This document shows positions 1-55,832 of a stretch of DNA of 55,832 nt, in pieces. Location of the stretch: positions 1 through 55,832 of the forward strand of contig JAFQZR010000028.1 in NCBI GenBank assembly GCA_017405785.1, written 5' to 3'. The DNA comes from Erysipelotrichaceae bacterium (lineage in GTDB: Bacteria; Bacillota_I; Bacilli_A; Erysipelotrichales; Erysipelotrichaceae). A program made the position numbers and the translations under genes. The notes under the pieces are model-generated. The model saw only the letters and a list, made by a program, of their open reading frames with translations, had not been told where the DNA came from and did not search any database. The stretch's first letter is position 1; each line of letters opens with the position of its first letter.

Positions 1-38
1 ATACATTGATTATTACAACAACAGACGTATACAGAAGA

Positions 39-81
39 AAACAAAATGGATGCCTCCTGCGTTATTCAGGAGTACATCCAT
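39..81 (-). terminator. Rho-independent terminator of the first MATE gene
   Basis: The arms ATGGATG (46-52) and CATCCAT (75-81) pair, and inside them CTCCTG (54-59) pairs with CAGGAG (67-72). Read on the minus strand the hairpin is followed by TTTTGTTTTC. It lies about 100 bases past the MATE stop codon. A second short inverted repeat, ATATGTCCAG with CTGG..ACATAT, lies at 113-138 without a T-run. Confidence 0.7.
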
Positions 82-178
82 CTGTAATTCTGTGATTTAG
101 TCTGATTATTCAATATGTCCAGGATTCTGGGTACATATCAATTACAAACGCTGTTTTCTTTAATATATAATGCTTTAA

Positions 179-1549
179 TTATGCTTCGTTTATCTCAGTG
201 GTCAGATTAATTGCCCACTGGTTGGAGATGAACCTTCTCATGCCGATCAGGATTCTGACAGCCAGTTCTCCCTGAGCCAGCCGGTAGATGATAACGAAGT
301 TGTGCATGTGCAGTACCCGGATCATGCCGTAGATCAGAGGAATGCCTACCAGCCATACGATGCCGCAGTCCAGCATCATCAACATCTTGGAGTCTCCGCC
401 CGCTCTTAATGAAGAGAAGATGACCACAACAACCATACGCAAAGCTATTCTTAAAGCTGATACTCTGACAATGCCGACAGCCAGATCGAATACTTCTGTA
501 CTGCTTAAGCCGAATAAGGTTACTAAAGGATCAGCTGCGGAAATGATGATCATTCCGGTAATGAGTGACCGTCCCATGCCCATGTACAAAAACCATCTGC
601 TCTGGGTTATGGCTTTCTGCACATCACCCTTGCCTAACTGAGCTCCCATTAACATGCTTCCGGAAACGGATAAGCCGTTACATACGGAGAAGAACATGTT
701 GGTGATGGTGTTGGCTACATAATAAGCATCAGTAACAGTTGTACCTAACAGGGCATAAGCTTTTACATATAATGAAGTGCCGAATCCGAACAGAGTTTCA
801 TTGACAATTGTCGGATATGTTCTGATCATGACCTTCTTGAAGAAGTTACGGCTGATATCCAGCATGGTCTTTATCCTACCGATGAATATCTCCTTATTGA
901 GAATCGAATAACCGGCATATAAACCCAGTGATACCACCTGAGAAGCTACTGTTCCCCAGGCTGCCCCTTCCACACCCATCGGCGAGAAACCAAATTTGCC
1001 ATAAATCAGAATGTAGTTGAACAGGCAGTTGGTTGCCATGGAAGTGGTGGAGATCCACATTGAGACATTGGTTTTATGAATGCATCTGTAGAAATAGTTG
1101 AAAGCCAGAGCACAGGTATTCAGCGGATAGGAATACTTGACCAAACGCAGATATATCTCTGCATACTTGATGACATCCGGATCCTTGGCATAGAACCTGA
1201 TGACCGGAACTGCCCGGAAGGCTATCAGGGCATAGAAGATCATGCCGATGATGAAATTCAGGATCATGGACAGCCCGAAGGTTCTCTGCAGGTTTTCCCT
1301 GTCATCAGCGCCATAGAACTGAGCGGCATATACGCCCGTTCCTTCCATGACACCGAAGGAAATGCAGGTGCAGACATGTCCGATCTGGGAACCGATGCCC
1401 ACAGGTGTGACCATGCCGATGGCAGAGACCATCATGGTATCGACCATGCCCATGGCACTTGATAACAGCTGCTGAAGCATGCTTGGTATGGCCAGTCGTG
1501 CTACATCAGAGTAAAACTCCCTGTCCCCGACATACTTACTGACAGTCAT
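179..1549 (-). CDS. MATE family multidrug/Na+ antiporter
   Basis: This 456-residue protein is a polytopic membrane protein of the MATE (MatE/NorM) exporter family, which expels cationic drugs or metabolites in exchange for Na+ or H+. The length is normal for the family and about twelve hydrophobic segments are visible. Early residues carry the typical opening LAIPSMLQQLLSSAMGMVDT, and a second MatE repeat starts near residue 240. The ATG is preceded by AAAGGGGGAG at good distance. It has its own terminator and is not tightly linked to neighbours. The substrate cannot be read from sequence. A second MATE gene lies at 16718-18046. Confidence 0.9.
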   Translation of the reverse strand: MTVSKYVGDREFYSDVARLAIPSMLQQLLSSAMGMVDTMMVSAIGMVTPVGIGSQIGHVCTCISFGVMEGTGVYAAQFYGADDRENLQRTFGLSMILNFIIGMIFYALIAFRAVPVIRFYAKDPDVIKYAEIYLRLVKYSYPLNTCALAFNYFYRCIHKTNVSMWISTTSMATNCLFNYILIYGKFGFSPMGVEGAAWGTVASQVVSLGLYAGYSILNKEIFIGRIKTMLDISRNFFKKVMIRTYPTIVNETLFGFGTSLYVKAYALLGTTVTDAYYVANTITNMFFSVCNGLSVSGSMLMGAQLGKGDVQKAITQSRWFLYMGMGRSLITGMIIISAADPLVTLFGLSSTEVFDLAVGIVRVSALRIALRMVVVVIFSSLRAGGDSKMLMMLDCGIVWLVGIPLIYGMIRVLHMHNFVIIYRLAQGELAVRILIGMRRFISNQWAINLTTEINEA

Positions 1550-1604
1550 GGCATCTCCCCCTTTCCTGAATATTACCCCTTATTATCCCAGTAAAAGAAT
1601 ATTC

Positions 1605-1644
1605 ATAAAACTGATATGACCGGATTTTTTCAACCCGGTCATAT
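1605..1644 (-). terminator. Terminator of the dipeptidase gene
   Basis: A perfect 10-bp stem, ATATGACCGG (1614-1623) with CCGGTCATAT (1635-1644), is followed on the minus strand by CAGTTTTATG. It sits just past the stop codon at 1656. Confidence 0.75.
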
Positions 1645-1655
1645 TTCATTTAGTA

Positions 1656-3074
1656 TTAAAGTATTTCGTCTACTGCCAGGATCATGGTTACCAGCAGCTT
1701 GATGCCCTTGATGTAATTCTCAATATTCAGGAATTCATCCGGCCGGTGAGCTCCGCCGTGTCCGGCAGGCAGCCACTCAGGTTTCTCACCCCAGTTTTCG
1801 ACATAAACGCACCCTGTGGCGAAAGCGTTCTTCATCTGTCCGGCATAGGTACCGCCCTTGCCGATCATGATCGGTCTGTCAGTATGACCGCTGAAGTCCT
1901 GATATACCTTATTTATGGTCTGAATGATCGGTCCATTGATATCCAGAGCACAGCCATAGGTCTTTTCCTCAACCTTGAGATCAAAGCCCCATTCATCAGC
2001 TTTCTTCTGAATGTTGGCTTCCAGTCTGTCGCCGTTGTCGGTTACACAGTAACGGCAGTCATTGAGTAAGGCAACATTGCCGTCATTCCACTTCAGGACT
2101 GTTCCTGAAGATACAGTCTGACCTGAAATATCATCAGTTTTATCGATGCCTAAGAATGAACCATAGTAGTCATTGTTGATGCCGTCAAAGAATTCCAGAA
2201 TCTTACGGTCGCTTTCTTTCAGATTAGGGATCTTAAGTAATCCGTTGGTCAGAACTCTGATCGCATTGACGCCTCTCTCCGGTCCGGCAGCGTGAGTTGT
2301 CAGACCATGTGATACAACGACGATGCCTTCTTCGGTTTCATTGACATCGAAGTCTTCCGGAAGAGCACTGAGGTCAAGTTCCGTTCCTTTCTTCAGTACG
2401 GCTGTTGCCTTGTTAGGAACGATGTTGAAAGCACTGCCCGCAAACATGTTAACGAAGTCATCTGACAGTTTTTCCTTGGAAGTCAGAACATATCTCAGAC
2501 GTCCGAATTCACCGGCGGCTCCAGGGAAACCGGCATCAGGAACAAAGGTGAAAGCGGGAGCTTCATAATGCTTACAGTAATACTGCACATCCTTCATGCC
2601 TGTTTCTTCATTGGTACCCAGTAACAGTTCAATAGTGTTCTTTACCGGAATGCCCAGATCTCTGAAAGCCTTCATGATATATAGACCGGCTATCGCACCG
2701 CTTTTATCATCGCTGACGCCTCTGCCGAAGAGATGTCCTTCCTTGATGATCGGATTATAAGGTTCGGTTACCGTCCAGTCGGAACCGGCAGGTACGACAT
2801 CAAGATGAGCCAGAATGCCCAGTCTTTTTCCGCCCGGAACAACATACTTGACGCTTCCAACGTAGTATTCATGGTTAGTACAGACAAAACCTTCTTCTTC
2901 ACCTTTGGCCAGCATGTAATCCAGAACATTGCGGCAGGACTGACCAAAAGGTTTGACTTCACTGTTTTCATCGGTGACACTTTCAATACGGGCAACCTTG
3001 ATCAGATCTTCAATGATGTTATCGCGGTTATCATCAATATACTGATACACCTTATCCAGTACTTCTTTACTCAT
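1656..3074 (-). CDS. pepV: Sapep/PepV-type M20 dipeptidase
   Basis: This 472-residue cytoplasmic metallopeptidase of family M20 cleaves dipeptides, as the last step of peptide use. The family signatures are visible in order: HLDVVP (first metal His and Asp, about residue 90), GRGVSDDKSG (bridging Asp, about 118), GTNEETGM (catalytic and metal Glu pair, about 155), VPDAGFP, and GHGGAHRPDEF near the C-terminus. The length matches PepV of lactic acid bacteria. The ATG follows a very strong AAAAAGGAGGATTTT site. It is a single-gene unit between two terminators. Assignment to the family is firm; exact substrate range is inferred. Confidence 0.9.
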   Translation of the reverse strand: MSKEVLDKVYQYIDDNRDNIIEDLIKVARIESVTDENSEVKPFGQSCRNVLDYMLAKGEEEGFVCTNHEYYVGSVKYVVPGGKRLGILAHLDVVPAGSDWTVTEPYNPIIKEGHLFGRGVSDDKSGAIAGLYIMKAFRDLGIPVKNTIELLLGTNEETGMKDVQYYCKHYEAPAFTFVPDAGFPGAAGEFGRLRYVLTSKEKLSDDFVNMFAGSAFNIVPNKATAVLKKGTELDLSALPEDFDVNETEEGIVVVSHGLTTHAAGPERGVNAIRVLTNGLLKIPNLKESDRKILEFFDGINNDYYGSFLGIDKTDDISGQTVSSGTVLKWNDGNVALLNDCRYCVTDNGDRLEANIQKKADEWGFDLKVEEKTYGCALDINGPIIQTINKVYQDFSGHTDRPIMIGKGGTYAGQMKNAFATGCVYVENWGEKPEWLPAGHGGAHRPDEFLNIENYIKGIKLLVTMILAVDEIL

Positions 3075-3092
3075 AAAATCCTCCTTTTTTTC

Positions 3093-3127
3093 GAAAAGAC
3101 CTTAAATGCTGAGCAATTAAGGTCTTT
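3093..3127 (-). terminator. Terminator of the glgC-glgD-glgA operon
   Basis: Arms AAAGACCTTA (3095-3104) and TAAGGTCTTT (3118-3127) form a 10-bp stem. On the minus strand the stem ends in TCTTTTCG. It lies between the glgA stop and the dipeptidase start. Confidence 0.65.
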
Positions 3128-3172
3128 CATTATGTTTATTCTATTCTAGCTTATTGTTAAGGATTAATCCAT

Positions 3173-4594
3173 TTACATGCTTTCGTACAGCTGGCTGTAT
3201 TCACGTGCTGAGTTATCCCAGCTGACGTCAACACTCATGGCCTGTCTGATCAGCTTACGCCATCCGGCCTTGTTATAGTAGTAGACCTTGATGGCATAAG
3301 CCAGTACATGCATCATTTCATCGCCTCTGAAATATCTGAAGGAGAATCCCGTACCGGTTCCGTCATATTCATTGAACGGCTGAACCGTGTCTTTCAGACC
3401 GCCGGTTTCTCTTACCAGAGGTATTGTGCCGTATCTCATGGAGATCAGCTGGGAAATACCGCATGGTTCAAACAGTGAAGGCATTAAGAACAGGTCACAT
3501 CCGGCATAGATTCTGTGAGAGAGTTCCTCATTGTATCCGCAGTAGAATACTGCACGGTGCGGATATGTTGATTCGATCTTCTTCAGTTCATTCTCGATGT
3601 AGTTGTCACCGGAACCCAGAATTACCAGCTGAACATCCTGGTTCATTATGTTGGTCAGTTTATCCAAAATCAGATGCATGCCCTTCTGCCAGGTCAGTCT
3701 GGTGACGATGCCTATCAGCATTACGTCATCAGCCACTCTCAATCCTAACTGATACTGCAGGCTGCGCTTGCAGGCTTTCTTGTTTCTGATGTCATTGATT
3801 GAGTAGTTCTTGTATAACGCCTTGTCGGTGGATGGATTCCAGTTGTCAATGTCGATACCGTTAACGATACCCAAAAGGTTATCACCCTTATTAGCCAGAA
3901 CCTTTTCCATTCTCTCACCGTATTCACTGGTGAGGATCTCTCTGGCATAAGTCTGGGAAACTGTCGTTACCTTATCGGCATAGATGATGCCGGCCTTCAT
4001 GAAGCTGATGCCGTTATCAAACTTGATATCGCCGTTATTCCAGTAGTGGTCTGACAGATTCAGACATCTCATGGTTTCCTTAGGGAAGTTGCCCTGGAAC
4101 AGCAGATTGTGAATCGTGTAGACATGTTTGTATTTCTTATATTCCGGATCGGTGTATTCCTGCTTGCACATGATAGGGATCATGCCCGTATGCCAGTCAT
4201 TGGTATGAATGACATCCGGTTTGAACTTGATATGCGGCAGCATGTCCAGTGCGGCATGGCAGAAGAAGATGAATCTCTCACCGTCATCAGCGTAGCCGTA
4301 CAGTCCGTCACGGTAGAAATAATCGTCCTGACGGATGAAGTAGTAGATTACTTCATCGATCTTGGTGCTGTAAAGAACGCACTGCTTGTCAATGACGCCT
4401 GAATGAACGCGGAATGTGCATTCTTCCTTCAGTTCAGGGAACTTTTCAATGATCCGCTTATACATCGGCAGAACAACAGCTGCACCTTCACCGCGTTTGG
4501 TCAGGGCTGCCGGCAATGAACCGATGACATCAGCCAGACCGCCGCTTTTGATAAACGGTAAGCCTTCGCCGGAAACAAATAATATGTTCTTCAT
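3173..4594 (-). CDS. glgA: Glycogen synthase GlgA (ADP-glucose type)
   Basis: This 473-residue GT5 glycosyltransferase adds glucose from ADP-glucose to the growing alpha-1,4-glucan. Residues 16-21 hold the ADP-glucose loop KSGGLADV, and TNDWHTG follows at about 130. The C-terminal GT-B half has GIVTRLTWQKG near 295 and the PSLFEPCGISQ motif near 375 with the conserved Glu and Cys. Its ATG begins only two bases after the glgD stop, with AGGG in the glgD end as ribosome site, so translation is probably coupled. It is the last gene of glgC-glgD-glgA and is followed by a terminator. Confidence 0.95.
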   Translation of the reverse strand: MKNILFVSGEGLPFIKSGGLADVIGSLPAALTKRGEGAAVVLPMYKRIIEKFPELKEECTFRVHSGVIDKQCVLYSTKIDEVIYYFIRQDDYFYRDGLYGYADDGERFIFFCHAALDMLPHIKFKPDVIHTNDWHTGMIPIMCKQEYTDPEYKKYKHVYTIHNLLFQGNFPKETMRCLNLSDHYWNNGDIKFDNGISFMKAGIIYADKVTTVSQTYAREILTSEYGERMEKVLANKGDNLLGIVNGIDIDNWNPSTDKALYKNYSINDIRNKKACKRSLQYQLGLRVADDVMLIGIVTRLTWQKGMHLILDKLTNIMNQDVQLVILGSGDNYIENELKKIESTYPHRAVFYCGYNEELSHRIYAGCDLFLMPSLFEPCGISQLISMRYGTIPLVRETGGLKDTVQPFNEYDGTGTGFSFRYFRGDEMMHVLAYAIKVYYYNKAGWRKLIRQAMSVDVSWDNSAREYSQLYESM

Positions 4595-4596
4595 AT

Positions 4597-5712
4597 TTAT
4601 ACCCTGTCTCTTCTCTTGATGTAGATCAGCTTATCCTTACTGCCGATGATGTCCTTCTGGTTTTCAACACGGGCATGCTTGTCCAGAATTGCGTATTCAA
4701 CATGAGAATAAGGTCCGATGTAGGTGTTAGGAAGCAGCAGCGCATTCTTGATGACGCAGCCCTTCTCTACCACAACGCCGCGGCCCAGGATGCAGTTCTG
4801 CAGATCGCCTTCAATGATACAGCCGTTGGCGATCAGACAGTTCTTGGCATGACCGGTGCTTGAATAGAAGGCTGGTGGTGAGTCGTTGGTCTTAGTATAG
4901 ATAGGCCATTCTTTCTTAAACAGCTGGGCAAATACTTCCGGATTCAGTAATTCCATGTTGATCCTGTAGTATTCTTCCAGGGTGTTAACGCATGAGAGAT
5001 AACCTTCATACTTGTAGCCTCTGACATTCAGAGTACCAAGATGATGCTTGATGATATCGATGAAGTTGAACAGCGGGCTGATCTCATATGACTTTTCAAT
5101 CAGATCCAGGAAAAGTTCTCTCTTCATTACATATGTTTCAGTCAGGACATTGATCTTGTTGTCATAACCGACGTTGTTATTGATTTCATGAATGCGGCCG
5201 TACTTGTCGATCTTCGGCATCTTGCAGCCAATGAAGCTTACCTTGCCTCTCTTGCTTTCGCTGTAGACACAGGTAATGTCAGCACCGCTTTCCTCATGAG
5301 CCTTGATGACATCGCCAAAGTCAATTGAGCATACCATGTAGCTCTGAGCGATGACGACGTATTTACGCTTTGATCCTCTGAAGACTTCCAGATTCTCGTT
5401 CATCAGGAACATGTCATGATAGTAGGCATCACTTACAGCCTGGTGGTCAGGATAAAGCATCTGGATGCCGCCATGCTTAGGGTTGATGTTGTACTGTGTA
5501 CCGCTGCCCAGGTGTTCGACCAGTGATCTTGGCTGCTCTCTGACCATTACCTCAATGTTGGTAATGCCGGAATTGACCATGTTTGATAAGACAAAGTCAA
5601 TTATGCGGTATCTTCCTAAGAAGGACATTGCGGCGATGGTTCTGTAATCGGACATTCCCCTGATCTTTACGGCGTTGTTAGGGAAATTGACTATACCTAA
5701 TGCATTAATCAT
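4597..5712 (-). CDS. glgD: GlgD, non-catalytic ADP-glucose pyrophosphorylase subunit
   Basis: The protein resembles GlgC but has lost the pyrophosphorylase signature: where GlgC reads LAGGRGTRL, this reads [13 protein letters not shown]. That is typical of GlgD, which forms a hetero-oligomer with GlgC in Bacillota and raises its activity. [12 protein letters not shown] is kept, and the C-terminal third has left-handed beta-helix hexapeptides. A longer reading frame could begin at 5739. I chose the ATG at 5712 (371 residues, [10 protein letters not shown]) because it matches the family start and overlaps the glgC stop in the string ATGATTAA, a coupling arrangement. Confidence 0.93.
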
Positions 5713-6841
5713 TCTTCTGCACCTGTCCTTTCTTGGCAATTAACTTGATCTCGCTTCTGTCACCGACTTCAGCTTCCTTTGGAATGACAAGACCTTCGGC
5801 GATGATGCAGTTCTTGACTACTGCGCCTTCTTCAACAACGACTTCCGGGAATAAGACGGAGTCGATCACCTTGGCACCCTTACGTACCACGCAGTCTCTG
5901 AACAGAACGGAGTTTTCAATTGTTCCGTCAATGACACAGCCCTGGTTGATGTAAGATCTCTTGATCTTGGCTTTTGGTCCGATGACCTGAGGTGTGGTTG
6001 GAATATCCTCAGTGTAGATCTTCCAGGTTTCATCAGCCAGATTCAGTCCGTTGTCACCGTCCAGCAGATCCATGTTGGCCTGCCACAGTGAATCGATCGT
6101 TCCTACGTCTTTCCAGTAACCCTTGAATCTGTAAGCTACGATCTTCTTGTTATTGTTGAGCATGTAAGGAATGATGTTCTTGCCGAAGTCATGAGATGAC
6201 TTTTCATTGGCAGCATCAAGAGTCAGAGCTTTCTTTAAAGCCTTGTAAGTGAAGATGTAGATACCCATGCTGGCCAGATTGTTCTTCGGATGAGCAGGTT
6301 TCTCTTCAAATTCGACAATGCGGTCATTGGCATCAGTGTTCATGATACCGAATCTCTTGGCTTCCTCAAAGGTTACTTCCAGACCGGCAATTGTTACATC
6401 AGCGTTCTGTTCCTTATGGAAGTCCAGCATCTTGTCGTAATTCATTTTGTAGATATGGTCACCTGACAGGATCAGAACATATTCAGGATCATACATGTCC
6501 ATGAAGTCGATGTTCTGGTAAATGGCATCGGCAGTGCCCTTGTACACACCGAAAGTCGTATTATCTTTTTCTCTCGGCGGTAAGACGAAGACACCCTTGT
6601 CTCTGCCTTCTAAGCCCCATCTGGCGCCCTGGGAAACATAAGCGTTTAATTGAATTGATTCGTATTGAGTTAAAACGCCGATAACATCAATACCGGAATT
6701 TGCAGCATTACTCAGAGGGAAGTCGACAATACGGTACTTTCCGCCATAATAAACAGCAGGCTTGGCGACCTTATTGGTCAGATCAAGCAGTCTTGTACCT
6801 CTTCCTCCGGCGAGTATCATTGCGAGCATTTCAGTTTTCAC
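5705..6841 (-). CDS. glgC: Glucose-1-phosphate adenylyltransferase GlgC
   Basis: This 378-residue catalytic subunit makes ADP-glucose from ATP and glucose-1-phosphate, the committed step of bacterial glycogen synthesis. The catalytic loop LAGGRGTRL is at residues 10-18, [13 protein letters not shown] at 33-45, and [11 protein letters not shown] in the central domain. The C-terminus is a left-handed beta-helix. The start is GTG at 6841, nine bases after GGGAG. An in-frame ATG four codons later lies too far from that site. It is first in the operon and its promoter region carries a cre-like site, which suggests carbon catabolite control. Confidence 0.95.
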
Positions 6842-6868
6842 AATATTATTCTCCCTTTTCTTTATTTC

Positions 6869-6908
6869 ATTATAACATCATTTACCTGATGTTTGTTTAC
6901 GCTTTATT
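6869..6908 (-). promoter_or_regulatory. glgC promoter with inverted repeat and cre-like site
   Basis: On the minus strand TGTTATAAT is an extended -10 box (TATAAT at 6869-6874). Directly upstream AACATCA (6874-6880) and TGATGTT (6887-6893) form a 7-bp inverted repeat. Next to it, 6894-6908 reads AATAAAGCGTAAACA on the minus strand, matching the CcpA cre consensus WTGNAARCGNWWWCA at 13 of 15 positions. The -35 box is poor, as expected for an extended -10 promoter. The cre-like site overlaps the stop codon of the upstream hydrolase gene. Promoter and repeat are seen; CcpA binding is inferred. Confidence 0.6.
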
Positions 6909-7814
6909 GTTCAATTGCGATGTTATTAAGGTATTCAGCCAGTACTTCACCGTATTTTACCGGATCCGCAAATACTGACACGGCATGGTCAGCCTTCGGC
7001 ATCAGGAAAACCTCACTGTATCCTTTAGTGGCTTCCCGCATTCTTTCACTGTGATATGGCTTGATGAACTTATCCTCAGCACCGTGAATGAACAGAATCG
7101 GAATCTCATTATCCTTAAGGCTGTCTATCGGCCTCATCTCACCATACGATATTCCGTATATGATCTTGGCACATAACGAAGCGACATACACCGTACTTTC
7201 CGGCAGATGCATTCCCCTTAATCCGACTTTCAGAACATCACTGATGTCGCTGAACGGACAGTCGGCCACCACAAAATCTACTTTTGGTTTATACTTCAGA
7301 CACATGACTGAAGTAGCTGCGCCTAACGATTCACCATGTAATCCCCATACTCTGGCGTCAGGATATCTCTGCTGACTGTCTTCAATCAGCGCAATCAGGT
7401 CTTTAGCCTCACGTACGGATTAGAACAGAAATCCTTTTCATTTGAGCCGTGTCCTCTCAGATCATAGACTATGACATTGAATCCCAGTTTCAGGTAGAAG
7501 CCTGCATATTTAAGAGAACCGATATGGTTATCGGTATAACCGTGAGAAATGATGACGTATTTATCAGTTGGAGTATCATTGCGTATTAATTCTACATGCA
7601 GAACGTAGTCCTGATAACCCTTTACCGTATAATCAGTCTTATCGGCATCATACCACCACGATATGTCACCGTGTTCCTGCTGCCACTTTTCCGCCTCTTC
7701 CAGAGTCTGAGGCTTGATGCTCATGGAGTATTTAGCCATACGGCAACCGAAAACCGCGATCATGACAACCGCAATTACCAGTAATATCCGTAACCATTTC
7801 ATAACTGTCTTCAT
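6904..7814 (-). pseudogene. Membrane-anchored alpha/beta hydrolase, frameshifted
   Basis: Two overlapping reading frames together spell one alpha/beta hydrolase of about 303 residues. The N-terminal part begins with a membrane anchor and runs to YDLRGHGSNEKDFCSNPYVR, after which the frame shifts and meets a stop. The correct continuation in the next frame is EAKDLIALIED, then the nucleophile elbow GLHGESLGA, ADCPFSD, FIHGAEDKFIKP and the final His in KADHAVS. One missing base near 7408-7416 explains everything, and all catalytic parts survive. It may be a recent mutation, a phase-variable state or an assembly error. The start at 7814 follows AGGAAAGG. A working paralogue lies at 28750-29700. 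Confidence 0.8.
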
Positions 7815-7823
7815 TCCTTTCCT

Positions 7824-7854
7824 GGAGAAACACAAAGCCAGCCCTCAGGCTGGC
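7824..7854 (-). terminator. Terminator of the DUF349 gene
   Basis: The perfect stem GCCAGCC (7837-7843) / GGCTGGC (7848-7854) has a four-base loop. On the minus strand it is followed by TTTGTGTTTCTCC. It lies just after the stop at 7876. Confidence 0.75.
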
Positions 7855-7875
7855 CTATGTCACTCTAAAAACTGA

Positions 7876-8766
7876 TTATTTGTAGAACTTCATGTTCTCA
7901 AAGTACTTATTGATGAGCCCGTTGAATTCTTCCCACAGTGACTGTTCGTTTTCTCTGCCGGCGTTTCCGACTTCTTTCCAGGCCTTTCTCAGTTCCTTGA
8001 TTGCGCTGACTTCTTCTTCCGTGAATTCGCTTCTGGCCAGATATACTTTTGCCTTGTTGATGAGTTCTTTCTTGGCTTCGGCATTCTTGGCGAAGGTTTC
8101 CTTCAGATTGTCATAATACTGTTCTCTTCTCTTAAAGAATTCCTTTCTCAGTCCAGAGAATTCCTTCCATAACGGTTCATCGTTTTCTCTGCCTGCGCTT
8201 CCGGTCTTTCTCCACTGTTCAAACAGTTCGTTAACAGTATTTGAAGCCTTCTTCATGTCTTTGATCTCGGCTACTTCCTTAGCCTTGGCGATCAGTTCTT
8301 CCTTAGCTTCCTTGTTGGCAGCGAAGGTTTCGTGCAGCTTTTCATAGTATTCCTTTCTCTTTTCAAAGAAATCCTTTCTTACTGCTGAGAACTGTTCCCA
8401 CAGTTCATCGTCCTTTTCCTTGCTCTGAGTTCTGCCGGCAGCCTTCCAGCTGTCCATCAGATCCTTCATCTTCTTGTTAGCTTTTTCTACACTGCCGCTT
8501 TCCAGAAGCTTCTTGGCTTCTTCAATAAGTTCAAGCTTTCTTTCTTCGGTGTTAACTGCTACTTCACCGGCTTTCTTTGAAAGCTCATCCAGCATTTTAT
8601 TGAACTTTTCAGACAATTCGATGTCTAAAAAGGATTCTTCTTCCTCGTGAATTCTAGGCCATCTCTTTGCTAATGCTTTCGCCTTTACAAAAGCCTCTGC
8701 TGCGTTCTCGCTTTCTAATAAGTTTTTCAGTTGTTCAATTAAGTCTTCTCTAATGTCGTTTGCCAT
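7876..8766 (-). CDS. DUF349 repeat protein
   Basis: This 296-residue, highly charged and largely helical protein is built from repeated units of the DUF349 type. Three units end in the pattern W(K/R)..G.(A/S)G(R/K)..(D/E)..LW..F, at about residues 110-130, 185-205 and 265-285. Each is followed by a stretch rich in Arg, Lys, Phe and Tyr (RKDFFEKRKEYY, RKEFFKRREQYY). There is no signal peptide or membrane segment, so it is probably cytoplasmic. The ribosome site AAGGGGAAA lies about ten bases before the ATG. It has its own terminator. DUF349 proteins have no agreed biochemical role, so none is assigned. Confidence 0.85.
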   Translation of the reverse strand: MANDIREDLIEQLKNLLESENAAEAFVKAKALAKRWPRIHEEEESFLDIELSEKFNKMLDELSKKAGEVAVNTEERKLELIEEAKKLLESGSVEKANKKMKDLMDSWKAAGRTQSKEKDDELWEQFSAVRKDFFEKRKEYYEKLHETFAANKEAKEELIAKAKEVAEIKDMKKASNTVNELFEQWRKTGSAGRENDEPLWKEFSGLRKEFFKRREQYYDNLKETFAKNAEAKKELINKAKVYLARSEFTEEEVSAIKELRKAWKEVGNAGRENEQSLWEEFNGLINKYFENMKFYK

Positions 8767-8845
8767 AATGATAAATTTCCCCTTAGTTTAATTTTATGCT
8801 TTTTTTCCGTGAATATCCATATTTTTTATATATATAATAAATAAT

Positions 8846-9247
8846 TCATTCACAATTCTCCTTTATATGTCTTCTGTAAGCTCTTATAACCTTCCTGTCA
8901 GCTTCAGCCCAGTCAACTCCTCTTTTCTTTGGCGGTATCCACATGACCTCGGAATGATCATGCAGTTTCATGTCGTCATTGACGAATTTACAGATGTAAC
9001 AGTCCATAACTATTGAGAATTCCGGATACCTGTGTCTGACGGTACACAGAAAAGATCTGACCTCAATGTCAGCTTCAAATTCTTCCCTTATTTCTCTTTT
9101 AACAGCGCTTATGCCGTCTTCCCCATCTTCATACTTACCGCCGGGGAATTCCCACTTACCGGCCTGATTACCGTATAATCTGCGGGCAATTAGTATTTTA
9201 TCTTCTTTTTCAATAACCGCTGCCGTAACTCTTATCTGCTTTGTCAT
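8846..9247 (-). CDS. MutT-like NUDIX hydrolase
   Basis: This 133-residue NUDIX enzyme is of the (d)NTP pyrophosphohydrolase MutT/CTP-diphosphatase type, which cleans oxidised nucleotides from the pool. The NUDIX box is present from about residue 40, GGKYEDGE through AVKREIREEFEADI, with the REIREE metal-binding core intact. Upstream lies the typical GKWEFPGGK. The length is normal. It begins seven bases after the stop of the small membrane protein at 9255-9497, so the two are probably cotranscribed. The exact nucleotide substrate is not determined. Confidence 0.88.
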   Translation of the reverse strand: MTKQIRVTAAVIEKEDKILIARRLYGNQAGKWEFPGGKYEDGEDGISAVKREIREEFEADIEVRSFLCTVRHRYPEFSIVMDCYICKFVNDDMKLHDHSEVMWIPPKKRGVDWAEADRKVIRAYRRHIKENCE

Positions 9248-9254
9248 ACAGATA

Positions 9255-9497
9255 TTATGGCAAAAGAATATGGGTGAATGCGATTATATATAAAAATACA
9301 TCAGCAATAATTGTTAAAACTGAAAACACAATTCCGGCAGTGGCCGAACTTTTTTTACTCTTTAGGCCTATTATTCCGAAGATTAAAGAAAGAACTGATA
9401 AACCAAAGGAAACAAATATTCCTAAACCATAAGCACCCGCTAAAAGAAATAAGATAACAATTGAAAGAATAGATAGTAACAAGCTTGTTAATGCCAT
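9255..9497 (-). CDS. Small membrane protein, DUF4190-like
   Basis: This 80-residue protein has three hydrophobic segments. The first two are separated by glycines (LAGAYGLGIFVSFGLSVLSLI), and a short basic turn GLKSKKSS precedes the third. The layout is like small DUF4190-type envelope proteins. The ATG follows the strong ribosome site ACGGAGGTTTG, which supports a real gene. It is just upstream of the NUDIX gene. No function is known. Confidence 0.75.
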   Translation of the reverse strand: MALTSLLLSILSIVILFLLAGAYGLGIFVSFGLSVLSLIFGIIGLKSKKSSATAGIVFSVLTIIADVFLYIIAFTHILLP

Positions 9498-9631
9498 ATA
9501 AACAAACCTCCGTTTACTTAATTATAAATCTTCGTTTATACAGTCAACAATGTGTTTATTCCTTTCAGACAGTCAATTTAAAACCTTTCTAATGGTTCTT
9601 TCTTTGAGTGGTTTCTTCCTCTATCCGAAAA

Positions 9632-9654
9632 GTACTATGCTTATTTTCATAGTG
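9632..9654 (-). terminator. Possible weak terminator of the nagA-like gene
   Basis: ACTATG (9634-9639) pairs with CATAGT (9648-9653), and the minus strand continues ACTTTTCGG. The stem is short and AT-rich. Nothing else is recognised in the 163-base gap 9498-9660. Confidence 0.35.
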
Positions 9655-9660
9655 TTCTCA

Positions 9661-10827
9661 TTACAATGTATAGTACACTTTCCCGTCGATAATGGTGGTA
9701 ATGACGTTGTAGTCCTTATCCATTATGACCAGATCGCTCTTTCTGCCGACTTCGATCTTGCCTCTGTCAGTGATGTTGAGACATTTAGCCGGGCTTTCAG
9801 AATACAGCGATCCAACCTGTTCGCGTGTTAACCCGACAATGTTATGAGCTCTTCTCATCATGGCATTCATCGCATTTGATCCGCCTGACAGGTGCCCGTT
9901 TTCATGATAGTTGAATCCGTCCTTTGTCAGAAAACGCATGCCGTTACCGAAATCATGCCAGCCGTCTTCCAGTCCTGCTTCACTGGAGAAGTCCGTAATG
10001 CCGTAGACATTATCTATACCCTTATCCTTTATGACGATCTTTACCCAGATAGGATGAACGTGTACACCGTCCATGGTCAGCTGAGCCTTGATTCTGTCAT
10101 CCAGCAGTACGGCCGCATTGGCGTTGCTTTCACGGTGATGCATCGGCTGATAGCCGTTGAATAAGTGGGTAGCCTGACAAAGACCGTGATCAGCCGCTTC
10201 AATGACCTGTTCAGCGGTTGCCTTGTCATAACCGATCTCCGGCATGACACCCTTGGATACAATATAGTCAATATAATCAAGAGCTCCTTCAGTTTCCGGT
10301 GCCAGGGAAATGATCGCAACGTCACTGTAGTCATAGTCTACCATCACATCGCTGTCTTCCTTATTGGCCGGTGCCATCCAATCCTTGCACTGATCGACGT
10401 ATCTGTCCAGTGTCAGGAAAGCACACTCATAATGGAATTTCAGCGGATAGGCTCCCTTTACTCCTTCTTTCTTGACATTACGTACGGCTCTGGTTATCTT
10501 TCCCAAAGTAGCGTAATCAGACCAGTCAGCGTTAATGGTTGGGAAGTATGTTGTTACACCCGTGGAAGGCAGTTTATCATTTAAGAACCTGACCTGCTGT
10601 TCCATCGGGCCGAATTCATCGGTTCTTTCAATGGCTACCAGACTTCTGCCCCAGCCACCATGGATGTGGGCATCAATTATGCCGGCATATAAGTCATTAC
10701 CCTTGGCATCGATTATTTCCTCACCCTGCAGGTTTTCACCTATTTCCTGAATACCTTCCTCATTAAAACGGACATCAGTCTTGTGAAAACTGCCGTCAAT
10801 GAAGACATTAGCGTTTTTGATTATCAT
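9661..10827 (-). CDS. nagA: NagA-like N-acetylglucosamine-6-phosphate deacetylase, atypical metal site
   Basis: This 388-residue amidohydrolase aligns over its whole length with NagA, which removes acetate from GlcNAc-6-phosphate. Seen motifs are IIDAHIHGG (H54, H56), a Glu at 134 (HYECAFL), LAPE at about 175-178, ATHLFN (H221), MDGVHVHP, a TD at 278-279 and GHLSGGSNAM. Two family features are missing. The GHS/GHT histidine that binds metal is tyrosine (IGYDKA, Y200), and the KGAH segment after the Glu is absent. It may be a divergent NagA or a relative with another substrate. A promoter lies upstream. nagB is far away at 46823-47563. Confidence 0.75.
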   Translation of the reverse strand: MIIKNANVFIDGSFHKTDVRFNEEGIQEIGENLQGEEIIDAKGNDLYAGIIDAHIHGGWGRSLVAIERTDEFGPMEQQVRFLNDKLPSTGVTTYFPTINADWSDYATLGKITRAVRNVKKEGVKGAYPLKFHYECAFLTLDRYVDQCKDWMAPANKEDSDVMVDYDYSDVAIISLAPETEGALDYIDYIVSKGVMPEIGYDKATAEQVIEAADHGLCQATHLFNGYQPMHHRESNANAAVLLDDRIKAQLTMDGVHVHPIWVKIVIKDKGIDNVYGITDFSSEAGLEDGWHDFGNGMRFLTKDGFNYHENGHLSGGSNAMNAMMRRAHNIVGLTREQVGSLYSESPAKCLNITDRGKIEVGRKSDLVIMDKDYNVITTIIDGKVYYTL

Positions 10828-10847
10828 ACAGTAGTTCCTCCAACGTC

Positions 10848-10877
10848 ATTATATTATTCTATCTGTCTTAGCGACAA
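10848..10877 (-). promoter_or_regulatory. Promoter of the nagA-like gene
   Basis: The minus strand reads TTGTCG (10872-10877), an 18-base spacer and TATAAT (10848-10853). The start codon follows about 20 bases downstream behind TTGGAGGAAC. Confidence 0.65.
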
Positions 10878-10884
10878 ATTCCCT

Positions 10885-10914
10885 GCCCAGAGAAAAAGGA
10901 ACCAGCGGTTCCTT
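10885..10914 (-). terminator. Terminator of the pckA-oad operon
   Basis: AAGGAACC (10896-10903) pairs perfectly with GGTTCCTT (10907-10914) over a three-base loop, and the minus strand continues TTTTTCTCTGG. It overlaps the stop codon of the 49-residue gene. Confidence 0.85.
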
Positions 10915-11062
10915 ACTCTTCTTCTTTGTTTGCTTTCTTCTCCATTATCTTGTTGAGGATAATGGTTGACAGAGCAATGGTTCCCAGGGCTGCGAATGTG
11001 CCCAGTTCACCTTTGACAATGTAAATCAGATTATAGATGAAATTCATAGGTGTAAATTCCAT
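10913..11062 (-). CDS. 49-residue membrane microprotein closing the decarboxylase operon
   Basis: A short gene begins at ATG 11062 behind TAGGAGGTATTATT, one of the best ribosome sites in the window, eleven bases after the oadB stop. It encodes 49 residues: a polar N-terminus (MEFTPMNFIYN), one hydrophobic stretch at about residues 12-38, and a charged tail MEKKANKEEE. The terminator overlaps its stop, so it is clearly the last gene of the operon. Methylmalonyl-CoA decarboxylase of Veillonella has a comparable tiny membrane subunit (epsilon, MmdE). Similar size and position suggest an accessory subunit, but I see no sequence proof. Confidence 0.75.
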   Translation of the reverse strand: MEFTPMNFIYNLIYIVKGELGTFAALGTIALSTIILNKIMEKKANKEEE

Positions 11063-11073
11063 AATAATACCTC

Positions 11074-12192
11074 CTACATGAAGAAGTTCAACATCATGCC
11101 GCCCGCAATAACGGATGCGATCTGGCCTGATACATTAACGCCCATGGAATACATTAACAGGAAGTTCTGATTATCCTCCCGTAATCCCATCTTATGGATG
11201 ATTCTTCCGGACATCGGGAAAGCTGAGATACCAGCTGCTCCGATCATCGGATTGACTTTCTTCTTTAAGAACAGGTTTACGAACTTGGCAAACAGGACTC
11301 CGCCTGCTGTATCGAAGATGAAGGCAAACAGACCCAGTCCCATGATCATCAGGGTATCAACCTGCAGGAACTGTTCAGCCTGCATCTGGGAAGCAATTGT
11401 GATTCCCAATACCAGCGTGATCAGGTTAGCCAATGCTCCCTGTGCAGTATCAGATAATCCCTTAAGAACTCCGCATTCCTTTAACAGGTTGCCAAACATC
11501 AGGAAACCTACCAGGGAAACGGCACCTGGTGAGACGAATCCGGCAATTACCGTGATGATGATCGGGAACAGGATGCGTGTCAGCTGGGAAACGCTCTTTG
11601 GTTCATAGTCCATGCGGATCATTCTTTCCTTCTTGGTGGTTAACCGCTTGATGACAGGAGGCTGAATGATCGGAACCATGGCCATGTAGGAATAGGCAGC
11701 TACCATGATAGGGCTCAGATATGTCGAATGCAGTTTCAATGCTACGACAATGGCTGTCGGTCCGTCAGCAGCACCGATGGTGGCGATGGAAGCAGCATCG
11801 TTAGTCGCAAAGAACATTGAGGCCAGACAGAAGGTAAAGAAGATACCGAACTGTGCAGCAGCTCCAAACAGCATCAGCGCCGGATTAGCCAGTAACGGTC
11901 CGAAGTCGCACATGGCACCGATGCCGATGAATAACAGTAACGGGAATAATTCGTTGGAAATACCCATGTCATACAGTGTTGACAGAGGTCCTTCCTGGAA
12001 TACTCCGTTTATATACTGATTTACTGCCCCGGAAAAAGGCAGGTTGACCAGAATGGCACCGAAACCGATAGGTAATAACAGTGACGGTTCCATGTCCTTC
12101 TTTATTGCCAGGTAGATCAGAATTCCTCCGACTACCCACATTGTTACCTGCTGCCAGGTCAGCGCAAACAGGTTTTCATATAAAAAGCTCAT
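11074..12192 (-). CDS. oadB: Na+-translocating decarboxylase beta subunit OadB
   Basis: This 372-residue polytopic membrane protein is the carboxybiotin decarboxylase and sodium pump of the oxaloacetate/methylmalonyl-CoA decarboxylase family. Family motifs seen are LLFIGIGAMCDFGPL, GAADGPTAIVVA (with the conserved Asp of the ion path), MAMVPIIQPPVIK, and in the second half FPMSGRIIHKMG and MGVNVSGQIASVI. The length fits the family. The start has AAGGGAGGATTTAT upstream. Its neighbours supply the carboxyltransferase, biotin carrier and biotin ligase. Position and motifs make the call firm. Confidence 0.95.
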   Translation of the reverse strand: MSFLYENLFALTWQQVTMWVVGGILIYLAIKKDMEPSLLLPIGFGAILVNLPFSGAVNQYINGVFQEGPLSTLYDMGISNELFPLLLFIGIGAMCDFGPLLANPALMLFGAAAQFGIFFTFCLASMFFATNDAASIATIGAADGPTAIVVALKLHSTYLSPIMVAAYSYMAMVPIIQPPVIKRLTTKKERMIRMDYEPKSVSQLTRILFPIIITVIAGFVSPGAVSLVGFLMFGNLLKECGVLKGLSDTAQGALANLITLVLGITIASQMQAEQFLQVDTLMIMGLGLFAFIFDTAGGVLFAKFVNLFLKKKVNPMIGAAGISAFPMSGRIIHKMGLREDNQNFLLMYSMGVNVSGQIASVIAGGMMLNFFM

Positions 12193-12204
12193 ATAAATCC
12201 TCCC

Positions 12205-12918
12205 TTAAAGGTGAAAGGTGATTTCACCAGAGTCAATATTCATTTTTCTGTTCTGCCAGATAATGCCCAGAGAACAGTCTTCGTTAATACCGGTTACCTC
12301 AACTTCAGCTTTTTCGCCGTTTATCTCGGCATAAACCTTTCTGCCTTTCAGATAGTCATGTTTCATTATCTCCTGATGGAAATCGTGTCCCTCTTTCAGC
12401 AGCTGAAGATTCCCTATCATTTTCCAGTAAACAGCAGTTCTGAATTCATTAAGATCTGTTACCTGTCCGATTTCTCTGATTACGGAAGTCGGTTCATTCA
12501 GGTAATTATCTGTGAATACCTTCTGATTTACGTTCACACCGATTCCGATGATAACGCATTCCAGCTGTTCACGGGACACACCTTCAAGCAGAATGCCGCA
12601 GATCTTACGGTCTCTGACATATACATCGTTAGGCCATTTTATCATCAGATCCTTAACAACGAAGTGTTCAAGTGCATCAATTACTGTCAGCGCTGATAAC
12701 ATGGACAGATATCTGTATCTGTTCAGAAGATCCCTGTCCTTAATCAATACAGAGAACATCATGTTTTCTCCTTTTGGAGAAAGCCATTTTCTCTGATTAC
12801 GGCCTCTGCCGGCTGTCTGTTCCAGGGTACTGACAAAGGTCAGATCTTCCAGCTGTTCCCAGTTATCCTTCAGATAAGTATTGGTTGAGTCAATGGTATC
12901 AAATTCAATAAACTGCAT
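12205..12918 (-). CDS. birA: Biotin--protein ligase BirA (no DNA-binding domain)
   Basis: This 237-residue enzyme activates biotin as biotinyl-AMP and attaches it to the lysine of the carrier protein encoded next to it. DSTNTYLK opens the catalytic domain, GRGRNQRKW is the biotinyl-adenylate loop near residue 38, and KWPNDVYV with KICGILLEG follow. The N-terminal winged helix of the bifunctional repressor type is absent, so it cannot be a BirA-style regulator. The ATG begins one base after the carrier gene's stop. Placement inside the operon suggests dedicated modification of the decarboxylase carrier. Confidence 0.93.
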   Translation of the reverse strand: MQFIEFDTIDSTNTYLKDNWEQLEDLTFVSTLEQTAGRGRNQRKWLSPKGENMMFSVLIKDRDLLNRYRYLSMLSALTVIDALEHFVVKDLMIKWPNDVYVRDRKICGILLEGVSREQLECVIIGIGVNVNQKVFTDNYLNEPTSVIREIGQVTDLNEFRTAVYWKMIGNLQLLKEGHDFHQEIMKHDYLKGRKVYAEINGEKAEVEVTGINEDCSLGIIWQNRKMNIDSGEITFHL

Positions 12919-12919
12919 C

Positions 12920-13267
12920 TTATTCCAGAACGATCATGGCGTCCTTGTTTCTGATGTCAGAACCGGCTGAAACCAGAATGTCAACGACCTTGCCTTCATA
13001 GGCTGACTGGATCTCGTTTTCCAGTTTCATGGCTTCAATGATGGCCACGGTCTGACCCTTTTTAACCATGTCGCCGACTTTCACCTTGACTTCCATTACC
13101 TTGCCGGTAATAGGGGCGGCAATGATCTTATCTCCCTGTACTGCTTCCTTATGTTCAACGGTTACAGCCGGGGCTGCCGGAGCAGCTATGCTGCCGTTAA
13201 CTTCATCAACAGCTTCTACTTCTACTTCGTAAACCTTTCCGTTTACTTTTACCTTATAAACTTTCAT
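12920..13267 (-). CDS. Biotin carboxyl carrier subunit of the decarboxylase
   Basis: This 115-residue protein ends in a biotinyl domain. The attachment motif is EAMKLEN with the target lysine at residue 81. Around it are APITGKVMEVKVKVGDMVKKGQ and AYEGKVVDILV. The N-terminus forms a small beta domain, followed by an Ala/Pro linker (AAPAAPAV), as in separate gamma/carrier subunits of Na+-pumping decarboxylases. It shuttles CO2 from the OadA-type transferase to OadB. RBS AGAGAGGTAAG. It is flanked by oadG-like and birA genes at one-base distances. Confidence 0.92.
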   Translation of the reverse strand: MKVYKVKVNGKVYEVEVEAVDEVNGSIAAPAAPAVTVEHKEAVQGDKIIAAPITGKVMEVKVKVGDMVKKGQTVAIIEAMKLENEIQSAYEGKVVDILVSAGSDIRNKDAMIVLE

Positions 13268-13268
13268 A

Positions 13269-13538
13269 CTATCTTACCTCTCTGACTGAAACTACTCTGA
13301 CATTGCGGTGTGTTTCATTATGGTATTCAATTGACGCTATCAGACTGGCCACAACAGCATCCTCATCACTGGTATCCAGCGGTGATGCGCTTACCGTCTG
13401 CGGCTTTATTTCTCTGACTTCTTCCTCTTCTTGAGGTTCTTCTTCCTTCTTAGGAGCGAACTTCAGAATCAGGAAAAGAATAAATGAATATACGATGATG
13501 GCAGTTATGCCTGAATACTTCATTAATAATTCCAACAT
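13269..13538 (-). CDS. OadG-like membrane subunit of the decarboxylase
   Basis: This 89-residue protein has one N-terminal membrane helix (about residues 8-27), then an acidic stretch (KKEEEPQEEEEVRE) and a short soluble tail ending VRVVSVREVR. This is the architecture of OadG/MmdD subunits, which assemble and anchor the complex. Its TAG stop lies one base before the carrier ATG, and GGAGGGCAGC precedes its own ATG. The family is variable in sequence, so the call rests on size, topology and its position between oadA and the carrier. Confidence 0.8.
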   Translation of the reverse strand: MLELLMKYSGITAIIVYSFILFLILKFAPKKEEEPQEEEEVREIKPQTVSASPLDTSDEDAVVASLIASIEYHNETHRNVRVVSVREVR

Positions 13539-13547
13539 GCTGCCCTC

Positions 13548-14924
13548 CTATATGAACATTTCAAATTCTTCAGTCTCTGTTTCCGGTTTCGGATTGTACT
13601 TGTCAGTTAAGAACTTCGTAGCTACCTGTTCAAAAAGAGCCAGTGACAGCACATCTTCATCGCTTCTGGCGATATTACTGTACTGTGCCTTGAGTTTCTC
13701 AAACTCAGGTTCCAGCAGATCAGCCGGACGGCAGGTAATGACTTCGTCATCACCGATGATCTTCTTGCGAACCTCTTCATTGACCGGTGCCGGAGTCTTT
13801 CCGTATCTGCCATGCAGATAGTCCTTGACTTCATTGACACAGATCTTGTATCTCTCGCCGTTGAGGATATTCAGTACGGCCTGAGTGCCGACCATCTGAG
13901 ACATTGGTGTTACCAGAGGAGGATAACCGAGGTCCTTTCTGACTACCGGAATTTCCTGCAGTACTTCTTCATATTTATCCATGGCATCCTGATCGGTAAG
14001 CTGCTTGATCAGATTTGACAGCATGCCGCCCGGAACCTGGTACTTCAGAATGTTAGGGTTGATCTCAAATGACTTAGGATTCAATAAACCGTTCTTGAGA
14101 TACTTGTCTACTATCTCGGTAACGATCGGTTCTGCCTTATGGATGGCCTTCAGATTCAGCTTCGGATCAAACTCTGTTCCCTGTAAGGCAACATTGAGAG
14201 CCTGAGTTGAAGGCTGAGCTGTTCCGTTGGATAACGGTGACATTGAGGTATCCACAATATCCACACCGGCCTTGATGGCAGCCATGTAGGTCATCTCACA
14301 GACACCGGCTGTGCAGTGTGAATGCAGTTCCAGCGGCAGTGATGTGCCCTTTTTCAGAGCCGTTACCAGCTTGGTGGCATCTTCCGGAGTCAGAACGCCG
14401 GCCATGTCCTTGATGCAGATGGAATCAGCACCCATCCGTTCAATCTCCTTAGCCAGATTGACATAGTATTCAATCGTGTGCACCGGTGAAGTCGTATATG
14501 ACATGGCGATCTGGCATTCTCCGCCGTATTTCTTCGTGGCCTTTACAGCCATTTCCAGATTTCTGATGTCATTCAGAGCATCAAATACTCTGATGATGTC
14601 GATGCCGTTTTCAATGGACTTCTTACAGAACATGTCAACAACGTCATCGGAATAATGACGGTAGCCCAGAATGTTCTGTCCTCTGAACAGCATCTGTAAT
14701 TTCGTATTCTTGCAGACGGCTCTGACCTGTCTTAAACGCTCCCATGGATCCTCATTGAGGAAACGCATGGCTGCGTCAAAAGTCGCTCCGCCCCATACTT
14801 CAATTGCGTGATAGCCGACCTTGTCATAGATGCTGCACAGTCTGACTACTTCTTCAGTAGTCATTCTGGTCGCAAACAGAGACTGGTGACCGTCACGAAC
14901 TGACGTTTCAACTATCTTAACCAT
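13548..14924 (-). CDS. oadA: Oxaloacetate decarboxylase alpha (carboxyltransferase) subunit
   Basis: This 458-residue carboxyltransferase transfers CO2 from oxaloacetate to carrier-bound biotin. Seen motifs are VETSVRDGHQSL at the barrel start, EVWGGATFD, RGQNILGYRHY, IKDMAGVLTP (catalytic Lys region) and ELHSHCTAG (metal-binding HxH). The C-terminal domain has the family's PGGMLSNL and PPLVTPMSQMVG. Unlike the longer Klebsiella type, no biotin domain is fused to it; that is the separate carrier gene. A methylmalonyl-CoA or pyruvate carboxylase B-type role is possible in principle, but coupling to pckA favours oxaloacetate. RBS AAGGAGCTATT. Confidence 0.92.
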   Translation of the reverse strand: MVKIVETSVRDGHQSLFATRMTTEEVVRLCSIYDKVGYHAIEVWGGATFDAAMRFLNEDPWERLRQVRAVCKNTKLQMLFRGQNILGYRHYSDDVVDMFCKKSIENGIDIIRVFDALNDIRNLEMAVKATKKYGGECQIAMSYTTSPVHTIEYYVNLAKEIERMGADSICIKDMAGVLTPEDATKLVTALKKGTSLPLELHSHCTAGVCEMTYMAAIKAGVDIVDTSMSPLSNGTAQPSTQALNVALQGTEFDPKLNLKAIHKAEPIVTEIVDKYLKNGLLNPKSFEINPNILKYQVPGGMLSNLIKQLTDQDAMDKYEEVLQEIPVVRKDLGYPPLVTPMSQMVGTQAVLNILNGERYKICVNEVKDYLHGRYGKTPAPVNEEVRKKIIGDDEVITCRPADLLEPEFEKLKAQYSNIARSDEDVLSLALFEQVATKFLTDKYNPKPETETEEFEMFI

Positions 14925-14933
14925 AATAGCTCC

Positions 14934-16535
14934 TTAATCAAGCTTAGGTCCTGCTTTTACCAGTGAAGCTCCGTGTTCGTTGGAAGTGTACTTATGGAAG
15001 TTCTTGATGAATCTGGATGCCAGATCTCTGGCCTTTTCATCCCAGATTGCAGGATCACTGTATGTATCTCTTGGGCCCAGAATAGCGGTGTCAACGCCTT
15101 CTAATTCTGTCGGTACTTCAAAATCAAAGTAAGGGATCTTCTTAGTAGGAGATTTGTTGATGGCACCGTTAAGGATGGCATCGATGATACCTCTGGTATC
15201 CTTAATTGAAATTCTCTTGCCTGTGCCGTTCCAGCCGGTATTGACCAGATAAGCCTTGGCTCCTGACATTTCCATCTTTCTGACCAGTTCTTCTGCATAC
15301 TTGGTAGGATGCAGTTCCAGGAAGGCCTGGCCAAAGCAGGCAGAGAAGGTTGGTGTCGGTTCGGTAATGCCTCTTTCCGTGCCGGCTAACTTGGCAGTGA
15401 AGCCTGACAGGAAGTAGTACTGGGTCTGCTCAGGAGTCAGAATTGAAACCGGAGGCAGAACACCGAAGGCATCAGCTGACAGGAAAATAACATTCTCGGC
15501 AGCCGGAGCGCTTGATATTGGTCTGACGATCTTTTCAATGTGGTTGATCGGATATGATACACGGGTATTCTCCGTAACACTCTTATCGGCGAAATCGATC
15601 TTGCCGTTTTCATCAACGGTTACGTTTTCCAGTAAGGCATCCCTTCTGATGGCGTTATAGATATCAGGTTCGGATTCCTTATCCAGATTGATGACCTTGG
15701 CATAGCAGCCGCCTTCCAGGTTGAAGACGCCGTTGTCATCCCAGCCATGCTCGTCATCGCCGATCAATAGTCTCTTCGGGTCGGTAGACAGAGTAGTCTT
15801 GCCGGTACCGGACAGGCCGAAGAAGATAGCGGTATTTTCACCATTCATGTCAGTGTTAGCTGAACAGTGCATTGAGGCAATGCCCTGTAAAGGCAGATAG
15901 TAGTTCATCATTGAGAACATGCCCTTCTTCATTTCGCCGCCGTACCAGGTATTGATGATGACCTGTTCTCTGGAGGTGATGTTGAAGGCTACACATGTTT
16001 CGGAATTCAGGCCGAGTTCCTTATAGTTTTCAACCTTGGCTTTGGAAGCACAGTAAACGATGAAGTCAGGTTCAAAGGTCTTCTCTTCTTCCTCACTAGG
16101 CTTGATGAACATGTTTCTGACGAAGTGTGCCTGCCAGGCAACTTCCATGATGAATCTGACAGCCATTCTGGTGTCCTTGTTGGCACCGCAGAAGGCATCA
16201 ACCACAAACAGTCTCTTGCCGCATAACTGGTTAATAGCCAGATCCTTGACCTGCTTCCAGACTTCTTCACTCATCGGATGGTTATCGTTAGGATACTCAG
16301 GTGTTGTCCACCATACGGTATCCTTTGAATTCTCGTCAACAACGATGTATTTATCCTTAGGAGAACGTCCGGTATAGATACCGGTCATGACGTTTACGGC
16401 ACCAAGTTCAGTCAGGACACCCTTGTCGTATCCTTCCAGACCTTCGGCCATTTCTTCGTCAAACAGCTGCTGATAGGAAGGGTTGTAGACTATTTCCTGA
16501 GTCCCGGTAATGTTGTACTTTTTCAGATCTAACAT
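14934..16535 (-). CDS. pckA: Phosphoenolpyruvate carboxykinase (ATP)
   Basis: This 533-residue ATP-dependent PEP carboxykinase interconverts PEP + CO2 + ADP and oxaloacetate + ATP. The substrate motif TGRSPKDKY is at 55-63, the P-loop GLSGTGKTT at 240-248, and the second kinase motif LIGDDEHGW at 257-265. The length is typical. In fermenting bacteria it commonly runs toward oxaloacetate, saving ATP. It is the first gene of the oad operon, only nine bases ahead of oadA, so its product is delivered to the sodium-pumping decarboxylase. The upstream region contains a large AT-rich palindrome. Confidence 0.97.
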
Positions 16536-16572
16536 ATATATTCATTCCTTTCACATAGTAATCAAAAAAATC

Positions 16573-16615
16573 GAAAATCGCCTTCATTGTAACATCTTTT
16601 ATATATAAAATGTTA
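16573..16615 (-). promoter_or_regulatory. pckA upstream palindrome and cre-like site
   Basis: An imperfect palindrome spans 16590-16615, with arms TAACATCTTTTATA and TATAAAATGTTA meeting at 16603/16604. It overlaps TATA-rich promoter-like sequence. Closer to the gene, 16573-16587 on the minus strand reads ATGAAGGCGATTTTC, which matches a cre consensus at 12 of 15 positions. The repeat is seen; operator function is inferred and no exact -35/-10 pair is claimed. Confidence 0.4.
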
Positions 16616-16649
16616 TAAATATACAACGTTTTCTTTCATAAATGTCGCT

Positions 16650-16684
16650 TTTTTAATAAAAAAGGCATCTCAGAGGAGATACCT
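16650..16684 (-). terminator. Terminator of the second MATE gene
   Basis: AGGCATCTC (16663-16671) pairs with GAGATACCT (16676-16684) with one mismatch. The minus strand continues TTTTTTATTAAAAAAG. Confidence 0.75.
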
Positions 16685-16717
16685 ACTTAATCCATTAAGT
16701 TACTGACAGATTTCCAG

Positions 16718-18046
16718 CTATGCCAGACGGTTCAGCCAGACACCTTTTCTGTACAGTGAGTAACATATGAAGGTCTTGACAACGTTCATCGCATCAATGC
16801 AGATATACGCAATTAAAAACGGCAGCGGGAAGAAAATGCATACCGCAAAGCTGACCCGCATCGGACATACCAGCGAGAATATACCGTCAATCAGGAATAT
16901 CTGCTTGGAACAGCCGCCGATCCTGAAAATGTTATAGAAACAGTTGGAATAGCCGCCGAACAGACCAAGCATCGATTTCGATATCAGCATCTTTCGGCAT
17001 ACCTGAGCCACATCGCCTTCCAGTGAGAAGAAACCAGGTATTCTGCCTGAAAGAACAACCATCAGAATGCCGAATACCAGATGTACATAGAAACACATCC
17101 ACAGGATGTCATTGCCTCCCTTACGGGCAGCGTCAAAGTTACCCAGACCCAGGTTACGTCCAATCAGTCTGCCCACAGCCGGACTTAAGCCGTAACTGGC
17201 CACAAAGAAGAGCTTGTTACAGTTGTTGACGACGGTATAACAGGAAATATACTGTTCATCCAGGTGAGACAGATTTCTGACGATCATGAAGAACGCAAAG
17301 GCATAACAGGTTTCATTGAGAATCAGCGGTCCGGCAGTCTTCAGTACCTGAGAGAGAACTTCACTGCCCAGAGGTACTCCCTTGCCAAACAGCTTGAACT
17401 CAGAATTCTTGCCTCGCATCTGACTTACCAGGAAGACAAACTCAGCCACTCTGCCGATCAATACGGCTAATGCTGCACCTTCCACATTCAGAGCCGGGAA
17501 ACCGAACTTGCCGTAAACCAGAGTATAGCTGCACAACAGAGCTACAAAACAGTTGATCATGCCGCTGTACATTGAAACAATGGCTTTTCCGACAATAGTA
17601 TATGTACCGCTTAACATCAGGTTTACACCATAGAATAACAGGGAGAAGGCATATATCCTCAGATATCTGACACCGTAAGCCACGCGTTCAGGATCCTGAA
17701 TGAAGATGTTGATGAACGGCTTGGCAAACAGGAACATGGACAGCGAATAAATGAAACCTACAGCCGTACATATCTTAAGTCCCAGCCTTAAGACCCGGTT
17801 GCACTTTTCCTTGTCGTTATTGCCGTAAAGCTGAGAGATGTAAACATGGAAACCACCGCTTAATCCCAGAGCCAGCATGACAAAGATGTCATAGCTCTGA
17901 TTGGCAATGGTATAACCGGAAATAGCTTTTTCACTTAAGGATCCCAGAATGGCAACGTTAAGGTTATCGACCACGAAAACAACCAGCTGTGCAATGATAG
18001 CCGGCAGAGTGAGTCTGAAATATGTCTTAACGAAACCCTTGCTCAA
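16718..18046 (-). CDS. MATE family exporter (second copy)
   Basis: This 442-residue MATE-family protein has the twelve-segment layout and the typical start FRLTLPAIIAQLVVFVVDNLNVAILG. It is only distantly similar to the copy at 179-1549. The start codon is TTG at 18046, chosen because AAAAGGAGAGGTAAAC lies at the right distance and no better ATG is near. It forms a single-gene unit with its own terminator, next to but outside the aminotransferase operon. Substrate unknown. Confidence 0.9.
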   Translation of the reverse strand: MSKGFVKTYFRLTLPAIIAQLVVFVVDNLNVAILGSLSEKAISGYTIANQSYDIFVMLALGLSGGFHVYISQLYGNNDKEKCNRVLRLGLKICTAVGFIYSLSMFLFAKPFINIFIQDPERVAYGVRYLRIYAFSLLFYGVNLMLSGTYTIVGKAIVSMYSGMINCFVALLCSYTLVYGKFGFPALNVEGAALAVLIGRVAEFVFLVSQMRGKNSEFKLFGKGVPLGSEVLSQVLKTAGPLILNETCYAFAFFMIVRNLSHLDEQYISCYTVVNNCNKLFFVASYGLSPAVGRLIGRNLGLGNFDAARKGGNDILWMCFYVHLVFGILMVVLSGRIPGFFSLEGDVAQVCRKMLISKSMLGLFGGYSNCFYNIFRIGGCSKQIFLIDGIFSLVCPMRVSFAVCIFFPLPFLIAYICIDAMNVVKTFICYSLYRKGVWLNRLA

Positions 18047-18159
18047 GTTGTTTACCTCTCCTTTTACATACAGAGTCTATCATTTATAGATTGCTTTAAG
18101 GAAGAGTGAATGACAACAGACATGCTTTCAGTGTTGTATTGTTACCTTTATCTGTGCTT

Positions 18160-18193
18160 TTTACAAAACAAAAATGAGACATCAATCTCATTT
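18160..18193 (-). terminator. Terminator of the methyltransferase-buk-lrp-aminotransferase operon
   Basis: AAATGAGA (18172-18179) pairs with TCTCATTT (18186-18193), overlapping the aminotransferase stop. The minus strand continues TTTTTGTTTTGT. Nothing else is recognised in the 141-base gap 18047-18187. Confidence 0.8.
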
Positions 18194-19357
18194 CATGTTT
18201 TCTTTAAGGAACCGCTCCAGTCTGGATATGGCGGTTTTTATTTCATCCAGCGAATAGGCATAGGATATTCTGACATATCCTTCCCCGGCATCACCGAAAG
18301 CATTGCCCGGTACCAAAGCCAGATTCTGCTGGTCAAGCAGCTGTTCACAGAACTTTTCACTGCTTAAACCCGTTACCTTGATGGATGGGAACACATAGAA
18401 CGCTCCGGCTGGCATGTGAGTCTTCAAACCGATACGGTTGAGCTCCTTGACAATGTAGTTTCTTCTCTGTCTGAAACTTTCAGCCATGACCGCTATGTCA
18501 TGATCACCGTTATTAATGGCTTCAATGGCCGCAAACTGTGAACTTGTAGTGGCACACATGATAGTGTACTGATGAATCTTCAACATCATCTCGATCAGAT
18601 CCTTATGAGCCAGAATATAACCGACACGGTAACCGGTCATGGAGTAGGCCTTGGAGAAACCGTTGATGACGATTGTCTGATCTTTGATTTCGGAGAACTC
18701 AGCAATGCTGCAGTGTTTTCCTTCATATGTCAGTTCAGCATATATTTCATCTGTTACCGCAAAGATGCCATGCTCCTTTAATATTGGAACGATCCGGGCA
18801 TAATCTTCCCTGCTCATCACTCCGCCGGTAGGGTTACCCGGGAAGTTTAGAATGACTGCTTTAGTCTTATTGGTAATAACTTTCTTTAAAGCTTCAGGTG
18901 TCAGTCTGAACTTTTCTTCTTCCTTCATTTCGACTTCCACGACCTTGCCTTCAGCCATTTCTATGATGGCCCGGTAAGCTACATAGGCCGGAGTGGGCAG
19001 AATTACCTCATCACCCGGTTTCAGAATGGTTCTCATGACAATGTCTATGGCCTCAGAACCGCCGACAGTCACGATGCAGTTTTCTTCAGGATCATACTGA
19101 ACATTGAAACGGCGTTTATAGTAAGCACAGATACCCTGTCTTAAGGCCGATAAGCCTTTATTGCCGGTATAGAAAGTTCTGCCCTTTTCAATGGCGTATA
19201 TCGCTGCTTCTCTGATGTGCCAAGGGGTGATGAAATCAGGTTCGCCCACGCCTAAAGACACAACATTCTTACGTGTTGCGGCAATGTCAAAAAACTTCCT
19301 GATGCCGCTTGGTTTTAAACCGCGGATAATCTGATTGATCTCCTCGTCAAAGATCAT
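18188..19357 (-). CDS. Class I/II PLP aminotransferase (PatA/AspC-like)
   Basis: This 389-residue fold-type I aminotransferase keeps all main PLP motifs: GVGEPDF (38-42), Tyr of TPAYVAY, NFPGNPTGG (172-179), TDEIYAEL, and the Schiff-base lysine K236 in NGFSKAYSMTGYRVGY. It transfers an amino group between an amino acid and 2-oxoglutarate; aspartate, aromatic or branched substrates are possible. Its ATG overlaps the stop of the Lrp-type regulator gene (ATGA). The pairing of a regulator of the amino-acid-responsive type with an aminotransferase suggests a local amino acid control loop. Confidence 0.93.
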   Translation of the reverse strand: MIFDEEINQIIRGLKPSGIRKFFDIAATRKNVVSLGVGEPDFITPWHIREAAIYAIEKGRTFYTGNKGLSALRQGICAYYKRRFNVQYDPEENCIVTVGGSEAIDIVMRTILKPGDEVILPTPAYVAYRAIIEMAEGKVVEVEMKEEEKFRLTPEALKKVITNKTKAVILNFPGNPTGGVMSREDYARIVPILKEHGIFAVTDEIYAELTYEGKHCSIAEFSEIKDQTIVINGFSKAYSMTGYRVGYILAHKDLIEMMLKIHQYTIMCATTSSQFAAIEAINNGDHDIAVMAESFRQRRNYIVKELNRIGLKTHMPAGAFYVFPSIKVTGLSSEKFCEQLLDQQNLALVPGNAFGDAGEGYVRISYAYSLDEIKTAISRLERFLKENMK

Positions 19358-19839
19358 GGAGTTACCAGAAGCCTTTCGCCGTCTTCCTTATCATTCAGCA
19401 GTTCTCTGCCGTTGATCTTATATTCTTTCAGAATGAACATTGTTTCTGTACCGTTAACGCCTTCAGTAGGTGCCAGTTTATGAGCAACGAAGTTACTGAC
19501 TTCTCTCATGTTGCTACCGTTGACCTGCAGCATGAACTCAGCCTTGCCACTGATCAGATACAGGGAATCTACTTCCGGATATCTGGCGATCTTGGCGGCT
19601 ATCTTATCATAGCCTGCTTCTCTTTCCGGTACGCAGTTAACGAAGATGATTGCCTTGGTTATTTCCGTATCAGCCTTATCCCAGTTAATGATGGTATGAT
19701 AACCGGCAATTACACTGTTTCTTTCGTATTCCCGGATAGTATCCTTAATCAATTCTTCATCTTCATTCAACAAAGCCGCCAGGTCCTTAACCTCATAGCG
19801 GGCATTGTTTTCTAGTAATGTCAGCAGTTCTTTCATCAT
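19354..19839 (-). CDS. Lrp/AsnC family transcriptional regulator
   Basis: This 161-residue protein has an N-terminal helix-turn-helix domain (about 1-55, MMKELLTLLENNARY... with LAALLNEDEELIKDTIREYERNSVIAGYHTII) and a C-terminal RAM/AsnC ligand domain (about 65-145). The reading frame extends upstream, but ATG 19839 is preferred because AAAAGGGTGA stands before it and the family starts there. The last codons overlap the aminotransferase start as ATGA. Lrp-type proteins bind amino acids and regulate nearby genes, often their own operon. No operator sequence could be assigned. Confidence 0.9.
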   Translation of the reverse strand: MMKELLTLLENNARYEVKDLAALLNEDEELIKDTIREYERNSVIAGYHTIINWDKADTEITKAIIFVNCVPEREAGYDKIAAKIARYPEVDSLYLISGKAEFMLQVNGSNMREVSNFVAHKLAPTEGVNGTETMFILKEYKINGRELLNDKEDGERLLVTP

Positions 19840-19864
19840 ATTTATCACCCTTTTGTTTTCTATT

Positions 19865-20965
19865 CTAATCTTTAGGATGTTGCCGTGCAACTTCTTTGGA
19901 ATACTGTTTAACTGTTTCCTCACCTCTGAGAACTTTCAGGGCACCCAGAGCCATGGATACATGTTCAATTTCACCCGGATAAACCGCAATCGGAGCGATC
20001 CATCCGCATTTTTCCTTAATGCCGTCGATTATGTCATCAAAGCGGCATAATCCCCCTGTCAGCACTATCGCATCTACCTTGCCTTCAAGTACCACTGCCA
20101 TGGCACCGATGTACTTGCACACCTGATAGATCATGGCCTGCCAAACCATTTCGCCTTCCTTATCGCCGTTTTCGATTCTCTTATGTATCTCATCAGAGTT
20201 TGAGGTACCGAAATGTGATGACAGTCCACCTGTCTGTGAACACAGTGATCTGACTTCTTCATAACTGAGGTCTCTCATCTTATTGTTGAAGTCGGTAACA
20301 GCCATTGTACCCATTCTGGTAGGAGTGAACGGTCCCTCACCGCCTCCGGCATCGTTACCGTCAATCATGCGTCCGTTCTTATGTGCCGTGATCGATATGC
20401 CTCCGTCGATATGGCAGACAATGAAACGGCAGTCCTCATACTTTTTTCCTATTACTTCAGCATGTTTCTTCGCTGTAGCCTTCAGATTCAGAGCATGGCA
20501 GATGGCCTTACGGTATATGCCTTTTACACCGGTTATTCTGGCAACATCGTCCAGTTCATCAACGACCGGCGGATCTATCATCAGGCATAGCCCACCGTAT
20601 TTCTTGTGCAGACGCTGAGCCATCTGTACACCCAGCATGGAGGAATGATATAAGCCGCCTCTGGCTTCTCTGGTATCTTTTACAAGCTCTTCATCCACTT
20701 CATAGATACCGGAAGGAACCGGATAACAGCCTCCGCCTCTGCCAACTATGGCATCAATGCCGGTAAGATCAATATTGTTTTCAGCCAGAAACTGTTCAAC
20801 CACTTCCATGCGGTAATCCAACTGATCATTGATAGTTTCAAAGGTCTTCAGGAAAGAAGAATCATGGAAAACATCCGTGGAAAAGACCATCCTGTCATTT
20901 TCATGCATGGACAGCTTGGTGGAAGTTGATCCGGGATTGATAACGAATATGCGGTATTTCCTCAT
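19865..20965 (-). CDS. buk: Butyrate kinase family acyl kinase
   Basis: This 366-residue protein of the acetokinase/butyrate kinase family makes ATP from an acyl phosphate, or the reverse. Seen motifs are INPGSTSTKLSM at the N-terminus (phosphate loop 1), VGRGGGCYPVPSG, CHALN, the HIDGGISITAH loop, and GGGEGPFTPTRMG. The start ATG 20965 overlaps the methyltransferase stop (ATGA) and follows GGGAGGAAGC; a longer frame lacks support. No phosphotransbutyrylase gene is in the window. With an aminotransferase and Lrp regulator downstream, a branched-chain acyl phosphate such as isobutyryl phosphate is a possible substrate, but this is inference. Confidence 0.92.
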   Translation of the reverse strand: MRKYRIFVINPGSTSTKLSMHENDRMVFSTDVFHDSSFLKTFETINDQLDYRMEVVEQFLAENNIDLTGIDAIVGRGGGCYPVPSGIYEVDEELVKDTREARGGLYHSSMLGVQMAQRLHKKYGGLCLMIDPPVVDELDDVARITGVKGIYRKAICHALNLKATAKKHAEVIGKKYEDCRFIVCHIDGGISITAHKNGRMIDGNDAGGGEGPFTPTRMGTMAVTDFNNKMRDLSYEEVRSLCSQTGGLSSHFGTSNSDEIHKRIENGDKEGEMVWQAMIYQVCKYIGAMAVVLEGKVDAIVLTGGLCRFDDIIDGIKEKCGWIAPIAVYPGEIEHVSMALGALKVLRGEETVKQYSKEVARQHPKD

Positions 20966-21999
20966 TTCAGCTTCCTCCCGCATTCCGGACAGAAATGTGC
21001 GTCTTCACTGACAGAAGCACCGCATTCCGAGCATGTTTTCCCTTTACCGGTAACTTTTTCCCAGAGATTACTTATCGGTTTTCTGTCCGCAATCATGTCA
21101 TTCTTCATTGAAATGCTGACACTAACATCAACAGGAGGCATTATGAAACCGTATCTGATCATGCCCATGTTTCCGTATTCTTCCATTTCAACATTAACCT
21201 GCCGAGAGGTAACCTTAGTGGAAACATCGGTCACAGCCGGTACTTCGAAAATGACCTTCTCACCGGTTGAGAACATGTTTTTCTTCAGACCATAAAGATC
21301 ATTATTGTTATTGATCAGGACTTCATGCAGCTGAGGATACTTGACTACCATAATGACATGTGTTGCTTCCCAGTTCTTTATATCATTAACTGTTTCAAAT
21401 CCTGCCTGCTTAAGAACACTTATTTCGTTTTCCACAGTCAGAGGTGTGTCATAGTGATAGAATTCATCATCTTCTATTCCGTTTTCCTTTTTCAGAGTTT
21501 CCAGTTTACTGAAGAATTGATCCTGCTGATCCTGATCTTCCGCAAAGTAATCAGTTATAACGAAATATCCGTCACTCTTAAGTGAGTCAAATACTTTTTT
21601 GTATAAACCGAGCTTTCTTTCCTCAGTGAAATGGTGAAGTGATTCAACCGATACCGCACAGTCATATTCATTCTCCGGGAATTCCACATCAAAATAGGAA
21701 CTCTGGATCAGTTCTATCTGATCCTTTGGCAGTCTTTCCCCGGCCTTTTCCAGCATTTCAGGTGAAAGATCAATACCGCAGACAAAAGCCTGCGGGTTTT
21801 CCCTCAGATACATATGCAGTTCAAGACCTGTCCCTATTCCCAGATCAAGTATTCTGGCTTCTCTTCCCTTTGGCAGAAGTGAAGATGTATACGAATAAAA
21901 CTGCCAGGCACCCCGGATGTCTTTCATCATGTGCCGGTCATATCCTTCCACTCTTCTGGCAAAGAAATCGCCCATTTTTTCCAGTTTCTCTTTTTCCAT
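20962..21999 (-). CDS. SAM methyltransferase with beta-domain and zinc ribbon
   Basis: Three parts are visible in this 345-residue protein. Residues 1-220 are a class I SAM-dependent methyltransferase: motif I ILDLGIGTGLEL (50-61), acidic CGIDLSP (74-80) and ITDYF. Residues 225-300 form a beta-rich unit ending RYGFIMPPVDVSVSI, a pattern seen in small Bacillota beta-sandwich domains. Residues 323-340 are a zinc ribbon with CSEC and CPEC pairs. The start ATG 21999 lacks a clear ribosome site; ATG 21975 behind CTGGAAAA is an alternative. It is first in the butyrate kinase operon. The substrate is unknown. Confidence 0.82.
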   Translation of the reverse strand: MEKEKLEKMGDFFARRVEGYDRHMMKDIRGAWQFYSYTSSLLPKGREARILDLGIGTGLELHMYLRENPQAFVCGIDLSPEMLEKAGERLPKDQIELIQSSYFDVEFPENEYDCAVSVESLHHFTEERKLGLYKKVFDSLKSDGYFVITDYFAEDQDQQDQFFSKLETLKKENGIEDDEFYHYDTPLTVENEISVLKQAGFETVNDIKNWEATHVIMVVKYPQLHEVLINNNNDLYGLKKNMFSTGEKVIFEVPAVTDVSTKVTSRQVNVEMEEYGNMGMIRYGFIMPPVDVSVSISMKNDMIADRKPISNLWEKVTGKGKTCSECGASVSEDAHFCPECGRKLK

Positions 22000-22005
22000 A
22001 CATCC

Positions 22006-22011
22006 ATTATA
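22006..22011 (-). promoter_or_regulatory. -10 box close to the methyltransferase start
   Basis: TATAAT on the minus strand ends seven bases before the ATG at 21999. If used, the transcript would begin at or very near the start codon. The -35 region is poor, so the assignment is uncertain. Confidence 0.35.
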
Positions 22012-22080
22012 TAACAAAAAGAAGATTTCTCTTCTCTGTTTATGCCGTGTTAGAATTAATATGAAAAAAGGAAAATGACC

Positions 22081-22482
22081 ATGAAACATCACGTATTAAG
22101 ACTTACCAGAGGCACTGACTTACGCAAGGGAATTGAAGACTACTACAGTAACAATAACATCAAGGCAGGAGGCATTGTTACATGTGTGGGAAGCCTTTAT
22201 CACGCTTCCATCAGACTGGCTGACGGGGAAACCGTAAACCAGTATGATGCCAGATATGAAATAGTATCACTGACGGGTACACTGTCATCTAACGGATCCC
22301 ATTTTCATATTTCCATAGCTTCTGAAGACGGCAGTGTCATTGGCGGACATGTATCCTATGGCTGTTTGGTCAATACTACGGCAGAGATCATACTGGTATC
22401 TCTTGATGATGAATATGAACTCACCAGAGAGTTTGATGAAACTACCGGATATAACGAACTGGTAATACGTCAGAAAGTATGA
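22081..22482 (+). CDS. PPC/DUF296 domain protein
   Basis: This 133-residue single-domain protein is of the PPC (plant and prokaryote conserved, DUF296) family. The family metal-type motif is seen as SHFHISIA followed by GGHV, giving the H-x-H ... H set near residues 79, 81 and 94. Two ATGs are possible. I chose 22081 because AAAGGA lies about nine bases upstream, whereas it is only three bases from 22075. PPC proteins are trimeric; some bind DNA, but the role in bacteria is not settled. It leads a three-gene plus-strand unit and is divergent from the methyltransferase gene. Confidence 0.88.
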   Translation: MKHHVLRLTRGTDLRKGIEDYYSNNNIKAGGIVTCVGSLYHASIRLADGETVNQYDARYEIVSLTGTLSSNGSHFHISIASEDGSVIGGHVSYGCLVNTTAEIILVSLDDEYELTREFDETTGYNELVIRQKV

Positions 22483-22486
22483 GGTT

Positions 22487-23302
22487 ATGATTAAGATTAT
22501 ACACAATTTAGACAGATATTATTCCTTCATTGACGGCTTTTACGAAGATGTCTCTTTTTCTGATCCTCATTTAAATGACATGAAAGAAAAGAATGAAGAT
22601 ATTTCTGAGTGGATTGTCAGACCGGATCACTATTGTTTCGTGGTTGAATCCAACGGTAAAACCGTCGGCTTATTTGTTTTTATAATCTATGAAGACGAAA
22701 AGTATATGGAAATGCTTGCGGGATTGTCTAAAGATGAAGGCGCTGTTGAAGAAATGCTTAGGTATATAGATGAAAACTATAGAGGTTATCATGCTGATTT
22801 TGTGTTTAACCCTGAATGGCTGATATTAAAAAAGGGGTTAGAGAAGCGCGGTACTCACTTTGATACTGAACAGCAGAGAATGGTTTATACACATAAACAG
22901 TTAAATATAGATACCGACGGAATAGTTCCTTATTCAGAAAAATATAAGAACCAATATATTGAAATTCATGAAAAGGATCTGTATTGGGTAGCTGAAAAAA
23001 CCATTGAAGCAAAAAACAGATTTAACATTTTTCTCGCTGTTGAAAACGACAATGTCATTGGATATACAGATGTCACTAACTGCTTCCGGGAAAATGAGCC
23101 ATACAGTTTATATGTGAAGCCCGAATATCGTAGAAAAGGAACAGGAACTAAACTGCTTTACAAAGCTCTTGAAACCAATGAACCAAAAGAAATGATGCTG
23201 TTTGTTGATATTGATAATATACCGGCGATAAAACTATACGAGTCATTAGGATTTATTAAAAAAGAAAATGCCAACACACAGACAGCTAATCTGGAGATTT
23301 AA
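22487..23302 (+). CDS. GNAT family N-acetyltransferase
   Basis: This 271-residue protein ends in a GNAT domain: YSLYVKPEYRRKGTGTKLLYKAL is the acetyl-CoA loop (about 202-224), followed by DIDNIPAIKLYESLGFIKK. Residues 1-130 resemble a second, degenerate acyltransferase half that lacks the R/Q-x-x-G-x-G/A loop. The gene starts four bases after the PPC gene and is more AT-rich than the surrounding minus-strand genes. The acyl acceptor is unknown; the family includes antibiotic, peptide and polyamine acetylases. Confidence 0.87.
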   Translation: MIKIIHNLDRYYSFIDGFYEDVSFSDPHLNDMKEKNEDISEWIVRPDHYCFVVESNGKTVGLFVFIIYEDEKYMEMLAGLSKDEGAVEEMLRYIDENYRGYHADFVFNPEWLILKKGLEKRGTHFDTEQQRMVYTHKQLNIDTDGIVPYSEKYKNQYIEIHEKDLYWVAEKTIEAKNRFNIFLAVENDNVIGYTDVTNCFRENEPYSLYVKPEYRRKGTGTKLLYKALETNEPKEMMLFVDIDNIPAIKLYESLGFIKKENANTQTANLEI

Positions 23303-23304
23303 TT

Positions 23305-24324
23305 ATGATTTATAAAATTGATGACTACAGCAAGGTTGAAAAGCTGTTCAATAACTGGCCTTATCCCGACTGGTATACGGTAATGAATCTGAAAGTGGAA
23401 ATATACGCTGATGATCCTGAATCTCCAAAATCAGCCATAGGATTTCTGGGAACGTGGTGCTATTGCGTTGGAGAACCAAACAAGGCACTGATCACTAGAA
23501 AGCGCAAAGACTGGTTTGGCTTATTCCCACAGAACAGAAAATGGGAAAAGCTGATCAAGGAATGTTACCCCGAGGCAAGTATGTTCACCCGTTACGCCAT
23601 TAAGCATGACGCTGTTTTTGATAAGGAAAAACTTCAGGCGATGATTGAAGCTCTCCCTGAACAATATGAACTCAAAAAGATCGACTCAAAAGTATATGAC
23701 TTATGTAAAAAAGTGACAGACGATGATCTTGAGGAGCTGACTGACTGGTTCAGAAGCAAGAGACAGTTTATGGAGATGGGCCTTGGCTACGCCGTTATCA
23801 AAGACGGCAAAGTAGTAGGCGGTGCCTCAACTGCCTTCCGTTTCCCAAAAGGAATTGACATTGAAATCGATGTTGATAAGAAACACAGACGTAAAGGTTT
23901 AGCCAGTGCGGCAGCAGCCAGACTGATTCTAGACTGTCTGGAAAGAGGCTGGAAACCAACATGGGATGCCGCAAACATGAAATCCGTCCATCTGGCAGAA
24001 AAACTCGGATATACATTTGACTATAAATATCATTGTTACTCAATCAGCCCGATCTTCTTCAAAACAATAAAGAATCCTGATAAAAGTAAGTGGGAATCCT
24101 ACTGCGGTAAATATGAAACCAATTGTAAGGACTTCAAACTGAAGGAAGTCTGGATGAAAGACGGAGATCTGTATGGATTGGCTTCCAATGAAGTCAGAAG
24201 AAATTTCAAATTCAAATTCTACCCAATTAGTGAAAATACTTTTGGCAGGAGAGACGGATCTGCCATAGTTACATTTGGGGATGGTTTCTGCGCCATTGAT
24301 AACAATACCTGTAAAAAGCTATAG
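23305..24324 (+). CDS. GNAT acetyltransferase with extra C-terminal beta-domain
   Basis: This 339-residue protein has a GNAT domain of the PF12746 type in residues 100-250. The cofactor loop is DIEIDVDKKHRRKGLASAAAARLI and the domain ends WDAANMKSVHLAEKLGYTF. Residues about 265-339 add a separate beta-rich unit (YCGKYE ... LKEVWMKDGDLYGL ... ITFGDG-like end), which resembles the DUF3471-like tails of some beta-lactamase-fold hydrolases. The gene starts two bases after the preceding GNAT gene and ends before a bidirectional terminator. The target is unknown. Confidence 0.87.
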   Translation: MIYKIDDYSKVEKLFNNWPYPDWYTVMNLKVEIYADDPESPKSAIGFLGTWCYCVGEPNKALITRKRKDWFGLFPQNRKWEKLIKECYPEASMFTRYAIKHDAVFDKEKLQAMIEALPEQYELKKIDSKVYDLCKKVTDDDLEELTDWFRSKRQFMEMGLGYAVIKDGKVVGGASTAFRFPKGIDIEIDVDKKHRRKGLASAAAARLILDCLERGWKPTWDAANMKSVHLAEKLGYTFDYKYHCYSISPIFFKTIKNPDKSKWESYCGKYETNCKDFKLKEVWMKDGDLYGLASNEVRRNFKFKFYPISENTFGRRDGSAIVTFGDGFCAIDNNTCKKL

Positions 24325-24340
24325 TAAACACAATTACTAA

Positions 24341-24374
24341 AAAAGACCTCTGTTCAAACAAACAGAGGTCTTTT
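24341..24374. terminator. Bidirectional terminator between convergent genes
   Basis: A 14-bp perfect stem, AAAAGACCTCTGTT (24341-24354) with AACAGAGGTCTTTT (24361-24374), has a six-base loop. T-runs follow on both strands, so it serves both the plus-strand GNAT unit and the minus-strand SHOCT genes. Confidence 0.9.
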
Positions 24375-24379
24375 GGTTG

Positions 24380-25093
24380 TTACAGCCCTAGAATCTGCTT
24401 TTTCTTCTGTTCAAATTCTTCCTGTGTAATTATACCGGAATCGAGCAGTTCCTTGTACATTCTGATCCTGTCAGCACCTCCGATCAGTTCAGAGTCATCC
24501 GCCGGCATAGCTGAATCCACATTCGTATTAAAAGGAGAATATCCGTTCAGTGAGTTTGTTGCAGGAGCCATAGTTTCACTTAACCACATGCCGGTAAAAA
24601 ACAGCCCCGCTATTTCTGCAAGTGTTAGTACCATCGAGGCCCAAACACCTTCCAAATTGGAAAAATACCCATACCTAATCCATTCAATGCAAGTTCCAAC
24701 TATATACAAAACACTTGGAATAAACCAGATTTTAGTAACAATTTCATTTTTCTTGATTGATAAGATAACAAGTATTACCAGAACTAGATATCCCAGAATA
24801 TCACAAAAATAATAAAACGCGAAATAATCTATCAGCCAATACACTCCATATGCTACCATTGCGCCTGCACCTATCAGGAGAACTGTCTTATTCCTGAGAA
24901 ACAGAGCTACTGACAATACCAACAGTATTCCGAAATAAAATACGTTACCCGGGTAATCAAGCAGTGTGACAGCAAAATGACCATAAATCTGATAGCAGAT
25001 AATGATATCTTCTAACAAGTAAAACAAAACGATTGATAAAAAACTAATCGCGGCAATTAATGCCCACTTTCTTTCAATTTCATTTCTTTCCAA
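24380..25093 (-). CDS. Membrane protein with C-terminal SHOCT domain
   Basis: This 237-residue protein has about six hydrophobic segments in residues 10-175. A polar linker follows, and a C-terminal SHOCT module: YKELLDSGIITQEEFEQKKKQILGL. SHOCT is a short helical module often found at the end of membrane or secreted proteins and thought to mediate oligomerisation. The start codon is TTG at 25093, set by AAGGAG eight bases upstream. The next gene upstream carries the same module, and the pair is probably cotranscribed. No function is known. Confidence 0.83.
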   Translation of the reverse strand: MERNEIERKWALIAAISFLSIVLFYLLEDIIICYQIYGHFAVTLLDYPGNVFYFGILLVLSVALFLRNKTVLLIGAGAMVAYGVYWLIDYFAFYYFCDILGYLVLVILVILSIKKNEIVTKIWFIPSVLYIVGTCIEWIRYGYFSNLEGVWASMVLTLAEIAGLFFTGMWLSETMAPATNSLNGYSPFNTNVDSAMPADDSELIGGADRIRMYKELLDSGIITQEEFEQKKKQILGL

Positions 25094-25104
25094 GTTGCTG
25101 CTCC

Positions 25105-25431
25105 TTACATAAGCTTCATAAGCTGTTCTTTTTTCGCCCGGAATTCTTCTTCAGTAATGATTCCTTCATCAAGCAGTTCCTTGTATTTTTTCAGCTCATC
25201 TATTGCATTCTGACCGAGATCTGAAGGTGTCGCATATCGATTTACAGTTGCCTGCTGCGCATTTTTGTCAGGAATCAGTGAAACATGAATTATGGCTGCA
25301 ATGAAGATCATCCATCCATATAACCACCATAAACCAAAACTGTAACCCTTCTTCTTAGCAATACTGGCAGGAATCAGACCAAGGCCGGCTGCTATTATGA
25401 GAATAAAAACATAATATTCTGTACTGTACAT
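25105..25431 (-). CDS. Small membrane protein with SHOCT domain
   Basis: This 108-residue protein has two N-terminal membrane helices (residues 5-22 and 35-52) and a C-terminal SHOCT module, YKELLDEGIITEEEFRAKKEQLMKL. That module is nearly the same as the one in the adjacent 237-residue protein. RBS GGAGAAAGAGAA. The two genes are separated by eleven bases. A partnership through the SHOCT helices is plausible but inferred. Confidence 0.83.
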   Translation of the reverse strand: MYSTEYYVFILIIAAGLGLIPASIAKKKGYSFGLWWLYGWMIFIAAIIHVSLIPDKNAQQATVNRYATPSDLGQNAIDELKKYKELLDEGIITEEEFRAKKEQLMKLM

Positions 25432-25565
25432 TTCTCTTTCTCCTTATGTTTCTATTATATATTCATGCAATTCGTTTTATGTTAACTCATTGCTTTACCA
25501 TACACAAAGATTATAACAGATAAGTTTGCTGAAATGATATCTCAGTTTTTCTATGTATTTTGTTT

Positions 25566-25603
25566 CATTAACAAAAAAGACCTCTGCTCAACTGAACAGA
25601 GGT
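25566..25603 (-). terminator. Terminator of the Hsp20 gene
   Basis: ACCTCTG (25580-25586) pairs with CAGAGGT (25597-25603), and the minus strand continues CTTTTTTGTTAATG. The sequence is a near-duplicate of the terminator at 24341-24374. Confidence 0.85.
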
Positions 25604-25614
25604 GATTTTTTAGT

Positions 25615-26064
25615 TTAGCCTTCAATCATTACTGTATGCTTTTCAGGCAGCTTCTTTTCTTCCTTCTTAGGAATGATCAGGTTCAATACACCGTCTTCGT
25701 ATTTTGCCTTGATCTCTTCATTAGTCAGCTGCTTACCGACATAGAAGCTTCTCTGCATTACTCCTGAGTATCTTTCCTGACGGACGATCTTGCCCTTACT
25801 GTTCTTCTCTTCCTCATTCAAGCCCTTTGAAGCGGTGATTGTCAGATACCCGTCATTGAGTTCGATATTAAGATCTTCCTTCTTGAAGCCCGGCAGATCG
25901 ATCAGTACTTCAAAGTGATCATCATGTTCCTTGACATCTGTCAGCATTTCTCTGCCTGCATGCTTGCCATACAGCTTACGGTCAACGTTTTCCAGTCCTC
26001 TGAACGGGAAATCATCAAACCAGTCATCAAATAAGTTTTCAGTATAAATTCTAGGTGTTAACAT
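25615..26064 (-). CDS. Small heat shock protein, Hsp20/alpha-crystallin family
   Basis: This 149-residue ATP-independent chaperone has an alpha-crystallin domain from about residue 38 to 140. VLIDLPGFKKEDLNIELNDGYLTI is the typical central part, and YEDGVLNLIIPKKEE carries the A-x-x-x-n-G-v-L motif near the end. The longer frame from 26100 is rejected, because AAAGGAGG stands nine bases before ATG 26064 and MLTPRIYTENLFDDW is a normal family start. Transcription is controlled from a CIRCE-overlapped promoter and the transcript has a leader of about 118 bases. No other heat shock gene is nearby. Confidence 0.95.
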   Translation of the reverse strand: MLTPRIYTENLFDDWFDDFPFRGLENVDRKLYGKHAGREMLTDVKEHDDHFEVLIDLPGFKKEDLNIELNDGYLTITASKGLNEEEKNSKGKIVRQERYSGVMQRSFYVGKQLTNEEIKAKYEDGVLNLIIPKKEEKKLPEKHTVMIEG

Positions 26065-26182
26065 AGTACATTTACCTCCTTTACCATAATCATTGTTCAT
26101 TGAATGAACTATGTTTACGTAAGGGGAATGGAGGGTTTCATATCTATATCATTACCCTGTGGAATCCTCTAATTCCTTTTAC
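26065..26182 (-). promoter_or_regulatory. Long 5' leader of hsp20 with possible anti-SD
   Basis: The leader contains the inverted repeat GTTCATT (26095-26101) / AATGAAC (26103-26109). It also has CCCTCC on the minus strand (26130-26135), whose CCTCC can pair with GGAGG of the ribosome site at 26075-26080. This may fold as a temperature-sensitive leader. The pairing is seen; function is a guess. Confidence 0.35.
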
Positions 26183-26188
26183 ACCTAT

Positions 26189-26231
26189 GTTATAGTCCTC
26201 TTTTTTAGCACTGTCAATAGCTGAGTGCTAA
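26189..26231 (-). promoter_or_regulatory. CIRCE element over a sigma-A promoter (HrcA target)
   Basis: TTAGCACTG (26205-26213), a nine-base spacer and GAGTGCTAA (26223-26231) match the CIRCE operator except for one base in the left arm. On the minus strand TTGACA (26212-26217), 17 bases and TATAAC (26189-26194) form a near-consensus vegetative promoter, whose -35 box lies inside the CIRCE. HrcA would therefore block it directly. Confidence 0.9.
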
Positions 26232-26255
26232 TTTTTTGCATATTTTTTTACTTTT

Positions 26256-26888
26256 TTACAGCCCGTCACTGAAGTTGGTAACGATGCGCTGTTCCTTCTC
26301 CGGAAGCCTGTATTTTTCCTTTCCCAGCTTTAATGAACGCATCAGAAAAACCATGTTTCTGGCCAGCACTCTCATGGACTGCAGACCTTCCTGATCCTTC
26401 TCCACATCCTCTTTGGTATAGCCAAATACATTATTCCAGTAATTGCCTCCCGCTACCGGCATCTCTGAAACCAGGAAATACTGATTCAGCTGAGCAAACG
26501 CGAAGGTATTGCCGCTTCTTCTGGCACTGACCACACTGGCGCCGACTTTGAATCTCTTGTCAAAGGTATATCTGGTGCTGTAAAACAGTCTGTCCAGGAA
26601 ACTGATCATTGTCCCGGCAGCAGAACCGTTATAGACCGGTGATCCGATAACCAGTCCGTCTGCTTCCTCAAACTTCCCGGCGATCTCATTGACAATGTCA
26701 TTGTTTATCGTACATCTTTTCAGGTATTTGCACTGCTTGCAGCCGATACAGCCATGGATCATCTGTTTACCAACCTGTATCTTTTCGTATTCAATTCCTT
26801 CGCTTTCAAAAACGGATATCATTTCATCCAGAGCACGGTTAGTACAGCCGTCCGCATTCGGACTGCCGTTGATCAGTAATACTTTCAT
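26256..26888 (-). CDS. Flavodoxin-fold NAD(P)H-dependent oxidoreductase
   Basis: This 210-residue FMN-dependent reductase is of the NADPH-quinone/iron-sulfur flavoprotein group. The FMN phosphate loop is INGSPNADGCTNRAL at the N-terminus, and the isoalloxazine loop is IGSPVYNGSAAGTMISFLDR (about 84-103). The segment GCIGCKQCKYLKRC (about 48-61) gives four close cysteines, as in iron-sulfur flavoproteins, so a cluster could be bound. RBS GGGAGGACCTGATA. It is a single gene upstream of the CIRCE promoter, with no evident terminator of its own. The electron acceptor is unknown. Confidence 0.88.
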   Translation of the reverse strand: MKVLLINGSPNADGCTNRALDEMISVFESEGIEYEKIQVGKQMIHGCIGCKQCKYLKRCTINNDIVNEIAGKFEEADGLVIGSPVYNGSAAGTMISFLDRLFYSTRYTFDKRFKVGASVVSARRSGNTFAFAQLNQYFLVSEMPVAGGNYWNNVFGYTKEDVEKDQEGLQSMRVLARNMVFLMRSLKLGKEKYRLPEKEQRIVTNFSDGL

Positions 26889-26944
26889 TATCAGGTCCTC
26901 CCTATTACCTTAATTATCTTATGCCTTAACATATTCTGTCCAAT

Positions 26945-26979
26945 AAATCACCATAAAGAAAAGAGCATTTCTGCTCTTT
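26945..26979 (-). terminator. Terminator of the galactoside operon
   Basis: AAAGAGCA (26960-26967) pairs with TGCTCTTT (26972-26979) over a four-base loop. The minus strand continues TCTTTATGG. Confidence 0.8.
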
Positions 26980-26986
26980 CGTGTTA

Positions 26987-28753
26987 TTAAAGTATTTCGT
27001 CAAAAAGCTTTGTCAGGATATCTTCATCAAATGATGAACCCAGATAGTAACACTTTCCTTTACCGTATCTGTTTACGGTTGCGGCACTGTATCTGCCGTA
27101 AGGATTATCCTTCCAGCTGATAAGTTCCTTTGCCCCGTTAAGTGTCAGAAGTTCTTCAAACACATAACCCCGGCCCTCCTTATCACCATATACACATGGA
27201 GATGACTGTCCTGATAACAGTGTTTCATGCTCTTCGATCATTGATCCTGTCAGATCAGTCAGTCCTGCCGGCAGTCTTTCCCCGAAGATCAGGTTGTTGT
27301 CTTTATCCTTCCAGGAAGTACGGGCACTCATGACCACCATTCCACCCTTTCTGACATATTCCTTCAGTCGGTTACGGAAAGCATCATCCATTACGATCAT
27401 ATAAGGCAAAATAACTGTCTTATACTTATCAAAGCTTACAGATGAATCAATGATATCACAATTCAGATGACGCTTATGCAGCTGACGGTAGAACTTCTCA
27501 CATTCTCCCTGATAGGAGAAGACATCTGACTGTCTCTGTATGGCCATTGATGACTTGGAATCATAGTCATAGACGATACAGCTATCAGCTTCAGGGTATT
27601 CTACTTCCCTGTCTTTTACTTCATGCATGAAGCTCTGGGTTTCATAATACTTTCTTCTCTTGATATTATCGGTATCAACTATACCGAAACAGAACTGTTC
27701 TGCTCCTTTATTGAATCCACGGTAACGGAAGAAGATCACTGTTTCCACACCGTGATCCAGTGAATCCAGAGCCCATTTCTTAGCTTCATCCGGTTTAGGA
27801 GCATAACCTATATCATTATGGCCCTGCTGTCCCATTATCGATTCGGTAACCCAGATCTTCTCTCTCTTAAACCCTCTGGCAAAATCCACACTGAAAGCCA
27901 GATCACTTTCTGACATCGGAGCTTTCTGACCGCCCCAGACCGGATAGTTGTTATAGGAAACAAAGTCCAGGCACTGTGCCACTTCAAACGGTGAGAAGTG
28001 CTTGTTGATGGTTCCGCCCTCAAAGTCATGAGTTACCACGATGTTTTCATCAACGCTCTTCAGGGCATCCCTTAAGGCTTTTATGAACCCTGCGGCGCTG
28101 TGGCTTCTGAATCTTTCCCACTCCAGTCTCAAGGACGGATTGTGAGGCGTAAAGGACGGCCTAGGTAATGGAATCTGCTCAAATGAGCTATATGTCTGAG
28201 TCCAGAAAGACGTGCCCCACCTGCGGTTTAAATCATCTATGTCGCTGTATCTGCCTTTCAGATGTTCAATGAATTTCCTGCGGCAGTTTGCGCAATAGCA
28301 CATGTCGGAGCCTTCGTGTCCGATCTCGTTATCGACCTGCCAGGCCACGATGGCTTCTTCCTTTTTATAATGTTCAGCCATGGCCTTTGCCAAGGCAACA
28401 CCCTTTTCGATGTAGATGTCACTGTTGACACAGTAACCTCTTCTGGCACCAAACGGCTGACGGTAACCGTATTCGTTTTCATTCATGATGTCCGGATAAC
28501 GGTAATACAGCCAGGCCGGCATGGTAGCAGTTGGCACGCACATCATTATCTTCAGGTTTCTCTGCTTAGCCTTTTCAATGAACGCATCAAAGAAGGAGAA
28601 ATCATATTTTCCCTCTTCCGGTTCAAAGCGGTCCCAGGCAAAGTCACCGATACGGACCAGGTTTGCTCCTAAAGCCACGATATCATCCAGATCCTGATCG
28701 GCATGTTCCAAGCCCCACTGTTCAGGATAGTAGTCTACACCCAGATATTTCAT
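26987..28753 (-). CDS. GH42 beta-galactosidase
   Basis: This 588-residue GH42 enzyme releases galactose from beta-galactosides. The N-terminal barrel opens with GVDYYPEQW. The acid/base is E143 in WQVDNEIG, and the nucleophile is E304 in VTESIMG. The zinc-binding cysteines of the family are C108, C152, C154 and C157. The beta-galactosidase trimerisation domain follows at about 380-560. At 588 residues it is shorter than the usual 650-690, so the last small beta-domain appears reduced. There is no signal peptide, so it acts inside the cell on sugars brought in by the MFS protein. It overlaps the upstream hydrolase by ATGA. Confidence 0.93.
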   Translation of the reverse strand: MKYLGVDYYPEQWGLEHADQDLDDIVALGANLVRIGDFAWDRFEPEEGKYDFSFFDAFIEKAKQRNLKIMMCVPTATMPAWLYYRYPDIMNENEYGYRQPFGARRGYCVNSDIYIEKGVALAKAMAEHYKKEEAIVAWQVDNEIGHEGSDMCYCANCRRKFIEHLKGRYSDIDDLNRRWGTSFWTQTYSSFEQIPLPRPSFTPHNPSLRLEWERFRSHSAAGFIKALRDALKSVDENIVVTHDFEGGTINKHFSPFEVAQCLDFVSYNNYPVWGGQKAPMSESDLAFSVDFARGFKREKIWVTESIMGQQGHNDIGYAPKPDEAKKWALDSLDHGVETVIFFRYRGFNKGAEQFCFGIVDTDNIKRRKYYETQSFMHEVKDREVEYPEADSCIVYDYDSKSSMAIQRQSDVFSYQGECEKFYRQLHKRHLNCDIIDSSVSFDKYKTVILPYMIVMDDAFRNRLKEYVRKGGMVVMSARTSWKDKDNNLIFGERLPAGLTDLTGSMIEEHETLLSGQSSPCVYGDKEGRGYVFEELLTLNGAKELISWKDNPYGRYSAATVNRYGKGKCYYLGSSFDEDILTKLFDEIL

Positions 28754-29700
28754 TTGATCTTTCCGTCCAGCAGTCTGTTAACTGCGTCAGTATATTCTTC
28801 CGGTGCCCTCATGTAAGCCGCAGCGTGTCCGCAGTCATCAATGAGGTGGAGTTCCTTAGGTGAAACACAGGCCTCATACATCTTCTCAGACATGTAACAA
28901 GGCACATAGTGGTCATCCTTGCCATGAATAAAGACTATAGGGATGTCCGTTTTCCGGACACATTTTTCACCGACAGCGCCGGTATACTTTACCTTGTTAA
29001 GCAGTAATGACCAGAACATTGACGTATATCCCAGAGGGAAATAAGGCAAGTGGTAAATGTCCCTGCATAAAGCCTGGGATATTCCCAGTATTGAGTCAAA
29101 GCCGCAGTCATCAACGATGCCGCAGACATTCTTCAGCTTCATGTCAGCACAGTGAATGACCGTTGCCCCGCCCATGGATACACCATGGAGATAAATACGC
29201 GGTGAATCGTACATCTTATTCATCAGATCGACCCACTTGGCCACGTCAAAGCGGTCCAGATCCGAAAAGCCGTAATATCTTCCCTCGGAGTTATTGTGAG
29301 CGCGGTCATGAACAAACAGAACAGTTGAACCTCTGTCCTTATAGATCTTGTATTTGTCGCAGAAGTCGAAGTCCGGTGCGCTCTTGTAACCGTGAACGCA
29401 GATGACGACTTCCTTTGGATTACCTTCCAGCAGATAACCTTTCAGTTTCAGCCCGTCAAAGGACATGATTTCCAGTTCCTTAAACGGCAGTTTGTGGAAT
29501 TCTTCCATCAGAGGAGCCTGAAAGGCCTTCAGCCTGGCTGATGTAGGCCTCATCATGTCTCCTTCGGAATCAGTAAAAGAAGGGTCAGGATTATCCTCAC
29601 CCTTTACATGACTGTCAAAGACAGATCTGAACATGTAATAGCCGCCGTACAGCAGTATGGCCAGTACGAAGACTAACAAACCTAACACAAAGTAAATCAT
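28750..29700 (-). CDS. Membrane-anchored alpha/beta hydrolase
   Basis: This 316-residue protein has one N-terminal membrane helix (residues 3-24) and an alpha/beta hydrolase domain. The nucleophile elbow is LHGVSMGGAT, the acid lies in FIHGKDDHYVP, and the His is in DDCGHAAAY. VHGYKSAPDFD supplies the oxyanion region. It is a paralogue of the frameshifted gene at 6904-7814. It lies between the MFS transporter and the GH42 gene with minimal spacing, so it may remove an acyl group from the imported sugar, but that is inferred only from position. Confidence 0.85.
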   Translation of the reverse strand: MIYFVLGLLVFVLAILLYGGYYMFRSVFDSHVKGEDNPDPSFTDSEGDMMRPTSARLKAFQAPLMEEFHKLPFKELEIMSFDGLKLKGYLLEGNPKEVVICVHGYKSAPDFDFCDKYKIYKDRGSTVLFVHDRAHNNSEGRYYGFSDLDRFDVAKWVDLMNKMYDSPRIYLHGVSMGGATVIHCADMKLKNVCGIVDDCGFDSILGISQALCRDIYHLPYFPLGYTSMFWSLLLNKVKYTGAVGEKCVRKTDIPIVFIHGKDDHYVPCYMSEKMYEACVSPKELHLIDDCGHAAAYMRAPEEYTDAVNRLLDGKIK

Positions 29701-29702
29701 GA

Positions 29703-31109
29703 CTAATCTACGTTAACGTTCTCCAGGTCAACATCTCTGGTCTCTTTTATTCTTAACATCATGATGACCAGAGCAATCGTCATTAACGGCAGATAGGCAG
29801 CAGTTAAGACCAGCGGCAGGTTCATGGAGCCGGCAATCATGGTGACAACGTTATTGAAGACCATGTTAAGACCGGTACCGACCATGCCTACCAGCTGCAT
29901 GGAACCGACTACGGAAGCTCTTATCTCCGTCGGAGTTGATTCGGCCGTGATGATGAAGTAGATCATGTCGGAAATTGACCACAGACCGGCAATGGAGAAA
30001 CCATAGGCGAATCCTGTGATGTATGGATTCAGGTTATTGGCACAGCCCCAGGCAAAGACAGCCAGTCCCAGTGCAGCCCATAAGCCTAAGATCAGAGCTG
30101 ATTTCTTACGTCCTAAAGCGTCGGTAAGGAAACCGCCTAATAAAGTGAAGACACCGTTGATCAGAGGATAGAACATCAGGATGATATCAGCACCGTCAGC
30201 GGTAATGACATTTCTGGCAACGCCTGATTCGATCATGTTCTGATACTTGCCGGTATAACCGGTTGCGATGGCGAACAGTAAGGCCACAATGGCAATCGCT
30301 GTTGTCTGCTTATGAGTGAAGATATACCTGAAGGCTCCGAATACGGAAACGCTCTTCTTCTTTTCTTCGTCTTCAGCCTTCTTTTCAGCTTCAGCTGCTG
30401 CCCGTCTTTCTTCTTCAGATGACTTCAGATACCGTAATCTCTTCTGAGTGTATACTGGTGTTTCCTTGACAAAATAGATAGCAGCCAGACCGATGACAAA
30501 GGCCAGAATGATAGGAACAATGTAGACAAGACGCCAGGTTGAAGGATTGTTACGGTCAACGAACATCTTGACGAACAGGCCTAATAATGAAACGGATATC
30601 AGAGCGATGCCTTTGGTGATGGAGCAAAGCTTGGCACGGTGTTCCTTCGGTGCACACTCCATGATGTAGATAACCTGCATGTCGTTAGGGGTGAAGAATG
30701 TCATAATGACAACACCCAGCAGATATAAGGCAACATTACGTGAAATGATGGCGACTAACATGCCGACACCCATACCCAGAGTATTGATGATCAGGAATAT
30801 GCGGCGGCCGAACTTGTCAGCCAGAGACTTGTAGAACGGTGATACCAGATAGATCAGATAACATCCCGTTGTAACCAGGCCCAGTGTACCTGAAGCCTTG
30901 TCATATTCCGGTGATCCGAATGTTGTATTGAACAGGTCACAGATGGTAAAAGAGTCAACAGCTCCTCTGACGTTGGAGGCCAGCTCATCGACGATGTAAA
31001 TGACCGTTAAGACAACGATCAGAATCGCAAAATAATGAGCATGACCATGAAAGATGCTGTCTTTCTCAAGACGCGCTATTTCCTTTTGTTCTTTTTCTTT
31101 GTTTGACAT
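29703..31109 (-). CDS. MFS transporter, probable sugar importer
   Basis: This 468-residue twelve-helix major facilitator has the loop signature SLADKFGRRIFLI (between helices 2 and 3) and its counterpart FLTDALGRKKSALI in the second half. The central cytoplasmic loop is long and charged (about 225-260, EEERRAAAEAEKKAEDEEKKK). It is the first gene of the operon MFS - hydrolase - GH42, so uptake of a beta-galactoside is the likely role. RBS AAGGGAA. Confidence 0.85.
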   Translation of the reverse strand: MSNKEKEQKEIARLEKDSIFHGHAHYFAILIVVLTVIYIVDELASNVRGAVDSFTICDLFNTTFGSPEYDKASGTLGLVTTGCYLIYLVSPFYKSLADKFGRRIFLIINTLGMGVGMLVAIISRNVALYLLGVVIMTFFTPNDMQVIYIMECAPKEHRAKLCSITKGIALISVSLLGLFVKMFVDRNNPSTWRLVYIVPIILAFVIGLAAIYFVKETPVYTQKRLRYLKSSEEERRAAAEAEKKAEDEEKKKSVSVFGAFRYIFTHKQTTAIAIVALLFAIATGYTGKYQNMIESGVARNVITADGADIILMFYPLINGVFTLLGGFLTDALGRKKSALILGLWAALGLAVFAWGCANNLNPYITGFAYGFSIAGLWSISDMIYFIITAESTPTEIRASVVGSMQLVGMVGTGLNMVFNNVVTMIAGSMNLPLVLTAAYLPLMTIALVIMMLRIKETRDVDLENVNVD

Positions 31110-31138
31110 ATTATATGTTTCCCTTCAGTTCCTACTTA

Positions 31139-31168
31139 ATTATAAATGTTCACAACTGTCAAACTCAA
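31139..31168 (-). promoter_or_regulatory. Promoter of the galactoside operon
   Basis: The minus strand reads TTGAGT (31163-31168), 18 bases, TATAAT (31139-31144). A TTGACA also lies at 31156-31161 but is too close to this -10 box. Confidence 0.55.
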
Positions 31169-31169
31169 G

Positions 31170-31200
31170 CATCAAAAAAGAACATTCCTGATGTTCTTTT
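31170..31200 (-). terminator. Terminator of the glgB-glgP-pulA-ung operon
   Basis: AAAAGAACAT (31176-31185) pairs with ATGTTCTTTT (31191-31200). The minus strand continues TTGATGC after the T-rich arm. Confidence 0.8.
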
Positions 31201-31863
31201 CTACATCTGCCAGTTGATTGGCTCCGCTCCGTTTTTCTTCAGATATTCATTGGCTTTGGAGAAATGACGGCAGCCGAAGAATCCGCGGTAGACACTTAAA
31301 GGTGACGGGTGTACGGTTTCCAGGATCAGATGTTTCGGATTGGTTATCAGTTCTCTTTTCTGACGGGCGTTGTTGCCCCATAACAGATAGACGACCGGCT
31401 GATCCAGGGTATTGATCTTCTGGATGACATGATTGGTAAACACTTCCCAGCCATGTCCGGCATGGGAATTGGCTTTGCCCTTTTCCACGGTCATTACGGA
31501 GTTGATCAGTAAGACGCCCTGCTGAGCCCACTTGACCAGATAACCGTTGTTATAGTTCATCGGGATACCCAGGTCATCCTGTATTTCCTTGTAGATATTC
31601 TGTAATGAAGGAGGCAGCTGAACTCCCGGTTTGACCGCAAAGCACATGCCGCAGGCCTGTCCCGGTTCATGATACGGGTCCTGACCCAGTATGACGACCT
31701 TGACCTTGTCCATGTCTGTGAAATAAAAGGAAGAAAAGACCTCCTTTTTTGGAGGATAGATCGTCTTGGTGGCATATTCCTGTTTCAGAAAAGCGGAAAG
31801 CTCCTGAAAATAAGGTTTCCGGAATTCCTCGTTGAGGAAATCATCCCAGCTTGGATTAATCAT
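31201..31863 (-). CDS. ung: Uracil-DNA glycosylase, family 1
   Basis: This 220-residue enzyme excises uracil from DNA to start base excision repair. The water-activating loop is GQDPYHEPGQACGMCFAV (D62, H65) and the minor-groove loop is HPSPLSVYRG near residue 187. Other family parts are LLINSVMTVEKGKANSH and VYLLWGN. A longer frame from 31983 is rejected; ATG 31863 (MINPSWDDF) matches the family and overlaps the pulA stop in ATGATTAA. It closes the glycogen degradation operon, an odd companion for a repair gene. Confidence 0.95.
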   Translation of the reverse strand: MINPSWDDFLNEEFRKPYFQELSAFLKQEYATKTIYPPKKEVFSSFYFTDMDKVKVVILGQDPYHEPGQACGMCFAVKPGVQLPPSLQNIYKEIQDDLGIPMNYNNGYLVKWAQQGVLLINSVMTVEKGKANSHAGHGWEVFTNHVIQKINTLDQPVVYLLWGNNARQKRELITNPKHLILETVHPSPLSVYRGFFGCRHFSKANEYLKKNGAEPINWQM

Positions 31864-33883
31864 CGGTATTGCTCCCGAGAACGGCGATACTGCAGGACGG
31901 TACACAGACAATATCTCTGACAATGCCCGGCTGACGCTTTCCGTCGAATAACAGTTTCTGATAACCTTCGAAGCGGTAATCAAAAGTGCTTTCAGTCGGA
32001 TTGATGATGACCGTCAGGTCTGTATTCCCTGAGCAGTTGGCGATTCTGTAAACGATACCGCCTCTCACTGCTTCCGCTGTTACATCTTCCTTCAGCTGTT
32101 CTCTGTTCTTATTGATGCGGTATTTTCTTCTGATGTTGATCAGAGCCTTGGCATAGGCGATGACATCCCGATGTTTCAGTTTGTCGTCATCGGAAAGCTT
32201 GTTGATCTCATCAGGCTGATTGTAGGTATTGTCAAGACCGTTCTTGCTGCGGCAGTATTCCTGACCACTGTGAATAAACGGAATACCCTGAGCCATGATT
32301 ACCATGCCCAGGATCATTTTTACTCTGTCATTGATCTTCTGCGGTGCTTCATTCCGGCAACAGACCTTTAACTTGTCATATACGGTCATGTTATCATGAC
32401 ATTCTGCGTAGTTGATCGACTGTTCTGCCTTATCAAAGGTATTTCCCAGCATCAGATCACAGGCTTCCTCTGTCAGATTCTTCCGGCCGGTTGCCAATCC
32501 CTTACACATTGGATCAAAAGTACTGCCCTTGACGGTATCACGGAAAGTTCCGTTGAAGAAAGCGATCTGCGGCATCTTTTCACAGTTATCACTGCAGGCC
32601 ATCTCTTCCTCTTCCAGAGCAGTATTCATCTTCCAGCCTTCACCGTATAACATGATGTCGGACTTAATCTCCTTCAAAGTCCGGTAAGCCTGATTGATGG
32701 TTTCGATATCTATTATGCCCATCAGGTCAAAACGGAAACCGTCGATGTCAAACTGAGTAGCAAAGTATTTCAGTACATCAATGAAATACTTTCTGACCAT
32801 GTGACGCTTACTGTCAATATCATTGCCGCAGAAGGTTCCGTCACACATGTTACCTTCCTTGTCATAACGGAAGAAATAATAAGGAACGGTCTGGTTGAAG
32901 ATCGAAGTATTTACATAATAAACATGGTTAAAGACCACATCAAGATTGACTCTGATGCACTGCAGATGTGCCTGTGTTACCAGGTCTCTGAAATCATGAA
33001 GAACTCTTACCGGATCACTGACATCGGAAGAATAGCTTCCCTCCAGAGTGAAGTACTGTACCGGGTCATAACCCCAGTTATAGAACAGTTCCGGATGCTT
33101 TTCATCCACACTGCCGAAGTCATTTACCGGCATCAGCTGTAAGGAGGTAATGCCCAGATCCTTCAGGTATCCGAGCCTGTCCTTCATAGCCGCAAAGGTA
33201 CCTTCTTTACTGTAATCCCTGACACTTGTCTCATAGATCACTGCATCGCTGTAACGCCATAATTCCGGAATGTGCAGTTTTTCCACCTTATAACTGTCAG
33301 GATCGACAACGATACTGTGGTTACTGTTAGCCAGAGAGGCCTTGCCGTAAGGGTCATTGACCTGATGCCAGGCACCGTTGACTCTGACCAGATAACGGTA
33401 AACAGCCCCGATACATACCGGAGCTAATGTCAGGCGGTAAACGCCCTTTTCCGTACGGCGCATGTCAGCAGTCTTCTGCTTGCCGCCGTATTCTATTTCT
33501 GTCTTTACTCTGGCGGCTGTCGGAGCCCACAGAGCGAACTTGGTATACTTATCTGTCAGAGTGCTGCCCAGATCATCACCGTCATAGCTGAATTCTTCAT
33601 CAAATCTGGCGGTCTTGACGATGAAACGGTACTGCAGAACGCAGCGGAAGGCATTGGTGACCATGACCTGGTATTCATTGCCGACGGTTATCTCACCGTC
33701 AAATCTTACCTTATAGACAAAGCGGTCATCGTATTCCTCTTTCTCTTTCAGTTCCAGAGGAAAAACCTCCTGCCCGTCACTCAGATAAAAGACATCGCTT
33801 TTACCCTGGCAGAACTGTTTATCTATGACTACCTCTATGTCATGGTAGTCGTCTAGATAAGCCCTGACAAGATTCTCTGCCAT
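31856..33883 (-). CDS. pulA: Type I pullulanase / glycogen debranching enzyme (GH13)
   Basis: This 675-residue GH13 enzyme cleaves alpha-1,6 branches. The type I signature YNWGYDPVQYF is present, preceded by a CBM48-like domain (about 100-190, FALWAPTAARV). Catalytic motifs are VVFNHVY, GFRFDLMGIID (nucleophile Asp) and LYGEGW (acid/base Glu). There is no signal peptide, so it is intracellular and works on stored glycogen rather than external pullulan. It starts two bases after the glgP stop. Confidence 0.93.
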   Translation of the reverse strand: MAENLVRAYLDDYHDIEVVIDKQFCQGKSDVFYLSDGQEVFPLELKEKEEYDDRFVYKVRFDGEITVGNEYQVMVTNAFRCVLQYRFIVKTARFDEEFSYDGDDLGSTLTDKYTKFALWAPTAARVKTEIEYGGKQKTADMRRTEKGVYRLTLAPVCIGAVYRYLVRVNGAWHQVNDPYGKASLANSNHSIVVDPDSYKVEKLHIPELWRYSDAVIYETSVRDYSKEGTFAAMKDRLGYLKDLGITSLQLMPVNDFGSVDEKHPELFYNWGYDPVQYFTLEGSYSSDVSDPVRVLHDFRDLVTQAHLQCIRVNLDVVFNHVYYVNTSIFNQTVPYYFFRYDKEGNMCDGTFCGNDIDSKRHMVRKYFIDVLKYFATQFDIDGFRFDLMGIIDIETINQAYRTLKEIKSDIMLYGEGWKMNTALEEEEMACSDNCEKMPQIAFFNGTFRDTVKGSTFDPMCKGLATGRKNLTEEACDLMLGNTFDKAEQSINYAECHDNMTVYDKLKVCCRNEAPQKINDRVKMILGMVIMAQGIPFIHSGQEYCRSKNGLDNTYNQPDEINKLSDDDKLKHRDVIAYAKALINIRRKYRINKNREQLKEDVTAEAVRGGIVYRIANCSGNTDLTVIINPTESTFDYRFEGYQKLLFDGKRQPGIVRDIVCVPSCSIAVLGSNTDD

Positions 33884-33885
33884 CC

Positions 33886-36285
33886 TTAAATACCAACCTT
33901 GTTAAGATGCCAGATATCTCTGTTATAGTCTTCAATGGTTCTGTCTGAACTGAAGAATCCGCTGTTGGCGATGTTTCTCAGACAGATCTTGGTCCAGTTT
34001 TCCTGGTCCTTGTATAATTCGGAGATCTTTTCCTGCGCCTGGCAGTATGCTGGATAGTCTTCCAGCAGGAAATACTCGTCATTGCGGTAAAGCAGATCGT
34101 CGTAAATGGCCTTGAAATCATCAGGCTTGATGTTCCAGGTTCCATCGATCAGAGAATCCAGGATCTTTCTGATTTCCGGATTCTGTTCATAGATCTTCAT
34201 GGAACTGTAGCCTCTGAATCTGAGGTCTCTTAACTGTTCAACCGTACGGCCGAAGATGACGATGTTGTCATCGCCGACTCTTTCGTAGATCTCAACATTG
34301 GCGCCGTCCATTGTACCTAAGGTAATGGCTCCGTTCATCATGAATTTCATGTTGCCGGTACCACTGGCTTCCTTGCCGGCAGTGGAGATCTGTTCAGATA
34401 CATCCGCGGCATTCATCAGGATCTCGGCGATGGAGACACAGTAGTTAGGAATGAAAACGACTTTGAAGAACTTGCTGACCTGAGGGTCCTTGTTTACGAC
34501 TTCGGCAATTCTGTTGATCAGCTGAATTACCTGCTTGGCATAGACATATGCCGGTGCAGCCTTGGCGGCGAAGAAGAAAGTACGCGGAACCATGGTGAAG
34601 TTAGGATCTGACTTGATCTTGAAATACAGATTGATCAGGTTCATGCAGTTGAGCATCTGTCTCTTATAGGCATGAAGTCTCTTGGCCTGGACGTCAAAGA
34701 TGGAATTAACGTCTACTTCAATTCCCAGATTGTCATATACATATCTGGCCAGGATCTTCTTGCGGGCCATCTTAGCCTCCGCAAATCTTACCTGCAGTAA
34801 CGGATCATCAATGTGATCATTAAGTTTGCTGAGATCAGCAGCGTTCTCAATGAAGCTGTCTCCGATGGTATCGGTAAGAACCTTGGTCAGCTGCGGGTTG
34901 GAATATACCAGCCAGCGGCGGTGAGTAACACCGTTGGTCTTGCTGTTGAACTTTTCCGGGAAGATCTGATAGAAATCTCTCATGACTTCGTTCTTCAGGA
35001 TCTCGGTATGGATTCTGGCAACACCGTTGACAGAGAAACAGCAGGCTGCGCCCATATGAGCCATGTGAACCTGATTATCTCTGATGATGGCGACTCTTTC
35101 GCAGAGGTTATAGTCATTGGTTCTGTTAATGACTTCGTTTCTGAAGCGGCGGTCGATTTCCTGGATCAGGATATAGATTCTCGGCAGCAGCTTGACCATC
35201 GTGCTGACAGGCCATTTTTCCAGAGCTTCATGCATGATGGTATGGTTGGTATAGGCAACCGTATGGGTAACAATGTACCAGGCCTGATCCCAGCCATAGT
35301 TATGTTCATCAAGTAAAATTCTCATTAACTCAGGGATGATCATGATAGGATGTGTATCATTTAGCTGAATGATAACCTTCTCATGCAGATTATCCAGAGT
35401 ATGATAACGTTCCAGATGGGACTTGATGATGGTCTGAGTACCGGCGGAAACGAAGAAATACTCCTGTTTCAGTCTCAGTTCCCTGCCCACTTCCGTGCTG
35501 TCATCAGGATAGACATTCTGACATATTCTGTTAACGTCATTAAGGTACCTGATAAAGTCTCTGCCTACCGGGTTGTCTTCACTGGCTTCCGGTTTCCACA
35601 GTCTTAAGGAGTTAACGACCTTGTTGCCTCTGCCTACTACCGGCATGTCATATGGTACGGCTCTGATGGTTTCAGCGTTGATGTGTCTGACTTCCATCTT
35701 GCCTCTTTCGTTCCAGTTTGTTTCGATCGTGCCGTAGAACTTGACGTCAACGGCATGCTTAGGCTTTCTGATTTCCCACGGGTTACCGATCTTCAGCCAG
35801 ATGTCAGGTACTTCGACCTGCTTATTGTTTTCAATCTTCTGCTTGAAAAGACCGTATTCATATCTGATGGTATTGCCGTGACCGGCATATCCCAGAGTTG
35901 CCAGGGAATCCAGGAAACAGGCAGCCAGTCTTCCCAGACCGCCGTTGCCCAGTCCGGCATCAGTTTCCAGTTCTTCCAGTTCGTTAAGATCAATGTTCAG
36001 ATCTGCCAGACCTTCCTTGACAATGTCATAAATACCCATGTTCATCAGATTATTGGTAAGCAGACGACCGATCAGGAATTCCATGGAGAAATAGAACAGC
36101 TGCTTATCGCCATTCTGGCCAATAACATCCTTCGTCTCCATCCAGTTCATGCTGGCATAGTCTCTGATCAGCTCACCCAGAGTCAGGAATCTCTCTGTAG
36201 GATCGGAAAGAGCTACACTTCTTCCGTAAGTGTGCATGAATCTCTCTGAGTACTGCTGCTTGAATTCTTCCTTGTTAGTAAACAT
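33886..36285 (-). CDS. glgP: Glycogen phosphorylase
   Basis: This 799-residue GT35 phosphorylase releases glucose-1-phosphate from glycogen with inorganic phosphate. The PLP-binding signature EASGTGNMKFMMNGA lies near residue 650, with GNGGLGRLAACFLDS near 125 and KRLHAYKRQMLN near 540. The frame could open with TTG at 36288, but ATG 36285 is better spaced from TAGGAGG. It lies between glgB and pulA in one operon, which supplies branch making, phosphorolysis and debranching together. Confidence 0.96.
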   Translation of the reverse strand: MFTNKEEFKQQYSERFMHTYGRSVALSDPTERFLTLGELIRDYASMNWMETKDVIGQNGDKQLFYFSMEFLIGRLLTNNLMNMGIYDIVKEGLADLNIDLNELEELETDAGLGNGGLGRLAACFLDSLATLGYAGHGNTIRYEYGLFKQKIENNKQVEVPDIWLKIGNPWEIRKPKHAVDVKFYGTIETNWNERGKMEVRHINAETIRAVPYDMPVVGRGNKVVNSLRLWKPEASEDNPVGRDFIRYLNDVNRICQNVYPDDSTEVGRELRLKQEYFFVSAGTQTIIKSHLERYHTLDNLHEKVIIQLNDTHPIMIIPELMRILLDEHNYGWDQAWYIVTHTVAYTNHTIMHEALEKWPVSTMVKLLPRIYILIQEIDRRFRNEVINRTNDYNLCERVAIIRDNQVHMAHMGAACCFSVNGVARIHTEILKNEVMRDFYQIFPEKFNSKTNGVTHRRWLVYSNPQLTKVLTDTIGDSFIENAADLSKLNDHIDDPLLQVRFAEAKMARKKILARYVYDNLGIEVDVNSIFDVQAKRLHAYKRQMLNCMNLINLYFKIKSDPNFTMVPRTFFFAAKAAPAYVYAKQVIQLINRIAEVVNKDPQVSKFFKVVFIPNYCVSIAEILMNAADVSEQISTAGKEASGTGNMKFMMNGAITLGTMDGANVEIYERVGDDNIVIFGRTVEQLRDLRFRGYSSMKIYEQNPEIRKILDSLIDGTWNIKPDDFKAIYDDLLYRNDEYFLLEDYPAYCQAQEKISELYKDQENWTKICLRNIANSGFFSSDRTIEDYNRDIWHLNKVGI

Positions 36286-36296
36286 CAAAAAACCTC

Positions 36297-38117
36297 CTAG
36301 TGCATTTTCCGCTCTAAAATGACCGCGCCAAACGGAGCCAGTCTCATGGTCAGATGATATCTGAAGCCATGCTTTGCCCCCTTAATGGCTCTGATCTTGT
36401 GGAAATTGCACATATTACATCCATTGTATATATCTTTCTCCGAGTTCATGATCTCTGTGAAGAAACCATAAGTCGGAACCCCGATTTCAAATTCTTCATA
36501 ACCTACCGGTGCCATGTTCAGTACGACGACATAGCAGTAGCCTCCGCCGTATCTGACATAGCTGTAGATTCTCTGTTCGCTGTTGTCGGCATCGATCCAC
36601 TGGAAGCCTTCCCAGCTGTAGTCATGATCCCAGAAAGCCGGATGAGCCTTGTAGATAAGGTTCAGGTCACGGGTGAATCTCTTGAAAGCATCATGTGCCG
36701 GATACTGCAGTAAGAACCAGTCAAGTTCCTTCTGCTCATCAAATTCTCTGAATACTGCCAGCTCATTGCCCATGAAGTTCAGTTTCTTTCCCGGGTGCGT
36801 ATACATATATACCATTAAGTTACGGCATTGTGCAAATTTCTGCTCATAACTACCCCACATCTTATCTATGATGGTACCTTTCGAATGAACTACTTCATCA
36901 TGAGAGAACGGCAGAATGAACTTCTCGGAATAGAAATAGTACATGGAGAAGTTGATCAGGTTGTGATGATAGTGACGGAATTCAGGGTCCATCTTGTAGT
37001 ATTTCAGGGTATCATTCATCCATCCCAGATCCCACTTATAGTCAAATCCCAGACCGTTATGTTCCGTTGAAGCCGTAACCATCGGGTAGCTGGTTGAGTC
37101 TTCCGCAATGATCATGACATTAGGATATTCTCTGTGAATATGATAGTTGAATCTCTTGATGAAGCTGATGGCGCCGTGGTTTTCCCCTCTGGATGAGTCA
37201 CCGTTGTGGTAAATAAGGTTACTGACGGCGTCAACACGCAGACCGTCACAGTGATATTTATCGATCCACAAGCAGGCTGAGCTCATTAAGAAGCTGACAA
37301 CCGTATTCTTGGAGAAGTCAAAGTACAGGGTATCCCACTGGCTTTCGCTCTGATTCGGATCGCTGCTTTCATACAGACAGGTTCCATCAAATCTTCTCAG
37401 ACCGAAATCGTCCTTGACGAAGTGAGCCATGACGATGTCCATGATGACACCGATGCCGTTTCTGTGGCAGGCATCAATGAACATCTGCAGCTGATAACAG
37501 TTGCCGTATCTGCTGGTCACGGAGAAATAGCCATACTGCTGATAGCCCCATGAACCGTCAAACGGATATTCATTCAGAGGCATCAGTTCAATATGGGTAT
37601 ATCCCATTTCCTTAACATACGGAATCAGTTCATCGATCATTTCATAATAGGTGAACCATCTTCCGGCGCCGTGATGCTTGAATCCGCCCAGATGGACTTC
37701 ATAAATGCTCATTGGCTTGTCCAGATTTCTGTCTCTGTTCTTGATCCATTCGTCATCCGTCCATTTGTATTCGTCTACATTGACGACCTTGCAGACCCAG
37801 CCCGGACGCATCTCATTATAAAAGGCATATGGGTCGGTCTTTGTAACAAACTGCCCATCAGCCTGTTCAATTACATATTTATACTGAGCATATTCCGGTA
37901 AGTTAGGTACGGTGGTTTCCCATACCTCCTTATTGATCTTCTTTAATAAAGTGGCGTCTCTGTTCCAGTTATTGAAATCCCCGATCAGCCTGACGCTTCT
38001 GGCGTTAGGGGCATATAAGCGGAAGCATACTCCCTTGTCAGTAAAGTGAGCACCGAAGACGTTGTAAGCATGTAGTGAGTATCCGTCATAGAATGACTGC
38101 AGTTCCTTAGTATCCAT
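36297..38117 (-). CDS. glgB: 1,4-alpha-glucan branching enzyme
   Basis: This 606-residue GH13 enzyme moves alpha-1,4 chains to make alpha-1,6 branches. An N-terminal CBM48 domain (residues 20-105, FRLYAPNARSVRLIGDFNNWN) precedes the barrel. Catalytic motifs are DIVMAHF, DGLRVDAVSNL (nucleophile Asp), IIAEDST (acid/base Glu) and FSHDEVVHSKGT. It is the first gene of the glgB-glgP-pulA-ung operon. RBS AAAGGGAG. Confidence 0.95.
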   Translation of the reverse strand: MDTKELQSFYDGYSLHAYNVFGAHFTDKGVCFRLYAPNARSVRLIGDFNNWNRDATLLKKINKEVWETTVPNLPEYAQYKYVIEQADGQFVTKTDPYAFYNEMRPGWVCKVVNVDEYKWTDDEWIKNRDRNLDKPMSIYEVHLGGFKHHGAGRWFTYYEMIDELIPYVKEMGYTHIELMPLNEYPFDGSWGYQQYGYFSVTSRYGNCYQLQMFIDACHRNGIGVIMDIVMAHFVKDDFGLRRFDGTCLYESSDPNQSESQWDTLYFDFSKNTVVSFLMSSACLWIDKYHCDGLRVDAVSNLIYHNGDSSRGENHGAISFIKRFNYHIHREYPNVMIIAEDSTSYPMVTASTEHNGLGFDYKWDLGWMNDTLKYYKMDPEFRHYHHNLINFSMYYFYSEKFILPFSHDEVVHSKGTIIDKMWGSYEQKFAQCRNLMVYMYTHPGKKLNFMGNELAVFREFDEQKELDWFLLQYPAHDAFKRFTRDLNLIYKAHPAFWDHDYSWEGFQWIDADNSEQRIYSYVRYGGGYCYVVVLNMAPVGYEEFEIGVPTYGFFTEIMNSEKDIYNGCNMCNFHKIRAIKGAKHGFRYHLTMRLAPFGAVILERKMH

Positions 38118-38137
38118 AGGCTTTTCTCCCTTTTATT

Positions 38138-38143
38138 ATTATA
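38138..38143 (-). promoter_or_regulatory. -10 box of the glgB operon promoter
   Basis: TATAAT on the minus strand is preceded 17 bases upstream by TTTATA, a weak -35. The transcript leader would be only about 14 bases, enough for the ribosome site. Confidence 0.5.
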
Positions 38144-38160
38144 AACTATTTGGTTCTATA

Positions 38161-38199
38161 TATAAATAAAAAAAGGATGGTTCATACAGAACACATCCT
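38161..38199 (-). terminator. Terminator of the PstS-like gene
   Basis: AGGATG (38174-38179) pairs with CATCCT (38194-38199), and GTTC/GAAC extend the stem. The minus strand continues TTTTTATTTATA. Confidence 0.85.
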
Positions 38200-38218
38200 G
38201 CAAATTGCTAAGTAAATA

Positions 38219-39655
38219 CTACTGTTTTCTGATTAGGATCGTGCCCTTGGCCGGTATGTTCATGCTGCCGTTTCCATAGGCATCTCCGATTATGTAACTG
38301 TCGCTTTCTCCATTGTACTTCAAACCAAAACCCTGCATTTTCCCCATCAGTTCGAACTGATAAGGCCAGTCATCAGTCTTGTCCCGGTCACCGTAGTACC
38401 ACATGTATCCTTTCCGGTTAATGCCTTTACCTTCCAGTCTGCCGATTATCTCTCCGTTGTTTTTCCGGTAAAGACTCATGGCCCAGTTCCCGTCTTCGGA
38501 TACATACACTGCCGGATCTATTGCTTCGATTTCATTCTCGGCTCTGGCAGTGACATTACGGTCAGTCAGCCGCCGGTATCCGGTCTGCTCAATGATGTAC
38601 TGACCGTCATCCGATAACATGAAATCCAGCATCTGCTTAACCGTTTCCTTCTGATTGGAAGCCAGATAGGCACACACCAGGGAAACCGTTGCCGGATAAG
38701 TTCCGTTTTTAATGTTTTCGGCAGTAGGCTCTATTCCGTCAACCGACAGGATCTTGACATGTGTTTCCTGATTCAAACCTGTCAAAAAGTACTTGAAAGT
38801 ATAGCCTATGGCACCTTTTTCGTTATTATATTCAGCTACCTTACTTATTATGTCTCCCATACCTCCGACATATTCAAACTTCTTTGGTTCCTGTAAGGTA
38901 ACATCACCCATGAACCACTTCATCATTACCTGTGATCCGGAGTCTTCAGGCCTCTGGAAAGCGATGATCTTCTGGTTTTTACCGCCAAGTTCTTTCCAGT
39001 TGGTGATATCACCGTGGTAAATGCCTCTGATCTGTTCACTGGTCAGATTGTCTACCGGATTGTCTTCCTCTACAAAGAAGATGAACGCTTCCTTTCCTAT
39101 AGGCAATGTCATTATCTGTTCCAGCTTTTCCGTGGCTGCCTGTTTCTGGTTGGCACTTGGTCTGGCCGCAATTACCAGATCGACAATTCCGTCTGTCAGC
39201 CTTTCATAAGCCTGAACGGTATTTGAGAAGGTAACTATCCTGCCGTTATTCAGATAGATATCCAGCATGTCGTAATCCTTACTGGTTCCTCTGTTATCCC
39301 AGTAATTCTCCGCCTTCTCCTTATAACCGGCTTCTATCTTATCGATATCCTTATATACGGCCTTGGCCAGGGCGGTATAAACCGGATAACAGGCTTCCGC
39401 ACCGTCAAATACCGGCATGTCAGCCTCATTTTCAATGGTAAATGCCGCTTTATGATCCAGGGTAACCAGCTTTTCACCGTCATAAACGTGATACCCGGTA
39501 AAATCCGTGGTGGAATAACCGTGCATGTAGTCAAAACCATGACCCATGTACTTACGGCTGTTGTCCCATATCTGCCATATCTTATAGCCCACAACGCTGA
39601 TTCCGCATAACAGCACCGCCAGTATTATCTTTAAAACAATATGTTTCTTTTTCAT
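38219..39655 (-). CDS. PstS-like phosphate-binding protein, membrane anchored, orphan
   Basis: This 478-residue protein has one N-terminal membrane helix (KKHIVLKIILAVLLCGISVVGY) without a proper lipobox. A PBP-like substrate-binding domain follows in residues about 80-370 (LNNGRIVTFSNTVQAYERL, IARPSANQKQ, FQRPEDSGSQVMMKWFM, GAIGYTFKYF). The last 90 residues form an extra unit ending in PAKGTILIRKQ. In Pst systems the protein feeds phosphate to PstC, PstA and PstB, but none is nearby. It may be a sensor or a stray subunit. ATG 39655 is chosen because AGAGG lies nine bases upstream. Confidence 0.82.
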   Translation of the reverse strand: MKKKHIVLKIILAVLLCGISVVGYKIWQIWDNSRKYMGHGFDYMHGYSTTDFTGYHVYDGEKLVTLDHKAAFTIENEADMPVFDGAEACYPVYTALAKAVYKDIDKIEAGYKEKAENYWDNRGTSKDYDMLDIYLNNGRIVTFSNTVQAYERLTDGIVDLVIAARPSANQKQAATEKLEQIMTLPIGKEAFIFFVEEDNPVDNLTSEQIRGIYHGDITNWKELGGKNQKIIAFQRPEDSGSQVMMKWFMGDVTLQEPKKFEYVGGMGDIISKVAEYNNEKGAIGYTFKYFLTGLNQETHVKILSVDGIEPTAENIKNGTYPATVSLVCAYLASNQKETVKQMLDFMLSDDGQYIIEQTGYRRLTDRNVTARAENEIEAIDPAVYVSEDGNWAMSLYRKNNGEIIGRLEGKGINRKGYMWYYGDRDKTDDWPYQFELMGKMQGFGLKYNGESDSYIIGDAYGNGSMNIPAKGTILIRKQ

Positions 39656-39724
39656 TAGCATTAACCTCTATTTAAATTTAGCATACCCTTTGCTTAAGAT
39701 ACAATTACATGGATTCTTAAATAA

Positions 39725-39757
39725 TGTTTAAGAAAAGGAGGAATTCACCGTTCCTCC
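39725..39757 (-). terminator. Terminator of the phosphatase-sugar kinase operon
   Basis: GGAGGAA (39737-39743) pairs with TTCCTCC (39751-39757), and the minus strand continues TTTTCTTAAAC. It overlaps the stop of the kinase gene. Confidence 0.85.
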
Positions 39758-40671
39758 CTTACTTCGGTTATTATGATACTTTCTGCCAGATCATCTATCA
39801 TTTCCCTGTCTGGAATTCCTTCACAGGATACTGTCGCAACTGCAGCAGCCGCTGCCATACGCAGACTATGTTCTACCTCACCCGTCTGAACAAGTATTCC
39901 CGCGAAGGCTCCCAGCATTGCATCACCGGCACCAATGCTCTTAATGACCTCTACGGAAGGAATGCTTACCTTATACTCTTTCTGTTTATCCTTATATATT
40001 GCTCCCTGGCTTCCCAGTGACAGAAGTACACTTTCAACACCTTCGTTAAGTATCGTGTCCAGATGCTTTTCATAATCATCATCTGAGATCTCATTGCCGA
40101 TTATGTACTTCAGTTCATCGGTATTAGGCTTGATTAGCCGGACATTCATCAATCTGTAATCTTCAAGCCTGAGACCCGGAACATCAATAACGACTTTTGC
40201 CTTGGCATCGTTAACGATTCTGCACAGAGATTTCAGATACTCTATGTCGCATCCTCTCGGCAGACTGCCGGATATGATTACCACATCATCTTTCCGGATA
40301 TTATTTGCCAGTAAATCCTTAAGTTCTTCTTTTGCTTCTTCGTTAATGACAGGACCCAGAGGATTGAACGCATTATCCACGCTACCATAGATCTTGACGT
40401 TTACTCTGGTAAGTCCGTCGATCTCAATCGGCAAAGCTTTAAGGAAACTGTAATCCTTCAGCTCCTGATTGATGAAATCCCCCGTTCTGCCGCCCGAAAA
40501 ATACATTGCATAAGACGGTATGGATAACACATCAAGGATTTTGGAGCAGTTTATGCCCTTTCCGGCCGCAACAAAATGATACTCGCTGATCCTGTTGACA
40601 TCATTGAATACTGTCTTATCTGTTTTCATGTAATAATCCACTGAAGGATTTAAAGTAACCGTATATATCAT
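39745..40671 (-). CDS. PfkB family sugar-phosphate kinase (1-phosphofructokinase type)
   Basis: This 308-residue kinase of the FruK/LacC group opens with MIYTVTLNPSVDYYM. The AAGKGINCSKIL loop near residue 37 binds the sugar phosphate, and the C-terminal PfkB signature IKSIGAGDAMLGAFAG carries the catalytic Asp near residue 253. Its substrate is probably fructose-1-phosphate or tagatose-6-phosphate. The usual partners (fructose PTS, DeoR-type regulator) are absent. Instead it follows the secreted phosphatase gene after a 19-base gap. The ribosome site is weak, so its translation may depend on the gene before it. Confidence 0.88.
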   Translation of the reverse strand: MIYTVTLNPSVDYYMKTDKTVFNDVNRISEYHFVAAGKGINCSKILDVLSIPSYAMYFSGGRTGDFINQELKDYSFLKALPIEIDGLTRVNVKIYGSVDNAFNPLGPVINEEAKEELKDLLANNIRKDDVVIISGSLPRGCDIEYLKSLCRIVNDAKAKVVIDVPGLRLEDYRLMNVRLIKPNTDELKYIIGNEISDDDYEKHLDTILNEGVESVLLSLGSQGAIYKDKQKEYKVSIPSVEVIKSIGAGDAMLGAFAGILVQTGEVEHSLRMAAAAAVATVSCEGIPDREMIDDLAESIIITEVREER

Positions 40672-40690
40672 AAAGAGTTCTTTCTATCTG

Positions 40691-41953
40691 TTATGTTCTC
40701 ACCTCGGGAACAACCGCATCTACCATAATACCTGGTATAACAACATCGGATTCCTCCGTCAGAATATGACGGATCATCTCGATCTGTTCAGGGGTAAGTC
40801 CTATTGTCAGAAGATATTCCCTGCAGCATCCTGCCAGAGTAGCGTCTTCATCGCCGAATTTCCTGAGTCTTTCCAGCATGGTACTGACATAGTTCAGCAG
40901 TATCTCTACTTCCCTGCCTCCTTCATCCATCTCCGTACCGGCTCTGGAGAAGAAAGCCAGTTCATATTCCTTATATATTGTCTCTTCCGGAACACCGCAC
41001 AATCCTAACAGGATGATCGTTACCGTTCCTGTTCTGTCCCTTCCTGCCTGACAGTGATACAGAATCGGATAGTTGGCCGGATCCGCAAACAGCGCAAAGG
41101 TCCGGCAGGCCGTTTCATAGTTTTCCTCTTTCAGGATATTGGAATAGAGAACACCTGGTATATTAACGTATGTTACCGGTTCACCCAGAGGGCTGGCTTC
41201 CAGACGGGCTCCGCTTTCACCGGCATCTCTTAAGTCAAGCTCGATTTTTACATGCAGCTGCTGTGTTGCCTGTTTCCTGCCTGTATCATTAACTCCGTCA
41301 ACGGTACCTGTACGGTATAGCAGTCCCTGTCTGATACGTGTTCCTGATTCTGTCAGATAGCCTCCAATATCTCTGGTGTTCGACACTCCGTCAATCAGGA
41401 CGATTCGAGGTGTATCAGCTGTATGGAATACCGAGACTTCTGATCTGATGGAAAAACCGTCATACACGGCATAAACCTGCCAGTAATAATCGCTTCCGGT
41501 GTACAGGTTATCAATATAAAGTGAATTATCATAACTGAGATATTCATCACGTCTGCTCATGTCAGGATAGCGGCTTATATATACGACACTGTATTCAGGC
41601 TCCTTTGAACACATCCACTGCAGATGCACTGTCTGATTTCCGGTAAAGTGATCCGTCTGATACTGATAGTATTTCTGACCAATTCCTCTTTCATAATCCC
41701 TGAGGAACTCTTTTATCTCATCGTTTACCAGCGTAAAGGTCCGGTCCTTGTCCGGAGATATTGTCTTGATCTCTATGATTTCTACAACAGGAGGCTGCGG
41801 CTCAGGTTCCGGTTCCGGATCGATCACCGGTTCAGGATCTGTCGGTGTTATAACCGGTATTTCTGAAGGATCAATGGCCGGATCATCAACAAAGACACCT
41901 ATACACGGTATAAGTGCAGCAATTACCAGTAATGCCGTCAGAAGCCTTTTCAT
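40691..41953 (-). CDS. Exported tyrosine/serine phosphatase with Fn3-like domain
   Basis: This 420-residue protein has an N-terminal signal or anchor (MKRLLTALLVIAALIPCIGVF), then a linker rich in Pro, Glu and Asp (about 25-55, with repeated PEP units). A fibronectin-III-like unit follows at about 95-180. A Y_phosphatase3-type domain at about 185-400 has the CX5R loop HCQAGRDRTG (C301, R307) and the motif GVSNTRDIGGY. The start ATG 41953 is set by AAAGGG ten bases upstream. It acts outside the membrane. It is cotranscribed with the PfkB-type kinase gene. Related bacterial phosphatases can also act on phosphoinositides. Confidence 0.87.
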   Translation of the reverse strand: MKRLLTALLVIAALIPCIGVFVDDPAIDPSEIPVITPTDPEPVIDPEPEPEPQPPVVEIIEIKTISPDKDRTFTLVNDEIKEFLRDYERGIGQKYYQYQTDHFTGNQTVHLQWMCSKEPEYSVVYISRYPDMSRRDEYLSYDNSLYIDNLYTGSDYYWQVYAVYDGFSIRSEVSVFHTADTPRIVLIDGVSNTRDIGGYLTESGTRIRQGLLYRTGTVDGVNDTGRKQATQQLHVKIELDLRDAGESGARLEASPLGEPVTYVNIPGVLYSNILKEENYETACRTFALFADPANYPILYHCQAGRDRTGTVTIILLGLCGVPEETIYKEYELAFFSRAGTEMDEGGREVEILLNYVSTMLERLRKFGDEDATLAGCCREYLLTIGLTPEQIEMIRHILTEESDVVIPGIMVDAVVPEVRT

Positions 41954-41989
41954 TATGCCCATACCCTTTGTCCTGTTGATTATATTATA

Positions 41990-42024
41990 GATGAAAAAAG
42001 CGGATGAATAATCAAAACATCCGC
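41990..42024 (-). terminator. Terminator of the Nif3-like operon
   Basis: GCGGATG (42000-42006) pairs with CATCCGC (42018-42024), and the minus strand continues TTTTTTCATC. Confidence 0.85.
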
Positions 42025-42052
42025 GTAAAATATCGTAATTAGGGTATGAAAA

Positions 42053-42931
42053 TTACCGTCTTTCGATCATGTTATAGGAATCCCCGGCCTGAATGAAGTG
42101 AATGTCTATTCCCGGCAGAAGTTCCGGAAGATGCTTTTCACCGAACCATTTCATGCCCGGCTCCTCGATGTTGAAGTGTCCTGCTGCCAGAACACGCTTG
42201 TTTCGGCCCGCCATGGCGCTGTCTCTGATATATATGGCAACTGTGTAATCAGTTATTTCCATGGCCAGAACCGTATCAATGTCATATTCCTCGATTTTCC
42301 GCAGCTCGGCATTATCAGCCATGCCCATAATATGGAACGGTATGCATATTCTCTTACATTTACCCTCCAGATCACCCATGGTCTTCATGCCCTTAAGGTT
42401 CATCTTTTTCATCAGATACTGGGCCACTTCCCTGACCGGTGTCTCGGGAATGTCAAATATCAGCGGACTGAATACTTCAGACTTCCGTCCTTTCGGAAGC
42501 AACGGTGAACTCTGTATCTCTGTATTGGCATACTTTGTCCAGCCAAGCTCTTCAGCCAGTCCGTAGAAAATGCCGTCAACCCATCTGCCCTCATGAAGAA
42601 TACCGGCATGGATATAATCGTGTTCTCTCCACACTGTTATCCCAGTTTCATCCAGCAGCTGTTTCTTGTACTGGAAGGTCTTATTGTCCTGCAGCCAGTC
42701 CGTACGGTCTCCGTGATTCCAGAAACAGGCTTCATGCGAGATGATCAGGTTGGCTCCCAGCCGGTAAGCTTTCTTAATGACATCAACGCTGGCATAGATA
42801 GTAGTTACGATCCCTGTGCACTCTCTGTCAGTGTCACCGTAAAGGACCTTATCCCGGGTCTTACTGTCATCAATGTGGCCGTATCCGCGGCTGTTTTTCT
42901 TACATATCTCAATGACTTCGCTGATTTCCAT
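42053..42931 (-). CDS. Nif3-like dinuclear metal centre protein
   Basis: This 292-residue protein belongs to the Nif3/YqfO (GTP cyclohydrolase I type 2-like) family. The metal-binding motifs are ANLIISHEACFWNHGD at about residues 60-75 and AAGHFNIEEPGMKW near 255. DGIFYGLAEELGW is also typical. The family forms hexameric toroids with two metal ions per subunit and has no agreed role. The gene is the last of a three-gene unit with the 112-residue protein and the deoxyribosyltransferase-like protein. Confidence 0.87.
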   Translation of the reverse strand: MEISEVIEICKKNSRGYGHIDDSKTRDKVLYGDTDRECTGIVTTIYASVDVIKKAYRLGANLIISHEACFWNHGDRTDWLQDNKTFQYKKQLLDETGITVWREHDYIHAGILHEGRWVDGIFYGLAEELGWTKYANTEIQSSPLLPKGRKSEVFSPLIFDIPETPVREVAQYLMKKMNLKGMKTMGDLEGKCKRICIPFHIMGMADNAELRKIEEYDIDTVLAMEITDYTVAIYIRDSAMAGRNKRVLAAGHFNIEEPGMKWFGEKHLPELLPGIDIHFIQAGDSYNMIERR

Positions 42932-42933
42932 TT

Positions 42934-43272
42934 CTATCCTCTTCTTTCATCAGTCAGAGGTTTATCCCAGAATACTTCAGCGTCATTTTCCTTCGCAATT
43001 TCATCGATATCCTCTCTGAAGTGTTCCAGATATCCGGCTTCCTTTTTCTTGGAGCGTCTGCCCTTGCCGGAATATAGCTCCTTTTCAAAATAGGCATCAT
43101 ATGATACCGCAAAGTCTTCTTCATCTCTGTGCGGGAAGAAAGTAACAGCGGCCTTATAGGTGATCTGGCCCCGCTCGGAGTCACTTATCAACATAACAAG
43201 AGCGCCTTTTCTTTCTACTTCTGAAAATACACCTTCTGCTTCAAAATACTGTTCATATACATTGATAACCAT
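42934..43272 (-). CDS. Conserved-looking 112-residue protein of unknown function
   Basis: I do not recognise this soluble, charged protein. It has a beta-rich first half (MVINVYEQYFEAEGVF, then VMLISDSERGQITYKAAVTFFPH), an Arg/Lys cluster near residue 80 (KGRRSKKKEAG), and a helical C-terminal third. A good AAAGGGAA site precedes its ATG. It begins 15 bases after the deoxyribosyltransferase-like gene and ends two bases before the Nif3-like gene, so it is a real operon member. No metal or catalytic motif is evident. Confidence 0.7.
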   Translation of the reverse strand: MVINVYEQYFEAEGVFSEVERKGALVMLISDSERGQITYKAAVTFFPHRDEEDFAVSYDAYFEKELYSGKGRRSKKKEAGYLEHFREDIDEIAKENDAEVFWDKPLTDERRG

Positions 43273-43287
43273 AGTACACTTCCCTTT

Positions 43288-43707
43288 CTATAACGTTTCC
43301 AGATATCTTATCAGTTCTTCCCTGTCAGTACATATCTTTCTCAAAGCCATTCTGATCATCAGATTGTCCAGACCCTGACACAGGGTACGGCTGTCCGTCT
43401 TCAATCCGACGCATGGCTTGCCGGTACTGTAGAAATAACCCAGGGCCACGCATGCTCCTTCGTCAGGAACTCTGCCATCCAGCAGAAACAGGAAGACATC
43501 AGAGTCATTCATGGCTTCCTTATCCTTTTCAAATACGTACCGTTCTTTAGGCATTCCGTCAATGAAGTCAGGCATTTCGCTGACTACCCCGCCATCTCTT
43601 TGCGGCAGGTAGGTATCGAACCCTTTTTCTCTCAGCAATGTGTCAATTTCCAGGTTGTACTGTCTTTCATAGTCACAGTACAGAGGTGCAGCAATGTAAA
43701 TCTTCAT
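43288..43707 (-). CDS. Nucleoside 2-deoxyribosyltransferase-like protein
   Basis: This 139-residue protein of the Nuc_deoxyrib_tr fold starts MKIYIAAPLYCDYER, the base-binding part, and has the active-site region LLDGRVPDEGACVALGYFY. At the position where the family usually has the catalytic Glu (before LGY), residue 88 is Ala. It may bind nucleosides without transferring deoxyribose, or use another residue. Start ATG 43707 is preferred because GGAG is nine bases upstream. It heads the unit containing the 112-residue and Nif3-like genes. Confidence 0.82.
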   Translation of the reverse strand: MKIYIAAPLYCDYERQYNLEIDTLLREKGFDTYLPQRDGGVVSEMPDFIDGMPKERYVFEKDKEAMNDSDVFLFLLDGRVPDEGACVALGYFYSTGKPCVGLKTDSRTLCQGLDNLMIRMALRKICTDREELIRYLETL

Positions 43708-43717
43708 AATCGTCATC

Positions 43718-43758
43718 TCCAGTAAAAAACTGCACTGAAAACAGGCGTTTCATGCAGT
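43718..43758 (-). terminator. Terminator of the DHFR-GalE gene
   Basis: ACTGCA (43729-43734) pairs with TGCAGT (43753-43758), and an inner TGAAA/TTTCA extends the stem. The minus strand continues TTTTTACTGG. Confidence 0.85.
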
Positions 43759-43766
43759 CTTTCTTC

Positions 43767-45248
43767 TTATTTACAGTTCAGAACAAAACGGTAACTGTCA
43801 CGGCACATGTCTTCCAGTGTTTTCTCCGTATGCCAGTTCAGTTCTCTGTTGGCCTTGGAGCTGTCGGCATAGTATTCCGGCAGATCTCCTGCTCTTCTCG
43901 AGGCAATAACATAAGGAATCTTTACATTATTGACCTTCTCATAGGTGTTAACGATGTCCAGAACACTGTAGCCTTTACCGGCTCCGATGTTATAGACATA
44001 GTAGCTGCCCTTCTTGTGCGCGATCTTTTCCAGTCCCCTGATGTGAACTTTGGCCAGATCTACTACATGGATATAATCTCTGACACCGGTGCCGTCCTTG
44101 GTATCATAGTCGTCACCGAAAACGTTCAGCTTTTCCAGTTTTCCCAATGCCACCTTATCGATATACGGCATCAGATTGGCCGGTATTCCGTTAGGGTTTT
44201 CACCCAACAGGCCGCTCTCATGAGCCCCGATAGGATTGAAATATCTCAATATGCAGGCATTGAATGTATTGTCGGCATGGCACAGATCCTTCAGTATCTG
44301 TTCAACAAACAGCTTTGAGGTTCCGTAAGGATTGGTTGTACCGCCGATAGGCATGTCTTCTCTGTACGGTATCGGATTGTTTTCCCCGTATACCGTAGCA
44401 CTGCTGGAAAAGACGATGGATCTGACATCCTTTTCCTTCATGACGCTTAACAGAGTCAGAACACTGCTGACATTGTTGGTATAGTATTCAACCGGTTTTC
44501 TGACGCTGTCACCGACAGCCTTATATGCCGCAAAATCAATGACCGCTTCGATCTGGTTTTCATCAAAGATCCTTTCCAGCAGTTCTCTGTCCAGCATGTT
44601 GCCTTCATAGAACTTTACTTTCTTACCGGTGATCCGGGTGATCTTATCGAGTACATCAGGTTGGGAATTGCTGAAATTGTCCAGGCCGACAACATCGTAG
44701 CCCTCATTTAACAGTTCCACGGTCGTATGTGAACCGATATAGCCGCAGCAGCCGGTCACAAAGATCCGCTTGTCGCTTCTTTTACGGCTCATTTCACGGT
44801 AGATGAAATCTTCGTATTCAACTTCCTTATCGATCTGCCAGTCACTCATTTCAAACACGCTGAAATAAGCGTCTACTTCATATTCCCCTTTTACGAAGGA
44901 AATCAGAGCCTTCTGGCAGTAAGGATAAGCCTGGCGGTAAATGGATGCCCCGCCGCAGACTATGACTTCATCATCGCTGAATTCCTTTTCTTCCAGAAAC
45001 TTCTTCAGATCATACGTAACTTCGGCATCAGGATCGTCAACCCTGTATTCAGGGTCGATTGAACATACTATCGTATGTCTGTCCTTGAGCTTGCGCGGCA
45101 GACCTTCATAAGTAGTCTGTCCCATCAGGATGTTCTTACCAATGGTATTGTTTTTAAAGAGCTTCAGTTCTTCCTTTAAATGCCAGGGCAGCCGGCCCTT
45201 GTAGCCGATTCCCTTATTTTCCTGCATGGCTATTGATATTGTCAGCAT
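43767..45248 (-). CDS. galE: Dihydrofolate reductase - UDP-glucose 4-epimerase fusion
   Basis: One 493-residue frame joins two enzymes. Residues 1-152 are a dihydrofolate reductase: GIGYKGRLPWHLKEELKLFK with the active-site acid as Glu, ILMGQTTYEG, and VIVCGGASIYRQAYPYC. Residues 160-493 are GalE: FVTGCCGYIGSH (162-173), SSSATVYG (about 281-288), the catalytic pair Y308 and K312 in NPYGTSK, and YYADSSKANRELNW at the end. Between them lies only MSRKRSD, with no stop, no shift and no ribosome site before the internal ATG at 44792. RBS AGAGGTATTAATT precedes the start. The gene is followed by a terminator. The two activities belong to unrelated pathways (folate and galactose). Confidence 0.9.
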   Translation of the reverse strand: MLTISIAMQENKGIGYKGRLPWHLKEELKLFKNNTIGKNILMGQTTYEGLPRKLKDRHTIVCSIDPEYRVDDPDAEVTYDLKKFLEEKEFSDDEVIVCGGASIYRQAYPYCQKALISFVKGEYEVDAYFSVFEMSDWQIDKEVEYEDFIYREMSRKRSDKRIFVTGCCGYIGSHTTVELLNEGYDVVGLDNFSNSQPDVLDKITRITGKKVKFYEGNMLDRELLERIFDENQIEAVIDFAAYKAVGDSVRKPVEYYTNNVSSVLTLLSVMKEKDVRSIVFSSSATVYGENNPIPYREDMPIGGTTNPYGTSKLFVEQILKDLCHADNTFNACILRYFNPIGAHESGLLGENPNGIPANLMPYIDKVALGKLEKLNVFGDDYDTKDGTGVRDYIHVVDLAKVHIRGLEKIAHKKGSYYVYNIGAGKGYSVLDIVNTYEKVNNVKIPYVIASRRAGDLPEYYADSSKANRELNWHTEKTLEDMCRDSYRFVLNCK

Positions 45249-45278
45249 AATTAATACCTCTTACTCTTCAAGTATACT

Positions 45279-46085
45279 TTATAATTTCCGGTTTTGCAGA
45301 ACGTATTTCCATATTGCTTCCGCAAATCCGTCTTCTTCAACACTTCCCACCACAGCATCAGCATGCTGTTTCAGGGTTTCGGTACCGTTGCCCATGGCTA
45401 CAGCCCATCCGACAGCGTCCAGCATCGATGCATCGTTGTCACCGTCACCAACTGCCATAACTTCATCCAGAGACAATCCGTACAGTTCAGCCAGTTTTCT
45501 GACAGCCTGTCCTTTTGTGGCGTTCAGGTTATTGATCTCAATGTTGTCTGGCAAGGCACAGCTTATCGCCAGATCCTTGTCTTTGTTAAGGACCTCAAGT
45601 ATTCGCGGCTTCCATTCCAGGCTCTTTCGGAAGAAGAATTCAGCCTTGACCAGCGGTTCTCCCAGATTTTCCAGTACTTCATAGATGTCATCAACGAAGA
45701 TCGTCGGAATGCTTTCGGGAGCTTTCTTATCCGGATTGTCATCTATGAAACGGGTGAAAGTTGATATCTTATGATAGATCGTTTCATCACTGAACATGCG
45801 GAAATAGTGTTCCACCTTTTCCGCATCTACCATATTACTGTTAGCGATCTCTCCCGTTACCGGGTCAGCAATATAAGCACCGTTACAGTAAATAACATAT
45901 CTGGTATTGATGGCTTTCCGCAGGTGCTCAGGAAACATGAAAATACTGCGCCCTGAACAAGGTGAAGTTATGATTCCTGCTTTCTTACAGGCTTCCAGAG
46001 CCTGCAGTGTCTTTTCGCTGCATTGTCCCTTTCCAATCGGAAATACGGTACCGTCAACGTCAAACACTACCATCTTAATCGTCAT
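45279..46085 (-). CDS. Cof-type HAD family phosphatase
   Basis: This 268-residue HAD-IIB (Cof) hydrolase acts on sugar phosphates or similar small substrates. Motif I is VVFDVDGTVFP with the nucleophile Asp, and motif II is the Ser in SPCSGRS. The C-terminal GVGDGDND-type motif reads VMAVGDGDNDASMLDAVGWAVAMGNG. The length is usual. RBS AAGGAATGACATC. It is in line with the DHFR-GalE gene, 30 bases upstream of it, so it may be cotranscribed. The substrate is unknown. Confidence 0.9.
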   Translation of the reverse strand: MTIKMVVFDVDGTVFPIGKGQCSEKTLQALEACKKAGIITSPCSGRSIFMFPEHLRKAINTRYVIYCNGAYIADPVTGEIANSNMVDAEKVEHYFRMFSDETIYHKISTFTRFIDDNPDKKAPESIPTIFVDDIYEVLENLGEPLVKAEFFFRKSLEWKPRILEVLNKDKDLAISCALPDNIEINNLNATKGQAVRKLAELYGLSLDEVMAVGDGDNDASMLDAVGWAVAMGNGTETLKQHADAVVGSVEEDGFAEAIWKYVLQNRKL

Positions 46086-46097
46086 GATGTCATTCCT

Positions 46098-46136
46098 TCC
46101 TTAAAAAATCCTCCGGCCGCCCGCTGAAGGATTTTC
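46098..46136 (-). terminator. Terminator of the nagB operon
   Basis: AAAATCCT (46106-46113) pairs with AGGATTTT (46129-46136) around a GC-rich interior. The minus strand continues TTTAAGGAAGG. Confidence 0.8.
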
Positions 46137-46142
46137 CGTCTT

Positions 46143-46808
46143 TTACAGTTCTTTCTTACCGATTATCTCGCCGCTGTTCTTCCAGATGCTGTTTTCCGGA
46201 ACAACGCCTCTGACACAGCTGGTCGGATAAACGTTGCTGTCACGTCCAATAACGGTTCCCGGATTGAGAACGCTGTTACAGCCGACTTCAACATGGTCAC
46301 CGATCATGGCTCCGAACTTCTTCAGTCCGGTTTCGATATTCTCTGTACCGTTATGTACAACGACCAGTTTCTTGTCGCTCTTGACATTGGATGTGATGGA
46401 ACCGGCACCCATGTGGGAATAATAACCCAGAATGGAATCGCCGACGTAGTTATAATGCGGAGTCTGAACATGGTCAAACAGGATGACGTTCTTCAGTTCA
46501 ACACTGTTGCCGACCACACAGTCTGCACCAACCAGTGCACTGCCTCTGATGAAGGCACAGTGTCTTACTTCCGTTTTAGGTCCGATGATGCATGGAGCAC
46601 CCAGGTAGGCGGTTGGGAAAACCTTGGCAGTCTTATGAACCCAGACATTCTCACTGACTTCATCATATTCTTCCTTATCCAGGTTCTTACCCAGTTCAAT
46701 AATCAGTTCCTTAATTCCCTTAAGAGCTTCCCATGGATAGGTAAAACCTTCCAGGTATTCCTTGGCCATGGTATGGTCTAAATCATATAAATCCTTGATT
46801 GTGTACAT
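46143..46808 (-). CDS. Left-handed beta-helix acyltransferase/nucleotidyltransferase-like protein
   Basis: This 221-residue protein has a helical N-terminus (1-50) and a left-handed beta-helix of hexapeptide repeats (about 55-205: VWVHKTAKVFPTAYLGAPCIIGPKTEVRHCAFI and so on). It resembles the C-terminal half of GlmU-like or UDP-GlcNAc pyrophosphorylase-like proteins but has no nucleotidyltransferase domain. The loop HYNYVGDSILG and SNVKSDKK are typical of this LbH subgroup. It lies 14 bases after nagB, which fits a role in amino sugar metabolism. The reaction is not known. Confidence 0.83.
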   Translation of the reverse strand: MYTIKDLYDLDHTMAKEYLEGFTYPWEALKGIKELIIELGKNLDKEEYDEVSENVWVHKTAKVFPTAYLGAPCIIGPKTEVRHCAFIRGSALVGADCVVGNSVELKNVILFDHVQTPHYNYVGDSILGYYSHMGAGSITSNVKSDKKLVVVHNGTENIETGLKKFGAMIGDHVEVGCNSVLNPGTVIGRDSNVYPTSCVRGVVPENSIWKNSGEIIGKKEL

Positions 46809-46822
46809 ACAGACAGATTCCT

Positions 46823-47563
46823 TTACTGTGGCTTGGCAAATGTCAGCTTGGAAGCTGCAGCCTTATCCATTATTACGGTAACATCGTTGTGTCCCTGTAA
46901 TACACTTGCCGGGCAGTCAGTTGTCATAGGTCCTTCAATCATGTCCTTGATAGCCTTGGCTTTGTTTTCGCCGGTAGCGATCATTAAGATCTTCTTTGAT
47001 CTCATGATTGATGCCAGACCCATAGTTACCGCACTGGTCGGTACCTGATTGATGTCACCGTCAAAGAATCTGGCGTTATCCTGTCTGGTCTGTTCCGTCA
47101 ATGGCATTTCATGAGTCTCACTGTTAAATGGACAGCCAGGTTCATTGAAGGCGATGTGACCGTCTGAACCGATGCCTAATACCTGAATGTCAACTGTATG
47201 TTTCTTCAGTTCCTTTTCATAGTTCTTGCAGTTTTTCTTGATGTCTCCGTTGCCCAGAGGAACATGGACATTTTCATCAGGAATGTCAATGTAATTGAAC
47301 AGATTCTCATGCATGAATGTCCAATAGGATTCCTTGTGGTCTCTTGGCAATCCGCAGTATTCATCCAGGTTGAAAGTCAGGATGTTGGCATAGCTTGTGC
47401 CGTTTTCCTGATGGTCTTTGATCATTTCCTTATATAAACCAACAGGTGAAGAACCTGTTGCCAGTCCCAGAACCGGATCACCGGTATCAAGAACCTTTTT
47501 CATTACCTTAAAGGCTTCTTTTGATACTTCATCATAGTTATCTCTGATTATAATTTTAAACAT
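46823..47563 (-). CDS. nagB: Glucosamine-6-phosphate deaminase
   Basis: This 246-residue enzyme converts glucosamine-6-phosphate to fructose-6-phosphate and ammonia. Seen motifs are LGLATGSSPVGLYKEM (phosphate loop), TFNLDEYCGL with the general base Asp, GIGSDGHIAFNEPG, and TMGLASIMRSKKI. A longer frame from 47626 exists, but ATG 47563 has the strong AAAGGAGATATC site and matches the family start. The upstream DNA holds a divergent promoter region. It is followed by the beta-helix gene. Confidence 0.96.
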   Translation of the reverse strand: MFKIIIRDNYDEVSKEAFKVMKKVLDTGDPVLGLATGSSPVGLYKEMIKDHQENGTSYANILTFNLDEYCGLPRDHKESYWTFMHENLFNYIDIPDENVHVPLGNGDIKKNCKNYEKELKKHTVDIQVLGIGSDGHIAFNEPGCPFNSETHEMPLTEQTRQDNARFFDGDINQVPTSAVTMGLASIMRSKKILMIATGENKAKAIKDMIEGPMTTDCPASVLQGHNDVTVIMDKAAASKLTFAKPQ

Positions 47564-47651
47564 AATGATATCTCCTTTAATCAAGTTTAATGTACCACAA
47601 TATCCTTCTTTTTTCCATACAACCAACCCGCTTCAACAACAGTCACATTAA

Positions 47652-47689
47652 TTACTAACTATTCACAAATAGCATATAATTATTGTGAA
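47652..47689 (+). promoter_or_regulatory. Promoter and inverted repeat of the 2-hydroxyacid dehydrogenase gene
   Basis: TTACTA (47652-47657), 17 bases and TATAAT (47675-47680) form a promoter. A 7-bp perfect inverted repeat TTCACAA (47662-47668) / TTGTGAA (47683-47689) brackets the -10 box with its centres 21 bases apart, two helical turns. A regulator bound there would block the promoter. It lies in the divergent region shared with nagB. Confidence 0.55.
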
Positions 47690-47704
47690 AGAGAGGACGT
47701 TAAC

Positions 47705-48658
47705 ATGAAAGAAAACATCCTTGTTGTGACTACCGGATTTACTGATCGGCAGATAGAAAAACTAAGAGAATTCTGTCAGGAAAATGACTGTGTTTTCAAC
47801 CTGGCAACCAGTTATGCTGAAGCAGAGCCGTTCCTTCCGGAAGCGACTATCATCTACGGTGGAAGTGCGAAGGTCATCGCCAATGCCCCCAAGCTTAAAT
47901 GGTTCCATTCCGGAAGTGCCGGTGTCAACACCTACATTCCTGTGCTGAAAGAAGAAACCATACTGACCAATTCCTCAGGGGCATATGGTCTGTCAATTGC
48001 CGAACACCTGATCATGGTAACCCTGATGCTATTAAGAAAGATGCCGGTATATCAGGAAATCATACGGAACAGAAGCTGGAAATACAAATTCCAGCTAGAC
48101 AGCCTTTACGGTCAGCGAATTACCGTATTGGGAACCGGTGACATCGGCGGCAACTTTGCCCGCCGAGCCAAGGCCTTTCTGCCTTACTCTCTGTTCGGTG
48201 TTAACCGCAGCGGCCGACAGGCGGAACCGTTTGACAAGTGCTATCCGGTCAGCCAGCTGGATGAGATATTGCCGGAAACAAGCCTGCTGGTATGCTGTAT
48301 ACCGGAGACACCGGAAACCATCAGCCTGATCAACAGAGAAAGAATCGCCCTGTTACCTGACGGGGCCAGAATCGTCAATGTCGGAAGAGGCAGTCTCATT
48401 GATGAAGACGCTCTTATTGAGGCTCTCAATTCAGGAAAGCTTGCCGGAGCTGCCTTAGACGTTTTCCGTAAGGAACCGCTGCCGCAGGATTCACCGTTAT
48501 ATGACACCCCTAATCTGATCATGACTCCGCACTGTTCCGGTAACATGACTGTTGATTATACTATAGAAACTAATTTCAACATCTTTTATACTAATCTTAA
48601 GCATTATTTCAGTGATGAACCGCTGGAACATGTAGTCAATAAAAAACTGGGATATTAA
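47705..48658 (+). CDS. NAD-dependent D-2-hydroxyacid dehydrogenase
   Basis: This 317-residue member of the D-isomer 2-hydroxyacid dehydrogenase family has the NAD fingerprint VLGTGDIGG at 141-149. Catalytic residues are R228 (VNVGRGSLID), E257 and H276 (MTPHCSGN). The R-E-H triad is complete. The enzyme reduces a 2-oxoacid to a D-hydroxyacid or the reverse; the exact acid cannot be read. RBS GAGAGGA. The CPBP gene follows after 14 bases. Confidence 0.93.
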   Translation: MKENILVVTTGFTDRQIEKLREFCQENDCVFNLATSYAEAEPFLPEATIIYGGSAKVIANAPKLKWFHSGSAGVNTYIPVLKEETILTNSSGAYGLSIAEHLIMVTLMLLRKMPVYQEIIRNRSWKYKFQLDSLYGQRITVLGTGDIGGNFARRAKAFLPYSLFGVNRSGRQAEPFDKCYPVSQLDEILPETSLLVCCIPETPETISLINRERIALLPDGARIVNVGRGSLIDEDALIEALNSGKLAGAALDVFRKEPLPQDSPLYDTPNLIMTPHCSGNMTVDYTIETNFNIFYTNLKHYFSDEPLEHVVNKKLGY

Positions 48659-48672
48659 GAGAGGATAATACT

Positions 48673-49632
48673 ATGAAGGAACTGTATCAGAAACTGGCGA
48701 ATAAATTTCTCCGCAACTCACGCAAGTTCATTGACTTTTTCCCTGTTGCCATAATCATTGCGATGTTGGTCACCTATGCCGGAGCTCTGATAGGCTATAT
48801 TATTTCCATACTGCCGGGAATCAATACTTTATTTGCCTCATTGGTTTACAGTGACGCCATGCTTGAATTCCTGGAAAACTATTTCATGTTCATCGGAATA
48901 TGGATAGTTGTTCTGGCCATTGTCTTTTTATGCAAACCGGATAATCCAATGCTGAAAGCCATCAAATATAACAAAAAAGGCAATAACATCAAAGGTTATC
49001 TGGTGGGAACTCTATTAGGTTTCGCAACAAACGGCTTTGCGATTCTGATGTCTGTTATTCTGGGAGATATCAAACTGTCTTTCTACGGTATCGACATTGT
49101 TGTATTACTGGTATTCGCCGTTTCTGTTTTCATTCAGTCAGGTGCTGAAGAACTTGTTGACCGTTTCTTCCTTTATCAGAAACTGCGCCGCAGATACAAA
49201 TTCCCTTGGTTTGCGATTCTGTTAAACGCCCTGGTATTTGCCTACATGCATAAAGACAACCCGGGATTTACCCTTACAGCCGCAACTCAGATCTTCCTGG
49301 TTGGCTTTATTTTCTCCCTGATGGTCTACTACTATAACAACCTCTGGGGTGCCATGGCCTTCCATGCAGCTTGGAACTTCTCACAGAGCATCGTCTTCGG
49401 CCTGCCTAACAGCGGTATCGTTTCCGAATATTCAGTGTTCACACTGGAAGCTGCCTCTGCCCGCAATGGTTTCTTCTACAATGTAAACTTTGGTGTAGAG
49501 GGAAGCATCGGAGCCTGTCTGATTCTGGCAGTAGTCGCTATAGCGATCATCTGGATCAACAGAGGACGTCCTGAATGCAATGATGTCTGGGCTGAACTGG
49601 ATGTTCCAAAGAATCCGGAACAGGAAGCATAA
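48673..49632 (+). CDS. CPBP (CAAX-like) intramembrane metalloprotease
   Basis: This 319-residue membrane protein has about eight hydrophobic segments. The three CPBP motifs are present: GAEELVDR (E159, E160, R164), FAYMHKD (H193) and FHAAWNFSQ (H231, N235). The active site is therefore complete. Bacterial CPBP enzymes process membrane peptides or protect against self-produced bacteriocins; no bacteriocin gene is seen here. It is in one unit with the dehydrogenase gene. RBS GAGAGGATAATACT. Confidence 0.9.
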   Translation: MKELYQKLANKFLRNSRKFIDFFPVAIIIAMLVTYAGALIGYIISILPGINTLFASLVYSDAMLEFLENYFMFIGIWIVVLAIVFLCKPDNPMLKAIKYNKKGNNIKGYLVGTLLGFATNGFAILMSVILGDIKLSFYGIDIVVLLVFAVSVFIQSGAEELVDRFFLYQKLRRRYKFPWFAILLNALVFAYMHKDNPGFTLTAATQIFLVGFIFSLMVYYYNNLWGAMAFHAAWNFSQSIVFGLPNSGIVSEYSVFTLEAASARNGFFYNVNFGVEGSIGACLILAVVAIAIIWINRGRPECNDVWAELDVPKNPEQEA

Positions 49633-49657
49633 TATTTATTATTGAATTGTTTATAGA

Positions 49658-49682
49658 AAAAAAGAGGTCAAGCCTCTTTTTT
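49658..49682. terminator. Bidirectional terminator
   Basis: AAAAAAGAGG (49658-49667) pairs with CCTCTTTTTT (49673-49682) over a five-base loop. It serves the plus-strand CPBP gene and the converging MscS remnant, whose stop codon lies in the loop. Confidence 0.85.
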
Positions 49683-50129
49683 CTGTGATCCTAATCTGAA
49701 CCCGTATTTTTCAAAGAGTTCCATCAGTTCCTTATTTACTACCGTCCTGACTTCGAATTTGTAAGCTTCCAGGCACTCCGTTCTGATGGAGAGCTTCATG
49801 CCGCTGTCGCTTATTTCATCAATACCGCCGTTGGTCGGTCCGCTTAAGATGTATGGGCACTTATCCTTAACCTTAGGCAGTTCTTCATCCAGCATCTTCT
49901 CAATGGCATTGATATCCTGTCCAAACGGAATCTTGATGACGATGTCACAGTAAGAATTTTTCTTGGTCTTATTGACGATCTTGTTCATGTCGCGGTTATT
50001 GATGGACTTGACGTCCTGAACAGTGTTCATGATCTTGGTTGATCTGATGCCGATCTCCACTATAAAGTTTACATCTAAATAATAGTTGGAATACTCTGTA
50101 ATATTAACGAAATACCATTCAACATACAA
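49668..50129 (-). pseudogene. MscS-family mechanosensitive channel, N-terminally truncated
   Basis: The 153 residues match only the soluble C-terminal part of an MscS-type channel. The beta domain tail is IVEIGIRSTKI ... SINNRDMNKIVNKTKK, and the alpha/beta domain is DIVIKIPFGQDINAIEKML ... EVRTVVNKELMELFEKYGF. The membrane helices and the front of the beta domain, normally 130-170 residues, are missing, and only 28 bases separate the frame from the next gene. The first 17 residues look unrelated to the family. The frame opens with TTG at 50129. It is probably a remnant of a deletion, though a soluble product is possible. Confidence 0.75.
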
Positions 50130-50153
50130 GAAATCCCCCAGACTGGAGGATTT
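50120..50153 (-). terminator. Hairpin after the acyltransferase gene
   Basis: AAATCC (50131-50136) pairs with GGATTT (50148-50153), with CCA/TGG inside. The T-run on the minus strand is weak (CTTGTATG), so termination may be partial. Confidence 0.45.
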
Positions 50154-50157
50154 TTAC

Positions 50158-51009
50158 TTATTCATTCTCGATTGGCCGGCTTATTGGGTCGTTCAGGATC
50201 TGAGGATGCTGAAGGATATACTCGATCATACCGACTGATTTGGCAAAATAGAAGCCGTCAGCGATTCTTTCATCCAGAGTTACACCGAATTCGCACATCT
50301 TTCTGACTTCTTGGCTGCCGTCCTTATTGACGACCAGTTCATCTTTGATCTCACCTATGCTTGTAAGAGATGAACAGCTGCCGAAATCGGCCAGGTTGTG
50401 GTAGATGGCTCCGCATCTGATGGAACCCAGATTGGATATTATCATACTGGAGAAATAGATATTGTTGTCAGTAAGAGAAGCCGGTAACATGCCCCATTTT
50501 CCCAGAAGTTTGATTACTGCGAAAATAGGCACTCTGATAATGTTAGGGAGCTTTCCCAAAACATCAACTGCTGAATTGGCTCCGGCCTTATCAGCTTTCT
50601 TGGAACGCAGATTACTGACCTTTTCCGCGATCTTTGCGGCAATGGAATCCATGTTGTCATTATCCTCAACCGTAATTACCAGCATCAGTTCTTCAGATTT
50701 GTCATCCAGGCTCATCTTGGCAACAAAGGACAGTAAAATGTCATTATGCTCATACAGGTGTCTGTTGGAAATGAATCTGTTCAGTTTCGGTCTGTGATAT
50801 ATGACCTTGGCAATGGCTGCCATGAAGGCGTGGAAATATGTATACTGTTTACCTTCCTTCTTGCATTGTTCCATGTATTTAACCAGTTCAGTAACATCTG
50901 CTTTCTTGTCGATGTAAACTTCATTTTCCTTTCTGGTCGGTTTCAGGTCAACGGCGCACTGCATTAACGGCGGTAAATCTACTCTTCTGGCATCTCTTCT
51001 GTCTCTCAT
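50158..51009 (-). CDS. E2/chloramphenicol acetyltransferase-fold acyltransferase-like protein
   Basis: This 283-residue protein has the fold of the 2-oxoacid dehydrogenase E2 catalytic domain and of CAT, without any lipoyl domain. Similar stretches are YTYFHAFMAAIAKVI, RHLYEHNDILLSFV, SSMIISNLGSI and the terminal CEFGVTLDERIADGFYFA. In true E2 enzymes the last motif is HxxxDG; here the His position is Glu (DERIADG), so normal catalysis is doubtful. ATG 51009 is chosen because AAAGGAGA stands seven bases upstream. The promoter at 51044-51071 drives it alone. No E1 or E3 genes are near. Confidence 0.85.
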   Translation of the reverse strand: MRDRRDARRVDLPPLMQCAVDLKPTRKENEVYIDKKADVTELVKYMEQCKKEGKQYTYFHAFMAAIAKVIYHRPKLNRFISNRHLYEHNDILLSFVAKMSLDDKSEELMLVITVEDNDNMDSIAAKIAEKVSNLRSKKADKAGANSAVDVLGKLPNIIRVPIFAVIKLLGKWGMLPASLTDNNIYFSSMIISNLGSIRCGAIYHNLADFGSCSSLTSIGEIKDELVVNKDGSQEVRKMCEFGVTLDERIADGFYFAKSVGMIEYILQHPQILNDPISRPIENE

Positions 51010-51043
51010 ACCCATTCTCCTTTCCTGAGGAATAATATGCCTT

Positions 51044-51071
51044 ATTCTATCACAATACAAATGATTTACAA
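51044..51071 (-). promoter_or_regulatory. Promoter of the E2/CAT-fold gene
   Basis: The minus strand reads TTGTAA (51066-51071), 16 bases, TAGAAT (51044-51049). Confidence 0.5.
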
Positions 51072-51085
51072 AAACTGTTGCTTAA

Positions 51086-51117
51086 GGGCAGAAAAAAGGC
51101 ATGAATGATCATGCCTT
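51086..51117 (-). terminator. Terminator of the PTS-GH1 operon
   Basis: AAGGCATGA pairs with TCATGCCTT (51096-51117) over a four-base loop. The minus strand continues TTTTCTGCCC. Confidence 0.85.
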
Positions 51118-51125
51118 AATTTTCT

Positions 51126-52622
51126 TTAATCCAGATCTTCACCGTTGCTGGCGATGACTTTCTTGTACCAGTAGAATGAATCCTTACGGAAGCGGTTATA
51201 AGTACCGTTGCCTTCGTCATCAGCGTCGACATAGACAAAGCCGTAACGCTTGGACATTGATACCAGTGAACATGATACCAGGTCGATACAGCCCCAAGGT
51301 GTATAACCTATGACATTGACACCGTCATCAATCGCATCTGCGATGGCATTAATGTGTGTACGCAGATAGGTAATGCGGTAGTCATCATGAACTGTCTTGT
51401 CTTCGCCTAATTCTTCAAAGGCACCAAGTCCGTTCTCAACAATGTAAATCGGAAGATTGAATCTGTCTCTTAATTCGTTCAGTGAAATACGTAAGGCAGT
51501 CGGGTCGATCTGCCATCCGAAATCACTGGTTTCAAGATACGGATTATGCAGTGTCCTGATGAATGAACCGATTCTTTCCTGTCTCTTCGGATCAGCTGTA
51601 ACAATTGATGAGAGATAGTAGCTCAGTGAAATGAAATCAACTTTTCCTTCTGACAGGATCTGCTCATAGTTGTCATACCAGTTGATACTGATATTGTTTC
51701 TTCTGTAGTAAGTCTTTATCCAGGCCGGATAGTAACCTCTGGCCATGACATCGCAGAAGAACATGTTGAATTCTTTTTCCTCATGTACTCTGTAGGCATC
51801 CTGCGGTGCAGGTGTTTCCGGATACATGTGATGAAGGTTGAACATGTTGCCTATCAGACAGTTTGGAGCTGTCTCGTGAGCATACTTGACAACCATGGCA
51901 CTGGCAATGAACTGATGGTGCAGTGCCTGATGTGAGGCATTCTCCCATCTGCCGGCCATTTCCGGCGGAAGCGGACCAAACGGACGGAAATTCTTAGGCA
52001 TTTCAAATTCATCATGCCTGTCCAGAATGATGCCGCCACCCAGCCAAGGAACAGCGCATACCATGTTGATCTCGTTAAAGGTCAGCCAGTATTTGACTTC
52101 GTCTTTGTATTCATCGATCAGGAACTTCAGATATCTTACACAATGAGGAACCACTTCCGGAGATGCCCATCCGTCATACTTTTCGACAAATACGATCGGA
52201 AGTTCGTAATGGATCATTGTTACCAGAGGTTCAATTCCGTACTTGTGCAGTTCTCTGAATACATTGTGATAGAATTCAACACCTTTCGGATCAGGTTTTT
52301 CTTCAAGGCCTGTCGGGAACAGTCTGGTCCAGGATATGGACATTCTGAATGACTTGAATCCCATTTCCGCTAACAGAGCAATATCTTCCTTATATCTGTG
52401 ATAGAAATCAATGCCTCTTCTGTTAGGGAAGTTAAGTGTTGCTTCTTCTGCCCTGGCCCTTTCATAGTCTCTTTTTAACATGAAGTTGCACGGAGTCTTA
52501 GGACCGCGGTAAAACACATAATCAAGATGACACAGGCCTTTTCCGTCCTCGCATCTTCCTCCTTCTATCTGAGCAGCAGACGTTGCTCCGCCCCAGAGGA
52601 AGTTATCAGGAAATCTTGCCAT
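51126..52622 (-). CDS. GH1 6-phospho-beta-glucosidase
   Basis: This 498-residue GH1 enzyme opens with FPDNFLWGGATSAAQIEGG. The acid/base is E184 in LTFNEIN and the nucleophile is E396 in IVENGLG. SMSKRYGFVYVDADDEGNGT near the end fits the phospho-sugar-binding group, in which Ser, Lys and Tyr hold the 6-phosphate. It hydrolyses phosphorylated beta-disaccharides delivered by the PTS protein encoded just upstream, six bases away. It is cytoplasmic and is the last gene of the operon. Confidence 0.93.
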   Translation of the reverse strand: MARFPDNFLWGGATSAAQIEGGRCEDGKGLCHLDYVFYRGPKTPCNFMLKRDYERARAEEATLNFPNRRGIDFYHRYKEDIALLAEMGFKSFRMSISWTRLFPTGLEEKPDPKGVEFYHNVFRELHKYGIEPLVTMIHYELPIVFVEKYDGWASPEVVPHCVRYLKFLIDEYKDEVKYWLTFNEINMVCAVPWLGGGIILDRHDEFEMPKNFRPFGPLPPEMAGRWENASHQALHHQFIASAMVVKYAHETAPNCLIGNMFNLHHMYPETPAPQDAYRVHEEKEFNMFFCDVMARGYYPAWIKTYYRRNNISINWYDNYEQILSEGKVDFISLSYYLSSIVTADPKRQERIGSFIRTLHNPYLETSDFGWQIDPTALRISLNELRDRFNLPIYIVENGLGAFEELGEDKTVHDDYRITYLRTHINAIADAIDDGVNVIGYTPWGCIDLVSCSLVSMSKRYGFVYVDADDEGNGTYNRFRKDSFYWYKKVIASNGEDLD

Positions 52623-52628
52623 CAGTTA

Positions 52629-54110
52629 TTAACCTTTAGCGTCGATTTCGTCAGCCTTTTCGTCCTTGTAGAGAACTAATGTAGCAGCGAAGGCAACTAC
52701 AGCACCAACGATTACAGCCAGAATCATGCCCTTGAGGTCAGCTGTTGAACCAGTCTGTGGGTTAATAAATACTGGGAATGTAAAGATGTTAGGAGGACCG
52801 CCTGCATATGAACCGACATTCATGATAACGCAGATGATACCACCGACGAATGAGCCGATCATTGCAGCATATAACGGAGTCTTATACTTGAAAGTAACAC
52901 CATACATACCTGGTTCAGAAATGCCAGGGATAGCATCAGAGAAGGCACATGATAAAGCCATTGACTTGCGCTCTTCATCCTTGGCCTTAAGACCGACAGC
53001 TAAGCATGCTGCAGCCTGAGTATACTGGAACAGGAAGCCTGCAGGATGTGTGATAGGGTTCTTGCCATATCTTCCGCCGATTGCCATGGCTACAGCCATA
53101 AGGTTGAAGTGCATGCCTGTAATAACGATGTATGGATAGATTGCACAGAATACAGGGATCAGTACCTTTCCAAGCGGAGTATTGAAGATTGCGATCAGTA
53201 AACCTGCGAATGCACTTGACAGCTTGGCGCCGAGAGGAGCCAGGACCAGCAGTGACAGAGGCAGCATGATGACAAGTTCAAGCAGCGGTACGAATATGAA
53301 TCTGACAACCTTAGGAATGACCTTGTTGAGGAACTTCTCAACATAGCTCATTACAAATACGATCAGAATTGCCGGAATGATAGTATTTGAATAAGTTGCA
53401 GGATAGATTGGAATACCAAACAGATATCCGGCATTGCCTGTGCCAGGAATTACTGTAGGAGGTCCGCCTGGATTAGGAATTGTAGCACCAACGCCAGCCT
53501 TGCAGAGTTCAACGAAATCAGGATAAACCAGGATCAGGCCCATTAAGATGGCCATGGCAGCCTTGACGTTGAATCTTCTGGATGCTGCATAGGCAACAAG
53601 AACAGGCAGGAAGTAGTAAGCTACGTTGTAAACCCATGTGAATGTAGCAACAGTAGGTGAATCAGCCCGAACAACATGTAAGTTGATCAGAAGCATCATG
53701 ACAGCCTGTAAGAGACCGCAAGCCAGCAGAGCCGGAAGGATCGGGAACACGCAGGATACGATTGCCGGGAAGATTGAACCTAAGATGTCCTTAATTGATT
53801 TTTTCTTGACCAGTTCAGGGTCGAGGTTCTCATCAATAGCAGCAACTCTTTCAACACCGGTAACATTGACGAATGCGTCATAAACTTCATTGACATCATT
53901 GCCGATGATAACCTGAACCTGATCACCTATCATCTGAGCGCCAATAACACCGAGTTTCTTGATCTCATCAAGCTTAACTACACTGGTGTCTTTTGGAGTG
54001 ATACGTAATCTGGTAAGACAATGTGCGGCATGAGCAATATTGTCCTTGCCGCCAACCAGTTCGACTATCTGGGCTGCAAGCCGTGCATAGTCTTTTGCAT
54101 TTTTAGGCAT
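52629..54110 (-). CDS. PTS EIIBC component, beta-glucoside/sucrose/MurNAc class
   Basis: This 493-residue transporter has an EIIB domain (1-90) with the phosphocysteine C31 in HCLTRLRITPKD. The EIIC domain (about 105-480) starts KKSIKDILGSIFPAIVSCVFPILPALLACGLLQ and includes ITGMHFNLMAVAM and AFSDAIPGISEPGMYG, typical of this class. There is no EIIA domain, so a general or glucose-type EIIA must supply phosphate. The sugar enters as its 6-phosphate. RBS GAAAGGAGAG. It lies between the MupG-like gene and GH1. Confidence 0.93.
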   Translation of the reverse strand: MPKNAKDYARLAAQIVELVGGKDNIAHAAHCLTRLRITPKDTSVVKLDEIKKLGVIGAQMIGDQVQVIIGNDVNEVYDAFVNVTGVERVAAIDENLDPELVKKKSIKDILGSIFPAIVSCVFPILPALLACGLLQAVMMLLINLHVVRADSPTVATFTWVYNVAYYFLPVLVAYAASRRFNVKAAMAILMGLILVYPDFVELCKAGVGATIPNPGGPPTVIPGTGNAGYLFGIPIYPATYSNTIIPAILIVFVMSYVEKFLNKVIPKVVRFIFVPLLELVIMLPLSLLVLAPLGAKLSSAFAGLLIAIFNTPLGKVLIPVFCAIYPYIVITGMHFNLMAVAMAIGGRYGKNPITHPAGFLFQYTQAAACLAVGLKAKDEERKSMALSCAFSDAIPGISEPGMYGVTFKYKTPLYAAMIGSFVGGIICVIMNVGSYAGGPPNIFTFPVFINPQTGSTADLKGMILAVIVGAVVAFAATLVLYKDEKADEIDAKG

Positions 54111-54173
54111 AATACTCTCCTTTCATTAATTGTTTTATTATGTCTTATTTCATATCCATGAGGATATTTATAA

Positions 54174-55334
54174 CTATTCAATGAACCCGAAATTATCCAT
54201 GTATTTCAGATAATCAAGCAGGAATCTTTCTTCTTCCTTTATCCTTCCGGCATAGTTCATGGTACCGTCATTGAGGATCCTCTTTCTGGCGATGTGTACT
54301 TCTCCCTTATAATGAGGAACACTCTCGTTCAGGATAACCACATCACCGTCTTCGAAGAATTCCTTATCACACGGTCTAGGAGGAATCGGAGTGAAGCGGA
54401 AGTCCATTCTGCCCCATCTTGAACGGATGATGGCGTGAACATATTCAGAAACGTTATGCTTTACAAACCTAAACAGCAGTTCTTTTTCCGTTCCCGTTAC
54501 CCCTTCGGCCAGCTCAATGGTCAGCGGTATACGTTCAATGTCACCGATAGGAATCTGGGTTCTTAATCCCGGGAAGTAGAACGGTTTGTCTTCACCGTAA
54601 ACATATATCTGTTTCATCGTGTCTGCGACTTCCTTCAGTTCTGCTTCAGAAGCGAAGGCATTACCGATGATCATCTCATCACATCCCAGAGCCAGGTTAT
54701 GTCTGACCTGTAAGCCAATCGGCATGTCTCTGTTTTCTTCAATGGTCGGCAGACCGTCGGATACAGGCCATGGACCGTGTGTTCCCTTTTCCGTGGAAGT
54801 GATGAAAATCTGTGTTTTGATTCCTTCTTTCTTGAAGAACCGGTTAGCGGCAAGAACATCAGCACTGTCGGCTCCGGTATTTCTTAAAGGATAGAAGTTG
54901 TAGGAGCCAATGATCCTGTTTCTGTCTCCGCCGTTTTCCAGAACACGTTGAACTGCTGGGATAAGACTGGCATTGAGCTGTACCGGTATTCCTTCTTTGT
55001 TATTGACAATGGCAACGTCTCTCTCATCGTTGAACATCAGGTCAAGTCTTAAGACGTCGATTCCGATTTCTTTAAATATTGACAGATTTTCTGCCGAGCA
55101 TCCCATCTGCATGAAGAATCTGGCGTTGCAGTCACCATATACTTCCATTCCGTATTTATGGGCAACATCAGTCAGATTCCTGAAATAGGTAATTATCTCT
55201 TCTTTGGTACCTTCAACGGAAAACAGGCTGGTAAATACCTTGGTAAAACCGTACTGTTTTGCCAGTTTGAGATAGCTGTCTATCTGTTCTGGCGTCTCCT
55301 GCTCCGGATATAGTGAAACACCTAACTGTATCAT
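54174..55334 (-). CDS. mupG: MupG-like (DUF871) TIM-barrel phospho-muramidase family protein
   Basis: This 386-residue protein of the DUF871 family starts IQLGVSLYPEQETPEQIDSYL. An N-terminal TIM-like barrel runs to about 240 (RLDLMFNDERD, GSYNFYPLRNTG) and a small cyclophilin-like C-terminal domain follows. The staphylococcal member MupG is a 6-phospho-N-acetylmuramidase that splits MurNAc-6-phosphate-GlcNAc brought in by the PTS. Here it is first in an operon with a matching class of PTS transporter, which supports a muropeptide sugar or other beta-disaccharide. MurQ is absent. RBS GAAGGAGAAGAC. Confidence 0.88.
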   Translation of the reverse strand: MIQLGVSLYPEQETPEQIDSYLKLAKQYGFTKVFTSLFSVEGTKEEIITYFRNLTDVAHKYGMEVYGDCNARFFMQMGCSAENLSIFKEIGIDVLRLDLMFNDERDVAIVNNKEGIPVQLNASLIPAVQRVLENGGDRNRIIGSYNFYPLRNTGADSADVLAANRFFKKEGIKTQIFITSTEKGTHGPWPVSDGLPTIEENRDMPIGLQVRHNLALGCDEMIIGNAFASEAELKEVADTMKQIYVYGEDKPFYFPGLRTQIPIGDIERIPLTIELAEGVTGTEKELLFRFVKHNVSEYVHAIIRSRWGRMDFRFTPIPPRPCDKEFFEDGDVVILNESVPHYKGEVHIARKRILNDGTMNYAGRIKEEERFLLDYLKYMDNFGFIE

Positions 55335-55470
55335 GTCTTCTCCTTCGTGTATGGGAATTATTATACTCTAGTAGGAAATAAAAGCTCTTTTCTCCGCGTT
55401 AAACCCTTAACATCAATGTGTCAAAGGATAAGCCTCAAAAAGAGCTTTGAGTTACAAACCTTTACTTCTT
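55335..55470 (-). promoter_or_regulatory. Structured leader of the PTS operon, possible attenuator
   Basis: An 11-bp perfect stem joins 55438-55448 and 55381-55391 (AAAGCTCTTTT and its complement). On the minus strand it is followed by TATTTCC, a weak terminator-like end. A competing hairpin CTCAAA/TTTGAG at 55434-55451 uses part of the same arm, so the two cannot form together. A small GTTAA/TTAAC hairpin lies in between (55398-55411). This suggests a switch, perhaps by a BglG/LicT-type antiterminator, although no RAT consensus was recognised. Confidence 0.5.
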
Positions 55471-55476
55471 ATTTTT

Positions 55477-55505
55477 ATTTTATAAAATGATTCAATTATA
55501 GTCAA
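55477..55505 (-). promoter_or_regulatory. Promoter of the PTS operon
   Basis: The minus strand reads TTGACT (55500-55505), 17 bases, TAAAAT (55477-55482). It gives a leader of about 136 bases before the MupG-like gene. Confidence 0.7.
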
Positions 55506-55579
55506 TACACCCTTTTACGAGCTATATACTCCCTCATTTTCACCTCAAAAAGTTGCATAACAATTATTATGCGAAGTTA

Positions 55580-55614
55580 ATAACGTCGAAAAGAAAAGGA
55601 CTATCCTCTTCTTT
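55580..55614 (-). terminator. Terminator of the partial gene at the right edge
   Basis: An 11-bp stem (one G-T pair) joins 55590-55600 and 55604-55614, and the minus strand continues TCGACG after TTTTCTTT. A further hairpin GCATAA/TTATGC lies at 55555-55572. Confidence 0.7.
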
Positions 55615-55616
55615 CA

Positions 55617-55832
55617 TTACCATAAAACATCAATAGGAATATTAGGGTATACATCCTTTAATACATATTGTAGAAATTTGATAATCTTTTCTACATAATT
55701 CAAATCATATTTTTTCCCACCAAGATCTAAAACAATACGTTGGAGTGAGCCTGCAGGTAAATTCTTTACTCTTGGTGAAACTTGTTTATATAGTTTATCT
55801 TCTGTATCTAGCAATAAGTTCAGAGAGCCTAT
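55617..55832 (-). CDS. C-terminal end of an unidentified protein, leaves the window
   Basis: The frame is open to the window edge, so only the last 71 residues are visible, ending DVYPNIPIDVLW. I do not recognise the family with confidence. The tail GSLQRIVLDLGGKKYD ... VEKIIKFLQYVLKDVYPNIPIDV has the look of a C-terminal nuclease-type toxin module of polymorphic toxins, but that is only an impression. The DNA is clearly more AT-rich than the neighbouring operons, which hints at acquired DNA. A terminator follows. A TTG at 55814 could start a small protein, but no ribosome site supports it. Confidence 0.5.
   Translation of the reverse strand: MGSLNLLLDTEDKLYKQVSPRVKNLPAGSLQRIVLDLGGKKYDLNYVEKIIKFLQYVLKDVYPNIPIDVLW

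Follow-up and report, generated by a model that had tools for sequence, protein, structure and literature searches.

The 49-residue membrane microprotein encoded directly downstream of oadB in the window (the whole stretch of DNA analysed, 55,832 nt from an Erysipelotrichaceae bacterium) is the product of a real and conserved gene. With a probability of roughly 70%, it represents the membrane-anchoring half of a gamma (OadG) subunit of oxaloacetate decarboxylase that is here split in two, namely the helix that binds OadB. An earlier note on this DNA had proposed an unlisted membrane microprotein that may act on the sodium pump, and both the conservation of the frame and the linkage to OadB supported this proposal. 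The family supplies a specific candidate for the membrane component that would hold the soluble carboxyltransferase part on the pump in Gram-positive oxaloacetate decarboxylases lacking a normal OadG, and a pump reconstituted only from its annotated genes would be one subunit short.

The gene (11062–10913, minus strand) has an ATG start, 49 codons and a TAA stop, and encodes the sequence MEFTPMNFIYNLIYIVKGELGTFAALGTIALSTIILNKIMEKKANKEEE. It starts 11 nt after oadB. At the junction, which reads TTCATG TAGGAGG TATTATT ATG GAA on the minus strand, the oadB stop codon TAG (11076–11074) overlaps the ribosome-binding site AGGAGG (11075–11070), located 7 nt upstream of the microprotein ATG. An intrinsic terminator hairpin on the same strand (10914–10896), consisting of a perfect 8-bp stem followed by a T-rich run, marks the end of the operon and overlaps the microprotein stop codon (TAA, 10915–10913) by 2 nt. 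The protein contained one hydrophobic stretch (best 19-residue window mean of 1.54 on the Kyte–Doolittle scale) and a charged tail, and AlphaFold2 modelled it as a single continuous helix of 44 residues (5–48; mean pLDDT 93). The chain ends after this helix, and the cytoplasmic alpha-binding tail that is a feature of OAD_gamma is absent. The ribosome site, the single helix with its charged tail and the terminator overlapping the stop had all been described in the earlier note and were confirmed here. Its description of the gene as unlisted was also correct, as Pfam and NCBIfam model scans, including PF04277 and NF040909, returned no match for the window protein. An Rfam scan of the window found no RNA family, and an RNA reading of the locus is disfavoured because the codon pattern points to a protein.

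A search for the same small gene after oadB in related genomes, proposed earlier as a check, recovered homologues of 41–58 amino acids in Erysipelotrichaceae, Clostridia and Streptococcus, encoded immediately behind oadB. Among loci collected through OadB alone, every Erysipelotrichaceae locus with a complete oadB 3′ end contained an ORF of 41–51 amino acids, 1–18 nt after oadB, and most Clostridia loci contained a version of 43–57 amino acids. Because the frame is kept from Erysipelotrichaceae to Clostridia and Streptococcus immediately after oadB, the ORF is far beyond chance expectation. Judging from its substitution pattern, the gene is under purifying selection, with a median dN/dS of 0.22 in the Erysipelotrichaceae set (68 usable pairs), falling to 0.03 and 0.05 in comparisons with its closest relatives. 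Entropy at codon positions 1, 2 and 3 was 0.73, 0.39 and 1.42 bits, respectively, the third position being the most variable and the second the least. Neither a frame lost in relatives nor equal rates of synonymous and nonsynonymous change, which the earlier note had named as evidence against a gene, was found. The TAGGAGG junction was preserved in most Erysipelotrichaceae relatives. A terminator-like hairpin occurred between −12 and +90 nt of the stop codon in 38 of 67 homologous loci, compared with 5 of 335 shuffled sequences, and a hairpin between oadB and the small gene occurred in only 5 of the 67.

The microprotein family is, by profile comparison, a homologue of the N-terminal membrane-spanning helix of OadG (PF04277), the gamma partner of OadB in Salmonella and Klebsiella, without its cytoplasmic tail. 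The delta subunits of methylmalonyl-CoA and glutaconyl-CoA decarboxylase were grouped with OadG as a comparison system. The family profile aligned with OadG columns 15–58, corresponding to the membrane helix (probability 85%), and none of 100 column shuffles within the helix and its flanks reached the observed score; the N-terminal transmembrane helix expected of OAD_gamma was thereby recovered at the level of the family. Five of 31 family members touched PF04277 (best E 3.1e-4), and the window protein gave no hit at the gathering score of 27 bits. Its motif is GELGTF where GMLGIF is usual, the OAD_gamma pattern being G-(M)-x-x-(V/I)-F. A search of solved structures with the small-protein profile returned chance matches only. 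Given that the OadG profile itself barely recovered Salmonella gamma among the solved structures (E 0.07), sequence alone cannot link the microprotein to the solved helix.

The nearest named relative was NF040909 (WP_012515617.1, from a Streptococcus equi citrate cluster), which, like the window protein, comprises about 44 amino acids with one OadG-motif helix encoded directly after oadB. Ten of the 31 family members touched this model. The window protein agreed with it in context (directly after oadB, about 40–50 amino acids, a single helix) and remained below its cut-off of 25 bits; among the window-family relatives scanned, only one passed (L060, 25.5 bits), the other reported scores being below 25. 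A search of 395 Bacilli with NF040909 found a single genome, and the model is therefore narrow. Genome G380 has a citrate cluster in which the 44-aa protein encoded downstream of oadB scored 49.3 bits against it, and on a Streptococcus equi plasmid the 44-aa product of the gene following oadB is annotated by NCBI as 'OadG-related small transporter subunit'. The prediction that such genes would be missed by most annotation thus held for most of them, but not for this related protein, which NCBI already names. This kind of protein is known by name only, and the window protein is a divergent branch of it in a split-gamma arrangement. In Streptococcus equi, the NF040909 locus adjoins genes for an OadH-like protein consisting of the tail only and for a separately encoded biotin carrier and is linked to citrate lyase, whereas the window operon is linked to PEP carboxykinase and, unlike NF040909-type loci, its tail protein retains a short membrane helix.

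The microprotein gene is the last of a cluster encoded entirely on the minus strand. It begins with pckA (14934–16535; ATP-dependent PEP carboxykinase, PF01293), followed by oadA (13548–14924; the carboxyltransferase or alpha subunit without a biotin domain, NF008985 above cut-off), a gene for an 89-aa OadG-like protein (13269–13538), a biotin carrier gene (12920–13267; PF00364), birA (12205–12918; biotin–protein ligase, TIGR00121 above cut-off) and oadB (11074–12192; PF03977, E 3.6e-148). The oadB product is the carboxybiotin decarboxylase and Na+ pump (beta) of the microprotein-carrying subtype; it was the only OadB copy in the genome, and the closest solved structure was Salmonella OAD beta (6iva/6iww). 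No OadG above the Pfam cut-off was found in the genome of the window, and its top PF04277 match was the 89-aa protein (positions 20–75, E 0.011), the proposed other half of gamma. This protein was modelled as helix–linker–helix (helices 9–27 and 59–76), the first being a short membrane helix and residues 58–89 an OadA-binding tail. Its family aligned with OadG columns 80–112 (the tail), complementary to the part matched by the microprotein, and a profile comparison between the two families gave no match. The 89-aa protein is, on this profile evidence, homologous to the OadG tail, and the OadG helix motif is missing from its short membrane helix.

The ordered part of Salmonella gamma forms a single helix of some 40 residues that lies against OadB, its residues 2–43 packing on beta helices T4, T6 and T10, and alpha is held by a separate C-terminal tail (61–84) (PMC7274780). 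Most oxaloacetate-decarboxylase sodium pumps produce this scaffold subunit as a single protein. One-piece OadG carries the alpha-binding tail itself, whereas in the window the tail sits on the 89-aa protein. A similar separation is seen in OadH of Enterococcus faecalis, a proposed functional homologue of OadG (PMC6193673), where the tail function is on a separate protein; its counterpart in the window is the 89-aa protein, not the microprotein. The citrate clusters of Streptococcus and G380 encoded a small helix protein after oadB together with a tail protein that has two tail motifs and shows no obvious membrane-spanning helix. In one Streptococcus citrate cluster, a product annotated as 'hypothetical protein' (locus L199, 4084–4428) carried the OadG tail motif twice in tandem, lacked an obvious membrane helix and resembled OadH. 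Another genome of the same family as the window (G010) carried pckA, oadA, gamma, a biotin carrier gene, oadB and birA in one cluster; its PckA and OadA were 86% and 83% identical to those of the window, respectively, whereas its OadB was of another type (49%). Its gamma was a one-piece protein of 106 amino acids with the full helix and tail, and neither the position after oadB nor a profile search of the genome revealed a microprotein. Comparison with the window therefore indicates that OadB type, gamma completeness and microprotein presence change together. All of these arrangements fit a gamma subunit built from a helix that binds OadB and a tail that binds OadA, joined in one chain or divided between two.

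On the split-gamma reading, the microprotein would insert as a single helix of about 44 residues with its C-terminus in the cytoplasm. Analogy with gamma suggests this orientation, and so does the positive-inside rule, as family members carry on average 2.7 K/R residues on the C side of the helix and 1.0 on its N side. By the same analogy, it would bind OadB, packing on the outside of the trimer as Salmonella gamma does. The 89-aa protein would hold OadA through its tail and, in partnership with the microprotein, perform the job of one-piece OadG, so that the carboxyltransferase and the biotin carrier would be kept docked on the Na+ pump during oxaloacetate decarboxylation. The microprotein might also lend stability to OadB of this subtype, and it may track the elevator motion of that protein. 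The earlier suggestion that it stabilises or regulates the pump can accordingly be kept as far as a pump subunit is concerned and made more specific, the protein being probably part of gamma. Several findings count against this reading: the window protein had no significant model match and carries GELGTF in place of GMLGIF, the probability of the OadG profile match was moderate (85%), in many Clostridia oadB and the small gene have no tail protein beside them and a complete OadG is encoded elsewhere, one clade with close OadB is without the gene, and the 89-aa protein has a membrane helix of its own.

The microprotein was confined to a single subtype of OadB. In the set of loci collected through OadB, the small gene was present in 48 of 53 with an OadB at least 55% identical to that of the window and in none of 48 below 55%; loci found through the microprotein (L200–L229) were excluded from this count and included in the tree. 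On the tree of 94 OadB proteins, the presence label could be explained by a single gain and a single loss, two changes in all, compared with 31 when shuffled, the loss falling on a group of Clostridia/Oscillospiraceae loci. Across 60 related genomes, strong profile matches (E ~1e-12 or better) occurred in 9, exactly the 9 with close OadB, and none was found in the 6 with distant OadB or the 45 without OadB. The microprotein profile matched 56 of the 291 sampled Clostridia genomes, about a fifth, with E ≤ 1.5e-5, and the annotation models tested failed to recognise most members of the family. In the best 30 loci, OadB was directly upstream in 28 by an automatic test, and the end of OadB was there in the other two. 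This association was tighter than the first reading of the sequence could have seen. A six-frame scan of the five close-OadB loci without the gene found none, and a profile search of four of these five genomes gave no convincing match. These Clostridia/Oscillospiraceae loci (L052, L057, L058, L061 and L067) retained the close OadB, had lost the microprotein and carried other sequence after oadB.

The near-obligate presence with this subtype is more in keeping with a structural component than with a tuner of the pump, and it counts against an alternative in which the microprotein arose from OadG and acts in the manner of AcrZ, KdpF or CydX, tuning only the activity or lifetime of OadB, with the 89-aa protein serving as a complete gamma. 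The 89-aa protein does combine a membrane helix with an alpha-binding tail, and with its own helix retained it might anchor OadA without the microprotein. One family member touched the AcrZ model (2.4e-4), and the small gene accompanies a solitary OadB in Clostridia. However, the OadG helix was matched by the microprotein and not by the helix of the 89-aa protein, and we regard such a purely regulatory role as unlikely.

The earlier note had likened the protein to the epsilon subunit (MmdE) of Veillonella methylmalonyl-CoA decarboxylase, which would make it an extra assembly subunit. Epsilon resembles the C-terminal part of delta, which would be the half opposite to the membrane helix. The two proteins are of similar size, and each would be a small additional subunit encoded in the operon of a related pump, but the relationship found here was to the N-terminal membrane helix of OadG, with NF040909 as the nearest named relative. 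An epsilon equivalent is thus very improbable, and the likeness should be abandoned unless the two sequences, directly compared, bear it out. The reading as a chance ORF, or as a non-coding 3′ end of the oadB transcript, can be dismissed almost entirely, for although the ORF is short and no annotation model recognises the window protein, its frame is kept across classes with a dN/dS of 0.22, a coding pattern of codon-position variability and a ribosome site, and a related protein is annotated by NCBI at the equivalent position in Streptococcus.

In many Clostridia, oadB and the small gene were located apart from oadA and the biotin carrier gene, with no tail protein adjoining, and many of these genomes encoded a second, complete decarboxylase cluster elsewhere with its own OadB and OadG. 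The solitary pair may borrow partners encoded elsewhere or may act otherwise. We consider it a tentative possibility, somewhat doubtful on present evidence, that OadB and the microprotein constitute a self-contained, exchangeable pump module that receives carboxybiotin carriers from complexes encoded elsewhere, with the microprotein marking that OadB subtype. The flanks of several such loci (L048, L053, L054, L063, L080 and others) contained no match to oadA, the biotin carrier or OadG, and at L066 an ORF resembling a membrane pyrophosphatase was found just upstream of oadB and the small gene. Locus L252 of genome G431 (1843–5481) contained a decarboxylase-like cluster without oadB, comprising a 109-aa gamma-like protein that matched PF04277 at positions 19–75 only, a biotin carrier and oadA; oadB with the microprotein was encoded elsewhere in this genome, away from the cluster.

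In the window, the next gene after the microprotein gene was nagA, beyond a gap holding a promoter-like site. Further along the minus strand, two adjoining ORFs in different frames (7395–7835 and 6904–7305) resembled two parts of one alpha/beta-hydrolase-like gene, and the pair (6904–7835) would reflect a frameshift or an assembly error.
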